From the NCBI GenBank assembly GCA_018646625.1, contig JABGUJ010000001.1, positions 379,534 to 443,533 on the forward strand: DNA of 64,000 bases, in the 5' to 3' direction. The notes under the pieces were generated by a model. The model saw nothing but the letters and a program-made list of their open reading frames with translations. It was not told where the DNA came from and made no database searches. The stretch comes from Candidatus Woesearchaeota archaeon. Lineage in GTDB: Archaea; Nanobdellota; Nanobdellia; Woesearchaeales; JABGUJ01. This document shows, piece by piece, positions 1 through 64,000 of the stretch. The position numbers were made by a program, and so were the translations under genes. Numbering within the stretch: the stretch's first letter is position 1; the number at the start of each line of letters is the position of its first letter.

Positions 1-35
1 TATAACAAAAAAGGCAGAGGCAAGCTGGAAGAAAT

Positions 36-3000
36 ATGAAGCAAGAACATAAGACGGTAACATTGGTGATCGGCTTAATGATAGTTGCGACTCTTGCATT
101 CAACCTATTCTTTGGCGGTTCAAACATCACAGGCAGATATGTACTTCAACCAGAAAGAGGAACGTTCCACTTAGATTATGATATCAAATTAGAACATGAT
201 TTCTATGATTATCCTGCAGATGGAATTTCTGCTGCGATTGTAATAAATGACAGCATAGAACTAGATTGTGATGAATCCGTTCTAAACGGAAACGGCCAAG
301 GAATTGGTATACTAGTAAATGCGCCAAATGTAATACTAAAAGATTGTGTAATTGATAACTACGCGTACGGAATTTACGTTAACACAACATCAAGGCCTGT
401 AATTATTGGTGGAGAAATAACCGGCAGCGATGAGAAAGACATATTTTACTTAGGTGAAGTTTCCGAGGGATTCTCAGCAGATAACTTTGATTCTGCATTA
501 TCAACCGATTTTGATAGAGAAGATTTAGAAGAAATAGAAGAACTTCAATTAGGAAAAATAAACAAAGGAAAGATTGTATTTGGAACCGCACAATCTGCTT
601 CGCTATACGGAACTAGTTCGGCAGAAACAATTGATGTATCCAACACAAACCTAGATGATGCAGTAACGATTGAACATAATTTAATTAGTGTAGATTCTGA
701 TAATTATCCGGAATTGGACGTACCTTCAACTTTAACATTCTTTGATCTAGATTACGACAACACTCCGATTATTTACAAAGACAACCAACCATGTGGCGAA
801 GAGTGTGAAATTCTAGAATATGCATATGGTGTGCTAGTATTCTATGTAGACCATTTCTCTAATTATACAACAGGAGCAAATGCAAACCTAACGACAGGGG
901 ATGATTCAGATTCACCTCCAAAATATATAAACCAAGACATAACCTTCTGGGCGATATATCAAAACGCATCCACCGGCCTCATACTAAACAGCTCAAATGC
1001 AAACGCAAGTTGTAATATCACATTTACAAATGGAACCACAAATAGCATGACATTTGTATCCGGAACAGGTTTCATGATATTGGCTAATATTACAACAGCA
1101 GGAACTAGCCATGTGAATATGAGTTGTAACGGAACAGGATATGAAACACTAAACTTAACAGAGTATTATACAGTAAACACACTAGGAAATGTAACTTATG
1201 ATGAATTTCCAATGACTACACCAGATTTATCTTCTTTAACAGGGGAGCAATTGGAAAACTACACAGGTGCAGAGATATCTAACAGTTACGGAAACATATG
1301 GTATGAAAACAGCGCAGTAAACTTTACAAACTTAAATTTGAACGATTTAATAGAGATATCGCAAAATTCAATATTTGTAAATGTAACTGCCGCACAAACA
1401 CTAAACAAATCTGCAAGACTATACATAGCAAATCTGACATTTAACCATACGCCGACCATATTTATGGATGGAGAAATATGTGCGCCCCCAGACTGTAATA
1501 TAACAACATACACTGCAGGAGATTTATATTTTTATATATCACACTTCACAACATACACAACAGGAATAGGTACAAATCTAACAGCATTCGATATAAGTGA
1601 CCCGGAAGGCGGCGCCATAAACAAACAAATAGAGCAGCAAGCAACATTCTTTGCTAACTACACAAACAGAACTAGCGGAGCAGCAATCACCGGGGCAGCC
1701 TGTACAATAAACTTCTCTGACAACTCAACCGAATTCAATGCAATGACCTATAATGTAACATCTGAATTATATGAATACAACAGAAGCTTCTCTACAGCAA
1801 CATCTTACACATATACAATAAATTGTACGAGCAACGATTTTGAGAACTTATCAGCATCCGACTCAATAACAATATCCTCAACCTTAAGCGCGCCCATACT
1901 TATGCAGTTGGCTCAAGTACAAATATCTTCACCAATACAAGTATATGGTTATACTAATGAAACTGGAGTTAATGTGACTGTTTTTGCACAACAACCAACA
2001 CAACCAATATACAGGAACTATACGGACGCCTTAAATGAGACAACATTTGGAGGTTCAGGACTAACAACGTCTGCAAACATATCTTCAAACATCATAAATT
2101 TAAATGCATATCCGGACCCAGACCATTATTTAGAATTCGCAGGGCACAATAGATCAACATTAAAATATTATGGCGTAGATTCAGTAAACGCATATCCAGG
2201 ATATTGGGAATTAACTCTTTCTGAAGAATTAGAACAAGCAGTAGAGAGTGGAGAAGTTGTAATAGGATATAATAGATCAACACCTAATGGATGGTTTAAC
2301 TTGTCACTCGACCTACACGGGGGAAGTAACTTAATATATGCAAGAACGAACGATAGCTTAGGAAATGAAGTACTATCTGAAACGCAAAACATAATATTAG
2401 ATCAAGACGCACCAACAATAGATGTATCAAACATTCCAAACAGAACAAAACTAGCAACCCCTACAGTGTCTTTCACAGTTTCCGATGATGGGGTAGTTAA
2501 CGCCTCTTCAGTTTACTTACATGTCTATAACACAACAGATAATATATCCGTTCACATAAATGATACTAATGGGGATTTAGACATTTTATCCTATTTTGAA
2601 GGTACAGGTTATAGTAATCCGAGCAACATAACTTGTTCAGGAAACAGAACAGATCAATCTTGCTCAGTAACTCTTAACCTGGCAGACGGATATTATAATT
2701 TAAGTATATATATTGCAGATACTGTACCTCGTACAAATTATACTGAAATATTCAACTTCCAAGTCTCGGCAAACTCAGGAAACATGAGCTACGTAGGATT
2801 TGAAAATTCATTAACAACCAACTTCTCACAACTATTCGAAGATGAACTAGCAAACATAACAAACGTAACAATTGGCTTACCAGGATACGGACTCATCAAC
2901 TACACAACAAATTATCTCAACTTAACAAACATAAACATATCTGATGTGGCGTTTATATCGGAAAATTCAATAAATGTAAGATCAACAACCAGCAACAAGC

Positions 3001-6000
3001 TAAATCATTCAGCTATATTGACATTATACAATCTCTCATTCCAAAGAACACCAATAGTGTTAATGGACGGACAATTCTGTAATGATCATTGCGATATAAT
3101 CTCATATACATCAAATAACTTAATGTTCAACGTATCTCACTTTACAACATACATTGCAGGCGTAAATAGCCAACTAACAGTATACGATGAAAACGACGCA
3201 GAAGGTGGAAGCCTAAACAGACAAGCGGGACAACAAACAAAGTTCTTTGCAAATTATTCTAACAGAACAAGCAATGTAAGCATAGCAACCGCATCTTGTA
3301 CAATAAACTTCTCAGATGCTTCATCAACATTCAACGCAATGACTTACAATGCAACATCTGAATTATATGAATACAATAGATCATTCGCAACGGCTGCAAT
3401 ATACACATACACAATAAATTGTACAGACGCAACATTTGAGCCACTGAACACATCAGACTCAATAGAGATATACACAGGACTAAGCACGCCGTTCATAATT
3501 ACACAACCAACACTCGTAACAAACTCAACACTAACGGTTTATGGTTACACCAATGAAACTGGTGTCAATCTAAGTATTTACACGATGGCTGATGAAGTAA
3601 CTTATAGACTGAACTCTACAACAAGCCTTTCAAGCACAGGCGTTCTGCAATCTACAACATTAAATAGATCTAACATAACCTCTTCTCAAATTGTTGTTGA
3701 AGATGATTTATCAGCACATGTGCACGAATACATGGCATTCAGAGATCACGATAGAGCAAACTTACAATATTATGAAATAACAGGAGTAACTCAGTACGGC
3801 CTACCTTCGAACGGATTATATAATGTATCTCTATCTCCAGAATTAGAAGAAGAAGTATCTATCGATCCAATAACGCAAGGAGTTCTTTATGTATTAAACA
3901 ACTCAGGACCTCCGGGTTGGTTCAATGTTTCAATAGAGCTGTATAATGGAACAAATACTTTATTCGCAAGAACAACAAGATTAGTTGGAGATGATTATGC
4001 AGATTCTGCAGAACAAATAATATATTTAGATTACCAAAGCCCAACGATTAGCATAAACATGTTAGAACAATATATAACATATGAACCAAATATAACAATA
4101 AAGATCTCGGACGACGGAGAACTTAATATGACGCAGATGGTTGTAGTAATTACAACAGGAGGTGTGAATCACTCTGCACACTTCACAAACAACACAACTC
4201 TTAACCGAACAGATTACGAAGATGCAGGATATAATACCTCGACAAGCAACATAACGTGCTCAGGAAATGAAACAAACCAATCATGTTACGTTTCACTCAA
4301 TTTGTTTGAAGATGGGGGTTATAATGTCATAGCGGTGGCGGGAGACACCGCGGGATCGTATAGTTTCCTAGGAGACAGCACAATAATATCGTATGTAGAC
4401 CCATCTACATTCGGAGTGTGGGACACCCAATGTAACGAATCCGGATGGTGCGAAGAAGATGAGTTTAACGCAGAGGGACTATTCTTCAACTGGTCTATTG
4501 GAAATCCGTATGCATTATCGAACTACTCATACACTTTAGGTAGTGCGCCACACCCACAATATGGATATAACGCATATGTTGAATGGACGAACTTGACGGT
4601 GAACAAAACTTTGTTTGTATTTACACAGAACACAACACTAACTAACTTTACTAGAACACCAATGGGTGTATATTATTTATCCATTAAAGGGGTAAACAAT
4701 TCAGGACACGATATAACTAACACTTACTCCAGCAACGGTATTATTTTCATAGATTTAACTCCTCCAACATGCGCAGGAGGAACCCCTTGTGTATATGATT
4801 CGGGAGAATACGCGGGAGGATTCGAATCCGATAACGGCATCTTAGATGCATACTGGACCTTTGAGGACAACGAATCAGGAATACTAAATTATAATTATGC
4901 ATTAGGTACTACTACGTACCCATTACCTGGATATAACAGCTTAGCGTTTGGATTACAAACCGATACAAATGTAACTGAATATAATTTAACTGTTGTAAAC
5001 AATCAAACATATTATTGGAGTGTACGGGCCAAGAATTATCAAAACTTAGAAAGCGATTGGATGAGTTCTGATGGAATCGTAGTAGATACAGTTCCACCTT
5101 ATGGGGGATGGATTAATTACACAACAGGCACTCACAGTTCAACCAACATTTCTTTAGACATCTTTAGCGGTACTGATCAAATAAGTGGAATAAACAACAC
5201 AAGATTAGATGCGAGAAGATATCAATTAAATGATGGAGAGTGCCAATCCGCAATACTGCTTACAGGTATAGCAACACCATCAATTGCAACCAGAGAATAC
5301 ATAGTAAACGTAAATGATGGATTTTGTTATGAATTCTCCTACAGAGTATATGATGCTGCAGGAAATTATAGAGATTACGAACTAGCATCTCCAGTAAAAT
5401 ATGCTAAAGTAGATAGTACGCCACCTTCAAGTGTAGTTGTAAGCGACATAAACTATCCTGCAACAACAAATCCGACAGGATATTACACAGATATGGGTAC
5501 ACAACTGTTCGCCAATTGGACTGCGGCAGAAGATTTAGATACGCAAGTCTTCGCATATCAATATATAATAACAGAAGGGGGGCCTTTAGGAGCTCATGAC
5601 TCGGTCATAACACCTTTAGTAACTGTTAATGCAACACAAAGAAGCGTAACACACACAGGATTATTACTTGATGATGGAACTTGGTATTATATTAACGTTA
5701 GAGCTGTGAATGGCGCAGGAAGAACTGGTGAATTCAACTCATCCGATGGTATTTATTATGTGGATGGTAGCATACCAACTGTTTCAATATACAGCTTTGA
5801 TAATGATACTAATCTAAGTAATGGATACCTCGATTCAGTAAATGATAACATAACAAACATCACAGTATATGCAAATGAAGTGATAGAATGTCTCTGGAGT
5901 CAATATGATATTGACTACGACGAAGATTTCGGAACACCTTGTGAAAATACATTTGCAGGAAATTTCTACAATGTATCTACAAACATAACCGTAGTCAACA

Positions 6001-9000
6001 CAACAGCAGATCCGGACACATATTATGATATCACAATAAATGTGACTAACTACAATGCAACACCAGTATCGGTATGTAATATCTCTCTAACAGAACAAGG
6101 TAACTACACTAGATACATCGTATGTAGGGATAGCAGAGGTAACGAACAACTAATGGAACAAAACTTAGGAGTTTCATTCACAGTAGATTGGCCTGAACCT
6201 CCGACAATATACTCGTTAAATTTCACCCCCGCAACAATATTCACCAATTCAACAGTCACATGTAACGGAACTTCTGGAGATAACGACGGGAACAGCACAA
6301 TAGCGTTAAAGACTATAACACTACAAATAAATGGCACAGATCCCCACTACAGCATAAATAGCGCAGCATTATCACTAGACCTGTCAGAAGAAGGACATGG
6401 AAACAGAGGGGATAACATAACTTGTATCTTTGATGTAACAGATCAAACTAACAGGACCACGACACAAAACATTACAATAAACATATCAAACATAAATCCT
6501 AATCCATTCATAATTTTATCACCTAATACGACATATGTTAACACAGAATACAATTTCACGTGGAATGCGACATCTGATCTGGATAATGATGGTATAGATT
6601 ATTTTATATGGATTTCAAATGCTTCATCGAGCTTCTTTGCAGAAAACCTTTCACTAGTCAATCATTCAACAAATGAGACGTTTGCAGGTCTAAATAACAC
6701 AGTAGGAAACCTATCAAATCTGCCAGAACAAACAGTATATTGGTACATAACTGCGTGCGATAACTCTTCACAACCATTTAATTGTACAAACTCAACAAAT
6801 GTATTGAACTTTACAATAGATCGAACAGGGCCAACAATAAATATAACAAATCCCCAAGTAAACGAGACTCTTGGTGGTTTGATTTACATAAGGGCTGCAA
6901 TAGAGGATACAAATACTGCAATAAACAATGCCACATACCAAATAGTAAACGCATCTAATCATTCAATAGTATTCACTTCAGGAACCTTAACAGAAAGTTC
7001 AGGATACTATATATATTCTTTAACCAACACATCAAATATAACAGAGGGCTTAGTTGCGGTAGTAATTAATTCTTCAGATGCGTTGGGCAATACTAATTCC
7101 GAATATAGAAACTTTACACTGAACAATTCACAAGCAACTACCACAATCATCAATCCTAATTATGGATCAAACTTCTTTAATAGTAATTTCTTCATGAACT
7201 TAACAGCCACAGCATTAGTAAACATGAGTTACACGATCACCAACAGTCTTGGTGCAATTGTGCAACAAAACACATCAAATTACTCGGCATTAGAAGCAAT
7301 AGAATCATTCTACGAACTCGTTAACGTCTCTGAACTGGGCGAAGGAGTGTTCACAATAAATTTCACAGCTTCAAGCTATGTATCGAACGACACAGAAACG
7401 ATGCCATTCTATATAGATTTAACACCTCCACAATACTCTAGTCAAACTTACACACCTGCGGCAATATATGATGATACAAATGTAACATTATACATTAATT
7501 GGTCAAATGATTTCATTACAGATGCGGGATTAAACAGATACGAACTTGAAACAATAATCATATCGCATAATGCGTCTGGAAGTTGGGCAAACACAACAGT
7601 ATACTCATCAAACGAACAATTCAGTTTAACAATAACAGATACCGCATTATCAAACGGAGAAGTAGTTGGTTGGAGATCTTATGCGACAGATTTCTCAAAC
7701 AACACAAATGTGTCCGAACTACAATCATTCACTGTACAAAACAGACCACCTGTATTCTCAGGGGCAGATGAAACTGCACTATTGACAACAAACACGCTTG
7801 GTTCAGATATTTATGAGAATTTAATTGTATACAGCGCATTAAACGTAACAACTAATACATATGACATCTTTATGTTCAATATATCTAATAACGAAACAAC
7901 GCTGGTCCACAACTCATCAAACGATCTGATTTCCCCTAAGATTTCATTCAACCTAATAACGTACTATGATCTAAATGAGAGCGATGTGTACTTGTACTAC
8001 ATATCAAATGAATCCAGAACAACGATTTCGGAACAAGGCACACATCCTGATACGTTCCTCAACAAAGTCGTATTTGTAGGATTAAATAACATATCTATTT
8101 TCCAAACATCAACAGAAAATGTCACAACACTGATTAATTTGTCATCTGATACACACATAGAGAGCTTATCCGTATCTGGTGATTACTTTACATATTCCGA
8201 AATAAACTCATCAAACTCTTCGGATAGCTATGACGCATACCTATTTGAGATACCTTCCTTAACTACAACAGCAATAGCGACATCAATTGCAAACGAAACA
8301 CAAACATCACTATCTAGCACAGATGCGTCTTATCTGTTTGATAATGGATCCATCTCCAGGATATACTACTATAATTTATCAAGTTCATCCTCAACACTGG
8401 TTGATGAACACACACACGATACGCAAAGAGTTCTAGATTTTCCTCTAACAGAAAACGGATTAATAATGTGGAGAACCTATAACTCCACAACAAACTACAC
8501 AACATATTATTACAACATCTCAACTAAAGTATTCTACAAATTAACTGATGCAGGAGACAGCAAAAGACCTAGAGGCTTTAATGGACAATATTTCTTACTA
8601 GAGGGATCATTAGATTATGTAGACAAGAACTCAGTTGTAAAAGAAATATCCATACCTGAAGATCAAACATTCACAATAAACATATCCGGAATGTTTACAG
8701 AACAAGATGACGACAATTTGGCTTATTCTGTTCTAAAAATGCCCCGGGGCACAATACTATACGATGGCTTAGACAACTCAACCACTCTACAGTTATTCAA
8801 CGGTACAATCTCTTATAACTCATCAGAATATTCAATAATAAACAACACAGCATATGCGGCAGGGCAATTTGGAAATGCACTACTTGTAGAAGGGCCAACA
8901 ACAAATCTACTATCTAATCCAAGCTTTGAAACCGGAACTACAGATCCAACAAGCTGGACAAAATCCGCAGCACCTACATACGTCACGGGAGAGAGTTCAA

Positions 9001-11276
9001 CAGCTAAAGATACAAATGATTCTATACGAGTCAACACAGTGAATTATTATGCGCAAACAATCACAGTGGCAGGAGAAACAACATACACACTTAGCGAATA
9101 TATATTGCTTAACTCATCCAGCAGTGGAAGAGCGCTAATACAAGTTATTTGGTACAATGATGACGCATTTATTTCAACCAATTATAGGTCCAACTGTGCT
9201 GTAATTGATGGAGAAGAATGCCCGCTAATAACCGATACTCAGAACTACACCAGACACCATGTAACAGTAACATCGCCTTCAAATGCAAATAGTGCCAAGA
9301 TTATACTTACTTCACTAAACAACACATACATTAAAGCTGATGCTGTACAATTTGAAGAAAAGTCATACCCTACAACATATACTGAATCTACTAGAGGCGC
9401 CGTAAATATCTCTTACCCTATGCCTTCTGATTACGACGAAGAACGGGGAACAGTACAATTTTGGTTTAAACTTGTTTCAAATCTAACCTCCGGATCATCA
9501 AACACTTTGTTTGATCTTTCAAACGAAGATCAATACATCAAAGTAGACAGACAAGATTCAACAATATCCATCATAGTAAAAGATGATGAATCAACAAACA
9601 TGTTGTCTACAGGAATAGGTGTTCTCAACACAGAACTATTCAATCTATTAACATTAACATGGCAACCGAATAATATCAGTTTGTATTACAATGGTACACT
9701 GATGAACACCACCTCAGTAAATGTTTCGCCAGAGAGCTCAAGGATCTTGCTAGGAAGCGACAGAGATTATCTAACATATGCAGGAGCATACTTTGATGAC
9801 TTAGCAATCTTTGACTACGCATTAACGCCAAATGAAGTCTCTACCTATTACAACAACGGAAAAAGCAACTACTCATTAAACAGCAACATGTCGATTAACA
9901 TATCAACAAACCAAACATCTGGTTTAGTTACAGTATCTGCAACAGAAAACCACATTGGAAGTGCCAACGCAAGATTTGTAGCTTCCGACGGAACGGTATC
10001 CGCGACCTCTGAAACCATTACATTCACCTATTATGATCTAAATGATGCGCCCATCATTAACTTTAGTTCATTAATTATAAACGTGCTTGAGGATAGTTCA
10101 AACACTTCAACAAATTTGAGTAGTTACGTATCAGATCCAGAATCAAGTGATGATGATCTGAACTGGCTATGTACGGTAAACAATACGAATATAACAATCG
10201 CCGCGAGCAACGCAACAAAGATGCTGTCCGTGACATCCGGATACAACTTTAATGGATTTGCCAACATAACTTGTACTGTATTTGATCCGCTAGCAGAAAC
10301 CGACACAGGGAATATATTAGTAAATGTAACGGCCGTAAACGACGATCCGGTACTTAATTTAAGCTCTAGTGGTCTAAATAACACAGAAATAAATGCAAAC
10401 GCTTCTACGCTAATTAATCTAAGTCTATATGTTGTAGATGTTGAAGACACAGCGGCAAACATCAATTGGACCTGTACGGCAAACACATCTAATGTAACAG
10501 CAAGCGCGAGCAACACCACTAAGATACTAAACATAACAGGATACAACGATTACACAGGCTACGCCACAATAAATTGTACTGCACATGATACCGATGCAAG
10601 CACGGTAGAACAATCATTCCAGGTTTCTTTTGTGCCGCCTGTAGATCTATCGGGACCTGTGATTACATTCAACAATCCAACAAACAACTCCGCAACAAAC
10701 ACCACACCATTAACGATAAACATATCTACGGACGAGCAAGCAAACTGTACAATGTACTTGAATAGTACAGATACGACATACAACCTAACCTCTGCTGATA
10801 ACTTAACCCATACTTATACTAGCGTAACAAGAAGCACAGATGACGAATACCACACAATAAACATCTCATGTATTGATCACGCTGAGAACAACAACACAGC
10901 AAATAGCTCAATTTCATTCAGGATGATGGTTGATTATATAATTGTACACTACTTTAACTCAACCCCTACATTGCTGGCCAATAGTTCAAACATAACATTA
11001 AATGCAACACTAACTAGCAACAACAATCTATCAACAACATATGCGACAGTAGATTTCCCTAGCGGATTCTCCCAGAATGTGACCCTAAACACACCAGATC
11101 TAACAAACATAATTGCACAATCAAACAACACAATCACAATTTTCACAAACACAACCGAAATTGGAAGACACAACGTTACGTTATATGTGAACGACACACA
11201 AAGCAACACAACAACAGCAACTGCCCACTTTACAACATTCAACGCAATAACACAAGTGGTGAACATACTAAACTAA
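36..11276 (+). CDS. Giant secreted multidomain surface protein (3746 aa)
   Basis: The protein begins with an uncleaved or weakly cleaved signal segment (about residues 8-27) and is otherwise predicted extracellular. Residues about 55-135 resemble a NosD-type right-handed beta-helix. Next come at least three related modules, each with a DxxxCxxxC-type loop and a HF(T/S)xYTTG motif, around residues 245-285, 475-515 and 1005-1045. Ig/fibronectin-like domains follow. A TolB-like propeller region lies near 2570-2870, a carbohydrate-binding-like domain near 2960-3115, a LamG/concanavalin-like domain near 3118-3278, and cadherin-like repeats near 3335-3530. It is very rich in Asn, Thr and Ser with hundreds of N-x-S/T sequons, so heavy N-glycosylation is likely. 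It has no C-terminal anchor of its own; the next gene starts one base after its stop and encodes a membrane-anchored partner. Domain names come from pattern recognition, not a profile search. The role (S-layer, adhesin or host-contact protein) is inferred. Confidence 0.85.
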   Translation: MKQEHKTVTLVIGLMIVATLAFNLFFGGSNITGRYVLQPERGTFHLDYDIKLEHDFYDYPADGISAAIVINDSIELDCDESVLNGNGQGIGILVNAPNVILKDCVIDNYAYGIYVNTTSRPVIIGGEITGSDEKDIFYLGEVSEGFSADNFDSALSTDFDREDLEEIEELQLGKINKGKIVFGTAQSASLYGTSSAETIDVSNTNLDDAVTIEHNLISVDSDNYPELDVPSTLTFFDLDYDNTPIIYKDNQPCGEECEILEYAYGVLVFYVDHFSNYTTGANANLTTGDDSDSPPKYINQDITFWAIYQNASTGLILNSSNANASCNITFTNGTTNSMTFVSGTGFMILANITTAGTSHVNMSCNGTGYETLNLTEYYTVNTLGNVTYDEFPMTTPDLSSLTGEQLENYTGAEISNSYGNIWYENSAVNFTNLNLNDLIEISQNSIFVNVTAAQTLNKSARLYIANLTFNHTPTIFMDGEICAPPDCNITTYTAGDLYFYISHFTTYTTGIGTNLTAFDISDPEGGAINKQIEQQATFFANYTNRTSGAAITGAACTINFSDNSTEFNAMTYNVTSELYEYNRSFSTATSYTYTINCTSNDFENLSASDSITISSTLSAPILMQLAQVQISSPIQVYGYTNETGVNVTVFAQQPTQPIYRNYTDALNETTFGGSGLTTSANISSNIINLNAYPDPDHYLEFAGHNRSTLKYYGVDSVNAYPGYWELTLSEELEQAVESGEVVIGYNRSTPNGWFNLSLDLHGGSNLIYARTNDSLGNEVLSETQNIILDQDAPTIDVSNIPNRTKLATPTVSFTVSDDGVVNASSVYLHVYNTTDNISVHINDTNGDLDILSYFEGTGYSNPSNITCSGNRTDQSCSVTLNLADGYYNLSIYIADTVPRTNYTEIFNFQVSANSGNMSYVGFENSLTTNFSQLFEDELANITNVTIGLPGYGLINYTTNYLNLTNINISDVAFISENSINVRSTTSNKLNHSAILTLYNLSFQRTPIVLMDGQFCNDHCDIISYTSNNLMFNVSHFTTYIAGVNSQLTVYDENDAEGGSLNRQAGQQTKFFANYSNRTSNVSIATASCTINFSDASSTFNAMTYNATSELYEYNRSFATAAIYTYTINCTDATFEPLNTSDSIEIYTGLSTPFIITQPTLVTNSTLTVYGYTNETGVNLSIYTMADEVTYRLNSTTSLSSTGVLQSTTLNRSNITSSQIVVEDDLSAHVHEYMAFRDHDRANLQYYEITGVTQYGLPSNGLYNVSLSPELEEEVSIDPITQGVLYVLNNSGPPGWFNVSIELYNGTNTLFARTTRLVGDDYADSAEQIIYLDYQSPTISINMLEQYITYEPNITIKISDDGELNMTQMVVVITTGGVNHSAHFTNNTTLNRTDYEDAGYNTSTSNITCSGNETNQSCYVSLNLFEDGGYNVIAVAGDTAGSYSFLGDSTIISYVDPSTFGVWDTQCNESGWCEEDEFNAEGLFFNWSIGNPYALSNYSYTLGSAPHPQYGYNAYVEWTNLTVNKTLFVFTQNTTLTNFTRTPMGVYYLSIKGVNNSGHDITNTYSSNGIIFIDLTPPTCAGGTPCVYDSGEYAGGFESDNGILDAYWTFEDNESGILNYNYALGTTTYPLPGYNSLAFGLQTDTNVTEYNLTVVNNQTYYWSVRAKNYQNLESDWMSSDGIVVDTVPPYGGWINYTTGTHSSTNISLDIFSGTDQISGINNTRLDARRYQLNDGECQSAILLTGIATPSIATREYIVNVNDGFCYEFSYRVYDAAGNYRDYELASPVKYAKVDSTPPSSVVVSDINYPATTNPTGYYTDMGTQLFANWTAAEDLDTQVFAYQYIITEGGPLGAHDSVITPLVTVNATQRSVTHTGLLLDDGTWYYINVRAVNGAGRTGEFNSSDGIYYVDGSIPTVSIYSFDNDTNLSNGYLDSVNDNITNITVYANEVIECLWSQYDIDYDEDFGTPCENTFAGNFYNVSTNITVVNTTADPDTYYDITINVTNYNATPVSVCNISLTEQGNYTRYIVCRDSRGNEQLMEQNLGVSFTVDWPEPPTIYSLNFTPATIFTNSTVTCNGTSGDNDGNSTIALKTITLQINGTDPHYSINSAALSLDLSEEGHGNRGDNITCIFDVTDQTNRTTTQNITINISNINPNPFIILSPNTTYVNTEYNFTWNATSDLDNDGIDYFIWISNASSSFFAENLSLVNHSTNETFAGLNNTVGNLSNLPEQTVYWYITACDNSSQPFNCTNSTNVLNFTIDRTGPTINITNPQVNETLGGLIYIRAAIEDTNTAINNATYQIVNASNHSIVFTSGTLTESSGYYIYSLTNTSNITEGLVAVVINSSDALGNTNSEYRNFTLNNSQATTTIINPNYGSNFFNSNFFMNLTATALVNMSYTITNSLGAIVQQNTSNYSALEAIESFYELVNVSELGEGVFTINFTASSYVSNDTETMPFYIDLTPPQYSSQTYTPAAIYDDTNVTLYINWSNDFITDAGLNRYELETIIISHNASGSWANTTVYSSNEQFSLTITDTALSNGEVVGWRSYATDFSNNTNVSELQSFTVQNRPPVFSGADETALLTTNTLGSDIYENLIVYSALNVTTNTYDIFMFNISNNETTLVHNSSNDLISPKISFNLITYYDLNESDVYLYYISNESRTTISEQGTHPDTFLNKVVFVGLNNISIFQTSTENVTTLINLSSDTHIESLSVSGDYFTYSEINSSNSSDSYDAYLFEIPSLTTTAIATSIANETQTSLSSTDASYLFDNGSISRIYYYNLSSSSSTLVDEHTHDTQRVLDFPLTENGLIMWRTYNSTTNYTTYYYNISTKVFYKLTDAGDSKRPRGFNGQYFLLEGSLDYVDKNSVVKEISIPEDQTFTINISGMFTEQDDDNLAYSVLKMPRGTILYDGLDNSTTLQLFNGTISYNSSEYSIINNTAYAAGQFGNALLVEGPTTNLLSNPSFETGTTDPTSWTKSAAPTYVTGESSTAKDTNDSIRVNTVNYYAQTITVAGETTYTLSEYILLNSSSSGRALIQVIWYNDDAFISTNYRSNCAVIDGEECPLITDTQNYTRHHVTVTSPSNANSAKIILTSLNNTYIKADAVQFEEKSYPTTYTESTRGAVNISYPMPSDYDEERGTVQFWFKLVSNLTSGSSNTLFDLSNEDQYIKVDRQDSTISIIVKDDESTNMLSTGIGVLNTELFNLLTLTWQPNNISLYYNGTLMNTTSVNVSPESSRILLGSDRDYLTYAGAYFDDLAIFDYALTPNEVSTYYNNGKSNYSLNSNMSINISTNQTSGLVTVSATENHIGSANARFVASDGTVSATSETITFTYYDLNDAPIINFSSLIINVLEDSSNTSTNLSSYVSDPESSDDDLNWLCTVNNTNITIAASNATKMLSVTSGYNFNGFANITCTVFDPLAETDTGNILVNVTAVNDDPVLNLSSSGLNNTEINANASTLINLSLYVVDVEDTAANINWTCTANTSNVTASASNTTKILNITGYNDYTGYATINCTAHDTDASTVEQSFQVSFVPPVDLSGPVITFNNPTNNSATNTTPLTINISTDEQANCTMYLNSTDTTYNLTSADNLTHTYTSVTRSTDDEYHTINISCIDHAENNNTANSSISFRMMVDYIIVHYFNSTPTLLANSSNITLNATLTSNNNLSTTYATVDFPSGFSQNVTLNTPDLTNIIAQSNNTITIFTNTTEIGRHNVTLYVNDTQSNTTTATAHFTTFNAITQVVNILN

Positions 11277-11277
11277 A

Positions 11278-13290
11278 ATGAGAGCTAGAAATAAACTAAG
11301 CATCGTCATGGTTTTGCTAGTTTTGACTCTTTTTGCATTATCTGTTAACGCAGACCCAGTATATTTGTCATACCTAAACACGTCATCTAATTCAACACTT
11401 TTCGGACCTTATCTAACTAGCTCAAGCTACTCCGCATCACTACAAGATACAAACTATACTATAAAAATAGCCTCAGAAGCCCAAGACTTTGCAGTATACA
11501 TACCAAATATAGAAGTATCTAGTACACCTACAATCAATCTGAGCACAAAAAACCTATCTGCGTCAGACTTTACGAACGCATCACTAGACCTTGGACCAAC
11601 AACTAGCTATGATTACTATGTGAGAGAAGCCTATGCTTTTGAAATAGGAAATGAAGATGAAATAAACAAAACGTATACTATAGAATTTAACGACACATAT
11701 TCAATAGAAGACCCAATAATTATGAAGTTAGATTATGATTTTACTTCAAATACGACCAGTTATAGTAACGCCTCATACCTAACAGCAACAGATCTGGGAA
11801 CAACCATAACTACTACGACAGACAGCGTTTCACTATTCTTATTAGTTGATAACAGAACAGACGACAACGCACCATCACCCGCAACCCCTACGTCACCTGG
11901 AGGAAGTGGCGGAGGATCAGGTTCATCTAACAGGGGACGACTATATATGCCTCAAGACGAATATGAATCACTAATACTGGACAAGGTATCAAGACTATAC
12001 GAAATACTAGGCCCATCCAGACCATTAAAATTCCCAGTTAATGAAGAAAACTTTGCAATACTAAATGTATTGTGCGAATTAAACAGTAATGCCAGAATGG
12101 TTTCAATGAGAATTGAAAAGATGTCCGGCAGACCTGAGAAAGTAGAAGCACCAAATAATGCGAAAGAGTTAGATTACTACAACATAATATATGATAATTT
12201 AGATTATGAAGATATCAAACACACTAAGATGACATTCTATGTGCTAAAAGATACATTACAAAGAGAAGGAATAGAACCTGACAAAGTTAGACTGTATAGG
12301 TATCATCAAGGAATAACCCAGTCCACGGAGGAGCTAGATACGAGAATAATAGAAGAGCAAAATGATAGATATATTTACCAATCAGAAATGGAGGGTCTTT
12401 CATTCTTCATAATAGGTGCAACAGGTTACAAGCCAGCACCCGAAACAGAAACAAACTCTCCTAAAGTTGAGACTCCTAAAGAAATAACACAAAAAGTTTC
12501 AACATTAGAACAGCCAAAAGGCAAAGTTGAAGCAGCAGTTAAAGATGCGCTAGCAAAACCATTCTCTGAACCAGCGGAACAAACAGAATTAAATCTACTA
12601 GCATACTTACAAGCCTTTGTACTGTTTATGATATTAGTTGTGCTTGTGATTGGCGGATTTGTAGTGTATAAGCACAAACATGTTGTAGTCAAACCTCAAA
12701 AAGTACCTGCAACACAACCAACAGCATTACCTGAACAACCTAAGATTGAACCAAAACCATCAATTGAACCACAACAGTTAATACAACCAGACACACACAT
12801 TGCCAAGTCAGTACAACCTGCCAGAAAGGTTAAGATGCTTGAAGCATATATTTACAGACAACTAGCTAAAGGCACAGATAAACAACAGCTAAAACAAACT
12901 TTAATGGAAAAAGGTTGGCCAGAATCATTACTAAATTCAAAACTAAACGTTGTGCCCAAACAACCTTCAAGAAAAATAAAAGAACTAGAGGCCTACATTT
13001 ATCATGAACTTGCAAAAGGATTCAAGAAGGATGAAATAAGAAATGCGCTTAATGGTGCGGGGTGGCCAACCGAAGTACTAACTAAAGAATTCAAGAAACT
13101 TGATAAGCTAGAAGGTGAATTCAAGAAACAATCATTGCATGAAGTTCATACAGACTTAGATGCAGCAACAGAGTCTGTCAGGAAGTTGCTCAATAAAGGC
13201 CATTCAGAAGAAAAGATAAGGAAGATAATGATTAACAAAGGGTGGCACAGAGCAGCAGTTGAAATTTTATTTAACGATTTAAAGAGATAA
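11278..13290 (+). CDS. Membrane-anchored surface protein with PGF-pre-PGF-like domain and three cytoplasmic KGW modules
   Basis: This 670-residue protein has an N-terminal signal peptide (about 1-25), a beta-rich Thr/Ser-rich domain, a Gly-Ser linker near 203-215, and a compact domain (about 225-385) resembling the archaeal PGF-pre-PGF exoprotein family. A single transmembrane helix lies at about 440-465. The C-terminal, presumably cytoplasmic, part carries three copies of a 32-40 residue helical module (about 518-557, 568-607, 630-667) of pattern LxKGxxxxxI/LxxxLxxxGW. The gene starts one base after the stop of the giant surface gene, so the two are co-transcribed. The extracellular domain may hold the giant protein while the KGW repeats bind something inside the cell; this is inference. 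The same module opens the pilus ATPase encoded at 59198-60874. Confidence 0.8.
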   Translation: MRARNKLSIVMVLLVLTLFALSVNADPVYLSYLNTSSNSTLFGPYLTSSSYSASLQDTNYTIKIASEAQDFAVYIPNIEVSSTPTINLSTKNLSASDFTNASLDLGPTTSYDYYVREAYAFEIGNEDEINKTYTIEFNDTYSIEDPIIMKLDYDFTSNTTSYSNASYLTATDLGTTITTTTDSVSLFLLVDNRTDDNAPSPATPTSPGGSGGGSGSSNRGRLYMPQDEYESLILDKVSRLYEILGPSRPLKFPVNEENFAILNVLCELNSNARMVSMRIEKMSGRPEKVEAPNNAKELDYYNIIYDNLDYEDIKHTKMTFYVLKDTLQREGIEPDKVRLYRYHQGITQSTEELDTRIIEEQNDRYIYQSEMEGLSFFIIGATGYKPAPETETNSPKVETPKEITQKVSTLEQPKGKVEAAVKDALAKPFSEPAEQTELNLLAYLQAFVLFMILVVLVIGGFVVYKHKHVVVKPQKVPATQPTALPEQPKIEPKPSIEPQQLIQPDTHIAKSVQPARKVKMLEAYIYRQLAKGTDKQQLKQTLMEKGWPESLLNSKLNVVPKQPSRKIKELEAYIYHELAKGFKKDEIRNALNGAGWPTEVLTKEFKKLDKLEGEFKKQSLHEVHTDLDAATESVRKLLNKGHSEEKIRKIMINKGWHRAAVEILFNDLKR

Positions 13291-13302
13291 AGAGGTGATT
13301 TT

Positions 13303-13593
13303 ATGTTTGATTGGCTTAAAAAGAACAAAGTAGAGGGTGATGTTCCTCTCCCACAAATGCCGGAGAATCCACCATTACCAGAAATGGATGCTCCAGAGGC
13401 AGTTTCTCAACCAGAATCTCATAATGAGTTGCCGGAAGCTCCAGAGCCGGAGACTGAACCTGTAGAAGTTTCTGCACCGCCAGAACCAAAGGAAAAAAGT
13501 TTTAAAGAGAGGATGAAAGAGTTAAATTCGCAGATAAAAAAATGCAACACTGCAATAAAACGACACAGAACTAAATTAGATAAAAAACGTTGA
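13303..13593 (+). CDS. Small Pro/Glu-rich protein with basic C-terminus
   Basis: The 96-residue product has an N-terminal amphipathic stretch (FDWLKKNK), a low-complexity Pro/Glu-rich middle (about 15-65), and a strongly basic helical tail (about 66-96, rich in Lys and Arg, one Cys). No signal peptide or transmembrane helix is visible. The start is supported by a Shine-Dalgarno-like AGAGGTGA about 7 bases upstream. It follows the surface-protein anchor by 12 bases, and trmI starts 6 bases after its stop, so it belongs to the same transcription unit. I do not recognise a family. A disordered adaptor or nucleic-acid-binding tail is possible but unsupported. Confidence 0.7.
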   Translation: MFDWLKKNKVEGDVPLPQMPENPPLPEMDAPEAVSQPESHNELPEAPEPETEPVEVSAPPEPKEKSFKERMKELNSQIKKCNTAIKRHRTKLDKKR

Positions 13594-13599
13594 TGTATT

Positions 13600-14352
13600 A
13601 TGACAGATATCGAAAAAATACTCATTCCCAAATCTCAAAAATACCCTCAGAAGTGTTTCTTAAGAACGGACGGCAAGGATGTGCATACTAAATTCGGAGT
13701 TATTCCTAGAAAAGATGTAGAAAATGCAAAAGACGGAGAACAAGTTCTTAGTAACAGAAACGAAAAATACACAGTTCTTTCACCTTCTTTTATTGATCTT
13801 TACATGAAAATAAAGCGTACAGCACAGATCATTCCATTAAAAGATGTAGGTACTATCATATCATTCTGCGGCATAGGTAAAGATACAACAATAGTTGATG
13901 CTGGCGCAGGCAGCGGCGGATTATCATTATTTCTTGCACACGTTGCAAAGAAGGTGTACACTTTTGACGCATTAGAGGAGAATGCAACCCTTGTAGAGAA
14001 TAATGCAAAAAAGTTAGGATTAAAGAATATTGAAGTTAAACATAAAGATGTATATAATGGATATGGTAAGAAGAATGCAGATGTTGTTACGATTGACATA
14101 CCAGAACCTTGGCAAGTTGTAAAACACGCATACGATGCATTAAAAATCGGAGGATTCATGGTTTGTTACTCTCCGTGTGTTCCCCCATTATCCGATTTCT
14201 TAGAAGAAGTAACTAAAAACGAGAATTTGTTAATTATACATACAATGGAAATCATTGAAAGATATTGGGAATTCAAAGAAAGAAAGATACGTCCCAAATC
14301 TGCGGGAATAGGTCACTCAGGATTTTTATCATTTGTTAGAAAGGTTGCTTAA
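13600..14352 (+). CDS. trmI: tRNA (adenine-N1)-methyltransferase, TrmI family
   Basis: This 250-residue SAM-dependent Rossmann methyltransferase transfers a methyl group to N1 of adenine in the T-loop of tRNA (position 57/58 in archaea). The SAM-binding loop is VDAGAGSGG at about residues 98-107. The family hallmark motif IDIPEPW lies at about 165-171, aligning with the usual DLPxPW. The C-terminal pattern with RYWEF, then RPKS and GHSGFL, also matches TrmI. The N-terminal about 60 residues form the small beta domain typical of the family. It overlaps the convergent glycosidase gene by four bases at the 3' end. Confidence 0.93.
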   Translation: MTDIEKILIPKSQKYPQKCFLRTDGKDVHTKFGVIPRKDVENAKDGEQVLSNRNEKYTVLSPSFIDLYMKIKRTAQIIPLKDVGTIISFCGIGKDTTIVDAGAGSGGLSLFLAHVAKKVYTFDALEENATLVENNAKKLGLKNIEVKHKDVYNGYGKKNADVVTIDIPEPWQVVKHAYDALKIGGFMVCYSPCVPPLSDFLEEVTKNENLLIIHTMEIIERYWEFKERKIRPKSAGIGHSGFLSFVRKVA

Positions 14353-15446
14353 TTCTTTATTTTATCAATTAATTTTGAAAAGAAGCCTTTCATATGTTTC
14401 TTATTAAATTCATAAGCAGAAACCAAGAAAACACTTTCTGCCCACCCTAGCGGTGTGTTGTCATTATATTTCTTTGAATGTGAAAAGTACAACTCCGGCA
14501 AACCTTCATTCACAATATCTCCTATTAATTTTTCAAGGTAATACTGCGCCTTACTTTTCTCCCCTAATTTACTATAAATGATTGACAAGAACGCAAACCC
14601 CATAGTCCACTCAGCTTCTTCGCTCTTACCATCCGGGTTACTATTATAATAATAATCATCTCGATACCTGATAACGCCTCTCTCTTTTACTAGATGATAT
14701 TCCACATTTCTTAGAATATCTTCTCTTTCTTTAGGCGTTGCAACATCAAAAGGATATATCAATGTTAACAAAGCCATATCAACAAACTTTTTATCAGATT
14801 CACGGGGCAACATCTTACGAAGCATTCTCTCCCCTCGCTCTATGACATCTTTAGGAACTTTAATTTGAGGTATTAAACTAATCTTCTTCAGTCCTGCAAC
14901 ACACGCACCAACACTGCTTGCATGTATCTCCTCATTTTCTTCCCATATTCCACTATCCGGATCATGCCAATACTCTACACTTGCGAGATATTCCACTAAT
15001 TTCTGAATAATTCTAATATCTTTATGAGATTGAATAACTTTACAACCTCTCTCCTCCAACTCACCTATCTTGAACAGCACAGCACCAATACTATCATTTT
15101 GCTTATTACCCCACTCTTCCCAAAACTCATTAAAAGTTTCAGGATGAAATCTTGCATGAATATATTGATATCTATGTTCAGGTTTTTTAGAAATTGCATG
15201 ATCTATCTTTTTTTCATGTTTAAGAAAAATATCCAGCAACGCCCTATAGGTTTTTCTAACAGTCTCCCAATCATCCAATACTTCGAATGCCAAACACTCA
15301 TAAAAATTATCTCTTAACCATGCTTTATCATACCCAGTAGAAACTGCTTTCTTAGATGCAAGAAACAAGCCCTTCTCTGTCTGAAGAGATTTAAGTATCT
15401 TAAGGTGTTGTTTTACTAGTGTTTCATAATTAATTTGTTTCATCAT
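14349..15446 (-). CDS. GH15-like glycoside hydrolase (glucoamylase/trehalase-type)
   Basis: The 365-residue all-helical protein resembles the catalytic (alpha/alpha)6 domain of glycoside hydrolase family 15. The substrate-binding motif WLRDNFYE is at residues 43-50. SGIWEENEEIHASSVG (about 163-178) matches the GH15 segment containing the general-acid Glu. A late PLGWAESVFL segment (about 337-346) is where the second carboxylate lies in the family. There is no signal peptide, so it acts in the cytoplasm. It overlaps the upstream glucokinase gene by four bases (translational coupling). Together they would release glucose from an internal oligosaccharide and phosphorylate it. The exact substrate (maltooligosaccharide, trehalose, other) cannot be read from the sequence. 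Confidence 0.8.
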   Translation of the reverse strand: MMKQINYETLVKQHLKILKSLQTEKGLFLASKKAVSTGYDKAWLRDNFYECLAFEVLDDWETVRKTYRALLDIFLKHEKKIDHAISKKPEHRYQYIHARFHPETFNEFWEEWGNKQNDSIGAVLFKIGELEERGCKVIQSHKDIRIIQKLVEYLASVEYWHDPDSGIWEENEEIHASSVGACVAGLKKISLIPQIKVPKDVIERGERMLRKMLPRESDKKFVDMALLTLIYPFDVATPKEREDILRNVEYHLVKERGVIRYRDDYYYNSNPDGKSEEAEWTMGFAFLSIIYSKLGEKSKAQYYLEKLIGDIVNEGLPELYFSHSKKYNDNTPLGWAESVFLVSAYEFNKKHMKGFFSKLIDKIKN

Positions 15447-16504
15447 TTCTTTAACAACTTTTCTTTAAAATTAAACGCAACATTCGCCGCACCTTTAAGT
15501 CCTATATTGGTATCTTTTACAACATACAATGGTATTTTATTCAACAACGATTTTTGAGCATAATGATTCTCAAACTCTTCAAGAAAATCATTTTTCTTTA
15601 ATCGATCAACCATATTTGGAGCGATTCCTCCTGCAATATACATTCCACCAAATGGCAAAACACTTAATGCCAGATGTCTAATCGCTCGAGCATAATGTTT
15701 TACAAAATAATCAACTGCTTTTTTACAATATTCATCATCACCATTTACACCATATTTAGTAATAAGAGTCCCTTTGTCAACATTTTCTTTTTCAATTTCT
15801 TCACGAATTTCATACTCGCCATTATCTGCTAGATTATAAACTGCAAAATTAAACATATGAACCAAGCCTCTTCCAGATACCATTAAATCATAATCCACTT
15901 CATGATTAACTTGTTTCTCAATGAAAGTTTTCATATCCCAATCATACTCATCTATTGCGCAGAAACTACAATGTCCTCCTTCGGAGGCTAATGGAACGCG
16001 CCGCTCTCCGTTAAACACAAGCAATCCCTGCCCTAGACCGGTACCTGCACCAATATATGCTTGAGACTCATCTTCAACAGGCTTAGCCGAGTTTATCTTT
16101 TCAAGATCACAATCTTCAACGAACGATAACCCATAACCTACTGCTTCAAAATCATTAATTAATCCAACCTTGATGAGACCAGTCTCCGAGAACACCCGAT
16201 CAACATCAACATTCAATGGTGAATTTGTAAGATTAATTCTTCTACCCGACACAGGGCCAGCTGCGGAGATACATCCACTATCGATAGTCAAGGAAAATTC
16301 TTCTTTTGCAAATTTTATAACGTCCTTTATCGTGTTAACAACATCCTTTATTTCGCTGCTCTTGATTTCAAAGCTAAAGATTTTCTTAACATTATCACCA
16401 TAAACCGCAAATTTAGAATTAGTGCCCCCAACATCTGCCGCCAAAACAAAATCGTTAAAATTAGAGATTTCTTCTTTATTTACCGCAACATCTTTAACAT
16501 ACAT
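15443..16504 (-). CDS. glk: Glucokinase (bacterial Glk type)
   Basis: The 353-residue protein phosphorylates glucose with ATP. The phosphate-1 motif ADVGGTNSK sits at about residues 23-31, GAGTGLGQG at about 152-160 and the EGGH segment near 172. No ROK-type Cys zinc motif is visible, and the arrangement matches the bacterial Glk family (PF02685). I chose ATG 16504 because a TATA-like AAATAATT is centred about 26 bases upstream, giving a leaderless mRNA. An in-frame TTG at 16522 would add six residues. The potassium-channel gene ends just upstream on the same strand. The coupled GH15-like gene downstream indicates a sugar salvage or storage-glycan role. Confidence 0.9.
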   Translation of the reverse strand: MYVKDVAVNKEEISNFNDFVLAADVGGTNSKFAVYGDNVKKIFSFEIKSSEIKDVVNTIKDVIKFAKEEFSLTIDSGCISAAGPVSGRRINLTNSPLNVDVDRVFSETGLIKVGLINDFEAVGYGLSFVEDCDLEKINSAKPVEDESQAYIGAGTGLGQGLLVFNGERRVPLASEGGHCSFCAIDEYDWDMKTFIEKQVNHEVDYDLMVSGRGLVHMFNFAVYNLADNGEYEIREEIEKENVDKGTLITKYGVNGDDEYCKKAVDYFVKHYARAIRHLALSVLPFGGMYIAGGIAPNMVDRLKKNDFLEEFENHYAQKSLLNKIPLYVVKDTNIGLKGAANVAFNFKEKLLKK

Positions 16505-16523
16505 TCTACAAAATAAGCACAAA

Positions 16524-17468
16524 TTATTTCTTAATACTTTCTATTTTCTTAAGAAGGTGTTTAATATCTTCTTCTTCTCTATCTTCTAATTTTTCAATCT
16601 CTTCTTTTTGTTCTTCAATCATTTCTTTTTCTTCTTCCACAGCCTCTTCTTCTTTCTTTATCATAGCCCCTTCTTTTTGCAAAACCGCTTCTTCTTTCTT
16701 AACTTCTCTGCTCTGAGAACCGGATATGAAAACCAAAAGTATTGCGATGAAGACAACGTTAATTACCATACCGAATATGGCTTCTAAACCCATAGTAAAT
16801 CTCGCAGCCCTAGAAACGGGATATATATCTCCATAGCCCACGGTTGCAAAAGTAACTAAACTATAATATGTAAACGTTCCATAAGATGGGTTGACTACAT
16901 CATCTCCAAAATTAAAAGGGGTGGGATGCGCAGGGTCATAATAAATATCATGATACAACGCCCCAAATCCTATTATATAGAATAAAACAACCGCCAAGTA
17001 AACAACCAACAAAATAAGTTGCTTATGATGTTTAAACCAGTCTGAAAGATCAACCCCCAAACCTAAAACTTCAGGTACATAAATAAAAGTCAATAAGATG
17101 TAACTAGCTAAATAAACTAGTTGATTAAGTAATATTCCCGCGTAACCTTGCAACACCGCAGGAAGTGTCATTGCCACACCAGCAATCACAAATACCACCA
17201 AAGAATATCTTATTCCTTGAATATTTTCTCTTGACTTTACGTAAGGAATAATGAATAGGAAAATAATTAGTGTGAAAGGAATCATAAGTATCTGCACCAT
17301 AGTTATTGCAGAAACTTCAAAATACTCCGCAACCATTCCAGAGATGAAAATAGATAATGCGAAAGAAACAAGTAAAGGCACAATAAAGATAACGACATAC
17401 TTTACTAATTTAGCTAAAGAAATATCGGACTTACCGTGATCTATATACGAGTTCACCTCATTTGACAT
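16524..17468 (-). CDS. Potassium channel (pore with TVGYGD filter, C-terminal coiled coil)
   Basis: This 314-residue membrane protein has several N-terminal transmembrane helices and then a pore-loop/last-helix unit with the K+ selectivity filter TVGYGD at about residues 206-211. The C-terminus (about 256-314) is a highly charged Glu/Lys coiled coil, probably an assembly domain; no RCK/TrkA-N domain is present. A TATA box at 17491-17500 lies 26 bases upstream of ATG 17468, so this start gives a leaderless mRNA. An upstream in-frame start at 17510 would lie on the wrong side of that promoter. The divergent small membrane protein starts 98 bases away. Selectivity is well supported; gating is unknown. 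Confidence 0.92.
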   Translation of the reverse strand: MSNEVNSYIDHGKSDISLAKLVKYVVIFIVPLLVSFALSIFISGMVAEYFEVSAITMVQILMIPFTLIIFLFIIPYVKSRENIQGIRYSLVVFVIAGVAMTLPAVLQGYAGILLNQLVYLASYILLTFIYVPEVLGLGVDLSDWFKHHKQLILLVVYLAVVLFYIIGFGALYHDIYYDPAHPTPFNFGDDVVNPSYGTFTYYSLVTFATVGYGDIYPVSRAARFTMGLEAIFGMVINVVFIAILLVFISGSQSREVKKEEAVLQKEGAMIKKEEEAVEEEKEMIEEQKEEIEKLEDREEEDIKHLLKKIESIKK

Positions 17469-17490
17469 AGTAAAATCTAACAAACAGTGG

Positions 17491-17500
17491 TATATAAAGG
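17491..17500 (-). promoter_or_regulatory. TATA box of potassium-channel gene
   Basis: On the minus strand this reads CCTTTATATA and is centred 26 bases from ATG 17468. It decides the start codon of the channel gene and implies a leaderless transcript. Confidence 0.7.
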
Positions 17501-17534
17501 TTTTCAGCACTTATGCTTAAAGAACCACCGAAAC

Positions 17535-17544
17535 CTTAATAAAA
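17535..17544 (+). promoter_or_regulatory. TATA-like element of the small S1-S4-like gene
   Basis: CTTAATAAAA is centred about 26 bases upstream of ATG 17566 and supports that start over the upstream ATG 17554, which would be only about 14 bases from the element. Confidence 0.5.
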
Positions 17545-17565
17545 CGAGTTTTCATGGTTTCAACT

Positions 17566-17973
17566 ATGAAGAACGAACAAAATTCATTAACAACATTCTT
17601 CGACACCAGCGTACCTTATGTGATAATTGTTCTCCTAGCAATAATTATATTAGAATTTGGATTCAAACCTTACCTATTTATTCATCAATACTTCCTATCT
17701 TCTTTAGACAAAATCATGATAATTTTCCTTGTTGCAGATTTAGTATTCAAATACTCAAAAAAACCATTTAAGTTAAAATGGCTCGATGTATTATCTCTAT
17801 ATCCATTTTACTTACTATACAGAATAAAACATATCTATAGGGAACCAAAAAATCGAGAAAGACAAATGAAAACATTCCTTAAATCAATTGTAAGAACCCA
17901 GAGACTCCTTAAAGCAATTCCTTTTTATTGCAACACGCAAAAAGTTAGAAAAAAGAAATCTCAATCACTATAA
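17566..17973 (+). CDS. Small membrane protein resembling a voltage-sensor fragment
   Basis: The 135-residue product has two clear transmembrane helices (about 14-35 and 42-60). A charged segment and a WLDVLSLYPF motif follow, resembling the S2-S3 region of voltage-gated channels, then a basic tail with repeated Arg/Lys. No pore loop is present. It is divergent from the potassium-channel gene, which lacks a recognisable voltage sensor, so a partner role is possible but speculative. The start at 17566 is placed by a TATA-like element. The 3' end overlaps ABCE1 convergently by 13 bases. No confident family. Confidence 0.6.
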   Translation: MKNEQNSLTTFFDTSVPYVIIVLLAIIILEFGFKPYLFIHQYFLSSLDKIMIIFLVADLVFKYSKKPFKLKWLDVLSLYPFYLLYRIKHIYREPKNRERQMKTFLKSIVRTQRLLKAIPFYCNTQKVRKKKSQSL

Positions 17974-19727
17974 TAATAATTGCCTTTACTTTTCTGCTCT
18001 CTGTCTTTAACACTATCCGGCTTATTAATTCTAGGACGTAAACATTCAGGATCTCTTCTAAAGGTTATGGCCAAATCTTGTAAAAATTTAGTCATCCCTT
18101 CTCCCATTTTGAAGGGACCATGCGCTTCACCCGACCTTGCAGGTTCACCTTCGAAAACCATAAGTCTATCCGACAAGTAATCTAACAACAAAAGATCGTG
18201 ATCAACAACAATTGCAGATCTACCTTTCAACTCCATAAAGTTACGGATAACTTTGGAAATATTCAATCTTTGTTCAACATCTAAATACGCGGATGGCTCA
18301 TCAAGCAAATGCAGAGACACATCTTTTGACAAACAGTCACAAATTGCCACTCTCTGCAGTTCACCACCACTCAGCTCATTAAGTTTCTTGTCAAGTAAAG
18401 GAACTATGCTCAACGGATTAATCAATTGATTTTCATATTTAGCGAGAGCTTCTGCTAAGAATATTCTTACAACTTCATCAGAGCCAGTATCAATATACTG
18501 CGGTTTATACGCGACCTTAACTTCATCATCAACCGTTCCAGATTCTGGTTTATCAACACCCGCCAATATCTTAACAAAACTAGTCTTTCCGATTCCATTC
18601 TCGCCAAGCACGCCAACAACATCATGACGATTAATTGTTCCTTCTGGCGCAGATAGTTTGAAATGGCCCAATGTATTCTTCAACCCTTCCCAACCTGTTA
18701 ATTTTTCAACATTATGGCTTTCAATAGGCTGTCGTTCAGAAAATTTAATCGCAGAATCCCTAAATCGTACATTCTCTTCTTTCAAAAATCCCGACAAGTA
18801 CACATTAATCGCAACTCTCGTAGATTTGGGTTGACTAACAATACCAAAACAAGCAGGTTTACCATACATTAAATGAATTAAGTCAGTCATATAATCTAAA
18901 ATAATCAGATCGTGTTCAATCACCATTACGGCGGTATTTTCATCAGCCAAATCTCTAATAAATTTAGCAATCTTTATTCTTTGTTTAATATCTAAATATG
19001 ATGTAGGTTCATCAAAGAAATACACGTTTGCATCTTTCATAACTGTTGCAGCAATTGCAACCCTTTGCATTTCTCCACCCGAAATTTTAGAGATTTCATT
19101 ATCTAAAATATTTTTCAACTCTAATTTCTCTACAATCTCTTCAAAAACACCCTTCTCATCAACCTTCCTCAACATTTCACCAACAGTGCCTTTTGCATTT
19201 TTAGCAATAAGGTCAATAGATTGAGGTTTGTATGCTATCTTGATTTTACCATCCCTTAAGTTTTCTAGAAATGATTGTGCTTCGCTTCCTTTGAAATATT
19301 CAACAAGAGCGTTAGGGTCTTCTTTGCTCTTACTTTCGAAATCCCCTAAATTAGGTTTTAATGCGCCTGCCAGTATTTTGATTGCGGTTGATTTGCCTAT
19401 ACCATTTCTACCAAGTATACCTACAACTTTCCCAAATTGAGGTGTAGGAAGAGAAAACAATTGAAAACCATTTTTTCCAAATCTATGGATTGGTTCTTTA
19501 TTCTCCATTTCGGGAAGATTAATAATATGAAGTGCACCAAAAGGACACCTTTTTGGGCATATCCCGCACCCTGTACACAATACTTCATCGACTTGTGCTT
19601 TTCCATCAGGACATTTTGATATACACTCTTGCCCTGTTCTGTTTATGGGGCATAGCCTAGAACAAAGAAAATCGCCACATTCTACGGGATGGCACTTATC
19701 CTTTTCTACAATAGCTATTCTGGTCAT
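17961..19727 (-). CDS. rli1: ABCE1/Rli1 ribosome-recycling ATPase
   Basis: The 588-residue protein splits post-termination 70S ribosomes together with aRF1/Pelota in archaea. The N-terminal domain holds eight Cys in two ferredoxin-like sets (about residues 8-60). Twin ABC domains follow: Walker A GRNGIGKST near 105-113, signature SGGEMQR near 215 and Walker B DEPTS near 233; then GENGIGKTS near 373, SGGELQR near 450 and DEPSAYLD near 473. This is full length for the family. I start it at ATG 19727, giving the usual TRIAIVEKDKC N-terminus, because the TATA box at 19751-19757 lies 27 bases upstream. A start at 19745 would fall inside the core promoter. Confidence 0.97.
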   Translation of the reverse strand: MTRIAIVEKDKCHPVECGDFLCSRLCPINRTGQECISKCPDGKAQVDEVLCTGCGICPKRCPFGALHIINLPEMENKEPIHRFGKNGFQLFSLPTPQFGKVVGILGRNGIGKSTAIKILAGALKPNLGDFESKSKEDPNALVEYFKGSEAQSFLENLRDGKIKIAYKPQSIDLIAKNAKGTVGEMLRKVDEKGVFEEIVEKLELKNILDNEISKISGGEMQRVAIAATVMKDANVYFFDEPTSYLDIKQRIKIAKFIRDLADENTAVMVIEHDLIILDYMTDLIHLMYGKPACFGIVSQPKSTRVAINVYLSGFLKEENVRFRDSAIKFSERQPIESHNVEKLTGWEGLKNTLGHFKLSAPEGTINRHDVVGVLGENGIGKTSFVKILAGVDKPESGTVDDEVKVAYKPQYIDTGSDEVVRIFLAEALAKYENQLINPLSIVPLLDKKLNELSGGELQRVAICDCLSKDVSLHLLDEPSAYLDVEQRLNISKVIRNFMELKGRSAIVVDHDLLLLDYLSDRLMVFEGEPARSGEAHGPFKMGEGMTKFLQDLAITFRRDPECLRPRINKPDSVKDREQKSKGNYYYSD

Positions 19728-19750
19728 ATTATTGCTTAAAAGCAAATCAA

Positions 19751-19757
19751 TTATAAA
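19751..19757 (-). promoter_or_regulatory. TATA box of ABCE1
   Basis: TTTATAA on the minus strand, 27 bases from ATG 19727. It indicates leaderless transcription and fixes the start codon. Confidence 0.7.
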
Positions 19758-19832
19758 TCTATCTCTCAGATAACAGGGTTAACGAAGCCCCCCTGCCTGT
19801 TGTATAAGCCACTACGGCGCCATTTCGAAAAT

Positions 19833-19842
19833 CTTTTATACG
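19833..19842 (+). promoter_or_regulatory. TATA box for the leader upstream of 20003
   Basis: CTTTTATACG is the best TATA match in the 257-base gap between ABCE1 and the small gene at 20003. It predicts transcription starting near 19863, which leaves an untranslated leader of about 140 bases, unlike the leaderless pattern of most genes here. Confidence 0.5.
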
Positions 19843-19863
19843 TTGAATGCATATGTATTGCAA

Positions 19864-20002
19864 GGGATAATTATATCACCAAACTACGCGACTCAAATGA
19901 GTCGAGCGATGTTCTGAGACGCCCGAGACTACGTGGGGAAAATAATAGTTGACTAGACATGACTATAGACTACAACGCTGTGTCCCTGTGGAGGTGTTGA
20001 AA
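19864..20002 (+). promoter_or_regulatory. Structured 5' leader (or small RNA) with Shine-Dalgarno-sequestering hairpin
   Basis: Several helices can be drawn by eye: GATA/TATC (19866-19877); a perfect 6-bp stem CGACTC/GAGTCG with AAAT loop (19889-19904); CCC/GGG around 19922-19937; and CAACGC (19973-19978) with GTGTTG (19994-19999), enclosing TCC/GGA. The last hairpin buries the Shine-Dalgarno GGAGGTG at 19990-19996. The same CAAC can instead pair with GTTG at 19948-19951, so two mutually exclusive folds are possible. I recognise no named riboswitch and no good C/D or H/ACA box. The segment could also be a separate small RNA. Confidence 0.4.
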
Positions 20003-20317
20003 ATGGTCGATGTATGGGGTTGGGACTGGTCTGTGTACGAAGAACAGCTTCAGAAAATGCACTTCAAAGAGTATCAACTAGCTCCGCATGAATTAGATGG
20101 CCTTAGACAAATTAAAGAGATATATCGAAGTGAAAGTGCAAAGAACAAAGCGACGATGATCGATCACCTAAAGTATCTAGAATCTCTGCACTCTAAGATA
20201 TCAAAAATCCTAAACGTTCAAAGACAGCACGGGGTGTCTTGTGACGAGTTAGACATTAAACAAAGAAAAATAAAAGGACTGATATCTACAATAACTGTTT
20301 GTCTGAAGGGCGCATAA
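20003..20317 (+). CDS. Hypothetical 104-aa helical protein
   Basis: The start at 20003 is set by a strong GGAGGTG 6 bases upstream; the longer frame from 19949 would lie inside the structured leader. The product begins with a Trp-rich segment (VDVWGWDW), then is mostly charged helix with a possible coiled coil at about 35-75, two isolated Cys and no membrane segment. It is probably cytoplasmic. I do not recognise the family. The long leader upstream suggests its translation is regulated. Confidence 0.6.
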   Translation: MVDVWGWDWSVYEEQLQKMHFKEYQLAPHELDGLRQIKEIYRSESAKNKATMIDHLKYLESLHSKISKILNVQRQHGVSCDELDIKQRKIKGLISTITVCLKGA

Positions 20318-20326
20318 TGAGTTAAC

Positions 20327-20336
20327 TTTAAATATA
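20327..20336 (+). promoter_or_regulatory. TATA box of mini zinc-protein gene
   Basis: TTTAAATATA is centred about 27 bases upstream of ATG 20359, consistent with a leaderless transcript for this short gene. Confidence 0.5.
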
Positions 20337-20358
20337 ATCCTCCCTCTTTCTTCACTCC

Positions 20359-20514
20359 ATGAAATGCGAGATTTGTAAGAATAAATTGGATGAGACATTC
20401 CTTAACAAGCCTATTGGCACATATGTAAAAGATGAAAAAGGAAAAAGGCATCTTGTGTGTTCTAACTGTCAAAAAGAGCTAAACTCAAAGGAAAAGATCC
20501 TAAAAGCTCTCTAA
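20359..20514 (+). CDS. 51-aa zinc-ribbon mini-protein
   Basis: The frame begins ATG AAA TGC and encodes 51 residues with CEIC at residues 3-6 and CSNC at 34-37, a treble-clef or ribbon spacing expected to bind one zinc. Between them is a GTYVKDEKGKRH beta-hairpin-like segment; the tail is helical and Lys-rich. A TATA box 27 bases upstream and the paired CxxC motifs support it as a real gene despite its size. It is probably a small nucleic-acid- or protein-binding factor; the function is not known to me. Confidence 0.75.
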   Translation: MKCEICKNKLDETFLNKPIGTYVKDEKGKRHLVCSNCQKELNSKEKILKAL

Positions 20515-20537
20515 AGTTCAGATTTTATTCTAGTTAC

Positions 20538-20551
20538 TTTTTTAAATAAAC
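20538..20551 (+). promoter_or_regulatory. TATA box of tRNA-Thr
   Basis: TTTTTTTAAATAAA is centred about 27 bases upstream of the first tRNA base. No other TATA box precedes the radical SAM gene, so this promoter probably also drives that mRNA. Confidence 0.65.
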
Positions 20552-20571
20552 TCATTCCCCATTCTAATTAT

Positions 20572-20644
20572 GCCTCTGTGGCTTAGTGGCTATAGCGGCC
20601 GCCTCGTAAGCGGCAGGTCGGGAGTTCAACTCTCCCCAGAGGCT
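20572..20644 (+). tRNA. tRNA-Thr (anticodon CGT)
   Basis: The cloverleaf is complete. The acceptor GCCTCTG pairs with CAGAGGC, and the D-arm has GTGG in its loop. The anticodon stem GCCGC/GCGGC flanks loop CTCGTAA with anticodon CGT (reads ACG, Thr). The T-arm is GGGAG/CTCCC with TTCAACT. The discriminator base is T, usual for tRNA-Thr of archaea. There is no intron and no encoded CCA. It is followed directly by TTTT and then the ATG of the radical SAM gene at 20649. Confidence 0.97.
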
Positions 20645-20648
20645 TTTT

Positions 20649-21656
20649 ATGAAAAACGACGAATTAATAGTACAGGCAAAGAAAGTATATGCAGAAAACT
20701 TTCCGTTGGAAACTTGCTTCGAGCGAGCTATTTTCTTTAGTTGGCACTGCGACATAAGGGATTGCGCATACTGTTTTATGAGCACCCAGAAAGTTGATGA
20801 CGCCAAACCAAAAGCAGTACGATCGGCTGAATCTCTATTAGCAGAACTACTAATTTGCGGAAAACTTGGTTGGGATGTTGGGTTCATTTCCGGGGGGATA
20901 GGTGCATTTGGAAAAGGTGCATTCACCGATCTATTAAAGAAAATGCACGAACTATCCGGAGAAAAGTTCTGGTTGAACATTGGCGCATTAGATAAAGAAA
21001 CTTTGAAAGAATATGCGCCATATGCTAAAGGCGTTGTTGGGAGTATAGAAACCGTTAACTCAAAACTACATAACAAAGTTTGTCCATCAAAACCAATTGA
21101 ACCTTATCTTGAAATGTTTAAAGAAGCAGAAAAACTAGGGTTAGAACGGGCAATAACAATCATACTAGGTCTTGGAGAATCTGAAGAAGACTTTGATGCT
21201 TTCAAAGAGATGATTAACACCTACAAAATTTCAAAAGTGCATCTTTACGGTTTAAACCCTCAAAAAGGAACAATCTTTGAGACGTCCAAACCACCAACCG
21301 AAGAATATCAAGCATGGTGGATTGCAAAAGCAAGAACGACATTTCCTAAATTAGACATACAATGTGGCATTTGGGAAGATCGAGTAGACAGAATTTCAAC
21401 ACTTCTTGATGCTGGCGCAAACTCAATAAGTAAATTCCCTGCCCTAAAACGGTTTGGAACCGACTTTGCAAAAGAAATAGAGAAACAGGCAGAAAAAGCA
21501 CAACGTAAATTTAATGGAACCATAACAATACTACCAGGAATAGACTGGGATGCCGAAATAAACAACTTACCTTTCGAAGACACATTCAAACTAAAGATCA
21601 AAGATAAACTCGACAAATACCTTTCTAGAATGAAGAAAAACCAAAACAAAGAATAG
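20649..21656 (+). CDS. Radical SAM protein, BioB-like, with CX4CX2C cluster motif
   Basis: The 335-residue protein is a TIM-barrel radical SAM enzyme. The cluster ligands are C34, C39 and C42, giving CX4CX2C instead of the usual CX3CX2C; the residue after the last Cys is Phe. SGGIGAFG (about 83-90) matches the SAM-binding GGE-like segment, and a late SISKFPALKRFGTDFAKE segment resembles the BATS domain of biotin-synthase-like enzymes. The start codon lies 4 bases after tRNA-Thr. With no TATA box of its own in position, the mRNA is likely released from a tRNA precursor. The substrate is unknown. Confidence 0.85.
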   Translation: MKNDELIVQAKKVYAENFPLETCFERAIFFSWHCDIRDCAYCFMSTQKVDDAKPKAVRSAESLLAELLICGKLGWDVGFISGGIGAFGKGAFTDLLKKMHELSGEKFWLNIGALDKETLKEYAPYAKGVVGSIETVNSKLHNKVCPSKPIEPYLEMFKEAEKLGLERAITIILGLGESEEDFDAFKEMINTYKISKVHLYGLNPQKGTIFETSKPPTEEYQAWWIAKARTTFPKLDIQCGIWEDRVDRISTLLDAGANSISKFPALKRFGTDFAKEIEKQAEKAQRKFNGTITILPGIDWDAEINNLPFEDTFKLKIKDKLDKYLSRMKKNQNKE

Positions 21657-21690
21657 TTTTATAAAATAAATTCAACACATTCTATACAAC

Positions 21691-22593
21691 ATGTTAAAAA
21701 GAGGTGTACTTGCCGTATTAGTCATACTTGTTCTTCCACTATTCGTTTTTGCAGAGGGAACTTGCGTAGAAACAGATTATGGGCCTAACTTCTATAGATT
21801 GGGTACAACAGGTTTTAGAATATCTGGTCAAGGCACACTTACTGGTGCATTTACTGATGTCTGCTCGGGAGAAATGTTATCGGAATATTATTGTGAAAAA
21901 AACGAGATTGAAATTATAACCTACACTTGCGATGATGGGTGTAAAGATGGTGCATGTATTCAAAAAGCAATGGGTGAAGCCACCTTAGAAGAGGCGACAG
22001 CCGCTGGACAACATATGGGGAAAATAACCACGCCTGAAGATGTACAACCAGAACCTGTACCTGCACCCACTCCAATTCCCCCTCCAAAGAAAGAAGAACC
22101 TATGGGAAAAATCAATCTCACACAATCACAAATAGAAACTCTTGCCAGAATAATTGAAAACGTATTTGACGAAAGCTTCATCGAAGTTTTAGAGGCATTA
22201 ACCAACGCCAACAAAGCAGGAATGATTGAAAACATAATCGAATTCTACAAAGATAAACCCGAAGCAAAAATATTTCTCATACAACTACAGGCAGAAGCGC
22301 CTAAACTGTATGTAACTCTAACAAAACTAAAAGTAGATATTACTTTAGATGAACCGACACACACAGATGTTATTGATTTTTCATCTGAAGACAAAACCGA
22401 AGTAGTAAACAACTCGTATGCGTATTTAGATTTTTCTGAATTGGGCGAATCGGATTCCGATATGAAACAAGCCACCCGAGCAGGTCTCGGAGCGCTGGTC
22501 GTTATTATCGTTGCGCTTCTTATGGTATTTTCTGTGTTCAAGAAAAGAGTGATGATTTTCTTAAGATTAGACTATCCAGATTATCTTAAATGA
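21691..22593 (+). CDS. Exported Cys-rich protein with C-terminal membrane anchor
   Basis: The 300-residue protein has a signal peptide (about 1-22) and a Cys-rich N-terminal domain (about 25-90) with a CDDGCKDGAC ending seen in many DPANN exoproteins. A Pro-rich linker (about 115-135) and a helical domain (about 140-215) follow, with a single transmembrane helix near 270-290 and a short basic cytoplasmic tail. A TATA box TTTTATAAAATA centred 28 bases upstream of the ATG supports the start and a leaderless mRNA. The function is unknown; the topology suggests a surface-anchored protein. It converges on the ABC permease genes. Confidence 0.8.
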   Translation: MLKRGVLAVLVILVLPLFVFAEGTCVETDYGPNFYRLGTTGFRISGQGTLTGAFTDVCSGEMLSEYYCEKNEIEIITYTCDDGCKDGACIQKAMGEATLEEATAAGQHMGKITTPEDVQPEPVPAPTPIPPPKKEEPMGKINLTQSQIETLARIIENVFDESFIEVLEALTNANKAGMIENIIEFYKDKPEAKIFLIQLQAEAPKLYVTLTKLKVDITLDEPTHTDVIDFSSEDKTEVVNNSYAYLDFSELGESDSDMKQATRAGLGALVVIIVALLMVFSVFKKRVMIFLRLDYPDYLK

Positions 22594-22595
22594 AA

Positions 22596-23780
22596 TTATT
22601 CATATCTTAATGCATCAACAGGTTTCAACCCGGCAGCTCTTATCGCGGGTAAAGTTCCCGAGACAATACCCACAACGAACGCAAACGCTAAAGCAAATAA
22701 AACAACTTGATAATCTATAGAAATACTCAACAATGAAAAACCAGCAAGGGCAGCAATAACTTCCACCATATAAGCAATAATACTACCAACAATCACGCCA
22801 ACAACTCCCCCGGCCAACCCCATGATTCCGGACTCGAGCAAGAAAAGAGTCATTATGTCCCCATTTCTTGCACCTATTGCTTTCATAACACCAATCTCCC
22901 TTGTTCTCTCTAAAACACTAGTATACATAGCATTCATAATACCTATTGCGCCTACTAAAAGAGAAATAAACGCGATGCCAACCAAAACCATTTGCACCGC
23001 ACCTAAAATTGAATTAATCTGCTCCAACAATTGTGCAGGCGTATATATATTAAACTCATCTTCGCCAAGTTTCCTTGTAAGGCGTTTTTCAATATTTTCT
23101 TGCGCAGTTTCAATATCTACGCCCGCCCTAACTTTGGCAACAATAACATTATACTCATCTTCTCTGTCAAACAAAACCTTGGCATCATCTAAAGGAATAT
23201 AGATTCTATCATCAATATTTATCCCGGTTTTCTCAAATATTCCTATGACTTTAAACTTCTGACCATCAACAATAATACTCGTTCCCAAATGAACGGCCTT
23301 ATCAAACTGATCATGTGCAATATCATATCCAATGATCGCATTACCTTTCTCTCCAATCTTAAATGCCCGACCTTCTTCAATCTCCAAATCCATATCGGAG
23401 AAACCTTTACTCTCTAATTCCGTATCGTATGCATTTATGAAAAGATACTCTTCTTCATTACCATACTCAACAGTCGCAAACTCTAATATTATTCGATCAA
23501 TATAGTCAATATAAGGGGACTTCTCTAAATAATCTGCAACACCTGCGGGCAACGACATGTCTCCTGCAGGAGGACCTCTTAAGTTAGGGGGCAACACTCT
23601 TAAAGAATCAGTACCCATTTTTTGAAACTGTTCTGTGATTGCATTTTCCATTCCTTGACTTATAGAAATAAGGGCAACGATTGCTGTAACACCAATAATT
23701 ATACCTAATACTGTGAGCCAACTTCTAAGCTGACGATTCTTAAAACTCTTCAGTATCAGATTAAGATATTCCTTTATCAT
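22596..23780 (-). CDS. ABC transporter permease, MacB/FtsX type (copy 2)
   Basis: The 394-residue protein has the MacB fold: one N-terminal transmembrane helix (about 18-40), a large extracellular MacB-PCD domain (about 45-240), then three C-terminal helices of the FtsX domain with the RTREIGVMKAIGA motif. It is a tandem paralogue of the gene at 23780-24964, whose stop codon overlaps its ATG by one base (TGATG). Both permeases with the ATPase at 26242 would form a mechanotransmission-type ABC complex acting on extracellular substrates or lipoproteins. It ends 2 bases from the convergent gene at 21691. Confidence 0.93.
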   Translation of the reverse strand: MIKEYLNLILKSFKNRQLRSWLTVLGIIIGVTAIVALISISQGMENAITEQFQKMGTDSLRVLPPNLRGPPAGDMSLPAGVADYLEKSPYIDYIDRIILEFATVEYGNEEEYLFINAYDTELESKGFSDMDLEIEEGRAFKIGEKGNAIIGYDIAHDQFDKAVHLGTSIIVDGQKFKVIGIFEKTGINIDDRIYIPLDDAKVLFDREDEYNVIVAKVRAGVDIETAQENIEKRLTRKLGEDEFNIYTPAQLLEQINSILGAVQMVLVGIAFISLLVGAIGIMNAMYTSVLERTREIGVMKAIGARNGDIMTLFLLESGIMGLAGGVVGVIVGSIIAYMVEVIAALAGFSLLSISIDYQVVLFALAFAFVVGIVSGTLPAIRAAGLKPVDALRYE

Positions 23781-24964
23781 CAGTCATACCTCAATGCATC
23801 TATTGGTTTTAACTTAGAAGCCTGCCTTGCAGGCATAGCGCCAGATAATATACCCACTATTATTGAAAACAATATTCCTAGAATTATAATGCCAAAACTC
23901 ACCTTAACTTTTAATATGCTAAATCCGCCAGCAGCCGCAGCAACACCGACGCCCTTACTTATCAAAGTGCCCAGTGCCGCACCTATCGTACCACCTACTA
24001 ATCCAATAACTCCAGACTCGAAAACGAACATCAACATTATATCTAAATTTGTTGCACCAATAGATTTCATTACACCAATCTCGTTAGTTCTTTCCAATAC
24101 ATTGGTGTACATAGAATTCATTATACCTAGTCCGCCAACCAAAAGAGATATGGCTGCTATACCCACCAACACAACTTGAATTATATCCAATATGCTTCCT
24201 AATTGATTGAGAATCTGTTCAGGTGTTTGAACTTCGAAGCTCTCTTCATCTCTTACCTTCTCTAATGTTCTTTGAATTTTCTGTGCAACTCTATCCATCT
24301 CTGCAGGATTTTTAATCACAACTTCAATCATAGTCACCGCATCAGGAGTCCCCGCTAATTCTCTCGCGGTTTCAATTGGCACAAGAATCATATTATCGTC
24401 GTCAGAATTACCTATTTCATCCATAATGCCAATAACTTTAAACTTTTTATCATTTATTTTGAGATTGGTATTTACTCGAACATCCTTCTCAAACATATCA
24501 TCAGACACCCTTATCCCTATTAGAGTAGAAGACTTTTCTCCTTCTGCTAAAAAACGACCTTCCTTCAAACTTAAGTCAAGATCGCCCCATCTCCTGTCCA
24601 TATCATCCGAAGGAACCCCAGAAATTCTTGCATTCAATGATTCTCGACCAAACTTAACAGGAACTGCAGCAATCAAATAAGGCGTAACCCATTCTAAATC
24701 AGGCAACTTCTCTAGTTTATCAACATCCTTTTGCGTTAGTCCGCTTCTAGCAGTAGGATCTCCTCCGCCAGCAGCACTAATAAAAATCCGATTAGAACCT
24801 ATCTTTTCAAATTGCTCTTCTATAGAATTTTCTAAACCTTGAGAAACAGTGATGAGCGCCACAATGGACGCAATACCAATCACTATGCCTAAAACGGTAA
24901 GCCAACTTCTAAGTTGACGGTTCCTAAGGTTCTTTAACGCAAAGCGAAGATAATCTAAGAGCAT
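23780..24964 (-). CDS. ABC transporter permease, MacB/FtsX type (copy 1)
   Basis: It has 394 residues, the same length and layout as its downstream neighbour: N-terminal helix, extracellular MacB-PCD domain, and FtsX domain with ERTNEIGVMKSIGA and three transmembrane helices. N-terminal sequences of the two copies (RNRQLRSWLTVLGI) are nearly identical while the extracellular domains differ. This is what expected of a heterodimer whose membrane interface is constrained. The gene is 12 bases downstream of the CARDB-type exoprotein gene in the padR operon. Confidence 0.93.
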   Translation of the reverse strand: MLLDYLRFALKNLRNRQLRSWLTVLGIVIGIASIVALITVSQGLENSIEEQFEKIGSNRIFISAAGGGDPTARSGLTQKDVDKLEKLPDLEWVTPYLIAAVPVKFGRESLNARISGVPSDDMDRRWGDLDLSLKEGRFLAEGEKSSTLIGIRVSDDMFEKDVRVNTNLKINDKKFKVIGIMDEIGNSDDDNMILVPIETARELAGTPDAVTMIEVVIKNPAEMDRVAQKIQRTLEKVRDEESFEVQTPEQILNQLGSILDIIQVVLVGIAAISLLVGGLGIMNSMYTNVLERTNEIGVMKSIGATNLDIMLMFVFESGVIGLVGGTIGAALGTLISKGVGVAAAAGGFSILKVKVSFGIIILGILFSIIVGILSGAMPARQASKLKPIDALRYD

Positions 24965-24976
24965 CTTTTCTCCAAA

Positions 24977-26245
24977 TTATTTCTTTTTGCCTGCTGATTT
25001 TCGTCTTCTGTAGAGAAGATATCCGCCTATAGCAACAACAATCAAAACTACAAAGATCCAAACATTGGAATTACCGTTGCTGATTAATCCATATTCTTTT
25101 GCTTTACTAGTTGAATAAAGATTTAATGGCAAGCTAACATCTTCTTCATAATCTTTATTGTAGCTATCTTTGAAAGTTGTTTTAAACTTCAAATCCAAAG
25201 ATTCCCCTACATCCTCGCCAACATATAAGTTAAACTCAGTAGTTTCGAAATCATCACTCTCTAAATTACCCAAATATACTTTGTTTGTTGAGATAACTTC
25301 ATATTCTGTTGAAGGAAGAATTTCTAATGTTACATAGTTTATGTCGCTAGGACCAACATTAGACATACTCAAGATTACTTCTCCATTCTGTCCAGCCACA
25401 AATACTTCACTCTCTTCCAAGTTCAATATATACTCGGGAGATCTATCAACAACCAACGACACATGAGATTCATAAGTTTTTGATTCCGATGATCCTACTT
25501 CATAGTATGTAGCTTCAACAGGAATATCGTATACTTTTGATTCTGCATCAGGACCAACTATTAACTTAAAAAGAACATTTTCTGTTTCTCCACCATTTAA
25601 TCGACTGATAACTTTTTCATTAGATGAACCAATAATAGATACGGGTAACTCATCTGTCTCCATCGAGATAACAACATCTTGCAATATTTGATTTCCTGTC
25701 GCACCAAATGCTAAATTTATCTCCATTTCTTGACCAGGGCTAACTCTGGAAGGTGTAGAAGTGATACTTTCAAGCATTAAAATTCCTGACTTTGCTTTAA
25801 CATTAATATCGAAAGGATCAACTCTCTGATACTTTGTACCATCTATCAAATATTCCAATTCTATATCATAAGTTGCTTCTGATGCATCAGGATCAACTAA
25901 AAGGTTAAAACTCAAACTTACAGAATCTTCACCTTTTTGTCTTGCTGCAATTTCGTTTATAACTCTTTTTCCAGATTCGCCAGTTGCTAATGCGAAAGGA
26001 AAATCAGGATTTAAAACGACTTCGACATTAGTCGCACCCTGTACCCCTGTATTTTGTATGTTAAAGTTAAGTTCAACCGACTGACCTGCCCACGCAGGCA
26101 AAGGATCTTGATTAATCAAAGAAAAATCTAATGATGCATAATTATACTTTACAACATTTCCGAAACCAGAAAGCTGCGCAAAAGCAAAAGGCATACACGC
26201 CAACATCAAAATAAACAACGTAACTATTTTTTTCATTTCCATCAA
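24977..26245 (-). CDS. Exported COG1361/CARDB-type protein with C-terminal anchor
   Basis: The 422-residue protein has a signal peptide (about 1-24) and three beta-sandwich repeats with NPDFPF, GPDAES and GPSDINYV turns typical of CARDB/NEW3 domains in archaeal S-layer-like proteins. A transmembrane helix lies near 395-413, followed by a basic RRRKS tail. It overlaps the upstream ATPase gene by four bases (ATGA) and precedes two FtsX-type permeases. In this position it is probably the extracellular partner of the ABC complex, much as MacA partners MacB in bacteria; that parallel is inference. Confidence 0.87.
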   Translation of the reverse strand: MMEMKKIVTLFILMLACMPFAFAQLSGFGNVVKYNYASLDFSLINQDPLPAWAGQSVELNFNIQNTGVQGATNVEVVLNPDFPFALATGESGKRVINEIAARQKGEDSVSLSFNLLVDPDASEATYDIELEYLIDGTKYQRVDPFDINVKAKSGILMLESITSTPSRVSPGQEMEINLAFGATGNQILQDVVISMETDELPVSIIGSSNEKVISRLNGGETENVLFKLIVGPDAESKVYDIPVEATYYEVGSSESKTYESHVSLVVDRSPEYILNLEESEVFVAGQNGEVILSMSNVGPSDINYVTLEILPSTEYEVISTNKVYLGNLESDDFETTEFNLYVGEDVGESLDLKFKTTFKDSYNKDYEEDVSLPLNLYSTSKAKEYGLISNGNSNVWIFVVLIVVAIGGYLLYRRRKSAGKKK

Positions 26246-26943
26246 CCTCTTTTTTTTCTTTTTTGTTCTATCTTACCATCAATAAGATGTTCTATTCTGT
26301 CGGCGTGCTTTGCCAACTTATCATCATGAGTTACCATAATAATCGTTTTTCCCGTTTTGTGCAATTTTTTTAAGAAAAACATAACCATCTTCCCGGTTTT
26401 ACTATCTAAGTTACCAGTTGGTTCATCTGCGAGAATAACCTCCGGATCATTAGCTAAAGATCGCGCTATCGCAACTCTTTGTTGCTGTCCTCCAGATAAT
26501 TCTGAAGGTCTGTGATCGATCCGATCTCCTAACTCAACCATTGTCAGAAGTTCTTTTGCTCTTTTTTGTCTATCTTCCGCAGTCGTACCTTGAAAAACCA
26601 TGGGCAACATTACATTCTCCATCGCAGTTAACGTTGGAATCAAATTAAACTTCTGAAATACAAAACCAATCTTTCGTCCTCTTATCTGTGCCAGGTCTGA
26701 TTCTCCCATTAAAGAAATATCTTCGCCATCTAACAGGATTTTCCCTGTACTGGGAATATCTAAACAACCCACCATGTTAACTGCGGTGCTTTTACCCGAA
26801 CCACTCGGGCCTTTGATCGCAACAAATTCATGTTTTTTAACATCTAGACTTAATCCTCTTAAGGCCTCTACCTTTACATCGCCCATCTCATATATCTTCC
26901 AGACGTTCTCTAGTTTTATTATGGATTTTTGAGTTTTTTTCAT
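26242..26943 (-). CDS. ABC transporter ATP-binding protein, MacB/LolD type
   Basis: The 233-residue ATPase has Walker [10 protein letters not shown] at residues 45-53, signature LSGGQQQR near 146-153, Walker [10 protein letters not shown] near 168-176 and the H-loop in MVTHDDKL. These are the hallmarks of the MacB/LolD subfamily that pairs with FtsX-type permeases. It overlaps padR upstream and the CARDB-type exoprotein gene downstream by four bases each, so all five genes form one translationally coupled operon. Confidence 0.95.
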
Positions 26944-27455
26944 TTTATTTTCTTTAACTCCTTATTAGCATCAGAAATAATTTTTTTGATCTTTTTTTCA
27001 TTACCTTTGATTTTGCCCCTTTTATATATATCAAATAGAATCTTCTTCATGTTCATTGCATCTTCTGTTGCGATTCCAAAAGGCAACTTCCTGTCTTTAA
27101 CATCATCTAAATACTGATCCGCAACATCCATATCTTTTTCAGACATACACATCCCATATACTTTAGCCAACACTCTGTGTTGTTTTTTCATCTTATCAAG
27201 AACTTCAGAACCTTGTTTTTCGATCTTACTTATTTCTCGCTTACCCGACGCAGTCAAAGAATACAGTTTCCCTCTGCCAACAGTTTTAACGCTGATCAGG
27301 CGCCGAGTCTTTAGTTTTTTCAAAGCAGGATACATAGAACCAGCACTGGGCTTCCATCCAGCTCTTGCTTCCATATCTTTCATCAAGCCATAACCTGAGT
27401 TAGAACCTAGCTTTAAGCTCTTTAGAATGACGTTTTCGAGTTTTAGTATCGGCAT
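26940..27455 (-). CDS. PadR-family transcriptional regulator
   Basis: This 171-residue protein has an N-terminal PadR winged helix (about 1-70), with GYGLMKDME as the first helices and GSMYPALKKLKTRRLI as recognition helix and wing. A helical C-terminal dimerisation region follows. It is the first gene of the ABC operon, so it probably represses its own operon and responds to a compound handled by the transporter. A TATA box at 27478-27485 lies about 27 bases upstream of the ATG, so the mRNA is leaderless, and a 28-bp dyad covers the start codon. Confidence 0.92.
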   Translation of the reverse strand: MPILKLENVILKSLKLGSNSGYGLMKDMEARAGWKPSAGSMYPALKKLKTRRLISVKTVGRGKLYSLTASGKREISKIEKQGSEVLDKMKKQHRVLAKVYGMCMSEKDMDVADQYLDDVKDRKLPFGIATEDAMNMKKILFDIYKRGKIKGNEKKIKKIISDANKELKKIK

Positions 27456-27474
27456 CGATATATCGGAGCCGATA
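27447..27474. promoter_or_regulatory. Dyad operator overlapping the padR start codon
   Basis: A 28-bp inverted repeat centred at 27460.5 has 12 of 14 base pairs matching: outer arms TATCGGC/GCCGATA and a perfect inner CGATATATCG. It begins a few bases from the TATA box and runs across the predicted transcription start and the first codons of padR. This is the position expected for an autorepressor that blocks polymerase. Binding by PadR is inference. Confidence 0.7.
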
Positions 27475-27477
27475 TCC

Positions 27478-27485
27478 CTATATAA
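27478..27485 (-). promoter_or_regulatory. TATA box of padR operon
   Basis: TTTATATA on the minus strand, centred about 27 bases from ATG 27455. It lies directly next to the dyad operator. Confidence 0.7.
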
Positions 27486-27575
27486 ATCTTATCTTTAATA
27501 TCTTGCATTTACGATGTTAATTCGGGCATAACATTATTGAAAAGATTTTTAAACTACCCTCATTCAAAGAAAGAT

Positions 27576-28196
27576 ATGGCTAAAGTAAAGAAACACAAAA
27601 AACCAACACACATTAGAACAAAGAAGAAAAGCATATGGAATCCTGCTTTGGTATTAACGCTCTTAATCACGCTTGTAATGATCACAAGCATAATTGGCTT
27701 TGTATATGAGCCCGAATCTTCCTTTATCACTGACATGAATCTAAGTTTTGAAGTTGGTGAAGACAGAAAAGTAATAATCGAAGACATGGACAACAATCCA
27801 AGATTTAGATTTCTACCATCTCAAGTATCTGATTTAGAAATTGATGCAGAGTCTGAAGCGATAATAAAAAGCACACCAATGATGTACGTCACATTTGATC
27901 CTCGATTAGGGGATAAAGAAGATCTTGAATTAGCCAGATTTGAATTATCTACAGAATTTTTAAAATACTTCAACAAATACATTTCCTCGGGAATTACTAC
28001 TGAAGATCCTATGTACTCATTACCTTTAATAACTTGCGAGAATGCAACACAATCAGTACCTGTTATATTTTTCTCTAAGGGGAACGAAACTTCAGTTTCA
28101 TCTGAATCAAATTGCGTAACTTTTAACGCAAAAAGTGGAACTGAATTTTTGCGAATCAAGGATAGATTATTATACTTGATGTTAGACATTATTTAA
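27576..28196 (+). CDS. Single-pass membrane protein, paralogue of next gene
   Basis: The 206-residue protein has a Lys-rich cytoplasmic N-terminus, one transmembrane helix (about 22-45) and an extracellular alpha/beta domain. That domain contains YVTFDP, a helix after it, and a late pair of Cys (TCENATQ and SNCVTF). ATG 27576 is 26 bases downstream of a TATA-like TTTTTAAA, which excludes an upstream in-frame start at 27537. The gene at 28202 has the same plan with weakly similar motifs (YISFDP, SCPNDE, LNCITI), so the two are diverged tandem duplicates. Function not known. Confidence 0.75.
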   Translation: MAKVKKHKKPTHIRTKKKSIWNPALVLTLLITLVMITSIIGFVYEPESSFITDMNLSFEVGEDRKVIIEDMDNNPRFRFLPSQVSDLEIDAESEAIIKSTPMMYVTFDPRLGDKEDLELARFELSTEFLKYFNKYISSGITTEDPMYSLPLITCENATQSVPVIFFSKGNETSVSSESNCVTFNAKSGTEFLRIKDRLLYLMLDII

Positions 28197-28201
28197 GAAA
28201 A

Positions 28202-29047
28202 ATGGCAAAGAAAGCAACTAAACCGGTAAAGGCAAAGAAAGCATCCGTTAAACCAAAGGATGATCCTATTTTATCTGAGTTAAAGAAAGCGAAGAAGAAA
28301 ATACAGGCCGAACCAAAAGAACCAGAAGTTGTAGAGCCTGTGTTCGTCGATTCATATGAAGAGCCAAAGAAAGAACCAGTTAAAGAAAAAGAAGAAAAGC
28401 TAGATGCTAGCGCTAAATTTCTAATTGCTGCATTAATATTCATTGTTGTGGTATTTGGTGTATTGTTCGGACTAAAACACATTTACACACCAGAACCACA
28501 AACATTAGATGAATTACTCTCTGGACCAATTCTTGAAGAGACAGAAAACATGTATAATTACAGAAACTTCCCCTTTGTTAAAAAAGACGGAATCTGGCAC
28601 ACTAATGTGTTGAGAAAAGGAACTAATCAAGTTTACGGAATTCAATTAAGACATGGACCCAAAGAATTAGAGCATATAAAAATAGCAGGAGATGATCCTA
28701 GACTATTGGTAGACTCACAGGAAGCCAACGCAGTATACATCTCTTTTGATCCTGAAGGAAAAGATCTTCCTTTTGTTGCGCTTGCAGTATCGGAGTTGAG
28801 TCTTAATCTTGCAAGAGCATTGGACATTACACCAATAGCCGCATGTTCTCAGAACATTACATCCGCGTGCGAAGAACGGCCAATTATATCTTGTCCTAAT
28901 GATGAGTTTCATACGATATTCATAACACATAACGAAGAACCTGAAGTTGATGTTGATCTTAATTGCATTACCATTCAAGGAAATGATGAAGAAATTGTTA
29001 TGGCCACAGAAAAACTAATTCTTAAGTGGTATGGCGTAATGGAGTGA
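28202..29047 (+). CDS. Single-pass membrane protein, paralogue of previous gene
   Basis: The 281-residue protein has a long Lys/Glu/Pro-rich cytoplasmic N-terminus (about 1-72), one transmembrane helix (about 75-97) and an extracellular domain. The domain carries a YISFDPEGKD motif near 180 and Cys residues in ACSQN, SACEE, ISCPN and LNCIT, likely disulfides. It starts 5 bases after the preceding paralogue and is followed after 5 bases by the DUF1858 gene, so the three are one operon. The coupling to a redox-disulfide protein is suggestive because both membrane proteins carry extracellular Cys. Function unknown. Confidence 0.75.
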   Translation: MAKKATKPVKAKKASVKPKDDPILSELKKAKKKIQAEPKEPEVVEPVFVDSYEEPKKEPVKEKEEKLDASAKFLIAALIFIVVVFGVLFGLKHIYTPEPQTLDELLSGPILEETENMYNYRNFPFVKKDGIWHTNVLRKGTNQVYGIQLRHGPKELEHIKIAGDDPRLLVDSQEANAVYISFDPEGKDLPFVALAVSELSLNLARALDITPIAACSQNITSACEERPIISCPNDEFHTIFITHNEEPEVDVDLNCITIQGNDEEIVMATEKLILKWYGVME

Positions 29048-29052
29048 TTATA

Positions 29053-29280
29053 ATGACTGAAGAAATAACCAAAGACACTATAATAGGCGATGCAGTTTCA
29101 AAGCACCACGTTGCAGCAATGGTGATGATGAAGTACGGCCTACACTGTATTGGATGCCATGTTGCGGCTCATGAGACTATTGAACAAGGATGTAAAGGTC
29201 ACGGCATGGATGACGAAGCAATAGAAGAAATGATTGAAGAAATCAACAAAGTGATTACTGAAGAATCTGAATCTAAATAA
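29053..29280 (+). CDS. DUF1858 redox-disulfide domain protein
   Basis: The 75-residue protein matches the DUF1858 / hybrid-cluster-associated disulfide domain, with a TIGDAV-like opening, GLHCIGC carrying the CxxC pair (C32, C35), and a third Cys at 47. ATG 29053 is chosen over an in-frame upstream start at 29026 because GGAGTGAT lies just upstream and the family begins there. Homologues are small helical proteins thought to act in thiol redox or Fe-S handling. It overlaps the convergent gene at 29273 by eight bases. Confidence 0.9.
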   Translation: MTEEITKDTIIGDAVSKHHVAAMVMMKYGLHCIGCHVAAHETIEQGCKGHGMDDEAIEEMIEEINKVITEESESK

Positions 29281-29695
29281 CTACTGCCCGAACTTCTACA
29301 TTACCTTTTTCATACGCATCTTTTGTGTTAAAAGAAAATAACTTTGCTTTTCCAGGAGATATAACTGCAGTATCGACTGGCAAATGAATTGCATAATTCT
29401 CGGAAGAATGAACTTTGACTTTTATTTTTCTGTCAAGTGAATTTTCAATGTTAATCCACTTTAAACCTTGTATGTTTGCACTGTAAGATATAATCTTTCC
29501 TGTGCTTTTAATTTCCCAATCGCTATTTTGATTATCGCTAATGTCTACACTACCCCCCGATTCCATAAAGCCAATCGTGGCTTGTCCAGTAAACATAGGA
29601 CCTCTAGATTTATGTAAGAGAACAGCTACATTCAAAAGTAAAACAACCGAAATAAACACTACCAATGTGGCCGTGCCTCTATTATTTAGTTTCAT
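29273..29695 (-). CDS. Exported small beta-rich protein with N-terminal membrane helix
   Basis: The 140-residue product has an N-terminal helix (about 8-27, STOP-free hydrophobic TATLVVFISVVLLLNVAVLL) followed by a beta-rich extracellular domain without Cys. It is last in a three-gene operon of small single-helix proteins, overlapping the middle gene by four bases. The N-terminal layout is compatible with a pilin-like or minor surface subunit, but I see no class III signal motif. Function unknown. Confidence 0.65.
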   Translation of the reverse strand: MKLNNRGTATLVVFISVVLLLNVAVLLHKSRGPMFTGQATIGFMESGGSVDISDNQNSDWEIKSTGKIISYSANIQGLKWINIENSLDRKIKVKVHSSENYAIHLPVDTAVISPGKAKLFSFNTKDAYEKGNVEVRAVVI

Positions 29696-29952
29696 ATTTG
29701 CCTACAAAAGTCAGGATCAATTGATTCCTTGTTAATGTAAATAGTGCAGCGACCGTTTTCTTCATCCTCTACAGTTGAGATTGCCTCTTTATCAAAACAA
29801 ATCTGATTGTTTGTTTCTTCTTCAAAGGTAACCATACCTGTAGTATCTTTCATACTTCCGATCTTGTTAAGACTAATTAGGGTACTCCCTAATGAGAGGA
29901 TTATCGTTACCATCAACAATCCCGAAAGTAATTTATGGTTTACTCCTGTCAT
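29692..29952 (-). CDS. Small single-helix exported protein
   Basis: It has 86 residues, with a transmembrane helix at about 8-28 and a short acidic extracellular tail containing three Cys (NQICFD, GRCTI, DFCRQI). The four-base overlap with the downstream gene and 4-base gap from the upstream gene place it in the middle of a small-membrane-protein operon. No family recognised. Confidence 0.6.
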   Translation of the reverse strand: MTGVNHKLLSGLLMVTIILSLGSTLISLNKIGSMKDTTGMVTFEEETNNQICFDKEAISTVEDEENGRCTIYINKESIDPDFCRQI

Positions 29953-29956
29953 TTTA

Positions 29957-30181
29957 TCATTGAACCTTTATTCTTACTCCATATTTAATTTCTGGTGGTG
30001 CTTCAACTTGCATAGCACCTTTAATAGGCTCTTCACTTATTACATTTGCAGTAGGTGGCCTTACACTTTCAACAGAATCAACTACAGTCCAAGTACTTAC
30101 TAATGAAACTGCAACAGTAACTAGTAAAAGAACAATAATTGTGACCCTAGATACATCCTCACCCACTTTTTTTATCTCCAA
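29957..30181 (-). CDS. Small single-helix exported protein, first of operon
   Basis: It has 74 residues, with a basic start, a transmembrane helix at about 12-35 and a short extracellular tail. The start is a TTG at 30181 (TTG GAG ATA AAA). A TATA box TTTATAAA near 30212-30219 predicts a transcript starting a few bases upstream. A GTG at 30163 is an alternative start. No family recognised. Confidence 0.55.
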   Translation of the reverse strand: MEIKKVGEDVSRVTIIVLLLVTVAVSLVSTWTVVDSVESVRPPTANVISEEPIKGAMQVEAPPEIKYGVRIKVQ

Positions 30182-30323
30182 AAAGCCTTAACTTAAGTTA
30201 GCCGACAGAGCTTTATAAACCTTTCTAATGATACGGGCTCTTGCTTTGTAATTCAACATTCTGTAGACTTTTCAGAAAAATATAAAGGGAAAATTATTAT
30301 AGTTTTAGCATCAACATTCAGTT

Positions 30324-30611
30324 ATGGATATTAAGAAAATCTTGAAGTTCATAACTTCTAAACATTTTAGACAATCTCTAAAATCTTTTCTACTATACGT
30401 GGCGTTCTTTGGGATAGTTATTCTCTTGTACATATCAGCTTCCGAATACATTTATAATAAGTTTGGAGATGCGATGCAAACCCGTGAACAAACTTCTGAA
30501 CCTACAATAGAACAAAACAGCAAGATTAAGATATCTGAAGGTCCCAAAGTACTTCCTGCGCCTAGCGGACCGACCATAAATGAATCTGGCGTAACAATTA
30601 TTGGCCCTTAG
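30324..30611 (+). CDS. Small membrane protein with extracellular Pro/Ser tail
   Basis: The 95-residue product has a basic cytoplasmic N-terminus (about 1-20), a transmembrane helix at about 22-40, and a flexible polar tail with Pro residues. There are no Cys. A TATA-like AAAATATAAA at about 30278-30287 upstream is compatible with transcription starting shortly before the ATG. Function unknown. The 148 bases that follow, up to 30759, contain only a promoter and a weak GTGAT/ATCAC hairpin near 30668-30680. Confidence 0.6.
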   Translation: MDIKKILKFITSKHFRQSLKSFLLYVAFFGIVILLYISASEYIYNKFGDAMQTREQTSEPTIEQNSKIKISEGPKVLPAPSGPTINESGVTIIGP

Positions 30612-30759
30612 CCCATATTTTGCTCATTACTTGAATTCTAACACTTGAGAGGCTATGTTTGCAGAAGGTGATTGTATCACTATCGAGAAATAGTAAATTT
30701 TATATACTAAATCTTATTTTAAAGGCTCATACCTAGTAATATGTTGGGGGGTAACGTTT

Positions 30760-32262
30760 ATGGCTAAAAAAACAATCTTAAGTACAATTCTTGTAATACT
30801 GGTAATTGCAGTACTTGCAGTTGGTATTTATTCAATATCTAATATTCTAAGTTCTGAAGGTACAGATGAACCTGTTCTTTTCAAACTTCCAGCTAAACCA
30901 CTTCTTAATTTTGAACAAGAAGATGAGCAGGAAGAAGAACCTATTGTTGAACCAATAGTAGAACCAGAACCTGAGCCTGAGCCGGTTGTAGAACCCGAGC
31001 CAGAACCAGAACCTGTTATAGAGCCTGAAGAAACCCAAACAACAAATCAAAATGACTACTCACACCTTTCACCTCAAGATTGCGACAGATTAATTAGACA
31101 AGCAAGAGATCGTGTTGACGACGCCGAAGATGACGAAGATGACGAAAAAGATGATCTTAGAGATGAAGAAACAAATCTTAGAGCTATGAAACTTATTCTT
31201 GATCAAGCAAGAGCTGCATTAACGGAGGCACAAGCAACTGGCGATTCTGTTGCAATTTCATCCGCACAAGATACAGTAGAACGTGCCGAAGATGATGTTG
31301 ACGATGCTGAAGACGATGTAGATGATGAAGAAGACGATGTAGATAACGCTGAAGACGATGTGGATGCAGCAAGAGATGAACTTAGAGACGTGATTAATTC
31401 TTGTGAAACTGCAAGAAGAGGAAGCGCATCTGATCTATTCAATAATGCAGATTCTTCTTATGAAGATTGCAAGAGAGAACTTGACTTGGTTGAAGATCAA
31501 ATAGATGATGCTGAAGATGACTTGGACGATGATGAAGATGACTTGAGAGAAGAGCAATCAAGAGTTGCAATAGCTCAACAAGCACTTACAACTGCCGAGC
31601 AAAATCTTGCAACAGCAAAAACAAATAATGCTACAACTATTCAACTATCTTCATTACAAGGTATTGTTGATTCTGCAAGAAGAGATGTAGATGACGCAAA
31701 AGACGACTTAGATGATGCTGAAGATGACGTTGATGATGCGGAAGATGCTGTAGAAGATCTAGAAGATCTAGAAGATGAACTTAAAGACAGATGTAGAGAT
31801 ATAAGAAGATATGGCGCATCTGGCCAAGATGGTAAATCTAACTTAGATATTGGCGGTTTAGATTCCTATAACTCTTGTCAATCAGCTATTAGAATGGCTG
31901 AAAGTGCAGTTGACGATGCTGAAGACGATGTTGACGATGCTGAAGACGATCTTAGAGATGAGAAATCTGATCTAAATACGGCTCAAGCAATTTTAACTGA
32001 AGCACAAAATGCACTTGCTGCTGCTAAAGCTCAGAATGCAACTGCATCTCAAATTAGCTATTTGCAAAGCGCAGTTGATGATGCAAAAGATGATGTTGAA
32101 GATGAAGAAGATGACGTTGATGATGCGGACGATGATTTAGACGACGCAGAAGATGACGAAGAAGATATGGAAGATGAATTGGATACAATCCGATCATATT
32201 GCAGATCTAAAAACTTCAACTCAGGAAGTCTTGCATTTAACTACGGCAAAACCAGGTATTAG
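30760..32262 (+). CDS. Exported acidic coiled-coil protein with three Cys-bounded 108-residue units
   Basis: The 500-residue protein has an N-terminal anchor/signal helix (about 5-28), a Pro/Glu linker (about 50-95), and three repeats bounded by Cys pairs C108-C215, C237-C345 and C373-C481, that is 107-108 residues apart. Inside each unit runs a strict heptad (VDDAEDD), with Val at a and Ala at d, then an Ala/Gln-rich neutral turn region, then the heptad again. This predicts an antiparallel helical hairpin closed at its base by a disulfide. Surface positions are almost all Asp/Glu. GGGGGG 8 bases upstream of ATG acts as Shine-Dalgarno. It may be a cation-binding or spacer stalk protein; function unknown. 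The next gene shares the architecture. Confidence 0.85.
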   Translation: MAKKTILSTILVILVIAVLAVGIYSISNILSSEGTDEPVLFKLPAKPLLNFEQEDEQEEEPIVEPIVEPEPEPEPVVEPEPEPEPVIEPEETQTTNQNDYSHLSPQDCDRLIRQARDRVDDAEDDEDDEKDDLRDEETNLRAMKLILDQARAALTEAQATGDSVAISSAQDTVERAEDDVDDAEDDVDDEEDDVDNAEDDVDAARDELRDVINSCETARRGSASDLFNNADSSYEDCKRELDLVEDQIDDAEDDLDDDEDDLREEQSRVAIAQQALTTAEQNLATAKTNNATTIQLSSLQGIVDSARRDVDDAKDDLDDAEDDVDDAEDAVEDLEDLEDELKDRCRDIRRYGASGQDGKSNLDIGGLDSYNSCQSAIRMAESAVDDAEDDVDDAEDDLRDEKSDLNTAQAILTEAQNALAAAKAQNATASQISYLQSAVDDAKDDVEDEEDDVDDADDDLDDAEDDEEDMEDELDTIRSYCRSKNFNSGSLAFNYGKTRY

Positions 32263-32327
32263 TTCTAATACCTTATTTTCTTTTTATTTAACAAATTTTT
32301 TATATCTTTACAAATACTTCCCAAAAG

Positions 32328-33746
32328 ATGAGGTTCAACAACATTTTCAAAATAGGGATCTTCTTTATTCTAATCATTTTTCTTTTAACTGCTTGTGGCA
32401 ACGATGGTCAAACCAAATTAATAAGAACCAAAAAAATTGTTGATAAAACTGTAGAGGTTGTTCCTGATGAGCTAATTGTACCAGAACCTGAACCGGTTGC
32501 GCCCGTGCCAGAACCAGATGTAGAAGAACCTGAAGAAATATTAGAAGACGATCCTGAACCTGTTGTAGAACCAGAACCGGAGCCGGAACCAGTTCCCGAC
32601 CAAGAAACATATCAAGAACAATTACAAGACTCTCTATCTCAATTAGTAATATTTGATGCATTAAACTGTAGCACCAATGTTGAAACAGTAAGAACTAACC
32701 TATTCACCAAATGGGAAAACTATAGAAGTTCTTGGAGAGAAACCCTTGAAGAAGAATGGACTGTGTTAATCGCGGATGTAGAAGTTGAAGTTGCGGATGA
32801 CGAATTAGATGTTATAAAAGAAGATGGCTCTGAGAGCTCAATCGCATCAGCAGAGGACCATCTTGAAAATGAGAAAGATGATTTGGGAGATGCAAGACGT
32901 GAAAGAGATCAAACAAAAGAAACCGAGTCAACTAAGAATAAAGCGAGAGAAAACGCACTAAAACTATTCAAGGATACGATGAACACTTGTGAATCTGATG
33001 TTCAGAATTATGTACAAGAGATAATTTCAAAGGAACTGTACACTCCTGAAGTTTGTCATTCTGGTTTGTTTCAGTTAAGAATGCTTACAGATCTCTTAGA
33101 GAACGATTACGATATTAAAGATGAACTTTACATTGAATTCATACAAGCAGAATATACTGCTGCGAAGGATGAACTAACTTACTCGGAAGAGAATCTTGAC
33201 AAATATTCTGAAGAAAAGGAAAAACTATTTGCTCAAGCATTCATCGATATGGCTGAATTAAGGGAACGAAAAACGAAGAGCGAGCAAAATAAGGCTGAAG
33301 ACTATTTAGAGGATGTAGAACGATTTTTAGATGCTGTTGACGTTATCAAAAAGAAATTTGATGCTGAATGTGGTAGCCTTGAACGAGCAGGCAGAACTGC
33401 AACAAAGACAGCACAAGTTTGTCAAGACGAGATTGGTGATCTGAAAGAAGAGATAGAAGATGTTGAAAAAGATCTTGATGAAACGAAAAGCGATGTTAAC
33501 AAGTATACTAACGAAATAAACAACTTATACGATGATCTTCCCAAGGCACGTGCCGATTACATTGATGCGCTTATTGCCGAAGCAGGAGAGTCATCTGCTA
33601 AATCCGAAGTTACCAGAATTGTTGATGATATAGAACAAGCAGAAAGATGGAGATGGCAAGACGTAAAGGAGTTTTTTGAGTTCCAAGATGATCTTGATAC
33701 AGAAGAACAAGCCCTTGTAGGACTAAGAGATTCATGTGGTAAATAA
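32328..33746 (+). CDS. Lipoprotein with three Cys-bounded coiled-coil units
   Basis: The 472-residue protein has a lipobox (LLTAC, C23) after a hydrophobic signal, then a Pro/Glu linker (about 45-95). Cys pairs are C114-C221, C243-C348 and C365-C470, 105-107 residues apart, each enclosing charged helices. The plan equals that of the upstream gene, but the sequence is ordinary charged coiled coil rather than Asp/Glu heptads, so they look like old paralogues. A TATA box ending near 32304 is 27 bases from the ATG (leaderless). It would be lipid-anchored on the outer face of the membrane. Function unknown. Confidence 0.83.
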   Translation: MRFNNIFKIGIFFILIIFLLTACGNDGQTKLIRTKKIVDKTVEVVPDELIVPEPEPVAPVPEPDVEEPEEILEDDPEPVVEPEPEPEPVPDQETYQEQLQDSLSQLVIFDALNCSTNVETVRTNLFTKWENYRSSWRETLEEEWTVLIADVEVEVADDELDVIKEDGSESSIASAEDHLENEKDDLGDARRERDQTKETESTKNKARENALKLFKDTMNTCESDVQNYVQEIISKELYTPEVCHSGLFQLRMLTDLLENDYDIKDELYIEFIQAEYTAAKDELTYSEENLDKYSEEKEKLFAQAFIDMAELRERKTKSEQNKAEDYLEDVERFLDAVDVIKKKFDAECGSLERAGRTATKTAQVCQDEIGDLKEEIEDVEKDLDETKSDVNKYTNEINNLYDDLPKARADYIDALIAEAGESSAKSEVTRIVDDIEQAERWRWQDVKEFFEFQDDLDTEEQALVGLRDSCGK

Positions 33747-33772
33747 AAATAAAAAAGAATTAACTTTTTTTC
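33747..33772. terminator. A/T tract between convergent genes
   Basis: After the lipoprotein stop codon the sequence is A-rich and then contains a T7 run at 33764-33771 on the plus strand. This T-rich signal fits archaeal transcription termination for the plus-strand gene, and the A-run serves the convergent FKBP gene. No stem is needed in archaea; the evidence is composition only. Confidence 0.35.
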
Positions 33773-34197
33773 TCGATATCTTCAATCTTTAATTTAAAGT
33801 TCAAAGCCTTTCCCGCAAGCGGATGATTTAGGTCCAGTTTAATTATGTCTTTTTCCACTGCAACAACTTTTGCCGGCAACTTTTGACCTTGCGGAGTTTG
33901 AATCAATAAAGAAGTTCCTTCTTTTGCTTCAATATTCGCAGGCAGATGTTCTTTAGGAACTGATTGAACAAGTTCTTGCTTTGGTTCTCCATATGCTTCT
34001 GCACATTCAATCTTGATATCTTTCTCTTCTCCCTTTTCCATTCCAACAACTGCATCATCAAAACCTTTGATAACTTGCTTTTCTCCTGCAGTAAATTCCA
34101 AAGGGTCTTTACCTTCAGAGCTATCAAAAATTTCTCCTGAATCTAGTTTGCCAGTATAATGGACTTTTATTTTATCTCCATTTTCTACTTTAGCCAT
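33760..34197 (-). CDS. FKBP-type peptidyl-prolyl isomerase (SlyD-like)
   Basis: This 145-residue protein has an FKBP core opening with VKVHYTGKLDSGEIFDSS and closing with HPLAGKALNFKLKI, interrupted by an insert-in-flap domain (about 65-125), as in short archaeal FKBPs and SlyD. It would catalyse prolyl isomerisation and act as a cytoplasmic folding helper. I chose ATG 34197 (MAKVENGD), the usual family N-terminus; an ATG at 34212 would add five residues. GGGG lies just upstream. It follows two small membrane-protein genes on the same strand. Confidence 0.95.
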   Translation of the reverse strand: MAKVENGDKIKVHYTGKLDSGEIFDSSEGKDPLEFTAGEKQVIKGFDDAVVGMEKGEEKDIKIECAEAYGEPKQELVQSVPKEHLPANIEAKEGTSLLIQTPQGQKLPAKVVAVEKDIIKLDLNHPLAGKALNFKLKIEDIEKKS

Positions 34198-34235
34198 ATA
34201 ATTACCCCACATATGTGATTAAGAAAAAAAGCCAA

Positions 34236-34556
34236 TTAAGACTTTAAATAACCTTGTTTTTTCAGGAATTCTTTTTGCTCTAAGAACATGTATATAACAC
34301 AAAATATGATGCCCATTTCTAAAAATCCGTGAATTGTTAATAGTCTATAAGAGATAATGTCTGCAAGACGCATAACTGTAATAACCTCTTCAACGACAAA
34401 TAATATCAACGCAATAAACATAACTTTCCAGGGCTTCGTATACGTTTGATTATCAGGTTTTCGGCTAAGCATAATAGAAAATAATGCAATTAAAAATGCA
34501 ACAAGGAGTAAATTAAGACGAGGAAGAACAGTTTGCAACAATTCAGCAATTGCCAT
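34236..34556 (-). CDS. Three-helix membrane protein (106 aa)
   Basis: Three hydrophobic helices at about 13-30, 42-68 and 75-93 are joined by short polar loops. The KPWKVMF entry to helix 2 parallels the RVWRVLI entry in the gene upstream, so the two look like diverged duplicates. Its start codon overlaps the stop of that upstream gene by one base. Family and role not recognised. Confidence 0.65.
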   Translation of the reverse strand: MAIAELLQTVLPRLNLLLVAFLIALFSIMLSRKPDNQTYTKPWKVMFIALILFVVEEVITVMRLADIISYRLLTIHGFLEMGIIFCVIYMFLEQKEFLKKQGYLKS

Positions 34557-34981
34557 TATTTCTTCCTCCGTTTAGTTGCTTTTTTCTTAGCTACCCTTTT
34601 CTTTGGAGCTCTTTTTGCTACCTTCTTCTTCACAACCTTTTTCTTAACAGGCTTCTTTACCTTTTTCTTCTTAGGTTTAGTCTCACAAACTTCTTTCGTG
34701 TGATACCTGATTTGGCTGTAAACGCAGTATATTATCAGTATAAGTATGGTTGTTGGAATTAAGTGAGTTATGAATTTTGGATGTGCTATTATCTTAAATG
34801 CTATCAATACACCCAATATCAATTGAATTGACAACAAGATGAATGCTACAATAAGAACTCTCCACACTCTTATGGATTTAAACCTGTGAGAGACTTTAAA
34901 CAATGAAACTCCAATGAAGCCTGCAACAACTGCTAGAAATAAATTTGCTATCTGAAGCACTCCTTCGAGATATCTCATCAA
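34556..34981 (-). CDS. Three-helix membrane protein with Lys-rich tail (141 aa)
   Basis: Three transmembrane helices (about 6-28, 40-62, 68-90) are followed by a 45-residue tail of Lys/Arg/Val/Ala repeats (KKKVKKPVKKK type), resembling histone-H1-like basic tails. The tail would lie in the cytoplasm and could touch nucleic acid or acidic lipid headgroups. Start is either TTG 34981 or ATG 34978, with GAGGTGA upstream. Function unknown. Confidence 0.65.
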   Translation of the reverse strand: MMRYLEGVLQIANLFLAVVAGFIGVSLFKVSHRFKSIRVWRVLIVAFILLSIQLILGVLIAFKIIAHPKFITHLIPTTILILIIYCVYSQIRYHTKEVCETKPKKKKVKKPVKKKVVKKKVAKRAPKKRVAKKKATKRRKK

Positions 34982-35079
34982 ATTGGTTCACCTCTCTGCT
35001 CTCTTTATTAATCACTCCTTTTATAAAGTTTTTGATACGAAAAGGAATATTTATATACATTCCATAAGCATTTCTAACT

Positions 35080-35655
35080 ATGGTATTTTCGCTGTTCGAG
35101 CTGTTTGATGCTTTTGTAATAACTGCATTTATGGGTTTTTTTTTTATGGATATGTTCAAGAAACCCAAAGCGATAGATTATGATCCTCTAACCGATACTT
35201 CTTACAAAAAAGGATTTGATTGGGATGCATTCAAGTTCGCTGCACTAGTAACGGCTCCTGCGATATTATTACATGAGTTAGCACACAAGCTAGTTGCAAT
35301 CTCTTATGGGTTACATGCAACTTTTCATGCCGCTTACACTTGGTTAGGCATTGGTTTAGTTATGAAACTTCTAAACTTCGGATTTATTTTCTTTGTACCT
35401 GCTTTTGTAGCGCACTCTGGCGGAGCATCCCCATTTCAATCTGCTATGATATCTGGTGCCGGGCCATTCATTAACTTCATATTGTTCCTTGCCGCATATC
35501 TTTACTTAAAATTTGGAAATGCAAAACCCAAATACAAACCGCTTCTCATATTAACTAAAAGAATAAATTTATTCTTGTTTGCATTTAATCTGATACCCAT
35601 ACCAGGCTTCGATGGGAGTAAATTCTTTGCAGGGCTGTTTGCAACCTTTTTTTAA
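35080..35655 (+). CDS. M50-family site-2-type intramembrane metalloprotease
   Basis: The 191-residue membrane protein has the zinc motif HELAH at residues 65-69 within a hydrophobic helix. A second conserved motif, NLIPIPGFDG (170-179), supplies the third zinc ligand Asp178. The GAGPFINFI segment between them is also typical. It is a minimal M50 core without PDZ or CBS domains. It would cleave transmembrane substrates within the bilayer. A TATA element ATATTTATATA is centred about 28 bases upstream of the ATG. Confidence 0.88.
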   Translation: MVFSLFELFDAFVITAFMGFFFMDMFKKPKAIDYDPLTDTSYKKGFDWDAFKFAALVTAPAILLHELAHKLVAISYGLHATFHAAYTWLGIGLVMKLLNFGFIFFVPAFVAHSGGASPFQSAMISGAGPFINFILFLAAYLYLKFGNAKPKYKPLLILTKRINLFLFAFNLIPIPGFDGSKFFAGLFATFF

Positions 35656-35733
35656 TCCACCCCGGAAATCTGTAGTGTAGTTCCGAAAATATGGTGGGAA
35701 AATTATATATACTGCTTGTTGTATCCTTAACAA

Positions 35734-37350
35734 ATGCGAGAACCTGTTGACAATAAACGAGTTAAGTGGATTGTGGTCACAGGGGGTGTTCTCTCCGGCC
35801 TTGGCAAAGGCATTGTTTCTGCAAGTATTGGTCGTCTGTTAGCTAACGGGTTAAAGATTGTTCCGGTCAAATGCGACGGCTACTTAAACGTAGATCCGGG
35901 TACCATGAATCCTGTAGAGCACGGAGAAGTTTTTGTTCTTGATGATGGGGGAGAAGTAGATCTTGATTTTGGTCACTACGAACGATTCTTAAGCACTAGT
36001 TGCAAATTCACATGGAATTTAACTTCTGGAAAGATATTTCAATCACTAGTAGAGCGAGAAAGACGTGGTGATTTCTTAGGGAAAACAGTTCAGATCGTTC
36101 CACACGTAACTGGCGAGATTAAAAGAAAACTAAGAGAGATAGCATCTGATGAAAAAGCGGATGTAATGCTTATAGAAATTGGCGGCACTGTTGGGGATCT
36201 TGAAAATCTGTGGTTCTTAGAAGCAATAAGGGAACTACAATCTGAAGTTGCCGGAGATGAATTTCTATGCGTGCATCTGGGATACATCCCCGTAATAGAT
36301 GCACAAGGCCAACAAAAGACAAAACCTATGCAGCAAAGTACATTATTCTTAAGAGAGAGAGGGTTGTTCCCTGATGTTTTTGTAGGTAGATCTAAAGAGC
36401 GACTTGCAGACAAAGCTAAAGAAAAGCTACATTGGACTTGTGGTGTTGAGAAAGATGCAGTAATAAGCGATCCTGATTGTTATAGCGTATATGAAATACC
36501 TTTGATTTTTGAAGAAGAAGGACTTAAAGAAAAATTAGAACGAAAATTAAAATTAAACATTAAATCCGATTTGACTGATTGGAAACGATTGGTACATAAC
36601 ATATTAAATCCTGAAAAAGAAATTACTATTGCTATTTGTGGTAAATATACTGAACTTGCGGATTCATACATCAGTATTGAAGAATCATTAAAACACGCCG
36701 GCGCACACTTTAAAACTCGAGTTCATGTGAAGTGGATTGAAACAACAGACATAGAATCTGGCGCAGTATCAAATTCTGAGATTTTTGATGGTGTACAAGG
36801 ATTGATTATTCCCGGAGGATTTGGTTCTCGAGGTATTGAAGGTAAAATTAGCGCAATAAAATATGCGAGAGAAAACAACATACCTTTCCTTGGTCTTTGC
36901 TATGGTTTGCAATTAGCAGTTGTCGAGTTTGCAAGAAATGTTTGCGGCTTGCGAAGTGCAAATTCTACTGAAGTTGATGAAGATTGTAAAGAACCGGTTG
37001 TATATATCATGCCTGAACAAAGACAAGTAACAATAAAAGGCGCAACTATGCGGCTAGGATCTTATGAAGCTCTATTAACCGAAGGTTCAACTGTTGCAAA
37101 ATTATATGGTGATACTGTTGCTCACGAAAGACACAGGCACCGTTATGAGGTCAATCCCGATTATCATACAATGCTTGAGAAAAACGGTTTAGTTCTATCT
37201 GGAAAATCTAAAGATGGCGTTTTGGTGGAATTCATTGAATTACCTGGCCACAAATACTTTGTAGCTACTCAAGCCCATCCTGAATTAAAGTCCAGACTTG
37301 AGAGTCCCGCACCCTTATTCTATGGTTTAATTGAAGCGTGCTTAGAGTAA
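35734..37350 (+). CDS. pyrG: CTP synthase
   Basis: This 538-residue enzyme aminates UTP to CTP using glutamine. The N-terminal synthetase domain opens with WIVVTGGVLSGLGKG and keeps the nucleotide-binding core. The C-terminal class I glutamine amidotransferase domain has nucleophile C389 in GLCYGLQ and the H515/E517 pair (HPE). Length is full for the family. A TATA box AATTATATATA is about 28 bases upstream of the ATG. The UMP kinase gene further downstream gives a second pyrimidine enzyme in the same stretch. Confidence 0.98.
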   Translation: MREPVDNKRVKWIVVTGGVLSGLGKGIVSASIGRLLANGLKIVPVKCDGYLNVDPGTMNPVEHGEVFVLDDGGEVDLDFGHYERFLSTSCKFTWNLTSGKIFQSLVERERRGDFLGKTVQIVPHVTGEIKRKLREIASDEKADVMLIEIGGTVGDLENLWFLEAIRELQSEVAGDEFLCVHLGYIPVIDAQGQQKTKPMQQSTLFLRERGLFPDVFVGRSKERLADKAKEKLHWTCGVEKDAVISDPDCYSVYEIPLIFEEEGLKEKLERKLKLNIKSDLTDWKRLVHNILNPEKEITIAICGKYTELADSYISIEESLKHAGAHFKTRVHVKWIETTDIESGAVSNSEIFDGVQGLIIPGGFGSRGIEGKISAIKYARENNIPFLGLCYGLQLAVVEFARNVCGLRSANSTEVDEDCKEPVVYIMPEQRQVTIKGATMRLGSYEALLTEGSTVAKLYGDTVAHERHRHRYEVNPDYHTMLEKNGLVLSGKSKDGVLVEFIELPGHKYFVATQAHPELKSRLESPAPLFYGLIEACLE

Positions 37351-37450
37351 TTATAAATCTATAAATTCTAACCTCTCAGCCCCTGTATTTGGTGTTTGTA
37401 CGCTCCATCTTTTCGTAACATATATAAATGACCTTTTTTTCAAGCGATGT

Positions 37451-38494
37451 ATGGCCAATATGAATCATCTTAGCAAAAAAGCCAAGCGAAGAGAACTCGC
37501 TAAAGCAAAAAGAGCTTTACCTGTTGAAGCTGTGCCTGAGCATTCTGAAGAAACTCATCACAAATCAACACACCATGTTCATCACAAAAAAGAAAAGGGC
37601 ATCAAAGGCTCTATCAAATATTTCTATGAACATAATTACAAAGTGTTACTACTTATTCCAATCATTCTTTTAGTTTTAGCGGTTGCTCAAATTGGGCTTC
37701 AAGCCGCATTTACTGGAGATTTTGTTGCAAAAGCTACTTCCATTAAAGGTGGACAGACACTAACCTTTCTAACTGGTTTAGAGCTTGATACTGATCTATT
37801 AGAACAAAAGATAGATCTTGCATATCCCGCTAATGATGTTGATGTGCGAACGTTGACTAGTTCGGGAGTTGGCGCAGGTTATATTGTTGATGCAGATTTT
37901 GATGAAAATGTGGATAATACAAGAGTTATTGAAATATTTTCTGAACAATCAGGAATCGCTCAAAGCGAAATAGAATTTAGTGTTAACATGATTGGTTCTA
38001 GCTTGGGAGATAGTTTTTTCAAAGAAACAATTGTTGCAATTCTTATTGCATTCTTATTCATGGGAATAGTAGTATTCCTTTACTTTAAAGTATTCATACC
38101 TTCGCTTGCTGTTGTTTGGTGTGCAATCTCAGACATTGTTATTACTTTAGCAATATTCAATTTGTTTGGATTCAAATTATCCACTGCAGGTATCGCGGCA
38201 TTCCTTATGCTTATTGGTTATTCGGTAGATACAGATATTCTATTATCTACGAGAGTTCTTAAGAGAAAAGAAGGGAGCGTCATGGATGCAATCTACAGCT
38301 CAATCAAAACAGGAACCACCATGACTATAACTACTATCGCGGCAGTTTCTGTTGCATTAATAGTTGCCAACAGTGCAGTAATGCAGCAAATTATGACTAT
38401 ACTACTCATTGGCCTTTGTGTTGATTTAGTTATCACATGGCTACAAAACACGGCTTTATTGAGATGGTACTTAGAAAAGAAGGGTCAACACTAA
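37451..38494 (+). CDS. secF: Protein-export membrane protein SecF
   Basis: This 347-residue archaeal SecF has a basic His/Lys-rich cytoplasmic N-terminus (about 1-55), a first transmembrane helix, an extracellular P1-like loop with KGGQTLTF near 100, and five further helices including LMLIGYSVDTDILL and IAAVSVALIV segments. It works with SecD to complete preprotein export. SecF-then-SecD order is archaeal. ATG 37451 lies 26 bases after the TATA box ACATATATAAAT, so the mRNA is leaderless, and SecD starts two bases after its stop. Confidence 0.95.
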   Translation: MANMNHLSKKAKRRELAKAKRALPVEAVPEHSEETHHKSTHHVHHKKEKGIKGSIKYFYEHNYKVLLLIPIILLVLAVAQIGLQAAFTGDFVAKATSIKGGQTLTFLTGLELDTDLLEQKIDLAYPANDVDVRTLTSSGVGAGYIVDADFDENVDNTRVIEIFSEQSGIAQSEIEFSVNMIGSSLGDSFFKETIVAILIAFLFMGIVVFLYFKVFIPSLAVVWCAISDIVITLAIFNLFGFKLSTAGIAAFLMLIGYSVDTDILLSTRVLKRKEGSVMDAIYSSIKTGTTMTITTIAAVSVALIVANSAVMQQIMTILLIGLCVDLVITWLQNTALLRWYLEKKGQH

Positions 38495-38495
38495 A

Positions 38496-40232
38496 ATGGC
38501 AGGCGTAATGTACAAAGCAAAAAAAATAGTGAAGAACGTACGTATGATAATTCTGTTAGTTGTATTAGTATTGATGATTTTCTCTATTCATCCTAACTTT
38601 GAAGCAGAAGGCGTGGCTATTCGATCTGTTGTAAAAGATTCAGTCTCACATGTTGCAGGAATAACAAGTCCTGATCCTAAAGCAACCCCTCTTAGCAGAG
38701 AAGTCATATTATCTATTGATTCTAAAACCATAACGAACGTAAAAGATTTTTTTGAAGCTGAAAATTCTTTAGATGTTAACAGAACTGTGAGACTTGAGAC
38801 TAACAGAAATGTTTACAGAGTTAAAACAAGACCACTTCTCAACATCACAGTTACGGATGAACTAATTAACGTTACTATTAACGAAACAATTGATACTATT
38901 GAAGAAATAAACGGATCTAACGTAACTGTACAAAAGAACGTTTCTAAAGTCATAACACGAAACAAAACACTTAGCGAAGTAATTGGTGTAGAATCATTAG
39001 GATTAAGCATATACGACGCACCAACTACCAACATTAGAAAAGGTCTTGATCTTCAAGGCGGTACGAGAGTTTTACTACAACCCGCAGAACCAATCTCTGA
39101 TGATGACATGGAGATACTTCTTCTCAACATGAAGGAGAGACTTAACGTTTATGGATTAAGCGACATAATCGTAAGAGATGCATCTGATTTATCTGGTAAT
39201 CAATACATTCTTGTAGAGATTGCAGGAGCAACTAAACAAGAAGTTAAAGATTTACTAGCAAAACAAGGTAAGTTCGCAGCGAAGATTGCTAATGAAACAG
39301 TATTCCTTGGCGGTACCGATATTACTTATGTTTGTAGAAGTGCAGAATGTTCTGGCTTGGATCACAACTATGGATGCAGACCTGTCGCAAATGACGCATG
39401 GGCTTGCAGATTTAGATTTGCAATTGCTTTGACTCCAGATGCTGCTGAAAGACACGCAGGCATTACAGGAGAATTAGATATTATTAACGTAGATGGCAGC
39501 GACTATCTAGAACACAAACTTGATCTTTATCTTGACGATGAAATGGTTGATTCCCTCTACATTGGCTCAGAGCTAAAAGGAAGAGAAACGACAGACATCG
39601 CAATCTCTGGAAGTGGTGCAGGTAAAACTGAAGCCGAAGCAGTAAACGACGCACTTAACGGAATGAAAAAACTTCAAACAATCCTTATTACTGGTAGCTT
39701 ACCTGTTAAATTAAACATAGTACGAACTGATGCAATATCTGCAACCCTTGGTGAAGAGTTCACAAAGAACGCAATCATGGTTGGTTTATTTGCAATTCTT
39801 GCAGTTGTTGTAGTTGTATACATTAGATACAGAAGATTTGAAGTTGCAATACCTATGGTTTTTGCAATGGTTAGTGAAGTTGTACTTCTTCTTGGACTTG
39901 CATCATTAGTTGGCTGGAACTTAGACTTGGCAGCTATCGCCGGTATAATTGTGGCAGCAGGTACTGGTGTAGACGATCAGATTGTTATTACAGATGAAGT
40001 TCTAAGAGGAGAGTCTCAAAACACGATTAGTTGGAAAGAAAGAATAAAGAAAGCCTTCTTCATTATTATGGCTGCATATTTTACAACTGTTGTAGCAATG
40101 GTTCCTCTTCTTTTCGCAGGAGCTGGTCTCCTTAAAGGATTCGCATTCGTAACTATTGTTGGTGTATCATTCGGTGTATTTATTACAAGGCCCGCATATG
40201 CTGCAGTGGTGGAAATACTGCTTAAGAAATAA
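38496..40232 (+). CDS. secD: Protein-export membrane protein SecD with PDZ-like insert
   Basis: The 578-residue SecD keeps the diagnostic KGLDLQGGTRVLL segment (about 182-194), the P1 domain and the six-helix RND-type membrane core (about 425-575) with AGTGVDDQIV. Between helix 1 and the conserved motif is an extra segment; residues about 40-115 read like a PDZ domain (GVAIRSV, then VILSIDSKTITNV). A Thr/Asn-rich stretch follows. PDZ-like insertion is my inference. It is translated just after secF, with pyrH 11 bases downstream. Confidence 0.95.
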   Translation: MAGVMYKAKKIVKNVRMIILLVVLVLMIFSIHPNFEAEGVAIRSVVKDSVSHVAGITSPDPKATPLSREVILSIDSKTITNVKDFFEAENSLDVNRTVRLETNRNVYRVKTRPLLNITVTDELINVTINETIDTIEEINGSNVTVQKNVSKVITRNKTLSEVIGVESLGLSIYDAPTTNIRKGLDLQGGTRVLLQPAEPISDDDMEILLLNMKERLNVYGLSDIIVRDASDLSGNQYILVEIAGATKQEVKDLLAKQGKFAAKIANETVFLGGTDITYVCRSAECSGLDHNYGCRPVANDAWACRFRFAIALTPDAAERHAGITGELDIINVDGSDYLEHKLDLYLDDEMVDSLYIGSELKGRETTDIAISGSGAGKTEAEAVNDALNGMKKLQTILITGSLPVKLNIVRTDAISATLGEEFTKNAIMVGLFAILAVVVVVYIRYRRFEVAIPMVFAMVSEVVLLLGLASLVGWNLDLAAIAGIIVAAGTGVDDQIVITDEVLRGESQNTISWKERIKKAFFIIMAAYFTTVVAMVPLLFAGAGLLKGFAFVTIVGVSFGVFITRPAYAAVVEILLKK

Positions 40233-40243
40233 ATCATACTAAA

Positions 40244-40930
40244 ATGGCTAAAAAAGAGGTAATTGTTATTTCTCTCGGGGGCTCAATCATAGCGCCTGAC
40301 AACATAGACGTTTCATTCTTAAAAAAATTCAAGAAACTAATTCAATCAGAGATCAAGAAAGGTAAAAGATTTATCCTGATCACTGGCGGCGGAAAAACTT
40401 GCCGCAGATACCAAGAAGCTAGTAAGAAAACAGGCAACAAAGATGCAAATTCTCTTGACTGGATTGGCATTAAATCAACCTGGCTAAATGCTGAAGTCGT
40501 TAAAGGCATGTTCGGCGAACAAGCCCATCCTGAAGTTATTATTGACCCGTCTAAGAAGATTAATTTCAAAAAAGACGTTCTAGTGGGCGCAGGGTGGAAA
40601 CCTGGCTGGTCTACTGACTATGACGCTGTTTTGCTTGCAAAACAATTCAAAGCAACACGTTTGATTAATTTATCAAATATCGAATATGTGTACGATAAAG
40701 ATCCTAGAAAATACAAGAACGCAAAACGTTACGAAGATCTTTCCTGGAACGATTTTATTGGAATCGTTGGAACAAAATGGGTGCCTGGCAAGAATGCGCC
40801 CTTTGATCCTGTTGCTACAAAACTTGCATCAAAGTTAAAGATGGAAGTGGTTATAATGAAAGGAAGCAACATAAGAAACATAAAGAAATACCTGTCAGGG
40901 AAAACTTTCAAGGGCACATTAATAAAATAA
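40244..40930 (+). CDS. pyrH: UMP kinase, archaeal type
   Basis: The 228-residue amino-acid-kinase-fold enzyme phosphorylates UMP to UDP. It opens with VISLGGSIIAP, has TGGGKTCRRY near 45 for phosphate binding, and has NLSNIEYVYDKDPRKY near 143-158 in the nucleotide-binding part. It follows secD by 11 bases and ends 1 base from the convergent porB-like gene. Length matches archaeal PyrH. Confidence 0.95.
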   Translation: MAKKEVIVISLGGSIIAPDNIDVSFLKKFKKLIQSEIKKGKRFILITGGGKTCRRYQEASKKTGNKDANSLDWIGIKSTWLNAEVVKGMFGEQAHPEVIIDPSKKINFKKDVLVGAGWKPGWSTDYDAVLLAKQFKATRLINLSNIEYVYDKDPRKYKNAKRYEDLSWNDFIGIVGTKWVPGKNAPFDPVATKLASKLKMEVVIMKGSNIRNIKKYLSGKTFKGTLIK

Positions 40931-40931
40931 A

Positions 40932-41720
40932 TTAAGAATTTTTTTCTTGTTGTTCTTTCAAAGCTACTAGCTCTTCAAAATGATCGTTGGCGGCAACAAT
41001 GATACCTTCGGTTTGTTTTTTATTGAAACTTACTCCCGACAATGCAGAAAATGAATCCACTGACGCCTCTTTAGATGGAATCTCGAAGTTCATCAACACC
41101 CCATCTTCCATTTCATATATTGGGGTGAGCTTTGCATTAAATGCTTCTTTTGCCACTTGTATAGTCTTAGATTGTGGAAATGAAGAACCAACCGGAGTTG
41201 GAGAGAAAATTTTAACATAAGATGGGCCTGTAGATTTAAGTGCCTTATCGACTTTATTCACAATATCTAACGGAAACGCAACACTTGTTGTAGCTGCATA
41301 CGTTATTTCTGGAGATTTGTCTACTTCTGTGCCCTTACCATCTAAAAACACATAGCACACATTAGATGCATACTTCTTAAGCATTTCAACTTCGGCCTCC
41401 CTTTGCGCCTTAGTTGTCTTTTCATCTACTAAAACAAGCAGATTATATATCTTATTACCTTGATTCATTGATGTCTCGACACCCAGCGCTAATGATGCTG
41501 GACAGTCATCTGTATGTATGAATGGAATTTTCCATGATGGTTGAATAATATTTTTTGCTGAATTTTTAACAAAACTTGAAGAACTTACGACAATAGTATT
41601 CTGACCTGCTGCTTTCAGTGCAAGCCTGGTCGCCAATACTTTTCCACACCCTGGAACCCCTTCATGTCCTGGGCTGATGTACTCTTCAATTGATAGACCG
41701 TTTATTTCGTTTTTGTTCAT
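40932..41720 (-). CDS. porB: PorB-like subunit with eroded TPP and Fe-S sites
   Basis: The 262-residue protein aligns by eye to 2-oxoacid:ferredoxin oxidoreductase beta subunits over its whole length: an opening PGHEGVPGCG, KIPFIHT, YAATTSVAFPLDIV, GPSYVKIFSP and a closing PIYEMEDG. The residues for catalysis are missing. Of the four Cys that hold the proximal cluster only the second remains (the first is Val; the TGC position reads SSS; the PCPTG position reads PTPVG). The thiamine-diphosphate motif GDG...DN is replaced by VDE and DG. It is probably a non-catalytic homologue. It is the last gene of the por-like operon, and its start overlaps the zinc-protein stop by four bases. Confidence 0.8.
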   Translation of the reverse strand: MNKNEINGLSIEEYISPGHEGVPGCGKVLATRLALKAAGQNTIVVSSSSFVKNSAKNIIQPSWKIPFIHTDDCPASLALGVETSMNQGNKIYNLLVLVDEKTTKAQREAEVEMLKKYASNVCYVFLDGKGTEVDKSPEITYAATTSVAFPLDIVNKVDKALKSTGPSYVKIFSPTPVGSSFPQSKTIQVAKEAFNAKLTPIYEMEDGVLMNFEIPSKEASVDSFSALSGVSFNKKQTEGIIVAANDHFEELVALKEQQEKNS

Positions 41721-41992
41721 ATTTTTTCAACCTTATTGTTTGCTTCAGCAGCCCTGATCTTGGCTTCAATTGTTTTTTCTCTTGCCCATTTGTCGTTGCC
41801 ATCACTTTCAAAATCCACTTTCACTGAAAGTCGCTTACCACAATCACATTCAAACATTTTGTAATGAATGAATACGTGGTGCTCCGACCTGAAGTCCTCT
41901 GGATCTATGTTGCGTTTGCAATATGGACAAATGTCCAATAAGTCGTCCTCTTGAATACTATGAAAGACTGTCGTCCCTAACACCTCGGTCAA
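41717..41992 (-). CDS. Zinc-ribbon protein inserted in the por-like operon
   Basis: The 91-residue protein has CPYC near 22-25 and CDCG near 49-52, each in a beta-hairpin context, so it likely binds one zinc. A charged helical C-terminus follows. The start is uncertain: TTG 41992 or GTG 41983, both near a GGAG. It lies between porA-like and porB-like genes, where no subunit occurs in ordinary archaeal por operons, and overlaps porB-like by four bases. It is probably a partner or assembly factor of the complex. No family recognised. Confidence 0.75.
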   Translation of the reverse strand: MTEVLGTTVFHSIQEDDLLDICPYCKRNIDPEDFRSEHHVFIHYKMFECDCGKRLSVKVDFESDGNDKWAREKTIEAKIRAAEANNKVEKI

Positions 41993-42033
41993 CTCCTGTT
42001 ATCCCCTTATTATCTATACGAGCGACTACTATG

Positions 42034-42978
42034 TCACTTAAGTTTCAATAAATCTTCGTAACCTTTGTAATTTAGTTTCTCGATTTTCTTATCTTTCAAC
42101 GACTGTTTTACTTGAGAAAAGAAAGAAAGATCTTTCTTTTCAACTACTACAACTGAATCAAAGTCTGAACATAATTTCGTGATGTGGTCTTTAGGAAATG
42201 GATTAATACATCTGACCCTAATTACCGAGTAATCTTTTATTTTATTCTCATTAAGATGTTGTTTTATTTTTCTGAACAAAGTACCGTATGTAACAATAAC
42301 TTTAGAACTTCCCTTTACATCATAACTCTCTGTTATTCCGTTACCTAAATCAATCCCTACTTTTCTCTTAAAATCTTTCGCGACTGCGGATATTGTGCTA
42401 AATATCTTTTCATCGTCGAACACAGAACTTCCGTTGTGTTCCACAGTATTCAAACACTCTGGTTTTTTAGGATTGAGGGTTATATGATCGGGTCTATAAT
42501 TAGGAAGTAAATTCTTCACAGTTGTTTTTTGCGGAAGATCAACAACTTCACTCGTATTTGATAGTTCTGGATCAATAACTAATTCAACAGGCAATAATAT
42601 ATCTTTATTCTCTGCAATGGAAAACGATTGCAATGCCGTATCAGTTAATTCTTGTAAACTTGAAACATAAATCTGAACACAATTCTTATTTGAATAGTTT
42701 TTAGCGAGAATAACTATTGGTAAACCGAGTTTCTTACACTCCTTCACGCTTTTGCCAACACCATTACCATCAAGTATGGCTAATGTTCTAGAACCAAATG
42801 AATTTGCACCCATTGCTGTATTCATGGTGGCTTTATCAGAATATAATTGTAATATGTTTTTTTGGAGCTTGGGTACATATCTACTAAACCCATCGGATGT
42901 TGATGCGACTACTTCTGGTTTGCTAATATCTACAATATACGAAAATGCCTTCTTGATATCAACTAGATCTCTGGTCAT
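42034..42978 (-). CDS. porA: PorA-like subunit lacking catalytic motifs
   Basis: The 314-residue protein is shorter than usual PorA (near 390). Its N-terminal region aligns through NTAMGANSFGSRTLAIL and GLPIVIL, and the C-terminal domain through KVIVTYGTLFRKI and VRCINPFPKDHI. The YPITP motif that contacts pyruvate/thiamine is absent (ASTSDGF instead). The conserved ESEH acidic segment preceding the AM-GA motif, which holds the Glu that activates thiamine, reads YSDK. Its ATG overlaps the ferredoxin-subunit stop by four bases. It is probably structural rather than catalytic. Confidence 0.8.
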   Translation of the reverse strand: MTRDLVDIKKAFSYIVDISKPEVVASTSDGFSRYVPKLQKNILQLYSDKATMNTAMGANSFGSRTLAILDGNGVGKSVKECKKLGLPIVILAKNYSNKNCVQIYVSSLQELTDTALQSFSIAENKDILLPVELVIDPELSNTSEVVDLPQKTTVKNLLPNYRPDHITLNPKKPECLNTVEHNGSSVFDDEKIFSTISAVAKDFKRKVGIDLGNGITESYDVKGSSKVIVTYGTLFRKIKQHLNENKIKDYSVIRVRCINPFPKDHITKLCSDFDSVVVVEKKDLSFFSQVKQSLKDKKIEKLNYKGYEDLLKLK

Positions 42979-43169
42979 TTTGTCGTCTTCAGCTCCAACG
43001 CTTTAAACGGGCACTCCTCTACGCAGATTCCGCACGATTTACATTTCTCGTGCTCGATGTCAAACCGTTTGTCAATACATCCGTCTGGACAGTACATCCA
43101 ACAGAAGCCACACTTCGTGCACTTCTTTACATCCCTTACTGGCTTAACTTCATCACCCATTTTTTGCAT
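42975..43169 (-). CDS. porD: PorD-like 2[4Fe-4S] ferredoxin subunit
   Basis: This 64-residue dicluster ferredoxin has two complete CxxCxxCxxxC sets (CTKCGFCWMYC and CKSCGICVEEC), eight Cys in all, each followed by Pro or linked as usual for delta subunits. It is the only subunit in the operon whose cofactor ligands are intact, so the complex likely still moves electrons or carries clusters. It overlaps porA-like by four bases and follows porG-like by 11 bases. Confidence 0.93.
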   Translation of the reverse strand: MQKMGDEVKPVRDVKKCTKCGFCWMYCPDGCIDKRFDIEHEKCKSCGICVEECPFKALELKTTK

Positions 43170-43180
43170 CTCTTGATAGT

Positions 43181-43714
43181 TTATTTCAAAACATCAATAC
43201 ATGACTTAAACTGTTTTTTAACTTTATCTTTATCAACTTGATCGTCTATCTTCTCAATACTTTTTATGATCGATTTAGGACTAAATTGATTAGTATTTTG
43301 AACTAGTGTTGCAAGTACTGGTAACACTAATCCTTTTGGAAACGCTTCTTCATCGGAAGAAAGTATTTCGTTAACATTTACACTTCTTAATTTATTTTTT
43401 AGTTTAATCGTTCCAGATAATTCTTTAGAATCTTTTTTAGTATTAACAATCACCATGCCGCTTTTCTTTACTCGTGACATTATGCTTTCTGATTTCAGAA
43501 ATTTTTCATTCATTAAAAAAATACAATCTGCTTGTCCGCTGTATACCTTGCTCACTGGCTTGTTATCTAGCATTACACAAGTCTCAGAGATCTTTCCCGT
43601 GTTCTCCCAGTAAGAATAGACTTCTTTTCCCTCAAAAAAGGCAGATTCCGCCAAAATGCTGCTCGTTTGAGCGGCATCAGCCTCATCACACCCAAAAACC
43701 AAGATTTCGTACAT
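43181..43714 (-). CDS. porG: PorG-like subunit without Gly-rich motif
   Basis: The 177-residue product matches the gamma-subunit fold in order and pattern: a beta-strand EILVFG, helix TSSILAESAFFEGKEVYSY, then VMLDNKPVSK, ADCIFLMNE and a late KGLVLPVLATLV. The GxGGQG loop reads GCDEADA, and the RRG segment that normally meets CoA is replaced by GKISET. The start is ATG 43714 or GTG 43720. A TATA box at 43741-43748 fits either as leaderless. It is the first gene of the operon, divergent from nop5. Confidence 0.8.
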   Translation of the reverse strand: MYEILVFGCDEADAAQTSSILAESAFFEGKEVYSYWENTGKISETCVMLDNKPVSKVYSGQADCIFLMNEKFLKSESIMSRVKKSGMVIVNTKKDSKELSGTIKLKNKLRSVNVNEILSSDEEAFPKGLVLPVLATLVQNTNQFSPKSIIKSIEKIDDQVDKDKVKKQFKSCIDVLK

Positions 43715-43740
43715 ATTCACTCTTCTTTTCTAAATTGGGA

Positions 43741-43748
43741 TTTAAAAA
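43741..43748 (-). promoter_or_regulatory. TATA box of the por-like operon
   Basis: CTTTTTAAA-type element on the minus strand, 27 bases upstream of the first porG-like codons. Its presence argues the operon is expressed. Confidence 0.55.
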
Positions 43749-43795
43749 GATTTGCTGTGACTCAACAGTGCTTATTTTTACGATTTTTCAATACC

Positions 43796-43805
43796 TTTAA
43801 AAATA
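43796..43805 (+). promoter_or_regulatory. TATA box of nop5
   Basis: TTTAAAAATA is centred 26 bases upstream of ATG 43826, fixing the Nop5 start and excluding a longer frame from 43667, which would begin inside the divergent por-like gene. Confidence 0.65.
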
Positions 43806-43825
43806 CGCACAATCTCCGCTTTAGA

Positions 43826-44833
43826 ATGGCTAAAACCGCATATTCAAACAATATTGGTTGTTACGTAGTTGATGAGAATACGCAGATTGTAGATAGTGTT
43901 ACCTTCAATCTTAGCAAAGAAAACTTCGAAAAACTGTCCAAATCTGAGTGGTTAGATGAAGAAAAGGCCTTAATCAGTAAACATAACGCAGTATTCCTTG
44001 GTAAAAAGCAAAATTCTGAGAAATTACAATTAACTGATGATCCTAAATTACTAAGAAGAATTTTAAATTCACTTTCAGATAAAATAGATCTTAAAGAATT
44101 AAGAATAAGAAATATTCTCGAAACCAAGATTGCAATTGCAAATTCATTAACCAAAGATATGTTGCTAGTGCAGTCGATAAACAACGTAGAAGAAATTGAT
44201 AAAGTTTCTAATACTTTGGCTAAAAGGTTAAGAGAATGGTACGAACTTCACAATCCGGAGTTTTCTAGATCAATTGGAGATCATTATAGATTCGCAAAAA
44301 TTATGCTTGAAAAAAACAAAACCGAGTTGTTAAAAGAAATTAATGTTGATGAAAACCTATCTATGGGTGCGAACATATCTGATATTGACTTGTTTCAAAT
44401 AAGAGAACTAGCTAAGCAAATTGTTTCTCTGAAAGAACTTAAAACAAAGCACGAATCATATGTTTTAGAAATTATGGAAGAACTATGTCCTAACATGCTA
44501 GCCATGACTGGTGCACTTATTGGGGCAAAATTAATAGCAATCGCAGGAGATTTGAGAAGATTAGCATTATTCCCTGCATCCACTGTTCAGCTTCTAGGCG
44601 CCGAAAAGGCACTATTTCGCCATATTAAGACCGGTAGTAGGCCGCCTAAATTCGGCGTTTTGATGCAGCATCCATTGGTCGCGAGTGCTCGAAGATGTGA
44701 TATGGGCAAGGTTGCAAGAGCGTTAGCTAACAAAATTACTTTAGCATTAAAAGTTGATATTTACGGAGATAAAGCATCAGATAGTTTTGGTAAGAAATCA
44801 CTCTCAGATTTAGAAAAGAAATTCAAAAAATGA
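43826..44833 (+). CDS. nop5: Nop5 (C/D box sRNP core protein)
   Basis: The 335-residue protein has a small N-terminal domain that binds fibrillarin, a central coiled coil (about 90-190) and the Nop RNA-binding domain. The Nop domain carries NMLAMTGALIGAKLI, PASTVQLLGAEKALFRH and the RPPKFG segment near 270. With fibrillarin and L7Ae it forms the C/D guide RNP for ribose methylation of rRNA. It lacks the long Lys-rich tail of many homologues. The fibrillarin gene overlaps its stop by four bases. Confidence 0.96.
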   Translation: MAKTAYSNNIGCYVVDENTQIVDSVTFNLSKENFEKLSKSEWLDEEKALISKHNAVFLGKKQNSEKLQLTDDPKLLRRILNSLSDKIDLKELRIRNILETKIAIANSLTKDMLLVQSINNVEEIDKVSNTLAKRLREWYELHNPEFSRSIGDHYRFAKIMLEKNKTELLKEINVDENLSMGANISDIDLFQIRELAKQIVSLKELKTKHESYVLEIMEELCPNMLAMTGALIGAKLIAIAGDLRRLALFPASTVQLLGAEKALFRHIKTGSRPPKFGVLMQHPLVASARRCDMGKVARALANKITLALKVDIYGDKASDSFGKKSLSDLEKKFKK

Positions 44834-45501
44834 TAAAAGAACACAAGTTTCACGGAGTATATGTAGAAGAAGGACGTAAAAAAAGATTCTTCACTAAGAA
44901 CTTAGTTCCTGGTAAAACTGTTTATACTGAAGATTTAGTTAGACGAGGCCGAGATGAATATCGAACTTGGGATACTAAAAAAAGCAAACTTGGTGCTGCT
45001 TTAGCAAAAGGGGTGTCTCAAATTGGAATAAAACCTGGCAACACTGTACTATACTTAGGTTGTGCATCTGGTACTACCCCCTCCCATGTATCTGACTTGG
45101 TCGGAAAAGATGGCTTTGTTTTTTCATTAGACTTTGCACCCAGAGTTATGAGAGAAATAGTGCCAGTGTGTGAAGATAGATCTAACATGTGCCCAATAAT
45201 CGCTGACGCATTTCATCCCGAGAATTATTATCATCAAGTCACTCTTGTGGACGCAGTATTTCAAGATATTGCACAACGAAATCAATCGGAGATATTCCTT
45301 AAGAACTGCAGAGTTTTTCTTAAAAACGGGGGATTTGGCATCTTGGTTGTAAAAGCAAGAAGCATTGATCAAAAAAGAAAGACCAAGGCAATTTTTGCAC
45401 AAGTTAGAACTGAATTAGAAAGAGAAATGGTCATTGTCGACTACAGAACTCTCGATCCTTTCGAATTAGATCATTGTATTTATATTTGTAAAAAGAAATA
45501 G
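44830..45501 (+). CDS. flpA: Fibrillarin-like rRNA 2'-O-methyltransferase
   Basis: The 223-residue SAM-dependent methyltransferase is the catalytic subunit of the C/D RNP. It opens with the FKxHGVYVEEG-type strand. The SAM loop reads LGCASGTTPSH, the next strand LDFAPRVMREI, and the catalytic tetrad region includes IADAFHPE, DAVFQDIAQ and VVKARSID. It is translationally coupled to nop5 (ATGA overlap). Length is normal for archaeal FlpA. Confidence 0.97.
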   Translation: MIKEHKFHGVYVEEGRKKRFFTKNLVPGKTVYTEDLVRRGRDEYRTWDTKKSKLGAALAKGVSQIGIKPGNTVLYLGCASGTTPSHVSDLVGKDGFVFSLDFAPRVMREIVPVCEDRSNMCPIIADAFHPENYYHQVTLVDAVFQDIAQRNQSEIFLKNCRVFLKNGGFGILVVKARSIDQKRKTKAIFAQVRTELEREMVIVDYRTLDPFELDHCIYICKKK

Positions 45502-45522
45502 TTTCAAAAAGAGGAGATAACA

Positions 45523-46050
45523 TTGGCCAGAAAAAAGAAAGAGAATATTCTAAACATACCCAATGCATTATCATTACTAAGAATACTGCTTGTACCATTT
45601 CTAGTTATACAACTTCTTGGAGAAAATATTTTAGGATCTTTACTTATTTTAGCAGTTATAATGTTATCTGACTTCTTTGATGGACTAATTGCAAGAAAAT
45701 TCCATCAAGTAACAGAGTTTGGAGATGTATTAGATATGCTTGGTGATTTTTCATACTATCTTGCAACTTTAATTTCATTCTATGTTCTTGGTTGGCTTAA
45801 TCTACTTAACAAACTCCTACTGCTAGCTGCAATCCTTGTAATGTTTCATTTTCTTTATTCTCTTTACAAAAAGAATAAATGGCACTCCTTGCCTCATTTT
45901 AAATCCGCTAAGATCATGGCTGTGATGTATGTAATTTCTTTTGTAATTATGATTATACAGGTGCCTTATGCACAGTGGTTCTTAACCATTACATTTTTTG
46001 TGACTTTTTTCTACACCTTTAGAGAGTATTTGCAATACTTTAAACACTGA
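45523..46050 (+). CDS. CDP-alcohol phosphatidyltransferase
   Basis: This 175-residue membrane enzyme condenses a CDP-activated lipid with a polyol phosphate or alcohol. The complete family signature is present: D53-G54, A57-R58, G67, D71 and D75, spaced DGx2ARx8Gx3Dx3D, next to a hydrophobic helix; about five further helices follow. The start is TTG 45523, supported by GAGGAG at 45511-45516. The alcohol cannot be decided from the sequence. It follows flpA by 21 bases and may be co-transcribed. Confidence 0.92.
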   Translation: MARKKKENILNIPNALSLLRILLVPFLVIQLLGENILGSLLILAVIMLSDFFDGLIARKFHQVTEFGDVLDMLGDFSYYLATLISFYVLGWLNLLNKLLLLAAILVMFHFLYSLYKKNKWHSLPHFKSAKIMAVMYVISFVIMIIQVPYAQWFLTITFFVTFFYTFREYLQYFKH

Positions 46051-46129
46051 ATTTCGTATTCTAAGGCGATCTAGTGCACTTTTATAACAATAAAAATCTT
46101 TAAATATCAACCATACAATCCATTGTTAG

Positions 46130-46513
46130 GTGTTTAACTTGACTGACTCAAAAAAGAGAATTGTAATTATAGAAGATGAAGCCAACATAGCAAAGGCAGA
46201 AGAAATGATTCTTTCACCGCACTATGATATTAGTGTTGCATATGATGGAGAAGCCGGGCTCAAATTAGTAAAAGAAATTAAGCCCGATCTAATTGTTTTA
46301 GATCTTATGTTGCCTGAACGTGGCGGATACGATGTTTGTTTTCACATTAGACAAGATGATGCAATAAAAGACACTAAGATTCTGATGGTAACTGCGCTTG
46401 CTCAGAACATCGATAAAGACAAAGGAACATTTGTTGGAACTGATGATTACTTGGTAAAACCGTTCGAGCCAGATCAACTTCTTGATGCGGTAAACAAATT
46501 ACTTTCAAAGTAA
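46130..46513 (+). CDS. Response regulator (receiver domain only)
   Basis: The 127-residue receiver domain has acidic pair E15-D16, phospho-acceptor D58 in LIVLDLMLP, the switch Thr in MVTALAQ near 88, and K110 in YLVKPFEP. No output domain follows, so it acts by protein contact. A TATA box TTTAAATAT near 46099-46107 puts transcription start at about 46129, favouring GTG 46130; TTG 46139, with AGGTGT upstream, is an alternative. It precedes the kinase gene by one base, forming a two-component pair. Confidence 0.94.
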   Translation: MFNLTDSKKRIVIIEDEANIAKAEEMILSPHYDISVAYDGEAGLKLVKEIKPDLIVLDLMLPERGGYDVCFHIRQDDAIKDTKILMVTALAQNIDKDKGTFVGTDDYLVKPFEPDQLLDAVNKLLSK

Positions 46514-46514
46514 A

Positions 46515-47999
46515 ATGATTGAATTTATAATTAACTCACTACACGAGCTATTTTCATTTTTAGGTACTTTTCAAGGTGAGTTGTTTAAACATGTAGTAGA
46601 GCTTGCATTATTTCTGTTCGCCTCTTATATGATTTATATTGAATACTTGCAAGAGAGGAAGAAGGAATATCTTTTCTTACTCATTGCATTTCTTACTCTA
46701 ACTCTTACAAGATTAGTTTCATCTGCACTCTTATTCGCTAGTGTATTTGGGGGAGTAGACGTAATTCCTAAAGGGACACTCGTTATTCTAGCCAACATAG
46801 TTGAGGCGGGGGCTCTATTTCTACTTGTAAATTCATTCATATATCCACTATTACCTGCAAATAGCCACTCACGACATAAACGCAAGTTTCTGTTAAGAAA
46901 TACATTCCTTATAGTGGTATTGATACTAATTGGTGTTGTATCGGCAGACCTGATATTTAGAGAAACCTTTGTTAATCGTCAACTATATTTACTTTTCATA
47001 GCTTTTTCCGCTCAAATACTCTTCCTGTACCAAGGATCTTACTTCTTATTAAAACACAGAGGGAAAGTATCATACCAAGATGCGGCAATCATTAGTTTGC
47101 TCGTTTACTCTATTGCCCCTTTGATTAATTTACTAAACATAATAACCTTTGGAAGAACAGGTTGGCTCAATCCCAGTTTAATTGTTGCAGCACACCCATT
47201 TCCCTTTATTGCTGTTGCGCTTCTTTTAAGACTTCTTTATCTTAGATTGGCAAACAAAGCACACTTGTTTGAGAAATTAGAAACTACTCAGAATAAATAT
47301 GAAAAAGAGAAAGAACTTTGCAAGATGAAAGATGATTTCATCTCAGTTGTATCTCATGAATTAAAAACTCCCATTACCTCAATGAAATTATTTGTTTCTA
47401 TGTTGAAAGAAGGAAAACTAGGATCTGTCTCGCCTCAACAAGCCGACGCTTTAGATGTTGTTAGAAAAGAAGGGGATAGACTAAACGTACTAATAGATGA
47501 TGTTTTAACGCTATCCAAGCTTGAAGCCAATAAACAAAAACTCAATAGAGCATCGTTCAACCTTATAGATCTTCTGAAAGATCCGCTTTATCTAACATTA
47601 GCTGCAAAGAAAGGCTTAGCAATAAGGATGCATGTTCCTCGCGATATGGTTGTAGATGCAGATCAGGGAATGATTAAACAGATTTTTGTAAATCTTCTAA
47701 ACAACGCAGTAAAATTTACAGATAAAGGCGGCAAGATCACAGTTAAAGCCGGAGAAGGCAAAAACAAATGGCATTTTTCTATCTCGGATACTGGAAAAGG
47801 AATGTCAAAAGAATCTCTGCCAAAGCTATTTGACAAGTTTTATCAAACAGAACATCACTTGAAACGTTCTAAAGGGGGCTTTGGATTGGGATTATCAATA
47901 GTCAAGCACATTGTAGATCTCCACAAAGGTCAAATTAATGTTGAGTCCGAGATAGGCAAGGGAACCACCTTTTACATAAGCTTTCCAAAAAAGTTATAA
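46515..47999 (+). CDS. Membrane sensor histidine kinase
   Basis: The 494-residue kinase has a sensor part with about seven transmembrane helices (about 20-240), then a short coiled coil, HisKA domain with phospho-acceptor H281 in SHELKTP, and HATPase_c domain. The N box is NLLNNAVKF, with G boxes SDTGKGMS and KGGFGLGLSIVKHIVD. No large external sensory domain is visible, so the signal is probably detected in or near the membrane. The partner is the receiver protein one base upstream. Confidence 0.95.
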   Translation: MIEFIINSLHELFSFLGTFQGELFKHVVELALFLFASYMIYIEYLQERKKEYLFLLIAFLTLTLTRLVSSALLFASVFGGVDVIPKGTLVILANIVEAGALFLLVNSFIYPLLPANSHSRHKRKFLLRNTFLIVVLILIGVVSADLIFRETFVNRQLYLLFIAFSAQILFLYQGSYFLLKHRGKVSYQDAAIISLLVYSIAPLINLLNIITFGRTGWLNPSLIVAAHPFPFIAVALLLRLLYLRLANKAHLFEKLETTQNKYEKEKELCKMKDDFISVVSHELKTPITSMKLFVSMLKEGKLGSVSPQQADALDVVRKEGDRLNVLIDDVLTLSKLEANKQKLNRASFNLIDLLKDPLYLTLAAKKGLAIRMHVPRDMVVDADQGMIKQIFVNLLNNAVKFTDKGGKITVKAGEGKNKWHFSISDTGKGMSKESLPKLFDKFYQTEHHLKRSKGGFGLGLSIVKHIVDLHKGQINVESEIGKGTTFYISFPKKL

Positions 48000-48026
48000 A
48001 TTAACCCCCTAATTCTAAACATCAAG

Positions 48027-49430
48027 ATGCTAAGGTTTCACAATACATTAACTAGGAAAAAAGAAGAATTCAAACCTCTTATTTCTAACGAAGTGAAGAT
48101 GTATAGTTGCGGCCCTACAGTTTACAATTATGCCCACATAGGGAATTTTAGAAGTTTCATCTTTGTTGATTTGCTAAGAAGATACCTGAAGTATAAAGGA
48201 TTCAAGCTTAATCATGTAATGAACATCACTGATGTTGATGACAAAACAATAAGAGATTCACTAAAAGATGGGAAGTCTCTTCAGGAGTTCACTCAACATT
48301 ATACTGCGGAGTTTCTTAGTGATCTTAAAACACTTAACGTAGAAATTCCTGAAGTCATGCCTAAAGCAACAGATCACATACCTGAGATGGTTGAGCTAAT
48401 AAAAACATTAAAAGAAAAAGGGAATGCGTACGAACGTAATGGAACAACCTACTTTAGCATCTCTTCTTTCAAAGACTATGGGAAACTTGCTAATCTCGAC
48501 ACTGAGAATCTTAAGAAGAACGCAGATGGGCGATTAAACAGCTCCGATGAATATGAAAAAGATGACGCTCGTGATTTTGCACTTTGGAAGCCATGGGAAG
48601 AATCCGATGGAGATGTGTTTTGGGAAACCGACATAGGCAAAGGTCGTCCAGGGTGGCACATTGAATGTAGTGCCATGTCTACAAAATATCTTGGAGAAAC
48701 ATTTGACATTCATACAGGGGGAGTAGACTTAGTCTTTCCTCACCATACTAACGAAATTGCACAAAGCGAATGCGCTCATTGTAAAACTTTTGTAAATTAT
48801 TGGTTACATAATGAACACCTTTTCGTTAATGGAGAAAAGATGTCTAAATCTGCGGGAAATTTCTTTACTCTGAGAGATCTATTAGAAAAAGGATACTCGC
48901 CTATGGCCATTCGTTACCAGTTTATTGCATCACATTATCGTCAACAACTAAATTTCACAGAAGATGCGTTAAAACAAATTCCTCAAACTCTACAACGATT
49001 CTATGATTTTATTGACAAACTTGAATCTTTGAGTGCTGGTGAAGAAAACTCTAATGTTTCTGATCTAATAACTGTTGCAAAGAAAGGATTTGAAGAGTCA
49101 ATGGATGATGATCTTAATATTAGTGGCGCATTAGCTGCAATCTTTGACTTCATGAGAGAAATTAACAAATTAATGTCTGAGAATAAGATTGGTAAAAGTA
49201 ACGCCAAAGATGTTTTACACTTAATGAATGAATTTAATCAAGTACTTGGAGTTTTTGATCATGAAAAAGGCGAGATTGCTGAAGAAGTTGAAGCTTTAAT
49301 TGAACAAAGACAAGAAGCAAGAAAGAATAAAGACTTTGCAGCTGCTGATAAGATTAGAGATGATCTTAAAGAAAAAGGAATAATATTAGAAGACACCAAA
49401 GATGGTGTCAAATGGAAAAAAATAAATTAG
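48027..49430 (+). CDS. cysS: Cysteinyl-tRNA synthetase
   Basis: This 467-residue class I synthetase has C28 in YSCGPTVYNYAHIGN, the HIGN motif at 37-40, the KMSKS motif at 271-275 in GEKMSKSAGN, and the zinc-site residues in ECSAMS and HHTNEIAQSE. The DALR-like helical C-terminus is complete. It charges tRNA-Cys directly, so the organism does not need the SepRS-SepCysS route for this. It overlaps the convergent unknown gene by four bases. Confidence 0.98.
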   Translation: MLRFHNTLTRKKEEFKPLISNEVKMYSCGPTVYNYAHIGNFRSFIFVDLLRRYLKYKGFKLNHVMNITDVDDKTIRDSLKDGKSLQEFTQHYTAEFLSDLKTLNVEIPEVMPKATDHIPEMVELIKTLKEKGNAYERNGTTYFSISSFKDYGKLANLDTENLKKNADGRLNSSDEYEKDDARDFALWKPWEESDGDVFWETDIGKGRPGWHIECSAMSTKYLGETFDIHTGGVDLVFPHHTNEIAQSECAHCKTFVNYWLHNEHLFVNGEKMSKSAGNFFTLRDLLEKGYSPMAIRYQFIASHYRQQLNFTEDALKQIPQTLQRFYDFIDKLESLSAGEENSNVSDLITVAKKGFEESMDDDLNISGALAAIFDFMREINKLMSENKIGKSNAKDVLHLMNEFNQVLGVFDHEKGEIAEEVEALIEQRQEARKNKDFAAADKIRDDLKEKGIILEDTKDGVKWKKIN

Positions 49431-50395
49431 TTCTCGTCACCACATCTTGCTCTGAAGGCAGCATTATTATGCGCGGAAACACGTAAAAACTCTTGTGTAT
49501 CATGATGTCTTACTTCTGCACAATACTGAGTAAATAGGTGAGAGATTCCACCTTCTAGATTACCTGTTGCCTGAACATGCCAGTGATCAGCAACGTCGTC
49601 TTCTGCAGGCATCTCGCAATCACAAACGTGAGCGCTAGAATACAATAAATCATCTACTCTTGCTCTTGCTTCGCCAAGTAAGTCACTTACAGGGATTTCA
49701 TAGCCCCTTCTTGCAATTCTAAATACTGATTTGCTGTCTAGTTCAATCTCTGTAATTGAGGAAGAACCAAATTCAGGGTGTTCGAATATTCTACCGTTCG
49801 TTTTTTTAACAACCGGAGATTCGTCTTTTAGTCTAAGATATACCCCTGCTTCTAGTACTAGCAAAGGATCTAGACACTCTGCACGAGAAATATGATATCT
49901 TGCAGCGCCTTGAGTCCCATTACTGCCTGTAACATCTTCATCTAACGGGTCTTCACAATCTTCATCAGTGTACATAACAATTGCACCAAGAACATCTCCA
50001 AGCTCTCTATGTTCGGAAGGATTAAGTGTTTTAGGATCCGCAAGCGCTTCCGCACTAATTGAAATATCGTATGTTCTAGCAATATATGCTAGAGCCGTAG
50101 TTGTTAAGAAAAAATCATCGCACATCGGACAGTCATCTGCAATAACACCATTAAGAACTTGATTATCTATGGCAATGCCATGTGATTCATCTGCAGATAG
50201 TCTCTCCACTTCTTCTTCAAGAACAGGTGCGGCTGGAGCATCTTGTCGCAACCAAATCTCTTGAGCATCTATACCTGTTTGAACACTTTCTTCAATAGCC
50301 CTACTAGCTAAAGATCTCCTAGGAACATGATTTTTACGTTTACCGGTAACTCTCTTACCTTCTTCTACGCATACGCCAACTCTCCAATTTCTCAT
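49427..50395 (-). CDS. Unknown Arg/Asp-rich protein (322 aa)
   Basis: I do not recognise this 322-residue protein. It is soluble, without signal or membrane helices, with a basic N-terminus and possible metal-binding sites: CPMC near residue 89, VCDCEMP near 256, and a His-rich stretch (DHWHV, RHHD) near the C-terminus. It uses Arg well over Lys and much Asp and Ala, unlike the Lys-rich neighbours, although codons are the AGA/AGG type used elsewhere here. It has a 44-base leader with a hairpin and a GGAGG 11 bases before the ATG. A redox or zinc protein is possible. Confidence 0.65.
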   Translation of the reverse strand: MRNWRVGVCVEEGKRVTGKRKNHVPRRSLASRAIEESVQTGIDAQEIWLRQDAPAAPVLEEEVERLSADESHGIAIDNQVLNGVIADDCPMCDDFFLTTTALAYIARTYDISISAEALADPKTLNPSEHRELGDVLGAIVMYTDEDCEDPLDEDVTGSNGTQGAARYHISRAECLDPLLVLEAGVYLRLKDESPVVKKTNGRIFEHPEFGSSSITEIELDSKSVFRIARRGYEIPVSDLLGEARARVDDLLYSSAHVCDCEMPAEDDVADHWHVQATGNLEGGISHLFTQYCAEVRHHDTQEFLRVSAHNNAAFRARCGDEN

Positions 50396-50470
50396 ATTAA
50401 TTCAGCCTCCAACTCCATTTCCCCAAATGGACATCTAATCCGAATATTCTTCAAGAAGTAATATATAAAG
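50396..50470 (-). promoter_or_regulatory. Promoter and hairpin-bearing leader of unknown gene
   Basis: A TATA box CTTTATATAT at 50461-50470 predicts transcription from about 50439. The leader contains a perfect 7-bp hairpin TCCATTT/AAATGGA with a four-base loop (50414-50431), then GGAGG at 50405-50409. Most genes here lack leaders, so this one stands out as a candidate for post-transcriptional control. Confidence 0.5.
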
Positions 50471-50494
50471 GTTACTCTTACGGGGAGACGAAGT

Positions 50495-52957
50495 TTAGTT
50501 CTTGGCGGGCGCCTCACCCAGTTTAAGGCCTATTTTCACAGGTAGAATCTCACTTTCAAGCTCTGTTTCGCCTTCAAATACGATTTCCTCTGCTCTGGTG
50601 GTTGCTTTTAGGTCTGGAAGAGCATGTTCTACTTTAGCTTTAACATCTTCATCACAGCTAATAACCATCTTCAAAACGGGTGTTTTCAAAGAAACTTGCT
50701 TAGTGCTTTTGTACTTTCGAACCATCGCTACAATTTCTACAATAACATCTCCAGTTTTATCTGCATGTTCATCAATTAGAGATTCATCAAACTCCGGCCA
50801 ACTAGAAATATGAATGCTTTTTTTGTTCTCTTTTTCTGCAAAGTATAATTGGTAAACCGATTCTGTTATATGCGGTATGATTGGTGAAAATAATTTCAAA
50901 ACAGTATTAAGAACCGTATATATTGTATACTGTGCAGATAATCTGGCATCAGCACCACGAGTATCAGGATTATACAATCTGTCTTTCGCTATTTCCATAT
51001 AATTATCACAAAATAATTTCCAGAAAAACTTATCTGTACCTGATTTTGTTCTAAAGTAACCATATCCTTTAAACGATTCAGTACATTCTTTTACTAACTC
51101 ATTAAGTCTAGACAAAATCCATTTGTCCATCATTTCTAATTTTTCTGGTTTGTCAAGTTTATAATCTTCAAGATGCATCAAAACAAACTTAGATGCATTC
51201 CATATTTTGTTAATTGTCTTTGTTCCGCTTATCATCTCTTTTTCAGGGAACGGAAGGTCTTCGCCCATTCTCACTCCGCCAGCCATATAACGTAAAGCGT
51301 CAGCAGAATACTTATCGATCATACCTTGAGGGGGAATAACATTACCTTTAGACTTAGACATCTTTTTCCCTTTAGGATCCAACATCCACCCATTAATGAA
51401 ACAATCATTCCATGGTTTCATCTTATGATGTAATTGGCTTTTAATTACTGTATTGAACAGCCAAAAAGAAATAATATCATGACCTTGCGGTCTTAAACTC
51501 ATAGGTGAATTAACTAATTTATCATAAACAGGTTTTCCTTTAAACAATTCTTTTACGATTGTAGGAGTTAATGATGAAGTCGCCCATGTATTAATTATAT
51601 CACTCTCACCACGAAAGTTTTTACCTTGACAATTAGGACAACAGTCCACTGGAGGTTTATCTTCCAAAGGATCAACAGGCAAGTTCTCAACTTTGGCAAA
51701 AATAACTTCTTCACAATCTTGACAATACCAAACAGGAAATGGAATTCCAAATGATATCTGACGAGATATGCACCAATTCCAACTTAATCCTTTAACCCAG
51801 TTATCATATCTATTTTTCATATGTGCTGGGTACCAATTCAACTCTTCCCCCCACTTTAACATATCATCTTTGAGATCAAGATATTTTATGAACCACTGTT
51901 TTGAATGTACGAACTCAACCTCGGTACCGCATCTCTCATGAGTATTTACATCGTGAGTTATTGGTTTCTGAGAGATCAACAATTCTTCAGTTTTCATATC
52001 TTCAATAATTTGCTTTCTAGCATCTTTAATCTTCATTCCTTTGTACTTACCAGCCAAAGAACTCATAGTTCCCTCACGAGTTATTGCCGCTTTAACTGGA
52101 AGATTATGTACTTTTTGCCATTCAATATCTGTTTGGTCTCCAAATGTACAACACATTACAATTCCAGTTCCTTTTTCAGGATCTGCTCTTTCATCTGGCA
52201 TGATTGGAACTTCAATATCAAATAGAGGAACTTTTGCCATCTTTCCTTCTAAATGTTTATACCTATCATCATCAGGATGAAAGAAAACCGCAACACATGC
52301 AGGCAATAATTCAGGACGAGTAGTAGCTACGATTAACTGTTCACCGTCTACTTTAAACACAATATCATTAAACATAGAATCCATTTCTTTATCTTCTAGT
52401 TCTACTTGGGCAATAGCAGTTCTACACTTAGGACACCACATTGCTGCAGCTTCTTTCCTGTGTGCGCGACCCATTTCATACAATTCAATAAAAGATCTTT
52501 GACTAATTCTTCTACAATGAGGATCTATAGTGGTATAAGATATATCCCAGTCACAACTGATTCCTAATTTTTTCCAATCAGCAAGATATTCTGGTCTTAA
52601 TTCGTTCTCAAGAGTTTCAATACATAATTTAACAAAATCTTTTCTCTCCATATCTCTTGCTCTAACTTTTTTAGTTTTTTGAATAAGAGTTTGAGTTGGT
52701 AATCCATTATCATCAGTACCGAACGGTTGTAGAACATTAAAGCCCCTCATTCTCTTGAATCGAGCAATAAAATCTTGTTGACTATTACCAAACGCATGAC
52801 CCATGTGCATTTTACCTGATACAGTAGGTGGAGGAGTATCAATCGAGAAAATCTCTTTGTCAGATTCAGGATCAAATTTGTATACGCCTTCATCTTCCCA
52901 GAACTTTTGCCACTTTGGCTCTTCAACCTTTGGATCATATGATTTAGGAATTTCCAT
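50495..52957 (-). CDS. valS: Valyl-tRNA synthetase
   Basis: This 820-residue class I synthetase has HMGH at 51-54 in the HIGH position, a long CP1 editing domain (about 165-330), WCPKCRTAI zinc-ribbon-like Cys near 145, a second CPNCQ zinc knuckle, and KMSKS near 530-534. A Met-free start at 52969 (TTG) exists, but ATG 52957 is 27 bases below the TATA-like GTTTAAATAATA, giving a leaderless mRNA. It lacks the C-terminal coiled-coil arm of bacterial ValRS, as usual in archaea. Confidence 0.97.
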   Translation of the reverse strand: MEIPKSYDPKVEEPKWQKFWEDEGVYKFDPESDKEIFSIDTPPPTVSGKMHMGHAFGNSQQDFIARFKRMRGFNVLQPFGTDDNGLPTQTLIQKTKKVRARDMERKDFVKLCIETLENELRPEYLADWKKLGISCDWDISYTTIDPHCRRISQRSFIELYEMGRAHRKEAAAMWCPKCRTAIAQVELEDKEMDSMFNDIVFKVDGEQLIVATTRPELLPACVAVFFHPDDDRYKHLEGKMAKVPLFDIEVPIMPDERADPEKGTGIVMCCTFGDQTDIEWQKVHNLPVKAAITREGTMSSLAGKYKGMKIKDARKQIIEDMKTEELLISQKPITHDVNTHERCGTEVEFVHSKQWFIKYLDLKDDMLKWGEELNWYPAHMKNRYDNWVKGLSWNWCISRQISFGIPFPVWYCQDCEEVIFAKVENLPVDPLEDKPPVDCCPNCQGKNFRGESDIINTWATSSLTPTIVKELFKGKPVYDKLVNSPMSLRPQGHDIISFWLFNTVIKSQLHHKMKPWNDCFINGWMLDPKGKKMSKSKGNVIPPQGMIDKYSADALRYMAGGVRMGEDLPFPEKEMISGTKTINKIWNASKFVLMHLEDYKLDKPEKLEMMDKWILSRLNELVKECTESFKGYGYFRTKSGTDKFFWKLFCDNYMEIAKDRLYNPDTRGADARLSAQYTIYTVLNTVLKLFSPIIPHITESVYQLYFAEKENKKSIHISSWPEFDESLIDEHADKTGDVIVEIVAMVRKYKSTKQVSLKTPVLKMVISCDEDVKAKVEHALPDLKATTRAEEIVFEGETELESEILPVKIGLKLGEAPAKN

Positions 52958-53027
52958 TTTAAAATGCAATTTTTAAGTATTATTTAAACTATTCGCTTTT
53001 TAGAACGTCTCTACTGCGAGAATCTAA

Positions 53028-55718
53028 TCACCTGGACACTGCGATACAATTACCTGATGCCCTCTCCCACGCACAATTATTTAGCAAACACGGATCGTTC
53101 TTACAAGTTTTCTCAAATCCACTATAATCTGCGCAAGTAGTTCTTAATGTACAAGGTTCGCAACCATTAAATATCCAACCAGAAGTAAACACATAGTTAG
53201 GACATTCTGAATAACACTCACCCCAGTCACAAATATTAAACAAACCTTTACCGCAACGATTCTCCGGTCTACACTGAAATAATTTGATTCTGTCAACAAC
53301 AAATTCTTTTTTCTCCACTACAGGTTCTTCTACAGTTTTCTTCACAGCAACCTCGTCAGATGTTTCAACAATCTCTTCAGAAATAGTCTCTTGAATTCCT
53401 ACATCTTCATTTTCTTCAACCTCTTCTTCTACAGCTTCAACCACCACGTTTGTTGAATCACTCACAAGACCTCTACTTTCATTAATAAAAGAGTCTAAAT
53501 CAACATCTGACAAGATTTCGATGCTAAAATTTCCAACCTTAGAACTAACATCTAAACTATCTGTAGCAAACTCAACTCTATACATGACACTATTAACACC
53601 TTTGCTAAGAGTATCGCCACTCTCAACCTTAATAAAGTTAACACCAGAATTATAAGAAACACTTACGTTAAAACTAGAATCATCAACCAACTCCTCTTCC
53701 CAAGTAATACTTCCTAAATCAACAGAAACATTAAACTTAAGATCTATTGAGGTAAATGAACCTGTAGCAGTACCATTAGATAATTTAAACTCTTTAGACC
53801 TCAGTCCTCCACTAGGATGACGAGAAACAACACCATTTGCTCCACCCGCATAAAAATAAGTGGAGTTACCTACCACAAACAAACCATCTCCAAAAGTAAA
53901 ATTGAGCTTATCAAAAGCATTATCTTCTTTTCTAACCACAACACCGGCAGAACCTACCGCGAACAAAACATTATTTTCCCCATAAACTCCTTTTACATCT
54001 CCAAAATCAAAACTATCTTCTACTAATTCTTCATTTTTATGTCTTGCAACGATTGTAGAATTCTCACCAATAACCATAAATGAGAAATCCCCTCCACCAA
54101 CATAAAGATCTTCTCCAAGATATATTTGTTTTTCAACAAAGAAATTATCTTTATGCCTTGCAACTATCCCATTACTTCCTGCCGCCATGAAGGAATCATA
54201 ATTACCCTTCACGATTGGTGCACTGGCAAAATTAAAATAGAAGGTTTGTACCTCTTCGCCAGGTCTCCAATACGCATACCCTTTGGGTCCCGCCGCCATA
54301 AACGCATTTGAATCACCTGTTACATCAACCTGACCTCCGAAGTCAAATAAATGTAATAACAAATCACCATTTCTGTTTTTCACAACAACACCATTAGGTC
54401 CTGCCGCCATAAAATAAACTGAAGTACCTGCAACATCAGGCTTACCGCCAAAATCAAACTCTAATAAATCAATGTCTTTACTACCATATCTCGCAACCAC
54501 ACCATTTTCTCCTGCTGCCATGAACGCCTTACTTTTACCTACGAGAACGGGTTCTGCACCAATATCAAAATCAGAAGTTGTTAGATTGCCGTCTTCAAAC
54601 ACAGCAGCACTTCCATTAGGACCAACCGCCATAAAGGATCTACTTCCTGCAATCAATACAGGATTCCCTAAATAAATAGACGTTGTTTTAATGTCATTAT
54701 CTGAATAAACTGTGGCCACACCATTTTCTCCTGCTGCCATAAACGCCCGTGTATTTCCTGCAACGCGCACATCATTTCCAAATCCAAATACTTTAGTCAA
54801 AATATCTTTATGCTTATACTTAGATGCAACACCCGAACTTCCTGCCGCCATAAATGAATTATCTCCCAAATTAATTTGAGGATTAGAACCTAACACTACA
54901 GAAGAAACTTCTAACCATTCACCTAAGTAAACTGATGCAACACCTGAACTTCCTGCCGCAAACAATGATTTTCTTTTACTATCACCAACTATATCAGAAC
55001 CCAAACCAATATCTGAGGATTGAAATGTATTATTCTTGTATCTATACACAACACCTGAAGCACCCGCTGCTAAATATGTCTCTCCACTTCCAAATGCTTT
55101 AACACCTGAACCCAGATCATAATGTTTAACAACTGGAACAGTATTTGCAAAAACGGACAGGGCACCATCTTCGCCTGCCGCAATAAAAGATGTATCCTTA
55201 CCAGCAACATCTCTTTTTGTTCCAATATTAATACTTAATGTGGAAAAGTTTTCATTGGCCTTGCGAAAGATCATACCATTATCTGCAACAGCCATAAAAG
55301 AATCACCATCTCCTGCAATTGCAACAGAACCCGATAACAAATAATCTTTTGTCCATATGGAATGCCCCTCGTTCTTCGCCAGAACTCCTTTGGAACCTAC
55401 AACCATAAATGAATCACGCAACCCTGAAATAACTACGTTATCACCTAAAGAATAAGTTCTTTGTTCTAAACTGCCGCCATTATACATACCAATTACTCCA
55501 TTAGGGCCCGCAATCATAAATGATCTGCCATCACCAGAATGAACAATTCCTTGATCTGTGTTTAAGCCCATTAATGTAGAATTTACTTGAATATTATTAT
55601 CAAATACCCCATATTTGTAATCTGAGTAATCATCTTCACTCCATACAACAGCTAAAGCAACACTGCAAGTACAAATAAAAACAAAGATTAGAACTAATAC
55701 CCTATTATTCATCATCAA
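53028..55718 (-). CDS. Exported protein with sixteen 37-residue propeller-like repeats
   Basis: The 896-residue protein has a signal peptide (about 1-24) and then about 16 tandem copies of a 37-residue repeat (about 66-655). The consensus is xFMAAGxNGVVARY, then a variable strand, then DxGxxxxVxG. A beta-sandwich domain (about 660-760), an acidic linker (about 765-815) and a Cys-rich C-terminal domain with about 15 Cys follow. Repeat length and strand pattern suggest one or two beta-propellers. AGAGGTTG just upstream of the ATG supports the start. It lies directly downstream of the three pilin genes on the same strand, so it may belong to the pilus or adhesion system; that is inference. Confidence 0.8.
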   Translation of the reverse strand: MMMNNRVLVLIFVFICTCSVALAVVWSEDDYSDYKYGVFDNNIQVNSTLMGLNTDQGIVHSGDGRSFMIAGPNGVIGMYNGGSLEQRTYSLGDNVVISGLRDSFMVVGSKGVLAKNEGHSIWTKDYLLSGSVAIAGDGDSFMAVADNGMIFRKANENFSTLSINIGTKRDVAGKDTSFIAAGEDGALSVFANTVPVVKHYDLGSGVKAFGSGETYLAAGASGVVYRYKNNTFQSSDIGLGSDIVGDSKRKSLFAAGSSGVASVYLGEWLEVSSVVLGSNPQINLGDNSFMAAGSSGVASKYKHKDILTKVFGFGNDVRVAGNTRAFMAAGENGVATVYSDNDIKTTSIYLGNPVLIAGSRSFMAVGPNGSAAVFEDGNLTTSDFDIGAEPVLVGKSKAFMAAGENGVVARYGSKDIDLLEFDFGGKPDVAGTSVYFMAAGPNGVVVKNRNGDLLLHLFDFGGQVDVTGDSNAFMAAGPKGYAYWRPGEEVQTFYFNFASAPIVKGNYDSFMAAGSNGIVARHKDNFFVEKQIYLGEDLYVGGGDFSFMVIGENSTIVARHKNEELVEDSFDFGDVKGVYGENNVLFAVGSAGVVVRKEDNAFDKLNFTFGDGLFVVGNSTYFYAGGANGVVSRHPSGGLRSKEFKLSNGTATGSFTSIDLKFNVSVDLGSITWEEELVDDSSFNVSVSYNSGVNFIKVESGDTLSKGVNSVMYRVEFATDSLDVSSKVGNFSIEILSDVDLDSFINESRGLVSDSTNVVVEAVEEEVEENEDVGIQETISEEIVETSDEVAVKKTVEEPVVEKKEFVVDRIKLFQCRPENRCGKGLFNICDWGECYSECPNYVFTSGWIFNGCEPCTLRTTCADYSGFEKTCKNDPCLLNNCAWERASGNCIAVSR

Positions 55719-55756
55719 CCTCTTTTTATTAAAATATCCTCTTTGATTTTATAAAA

Positions 55757-56215
55757 CTAACCTTCCTTCTTCACAACTAAGACGCCAATCTTGTTATGAG
55801 GAACATCCGTTAATCCTGTTTCAAAGTAAAGATGCAATGTAGATTGGAATGTACTAATAGTTCCAAGATTTGTACAATTATACACGAACATTCTTGATTC
55901 TGTATTTAGCATTCCAATTTCTTCTTGATAATCACTCACATTACATATGATTCCATTAACATCAGGATCTAAATCCATTGATATATTCTGCACATCAAAT
56001 CCTAATCCATTTTGTATTGTAACTGAAAACGTAGTACCTTGCCATGAATAATCTAAACACTCAAAACCGGCCGAGAAAGTACATTTTTCTGAAATGAAGG
56101 TATCAAGGTTAATCACGTCATAGTACGCCAAACCCCACAAAAAAGATAGAATAACCAGTATAATCCAACCATAAGTTATGATGAATTCCTGAGCAATCTG
56201 ACCTCTTTTTTGCAT
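55757..56215 (-). CDS. Class III prepilin, diverged copy
   Basis: The 152-residue prepilin begins KRGQIAQEFIITYGWIILVI, a class III signal: basic residues, G/Q cleavage site, Glu at +6 approximately, and a hydrophobic helix. The mature domain has the same pattern as the neighbours: CTFSAGFECLDYSW with two Cys spaced CX7C, then a beta-rich head. A TATA box TGTTTATATATC near 56232-56246 is 26 bases upstream (leaderless, own promoter). It is the most diverged of the three pilins. Confidence 0.88.
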   Translation of the reverse strand: MQKRGQIAQEFIITYGWIILVILSFLWGLAYYDVINLDTFISEKCTFSAGFECLDYSWQGTTFSVTIQNGLGFDVQNISMDLDPDVNGIICNVSDYQEEIGMLNTESRMFVYNCTNLGTISTFQSTLHLYFETGLTDVPHNKIGVLVVKKEG

Positions 56216-56292
56216 ACTCCTAGAATATCAAGCACGATATATAAACATTTAGAACGAAATAAAATAATTAAAAGAAAAAAGAAAGAAAAAAT

Positions 56293-56772
56293 TTATCCCG
56301 TTTTAAGGATAATTTCTCCAAGTTTGCTATGATCTAAGCTTGTTTGCTGGTTAGTATAGTCAACAGTTACGTCTCCTTTGAACTTACCAGTTAAACCAGT
56401 ACATAATGCCGCCATTCTGTATGTCTTTGTCTCACCATCAGTCAATGTAGTTCCATTTTCATTGCTCGATGTAGATGTTCCAGCGACATATGCCAAAGCA
56501 GCGTTACAACTTGTTCCATTAACACTAACACCGACACCATTCATGTCGAATCCTGCGCTATTCTGGATTACTGTTGTAATTCCGTTTGTACTATCCCATG
56601 TAAAATCTAAACATGCCATTCCTGAAGGTAGTGTACATTTTTCTGGTAAGAATCTATCCGGACTCAAAACACCAAAATATGCTAATGCTCCTATTGCTGC
56701 AAGAACAACAAGAATTGCCCAACCATAAGTCATTAAAAACTCCATAGCTGCTTGGCCTCTCTTATTTACCAT
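56293..56772 (-). CDS. Class III prepilin
   Basis: The 159-residue prepilin begins VNKRGQAAMEFLMTYGWAIL, with the cut expected after Gly and before Gln, and Glu at the +5/+6 position needed for assembly. The head contains CTLPSGMACLDFTW (CX7C) and a later Cys pair. GAGGTGA lies upstream of the ATG. Its first 83 bases after the signal start are nearly identical in DNA to the next pilin gene, which points to recent duplication or conversion. It is probably the major subunit of the pilus built by the downstream machinery. Confidence 0.9.
   Translation of the reverse strand: MVNKRGQAAMEFLMTYGWAILVVLAAIGALAYFGVLSPDRFLPEKCTLPSGMACLDFTWDSTNGITTVIQNSAGFDMNGVGVSVNGTSCNAALAYVAGTSTSSNENGTTLTDGETKTYRMAALCTGLTGKFKGDVTVDYTNQQTSLDHSKLGEIILKTG
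56669..56751. repeat. 83-bp near-identical repeat in pilin gene (copy A)
   Basis: Matches 57195-57277 at 81 of 83 bases by eye and encodes the pilin signal region and hydrophobic helix. The heads on either side have diverged. Confidence 0.85.
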
Positions 56773-56863
56773 GATTTTTCACCTCTTTGTATTTCATACT
56801 TAATATGAGTAATATCACAAAAGCGTATACTAATATATTAATGTTGCGTTTATAACAACTGGA

Positions 56864-57322
56864 TTACTGTACTGTTGTCGTTATTTCGCCAGTATGGGTC
56901 TTATTAAGGCTGTTCGTGTAATAGTTAAGCGAAATATCTGAGTTAAATTTTGATCCCTTTGCACCATTATCGCAATCTGTAAAGCGTATAGTTATTTGTT
57001 CGCCGTTTTCAAAGAAGTAAGGTAGAGTGGAGTTTGCAGCACAATCTCCGAGAGTTAAACCAGTAAGAGTGGCATCTTTACCTAAAGAATTCGTTATTAC
57101 CATATCCGCACTATTGGTGTCAACAACAAAATCAACACAATGGAAGCCAGAGGGAAACGTACACACATCAGGAATGAATTGTTGAGGCTTTGTAACACCA
57201 AAATATGCTAGTGCCCCTATTGCTGCAAGAACAACAAGAATTGCCCAACCATAAGTCATTAAAAACTCCATAGCTGCCTGAGAACGTTTACTCAACCTTT
57301 TTCGTTGACTTATTACACTCAT
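56864..57322 (-). CDS. Class III prepilin with Ser before the cleavage site
   Basis: The 152-residue prepilin has a longer basic leader (SVISQRKRLSKRS) and then QAAMEFLMTYGWAILVV. The residue before the cut is Ser instead of Gly. Mature helix and CTFPSGFHCVDF head match the other pilins. A TATA box GCTTAAATACC near 57345-57356 is 26 bases upstream, so the mRNA is leaderless with its own promoter. Located just after the TadC genes on the same strand. Confidence 0.9.
   Translation of the reverse strand: MSVISQRKRLSKRSQAAMEFLMTYGWAILVVLAAIGALAYFGVTKPQQFIPDVCTFPSGFHCVDFVVDTNSADMVITNSLGKDATLTGLTLGDCAANSTLPYFFENGEQITIRFTDCDNGAKGSKFNSDISLNYYTNSLNKTHTGEITTTVQ
57195..57277. repeat. 83-bp near-identical repeat in pilin gene (copy B)
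   Basis: Second copy of the segment at 56669-56751; the two differ at only two positions (A/G and T/C), both silent or conservative in the helix-coding stretch. Confidence 0.85.
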
Positions 57323-57371
57323 ATCAAAATAAATAACACTAAATTGGTATTTAAGCGTTCTTATAAATTAA

Positions 57372-58382
57372 TTAGAAAATACCGCTCATCATTGAACCGA
57401 GCAAAGACGAAGCCGCGAAATAGATTAATAGTGATACGATGATATAAGTTGGAATATATTTTATTCCTTCTACAACATTACCTTTCTTTATCACAGAGAT
57501 AATCATGGCGGAAAAGAGTGATGTAATAAACAAGACTAAAACAGAAAATGTTCTAAAGTTTTCAGGAGTCACTGCAGATTCTTTAATTGAAAACATCATT
57601 TGTGTTCCTGATGGAATATCGATGCTAGAGAAGATCTCTCCAATAACTCCGAGCAACTGCGATGACAGTGCTAACAAAGCAGGAGTTGCGATTATTGCAG
57701 CAAATGTAATAAAGATAACATAAGTTGTCACATTAGCAGCCATTTCTTTTTTCATTAATCTGACTTCTTCAATATGTGTTGCGATCTTTGTAAGAAGATT
57801 TCCTATTTCTCCGCCCGCATCCATTCCTTCAACAATTAAATTAACAGATCTTTTCAAAACATTAGAATTATACTTTGTTGCGAACCTCTCTAGCGAATCC
57901 CCCAAATCTGAACCACTCATCACTTCTTTAGCAACCGTTTCGATTTCTTTTGCCAACACGCCAAACCTTGGACGCACAGCAAACCACATTGCTTTCTCTA
58001 CAGTCATTCCTGCGCGTATATTGGTGGCAGTAAAATGCAAAAAATCAGGCAACACTTCTTCGATGCTCTTTCGTCGATGAAATATCTTAAAATCCATAAA
58101 TACGAAGAAGAATAACCACACGAAAAATACCAACGCTAAAAACGCTAATGTCCAAATCATTAAAGTTAATCCGATAATGTACAAAATAGGATAACCTTTG
58201 TGTTGGATAAAAAACCAAATCAAATAACCTGAAAAAACAAGGTTAAGAAATATACAAACATTAAATATGATTTTCGCGATTCTGCCTGTTTCAGATTTTA
58301 CACCCGCAACATCCATGTAACGTCTAAGTATTTTAGTGCTCTTCTTCTTCTCTTTTTTAACCACCTTTTTCTTAGATTTCAC
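57372..58382 (-). CDS. Pilus assembly platform protein, TadC/FlaJ family (second)
   Basis: The 336-residue membrane protein has an N-terminal Lys-rich segment, two leading transmembrane helices (about 35-58 and 72-98), a T2SF domain (about 105-215) with FTATNIRAGMTVEKAM and a GGEIGNLL segment, and further helices at about 220-245, 290-310 and 315-335. It forms the membrane platform on which the ATPase drives pilin polymerisation. Its start overlaps the stop of the first TadC gene by four bases. Confidence 0.9.
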   Translation of the reverse strand: MKSKKKVVKKEKKKSTKILRRYMDVAGVKSETGRIAKIIFNVCIFLNLVFSGYLIWFFIQHKGYPILYIIGLTLMIWTLAFLALVFFVWLFFFVFMDFKIFHRRKSIEEVLPDFLHFTATNIRAGMTVEKAMWFAVRPRFGVLAKEIETVAKEVMSGSDLGDSLERFATKYNSNVLKRSVNLIVEGMDAGGEIGNLLTKIATHIEEVRLMKKEMAANVTTYVIFITFAAIIATPALLALSSQLLGVIGEIFSSIDIPSGTQMMFSIKESAVTPENFRTFSVLVLFITSLFSAMIISVIKKGNVVEGIKYIPTYIIVSLLIYFAASSLLGSMMSGIF

Positions 58383-59194
58383 ATATTCACCGCCGGTCTA
58401 GATGATTTAATACCTGTCAAGAAAAATAATTGAATAAACGCAAGTACTGCGGCAATTCCGATCAATACTCCCAAATCTAACTGTATCCCTAAAAAGCTAG
58501 CTAAAACAACGAACATAGTTATACCTAGAGATGGGACTATAACAGCAATCATCATATAGAACATAGCCAAAGGATTCAATTTCTTAGCATATCTTTGAAT
58601 TTCTATTATATGGTTTCTAGATATCTGATCAACAACTGAATTAAGAGTAGCAGTTACATCCGCACCCGCGTTAAGAGAATTAAGAATTTGCCATAAGATC
58701 TTTCGAAGATCATGAGACGGGGTTTCATCAATTGCTTCACTTAATGCAACCTCCATATCTATTCCCATATCGACCGCATGTATGACATTTCCAAACGCCT
58801 TACCTACATAATTATAGCTCTTTGAAACATTTTTTAACGCATTATACAACAGAATTCCTGATTCTAATTCAACAATAAGAAATCGTCCTGCAAAAACAAC
58901 ATCTTTGTCTATTGCTCTACGTTTTTTAAGTATTTTAACATCAGGTAACTTAAGAAAATAAAAGAACAACACAATAAATAAAACTGGAGAAATAAAATAC
59001 AACACAGATAATACGATATCCATCTTTGCAAGAATTGCGCCCATGAAGATGGTGACACCCGTCATCAAATAGAATGCACTTATCAAAGTTTTTTTAACAA
59101 AATCTTCAGGAGTTTGACCCATTCCTGCTTGTTTTAGTTTAACATCTAATCCTGGAAGATTTTTTGAGATTATTCTAAAAATGTGGCTAGTCAA
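58379..59194 (-). CDS. Pilus assembly platform protein, TadC/FlaJ family (first)
   Basis: The 271-residue membrane protein has two N-terminal helices (about 37-75), a cytoplasmic T2SF helical bundle with a LNSLNAGADVTATL segment, and two C-terminal helices. It is shorter than its partner at 57372. Two TadC-type proteins next to one ATPase suggest a heteromeric platform. It starts 3 bases after the ATPase stop codon. Confidence 0.88.
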   Translation of the reverse strand: MTSHIFRIISKNLPGLDVKLKQAGMGQTPEDFVKKTLISAFYLMTGVTIFMGAILAKMDIVLSVLYFISPVLFIVLFFYFLKLPDVKILKKRRAIDKDVVFAGRFLIVELESGILLYNALKNVSKSYNYVGKAFGNVIHAVDMGIDMEVALSEAIDETPSHDLRKILWQILNSLNAGADVTATLNSVVDQISRNHIIEIQRYAKKLNPLAMFYMMIAVIVPSLGITMFVVLASFLGIQLDLGVLIGIAAVLAFIQLFFLTGIKSSRPAVNM

Positions 59195-59197
59195 ATT

Positions 59198-60874
59198 TTA
59201 GCCCTCGAACTTCTTATTTTTTTTAACGGTTTTCAATAAGTTTTCTTTATCTGTATAATACTCCGCCATAACTCTACCAACATCATCTACCATATTGATA
59301 TTCTGTTTAACAAGCCATTTCAGAATGGTCTCTTTTTCTGTAAGTTGGCCCTTTACTTCTTGTTCAGTAAAACCTGCATACATTTCAAGAGTTTTAAGAA
59401 TCGTAGACGACTTGTTCTTGTTCTGCAGAATGTCTTTTTTGATGTCATATTTCATAAGAATATTAGGGTCTCCGTTTTCTTTAATCTCAGATAATTCAAA
59501 TGTTCTTCTTGTTCCTGTTCGTCTATTTCTAAATTGAACAATGATTAGTGATAGTGCCGGCAACATCGATTTTGGTACTTCTATTGGCGGGGAAGTCAAA
59601 CGAGTTATGGTTTCTTGAGTACTGTTAGCGTGCACTGTCGCATATACGCTATGACCTGTATGGATTGCCTCAAACAAAACTTCTGCTTCTTTCTTCCTTC
59701 GAATCTCACCAACCAAAATCCTGTCCGGTCTCTGTCTTAATGAATTAACCAAAAGATCAAGCATAGTTACTTCTCCTCGGCCTTCAGTATTTGCAAACTT
59801 TGTAACCATGGGTATCCAGTGTAAAAATTTAGGTAATTGAATTTCTCGGGTATCCTCAATAGATAATATTCTTTGATTTGGAGGGAAAAAGTTCCCTATT
59901 GCATTAAGCATACTTGTTTTTCCCGATGCAGTTCCACCTGCAATCAATGTAGACAACTCGAACTGAATGCCTTGCCAAATCAACGCGGACGCAGACGCGG
60001 ACAAAGTGTTAGTTCGAATAAAATCAGTCATTGTCCAAGGCTTAGCTGCGAATTTTCTCAGAGTAATAGTATTTCCTTTTGTAGATACAGGCATAAGAGC
60101 TGCATTAACTCTGTCTCCGCCATCTAGATGTGCATCCATTAAAGGTTCGAGAGAACTAATTTGTCTGTCAACTTTTCTACCGATCATGGCCGCATAGTGT
60201 CGTGTTTGCGCTTCTGAATTCATAACAATATTTGTCTTAAGCCATCCAAATTCTCTATGAAACACCCATACAGGTTCTTCAGAAGAATTAATAGCGATTT
60301 CTTCTAGTTGAGCATCTGCCATTAATAATTCGATATCTCCCATACCCAAACTTTTTTGAACCATGTAAGACGTAAGATACTTTATTGTGAAATCATCTGC
60401 TGCAGGGAAGTACTTTTTTACCAGTAATTGAGTAGCATCAAAAAATTTGTCTTCAACATAAGAAGATTTCTTAGGGTCAGTTATATCTACCATTCCTAGA
60501 TTAACTTTTGAAATAAGATCTTTACGAATATTCTCCAGAATAATTTGAGTGCTCGGACCTATGCTTGATAATGATACTTCATATATCGGAACATACTCTC
60601 CCTTAGCTTTAACAATTCTAACAGTTAGAGGGATGTCTTTAGAAGTTATATCATACTTTTTAATCTCTTTTTCTTCTTTAAACGAAGGTTGTTTTATGGT
60701 ACTGCCTGTCTCGGTTTGATTAATTGCTAAATCAACTGCATCCGCCTCCCAGCCCTTCTTTAGAAGTTTTCTCCGGATCTTTTCAATGGATGCGCCTTCT
60801 TTCAAAGATTTCTTTACAAAGTCAACTAGTTCATTCGTTACACTTACTCCCGAATCAGAAGAATCTACCCCCAT
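59198..60874 (-). CDS. Pilus/secretion ATPase, FlaI/TadA (GspE) family, with N-terminal KGW module
   Basis: The 558-residue hexameric ATPase powers pilus assembly. The catalytic half has Walker A GGTASGKTS near 311-320, the Asp box in SIEDTREIQLP, Walker B-like DRILVGEIRRKE and the His box TVHANS. Before the usual N-terminal domain is a helical module (about 13-50) with LKEGASIEKIRRKLLKKGW, matching the cytoplasmic repeats of the surface anchor encoded at 11278-13290. ATG 60874 has GGGGTGA upstream. Confidence 0.94.
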   Translation of the reverse strand: MGVDSSDSGVSVTNELVDFVKKSLKEGASIEKIRRKLLKKGWEADAVDLAINQTETGSTIKQPSFKEEKEIKKYDITSKDIPLTVRIVKAKGEYVPIYEVSLSSIGPSTQIILENIRKDLISKVNLGMVDITDPKKSSYVEDKFFDATQLLVKKYFPAADDFTIKYLTSYMVQKSLGMGDIELLMADAQLEEIAINSSEEPVWVFHREFGWLKTNIVMNSEAQTRHYAAMIGRKVDRQISSLEPLMDAHLDGGDRVNAALMPVSTKGNTITLRKFAAKPWTMTDFIRTNTLSASASALIWQGIQFELSTLIAGGTASGKTSMLNAIGNFFPPNQRILSIEDTREIQLPKFLHWIPMVTKFANTEGRGEVTMLDLLVNSLRQRPDRILVGEIRRKKEAEVLFEAIHTGHSVYATVHANSTQETITRLTSPPIEVPKSMLPALSLIIVQFRNRRTGTRRTFELSEIKENGDPNILMKYDIKKDILQNKNKSSTILKTLEMYAGFTEQEVKGQLTEKETILKWLVKQNINMVDDVGRVMAEYYTDKENLLKTVKKNKKFEG

Positions 60875-60903
60875 TGTTCACCCCTTTTTATACTCTTAAG
60901 CTG

Positions 60904-62070
60904 TTATTTCCTTATAAGCTTTACTAGGTTTTTCACGTCTAAGCCAAAGTGTTGCTTTTTTTCTCTGATATCTTCAAGATCTTTATTGAGTTTTTCTAGA
61001 TCTTTCTTAAATTCATCACTATCATCTAGATCCAAAATTCTGCTTCGTCGTATCAATTCTAATAATTTTCCTTTCAACAATTTTTCATCATAACTTATCT
61101 TACCGAGCATAATTGATATTGATGATTTCTTTTCAGAATATGATTTAAACTTGTCCGGTATTCCTTCTAAATCATTTAATTCTTTAGAGAGTTTAACGTC
61201 TTCTTCTTGCATTTTGTTTCTGATTTCTTCGTGAGCATCATTCAATTCCGCTTGTTGGTCCTTAGAATTCTCAATAATTTCGCTAAGAACCTTATGGTCC
61301 GCATCCAATTCACCTTTCAATTTCAGATATGTTGACTCAAGCTGTTGTAGCCTCAGTTTCTCTTCAAGGATCGCTTTATCTTTGGTTTTAGCAATCTTTG
61401 CTGATTCTGCCGTTATCAATGATTTTATTTTTGCAAGACGTTCATTAAGAAATCGTTCATTATTCTTAATCATCTCCAACTCTTCGTGATCCATATCCAG
61501 GAATTTCTTAGAAATATCTGTTTCTTTAGCAATATGTTTGTAGAATCCTTCAACTGCCGATCTTTTCTTAGCCAGTCTGGATGAAATCAAATCAAGTTTT
61601 TGAATATAATTTTGAGCATTATCTTCTATAACCTTATCCATCTTATCTTTTTTCTCTTCTAAGTGCTTTAGCTTATCTATATCATCTTTAACTTTTTTTA
61701 ATCTACTTTGAAACTTCCCGCCTATGCTGTCTAGTAGCTTTCTTAGTGACTCTATTTCTTCTTCTAAAACTCTGAAGTAGTTCAACGTACTCTCTGCCTT
61801 CCTACGAAATATTGATCGCTCTTCTCGCAATCTTACATCAATCTCTTTTTTCTCAGAATCAGAAACGTCTTTTCTACTAAGATAAGGCACAGTAAATCTA
61901 TATTTAACTGCTATTACCCCTTCTTCTTCTAGAAATGAACTCCACTCATTTATTGTGGGAAGTGATACTCCTAAACGAACAGACGCTTGTTTAGCGGAAA
62001 TAGTACCTTCTGATTTAACAAGTTCAACTAGCGCATCAACGCCTGTTTGTATCACTTTACTTCTAACCAT
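60904..62070 (-). CDS. Winged-helix protein with long coiled coil
   Basis: The 388-residue protein has an N-terminal winged helix (about 1-65), with GTISAKQASVRLGVSLPTINEW as helix-turn-helix and EEEGVIAVKY as wing. A charged coiled coil (about 75-370) follows, with no membrane segment. The design suggests a DNA-binding regulator or chromosome-linked scaffold. It is first in a string leading to the ATPase, TadC and pilin genes. A TATA-like element CTAAATACA near 62092-62100 makes ATG 62070 leaderless, and an inverted repeat lies just upstream of it. Confidence 0.75.
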   Translation of the reverse strand: MVRSKVIQTGVDALVELVKSEGTISAKQASVRLGVSLPTINEWSSFLEEEGVIAVKYRFTVPYLSRKDVSDSEKKEIDVRLREERSIFRRKAESTLNYFRVLEEEIESLRKLLDSIGGKFQSRLKKVKDDIDKLKHLEEKKDKMDKVIEDNAQNYIQKLDLISSRLAKKRSAVEGFYKHIAKETDISKKFLDMDHEELEMIKNNERFLNERLAKIKSLITAESAKIAKTKDKAILEEKLRLQQLESTYLKLKGELDADHKVLSEIIENSKDQQAELNDAHEEIRNKMQEEDVKLSKELNDLEGIPDKFKSYSEKKSSISIMLGKISYDEKLLKGKLLELIRRSRILDLDDSDEFKKDLEKLNKDLEDIREKKQHFGLDVKNLVKLIRK

Positions 62071-62105
62071 TGTTAAGCACTATAACCTCTGTATTTAGCT
62101 AATAT

Positions 62106-62125
62106 AGACCTTAACCGTTAGGTCT
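62106..62125. promoter_or_regulatory. Inverted repeat upstream of the winged-helix gene
   Basis: AGACCT/AGGTCT arms separated by 8 bases, just upstream of the predicted TATA box of the winged-helix gene. It could be its operator (autoregulation) or a stem that ends the upstream transcript. The base after the stem is not T-rich, which favours an operator. Confidence 0.45.
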
Positions 62126-62143
62126 TTATAAAAAGCTATTCTT

Positions 62144-63118
62144 TTAAATTACTAAATCATCCACATCATACTTATCTAAATGACTGTTAACTGATTCATT
62201 ATCAAGTCTAAACCAGCTAGACATGTTTTGTATCTGATGTGCGGTTCTGCCAGGATATCCCCAATAAACATAATCCACCATACTTCTCCCAGATTGATAG
62301 AAGTTAGGCTCAATCTCAGGATATGTTATATCCAGATCAATCAAGTCTTGTCCATAAATTATACTTTCAATACCATATTCTGATGAGTTAAGATCACCTT
62401 CCAATCTCATCAGATAGCTAGGCCCTTCTTCATGTGGTGAGTAATAACTTCCATTTGTATAAATCTGCAAATTAGTTGTATCTCCATCACTAACATATGA
62501 AGAGAAACTCGAAACAACAATAAAGCTTCTAAGATAACCGTTTGTTCTTATTGTGTAAACAGGATCTTCAAATCCTGAAATATAAACTCTAGCACTCACC
62601 GGAACACTTCTTGTCCATCTTGCGGTGCCTTTACTATCTGTAACATTATATGTAACATTAAGATAAACTGAAACATAAAACGGACTATCATGAGATACTG
62701 CCTGGCTATTGATTGTCAGATTAAACACAATATCTAATTTCGCTGCTTCCAGTTGCATCTTTTCTAACCAATCATCAAAGGTATTATTCACCATAATTGT
62801 AATACTATCTCCATACAAACTTCCGTTATTAAAAAGTTCAAAGAAATCAACTGAAACGTTATCAACATATTCTCCCGCAGATGCATAATCTGCCAACCCC
62901 AGTAGTGCTCTATATCCTGAAATTTCAACGCCTCTGCTAATATCTAATTCTACATCACTAGCAAACGCATCCATAGTTCTTATACGGGTATCAAGAATAA
63001 ATGATTGACTCCTAAGACTTCCTTCTTGTTCTAGTGCGACTGTCAAAATTAACAAACCCATGAAGACTACTGCAATATACGTAAAGAAAATTCCTTTTTT
63101 ACTTTTCATCATGTCCAT
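62144..63118 (-). CDS. Exported protein with N-terminal helix, pilus-cluster associated
   Basis: The 324-residue protein has a short basic start (MKSKKG), one hydrophobic helix (about 10-30) and a beta-rich extracellular domain with several N-x-S/T sequons and a Tyr-rich C-terminus. The layout (basic start, helix, long head) resembles large pilin-like or FlaF/FlaG-like subunits but lacks the clear class III motif. It overlaps the upstream partial gene by 10 bases, so they are coupled. Function unknown. Confidence 0.7.
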   Translation of the reverse strand: MDMMKSKKGIFFTYIAVVFMGLLILTVALEQEGSLRSQSFILDTRIRTMDAFASDVELDISRGVEISGYRALLGLADYASAGEYVDNVSVDFFELFNNGSLYGDSITIMVNNTFDDWLEKMQLEAAKLDIVFNLTINSQAVSHDSPFYVSVYLNVTYNVTDSKGTARWTRSVPVSARVYISGFEDPVYTIRTNGYLRSFIVVSSFSSYVSDGDTTNLQIYTNGSYYSPHEEGPSYLMRLEGDLNSSEYGIESIIYGQDLIDLDITYPEIEPNFYQSGRSMVDYVYWGYPGRTAHQIQNMSSWFRLDNESVNSHLDKYDVDDLVI

Positions 63119-64000
63119 ACTCTCACCTCAACAAGAGCCGGACCCCATAAACTTGGAACATCGCTTTGATTATTAACATCTGTATCTATGTTTGATGCGT
63201 TAAAGAATGGACCAACCAAATCTGCTAATCTTTGTTCTGCATCATCAACTGCTTCTTGTGCGGTAGAAAACACACCACCTATACCAACTCTGGAAGGTAC
63301 ATAAAAACTATAATCAATTGTAGACTCCGGTCTAATTATATTTCCTCCTAAGTCTCTTAAACGAATATAATTAGTAGCAGTCTCTGATAGTGATAGATAA
63401 TTCTCTGGAATGTAGACCGTTGTTGGAACGTCTCTTGCTGCAGGAGTTTCAAAAACTTCATTACCTGGAGGATTAGATGTGCCTGCACTAACTTCCAAAG
63501 AATATGATGTGGTTTGAACAATATTGGCTTTTACGTCGCCCATATCCGTTGCACCCGCGGGAAAAGAAAAACTAGTAGTCTTATCTGAGGAAGATCCTCC
63601 ACCAAACTCAAAAGAATCTGTGACTTTTATGCTTCCATATTCTGGAATGTTATCAGTCATGGTATAGTTTACTTCAACATAAGAAGATCCGCTTGGATCA
63701 TTAAATGGATCTGAATAAATGCTAACCTCTGTTTCACCCCAACGATAATCTCCATAATTATTGAAATAAACTATTATGGTATTTGTACCATCTATGAGAT
63801 CATTCGCAACTTGATTAGGAGAATATCTATATACCTCATTAGATGCTGGATGATTATCCGAATCAAACGGCGAGTCATCATTCAAGAACATAATATAATC
63901 ATAGTCTCGCATCCTTCTCCAGCCATTCCATGATGCGAACCGACCAAACCACCACCATCCTGAATTATAATCATAAATATCATGTCCTACTACTTGAACA
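63109..64000 (-). CDS. Exported protein, 5' end beyond window (partial)
   Basis: The frame stays open through to base 64000: upstream of the Met at 63912 it continues with 29 codons (including WWWFGRF and WNGWRR) and no stop. So that Met is internal and the true start lies beyond the window. The visible 296 residues are beta-rich with Thr/Ser/Asn and no Cys, including a Gly-Ser-rich turn near the middle, compatible with an extracellular head. It is coupled to the next gene by a 10-base overlap. Family not recognised. Confidence 0.7.
   Translation of the reverse strand, partial: VQVVGHDIYDYNSGWWWFGRFASWNGWRRMRDYDYIMFLNDDSPFDSDNHPASNEVYRYSPNQVANDLIDGTNTIIVYFNNYGDYRWGETEVSIYSDPFNDPSGSSYVEVNYTMTDNIPEYGSIKVTDSFEFGGGSSSDKTTSFSFPAGATDMGDVKANIVQTTSYSLEVSAGTSNPPGNEVFETPAARDVPTTVYIPENYLSLSETATNYIRLRDLGGNIIRPESTIDYSFYVPSRVGIGGVFSTAQEAVDDAEQRLADLVGPFFNASNIDTDVNNQSDVPSLWGPALVEVRVWT

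Follow-up and report, generated by a model that had tools for sequence, protein, structure and literature searches.

A pyruvate:ferredoxin oxidoreductase-type operon with open reading frames but without its catalytic sites in a small-genome archaeon

In anaerobic metabolism, pyruvate:ferredoxin oxidoreductase (POR) holds a central place; the enzyme is ancient and as a rule very strongly constrained. A stretch of 64,000 nucleotides (the window, C2:379534-443533) from an archaeal genome of 1.57 Mb (G000; 4 contigs, 96% complete) carries an operon with the subunits of this enzyme, for which an earlier note made from the sequence alone had proposed eroded active sites. The locus raises the question of whether the operon still encodes an oxidoreductase, is decaying, or is kept for another use.

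Gene content, family assignment and lost sites

Five genes were identified on the minus strand from window position 43714 down to 40932, gamma first, then delta, alpha, a small zinc protein and finally beta, and all ORFs were open, as the earlier note had described. The TATA box that it placed in front of the operon was recovered as a TATA-like TTTTTAAATC of archaeal-type consensus by sequence reading (43739..43748, minus strand). This element lies approximately 24 nt 5' of the gamma ATG, so the mRNA would be nearly leaderless; an alternative GTG start at 43720 adds two residues to gamma. The four-base coupling claimed for three joints held at two only, delta/alpha and zinc protein/beta, while the gamma-delta and alpha-zinc joints were gaps of 11 nt and 41 nt, respectively. 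Genes for fibrillarin and Nop5 adjoined the operon.

The gamma-like subunit (43181..43714, minus strand) matched the PorC family PF01558 at 37.3 bits (3.9e-9, cut-off 27.4) and the delta-like 2x[4Fe-4S] ferredoxin subunit (42975..43169, minus strand) matched PorD TIGR02179 at 63.2 bits (1.8e-17, cut-off 60.05). For the alpha-like subunit (42034..42978, minus strand), matches of 36 bits each to PF01855 and PF17147 both exceeded the cut-off, and the PDB sequence match was 9bt4_B (2e-17). The family search gave no Pfam match for the beta-like subunit (40932..41720, minus strand), which matched the NCBIfam models for oxalate-oxidoreductase beta (1.7e-31) and PorB (5e-30), both under the equivalog cut-offs, and 5c4i_C in the PDB (1e-26). 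The operon thus unites homologues of all four PorGDAB subunits, and by these matches their membership in the POR family is above chance, which answers the concern that no POR match at all might be found. AF2 models of alpha (pLDDT 78) and beta (pLDDT 74) were of moderate confidence, and in a structure search of the PDB they retrieved POR and oxalate oxidoreductase subunits first, with 9bt4_A and 9bt4_C of Methanosarcina acetivorans as the top matches of alpha and beta, respectively. The subunits were modelled singly from 8 rows each, of which seven were homologues of intact type; because of these input rows the models support the POR fold and are not independent proof of it.

Motif losses were read in an alignment with approximately 34 intact operons from the class. 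In gamma, GCDEAD stood in place of GRGGQG, and the E-R-x-G segment that follows GxGGQG (the RRG segment of the earlier note) was deleted or substituted. In alpha, YPITPQT was deleted, ESEHSAM was replaced by YSDKATM and most of the NRALSAPxN..DHxD..RDxGW block (NRxxSAP at its start) was deleted. In beta, the GDG..DN motif for thiamine diphosphate (ThDP) and Mg was missing, with DEKTTKAQR in place of GDGGTFDIG and DNEAYMNTG...K deleted together with a block of approximately 37 residues after the motif, and one of the four proximal-cluster Cys was left (C25). Delta kept all 8 ligand Cys of both [4Fe-4S] motifs; it lacked the N-terminal extension of approximately 30 residues of intact PorD, with no in-frame extension upstream, and may no longer be placed in the complex as in POR. 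Overall, the ThDP/Mg, substrate, catalytic-Glu, proximal-cluster and GxGGQG sites of alpha, beta and gamma were gone, largely through deletion. The motif claims of the earlier note were thus borne out for all four subunits, and the alignment placed none of the catalytic motifs elsewhere in the proteins.

Positions near-invariant in intact relatives were kept at 28% in alpha, 31% in beta, 24% in gamma and 81% in delta, compared to means of 92-96% in intact members, where the gamma figures include one aberrant intact row at 10%. In alpha (0.28 vs 0.29) and beta (0.31 vs 0.33), retention of near-invariant sites did not exceed that of moderately conserved ones, a pattern that fits a loss of selection for catalysis. 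What the proximal cluster does in electron transfer from ThDP is described in PMC5020499. Judged from the mechanism of the family, 2-oxoacid oxidation by the window complex along the POR route is not credible because the known ThDP binding mode, the catalytic Glu and the electron path through beta are all lost.

Intact relatives, descent and the zinc protein

An intact por operon, whose possible presence the earlier note had raised, was found in the same genome at C1 466.8-469.8 kb (L007 2794-5780). This porGDAB locus has all motifs and belongs in the tree to a different POR type from the window operon, the two copies being approximately 30% identical. Given this separate locus, the window operon reads as a strongly diverged second copy and not as the working POR of the genome.

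An intact porA-zinc-porB architecture was found in many genomes of the order. The intact type II por operons of G218, G320, G340 and G355, for example, have the zinc gene flanked by porA and porB as in the window, but they keep the catalytic motifs, and the window operon is their eroded relative on a long branch. In the concatenated alpha-beta-gamma tree, the nearest rows to the window by path were G340, G218 and G249, all from the same order, and the window branch was very long. By gene order and sequence, the window operon descends from the porG-D-A-zinc-B type that is still intact in these relatives.

The zinc protein (41717..41992, minus strand, TTG start) has 91 residues with a CxxC..CxC pattern and has its homologue in the gene that separates porA from porB in related intact operons, with a best match of 41% identity (E 9e-20) to a protein of L085. 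This zinc-ribbon-like family (loci L146-L175) has no Pfam or NCBIfam model and occurred in 116 of the 353 order genomes. By comparison of hit coordinates it adjoined porB in approximately 26 of the 116 and lay elsewhere in the rest, including genomes without a POR-beta match. The zinc protein is therefore best taken as a marker of descent and not as a POR subunit, and its presence was ruled out as evidence of POR function. A different small gene, CutA-like by sequence reading, separates porD from porA in some relatives (L081-L083).

The porA genes of many relatives carry an insert of 27-32 nt with an in-frame stop between PITPQ and TH (L084, L086, L127, L129, L134, L085, L141, L081, L133, L140, L088 and L090/L073). 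The insert lengths are not all multiples of three. With its flanks the insert folds as CCAC-AGU-stem-loop-GUGG-AUA, a bulge-helix-bulge. Its CCAC/GUGG helix does not vary, whereas the five counted inner-helix pairs all changed on both sides; the covariation score was 0.463 compared to 0.194 after shuffling. A predicted cut of each bulge behind its second base would give CCACAG|ACNCAC and restore P-Q-T-H in frame, and the insert looks like a bulge-helix-bulge intron in a protein-coding gene with predicted splicing. The YPITPQT missing from the window alpha spans this site. Displacement or concealment of the motif by such an intron was considered and rejected: the relatives do carry the intron there, but the window alpha aligns across the region without the residues. 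For porB, an intein follows the GDG region in the frame at L100:4781-6820 (PF14890, with a weak LAGLIDADG match). Long porB frames of approximately 680-700 aa occur in L100 and, judged by frame length only, in G404, G557, G559, G561, G580, G596 and G624.

Maintenance and a second eroded operon

No stop was found in the 908 codons of the window operon. Simulated neutral drift produced a mean of 33 stops and a minimum of 20 at 50% amino-acid identity (100 runs), and a mean of 46 with a minimum of 32 at 33% identity, so the operon does not show the stops or frameshifts expected of a pseudogene operon at its divergence. Codon-position GC of the concatenated operon was similar to that of the neighbouring genes. 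Selection on the operon is indicated because 0 stops stand against at least 20 simulated; it is read from open frames only, in a GTDB family of one genome. On present evidence the genes do not appear to be in neutral decay, in agreement with the view of the earlier note. Evolution of gamma, alpha and beta is very rapid, with an end branch of 3.45 changes per column in the concatenation, so the constraint on them is weak.

The observation is not a one-off artefact, as a second eroded operon was found in G001, the best non-self match in a beta search of 378 genomes of the class. G001 is 99% complete and belongs to another family of the class than the window genome. Its operon (L040 5910-8687) has complete gamma, delta, alpha and beta genes with open frames and three 4-nt overlaps. 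As in the window, the ThDP, Mg and catalytic-Glu sites are lost: beta lacks GDG and DN..AYMNTG, and alpha lacks YPITP and ESEH. Unlike the window operon, it has no zinc gene, three of the four proximal-cluster Cys are kept, and one delta cluster is lost, leaving the Cys of exactly one. The genomes also differ, in that G001 gave no further PF01855 match and has no intact POR, so that the eroded operon is its only one, and its erosion apparently has a separate origin. An ADP-forming acetyl-CoA synthetase (an acyl-CoA synthetase pair) adjoins the operon.

The G001 operon grouped as sister with the intact one of G015, a genome of the same family (100/97, concatenation); the G015 operon lies beside what sequence reading suggests is an AMP-forming acetyl-CoA synthetase gene. 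A single eroded clade of window and G001 was rejected on the concatenation (p-AU 0.024) but not in the trees of alpha (0.09) or beta (0.18). Because of the sisterhood with G015 and the concatenated test, two independent erosions are likely, although not proven, with both branches long; operon architecture likewise disfavours a single common erosion.

A profile of the two eroded betas, run on all 353 order genomes and on an overlapping set of 371 from the phylum, revealed no third eroded case, and none stood among the listed matches of a PF01855 survey over the class sample; these surveys could miss more heavily eroded copies. Low-scoring PF01855 matches in G087, G081 and G236 were set aside as eroded PORs, since their frames of approximately 600 aa match only over the first 152-155 positions; by length, these proteins look like other fused 2-oxoacid oxidoreductases. 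A search for related loci with the window beta gave no relative, and one with both eroded betas gave 8 loci in bacteria and archaea, which were used as alignment rows only.

Possible functions and comparison with known systems

The best overall explanation, held at a probability of roughly 0.68, is a maintained POR-derived, ThDP-free pseudoenzyme operon with an inferred role. A type II porGDA-zinc-B copy has diverged strongly in a small-genome archaeon with an intact POR elsewhere in its genome, dropping every known requirement for 2-oxoacid oxidation and staying protein-coding. The alpha/beta/gamma shell would still fold and serve as a pseudoenzyme, and the favoured use of it, around the kept ferredoxin subunit delta, would be as a redox-sensing, electron-relay or regulatory protein and not as an oxidoreductase of 2-oxoacids. 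That the window operon is a coding pseudoenzyme is very probable; a specific redox or regulatory role of its complex is doubtful. The broader proposal, that such ThDP-free complexes arose two or more times among small-genome archaea with shell and ferredoxin as a non-catalytic redox or regulatory machine, is tentative, at somewhat less than an even chance.

Fast evolution, deletions at several sites and redundancy with an intact operon would also suit a decaying pseudo-operon, in which a type II copy, made redundant by the intact type I operon, drifts and has yet to acquire its stops. This appears improbable, since neutral drift to 50% identity would have left at least 20 stops, every frame survives several in-frame deletions and the delta motifs are kept; redundancy, moreover, cannot account for G001, where the eroded copy is the only POR. 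The absence of an intact POR in G001 also speaks against a regulatory half-enzyme, in which all or part of the eroded heterotetramer joins the intact POR as an inactive partner and tunes it. POR works as a dimer of protomers and both operons coexist in G000, but the two copies are of different types and approximately 30% identical, and such a role is unlikely.

Another reading gives a function to delta and the zinc protein only, with alpha, beta and gamma as passengers for translation coupling. Delta is by far the best-kept POR subunit, the zinc protein belongs to an independent and widespread family, and delta is linked with alpha, and the zinc gene with beta, by a 4-nt overlap each. The supposed passengers nevertheless make up the bulk of the operon and are stop-free, and in G001 it is delta that is half eroded and alpha that is better kept, which leaves this reading with a small chance. 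An active enzyme with new ThDP-independent chemistry in the vacated cleft is the least probable of all. The fold and the electron-relay clusters of delta may be kept, and an acyl-CoA context persists in the synthetase genes beside the G001 and G015 operons, but the window lacks the gamma GxGGQG and the proximal cluster, and no conserved new motif common to both eroded cases was seen in the alignment.

If the pseudoenzyme explanation is true, the complex has a separable non-catalytic role, given that erosion occurred apparently twice and once in the only POR of a genome. A POR gene set that is eroded and yet kept would point to a second use of an ancient enzyme, and calling por genes from domain matches is no proof that these genomes can oxidise pyruvate. 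Open-access full-text searches, which reach only a share of published work, turned up no description of a complex of this kind.

Among known systems, oxalate oxidoreductase of Moorella thermoacetica (PDB 5c4i) shares the fold of the window beta and is its best family and PDB sequence match. It keeps ThDP and its clusters, whereas these are not kept in the window beta, whose score is far under the equivalog cut-off. PorGDAB, for example that of Methanosarcina acetivorans (PDB 9bt4), has four homologous subunits in the same order of gamma, delta, alpha and beta, a delta with 2x[4Fe-4S], and the best structural match of the alpha and beta models. The window operon differs from it in having lost the ThDP/Mg, YPITP, ESEH, proximal-cluster Cys and GxGGQG sites.
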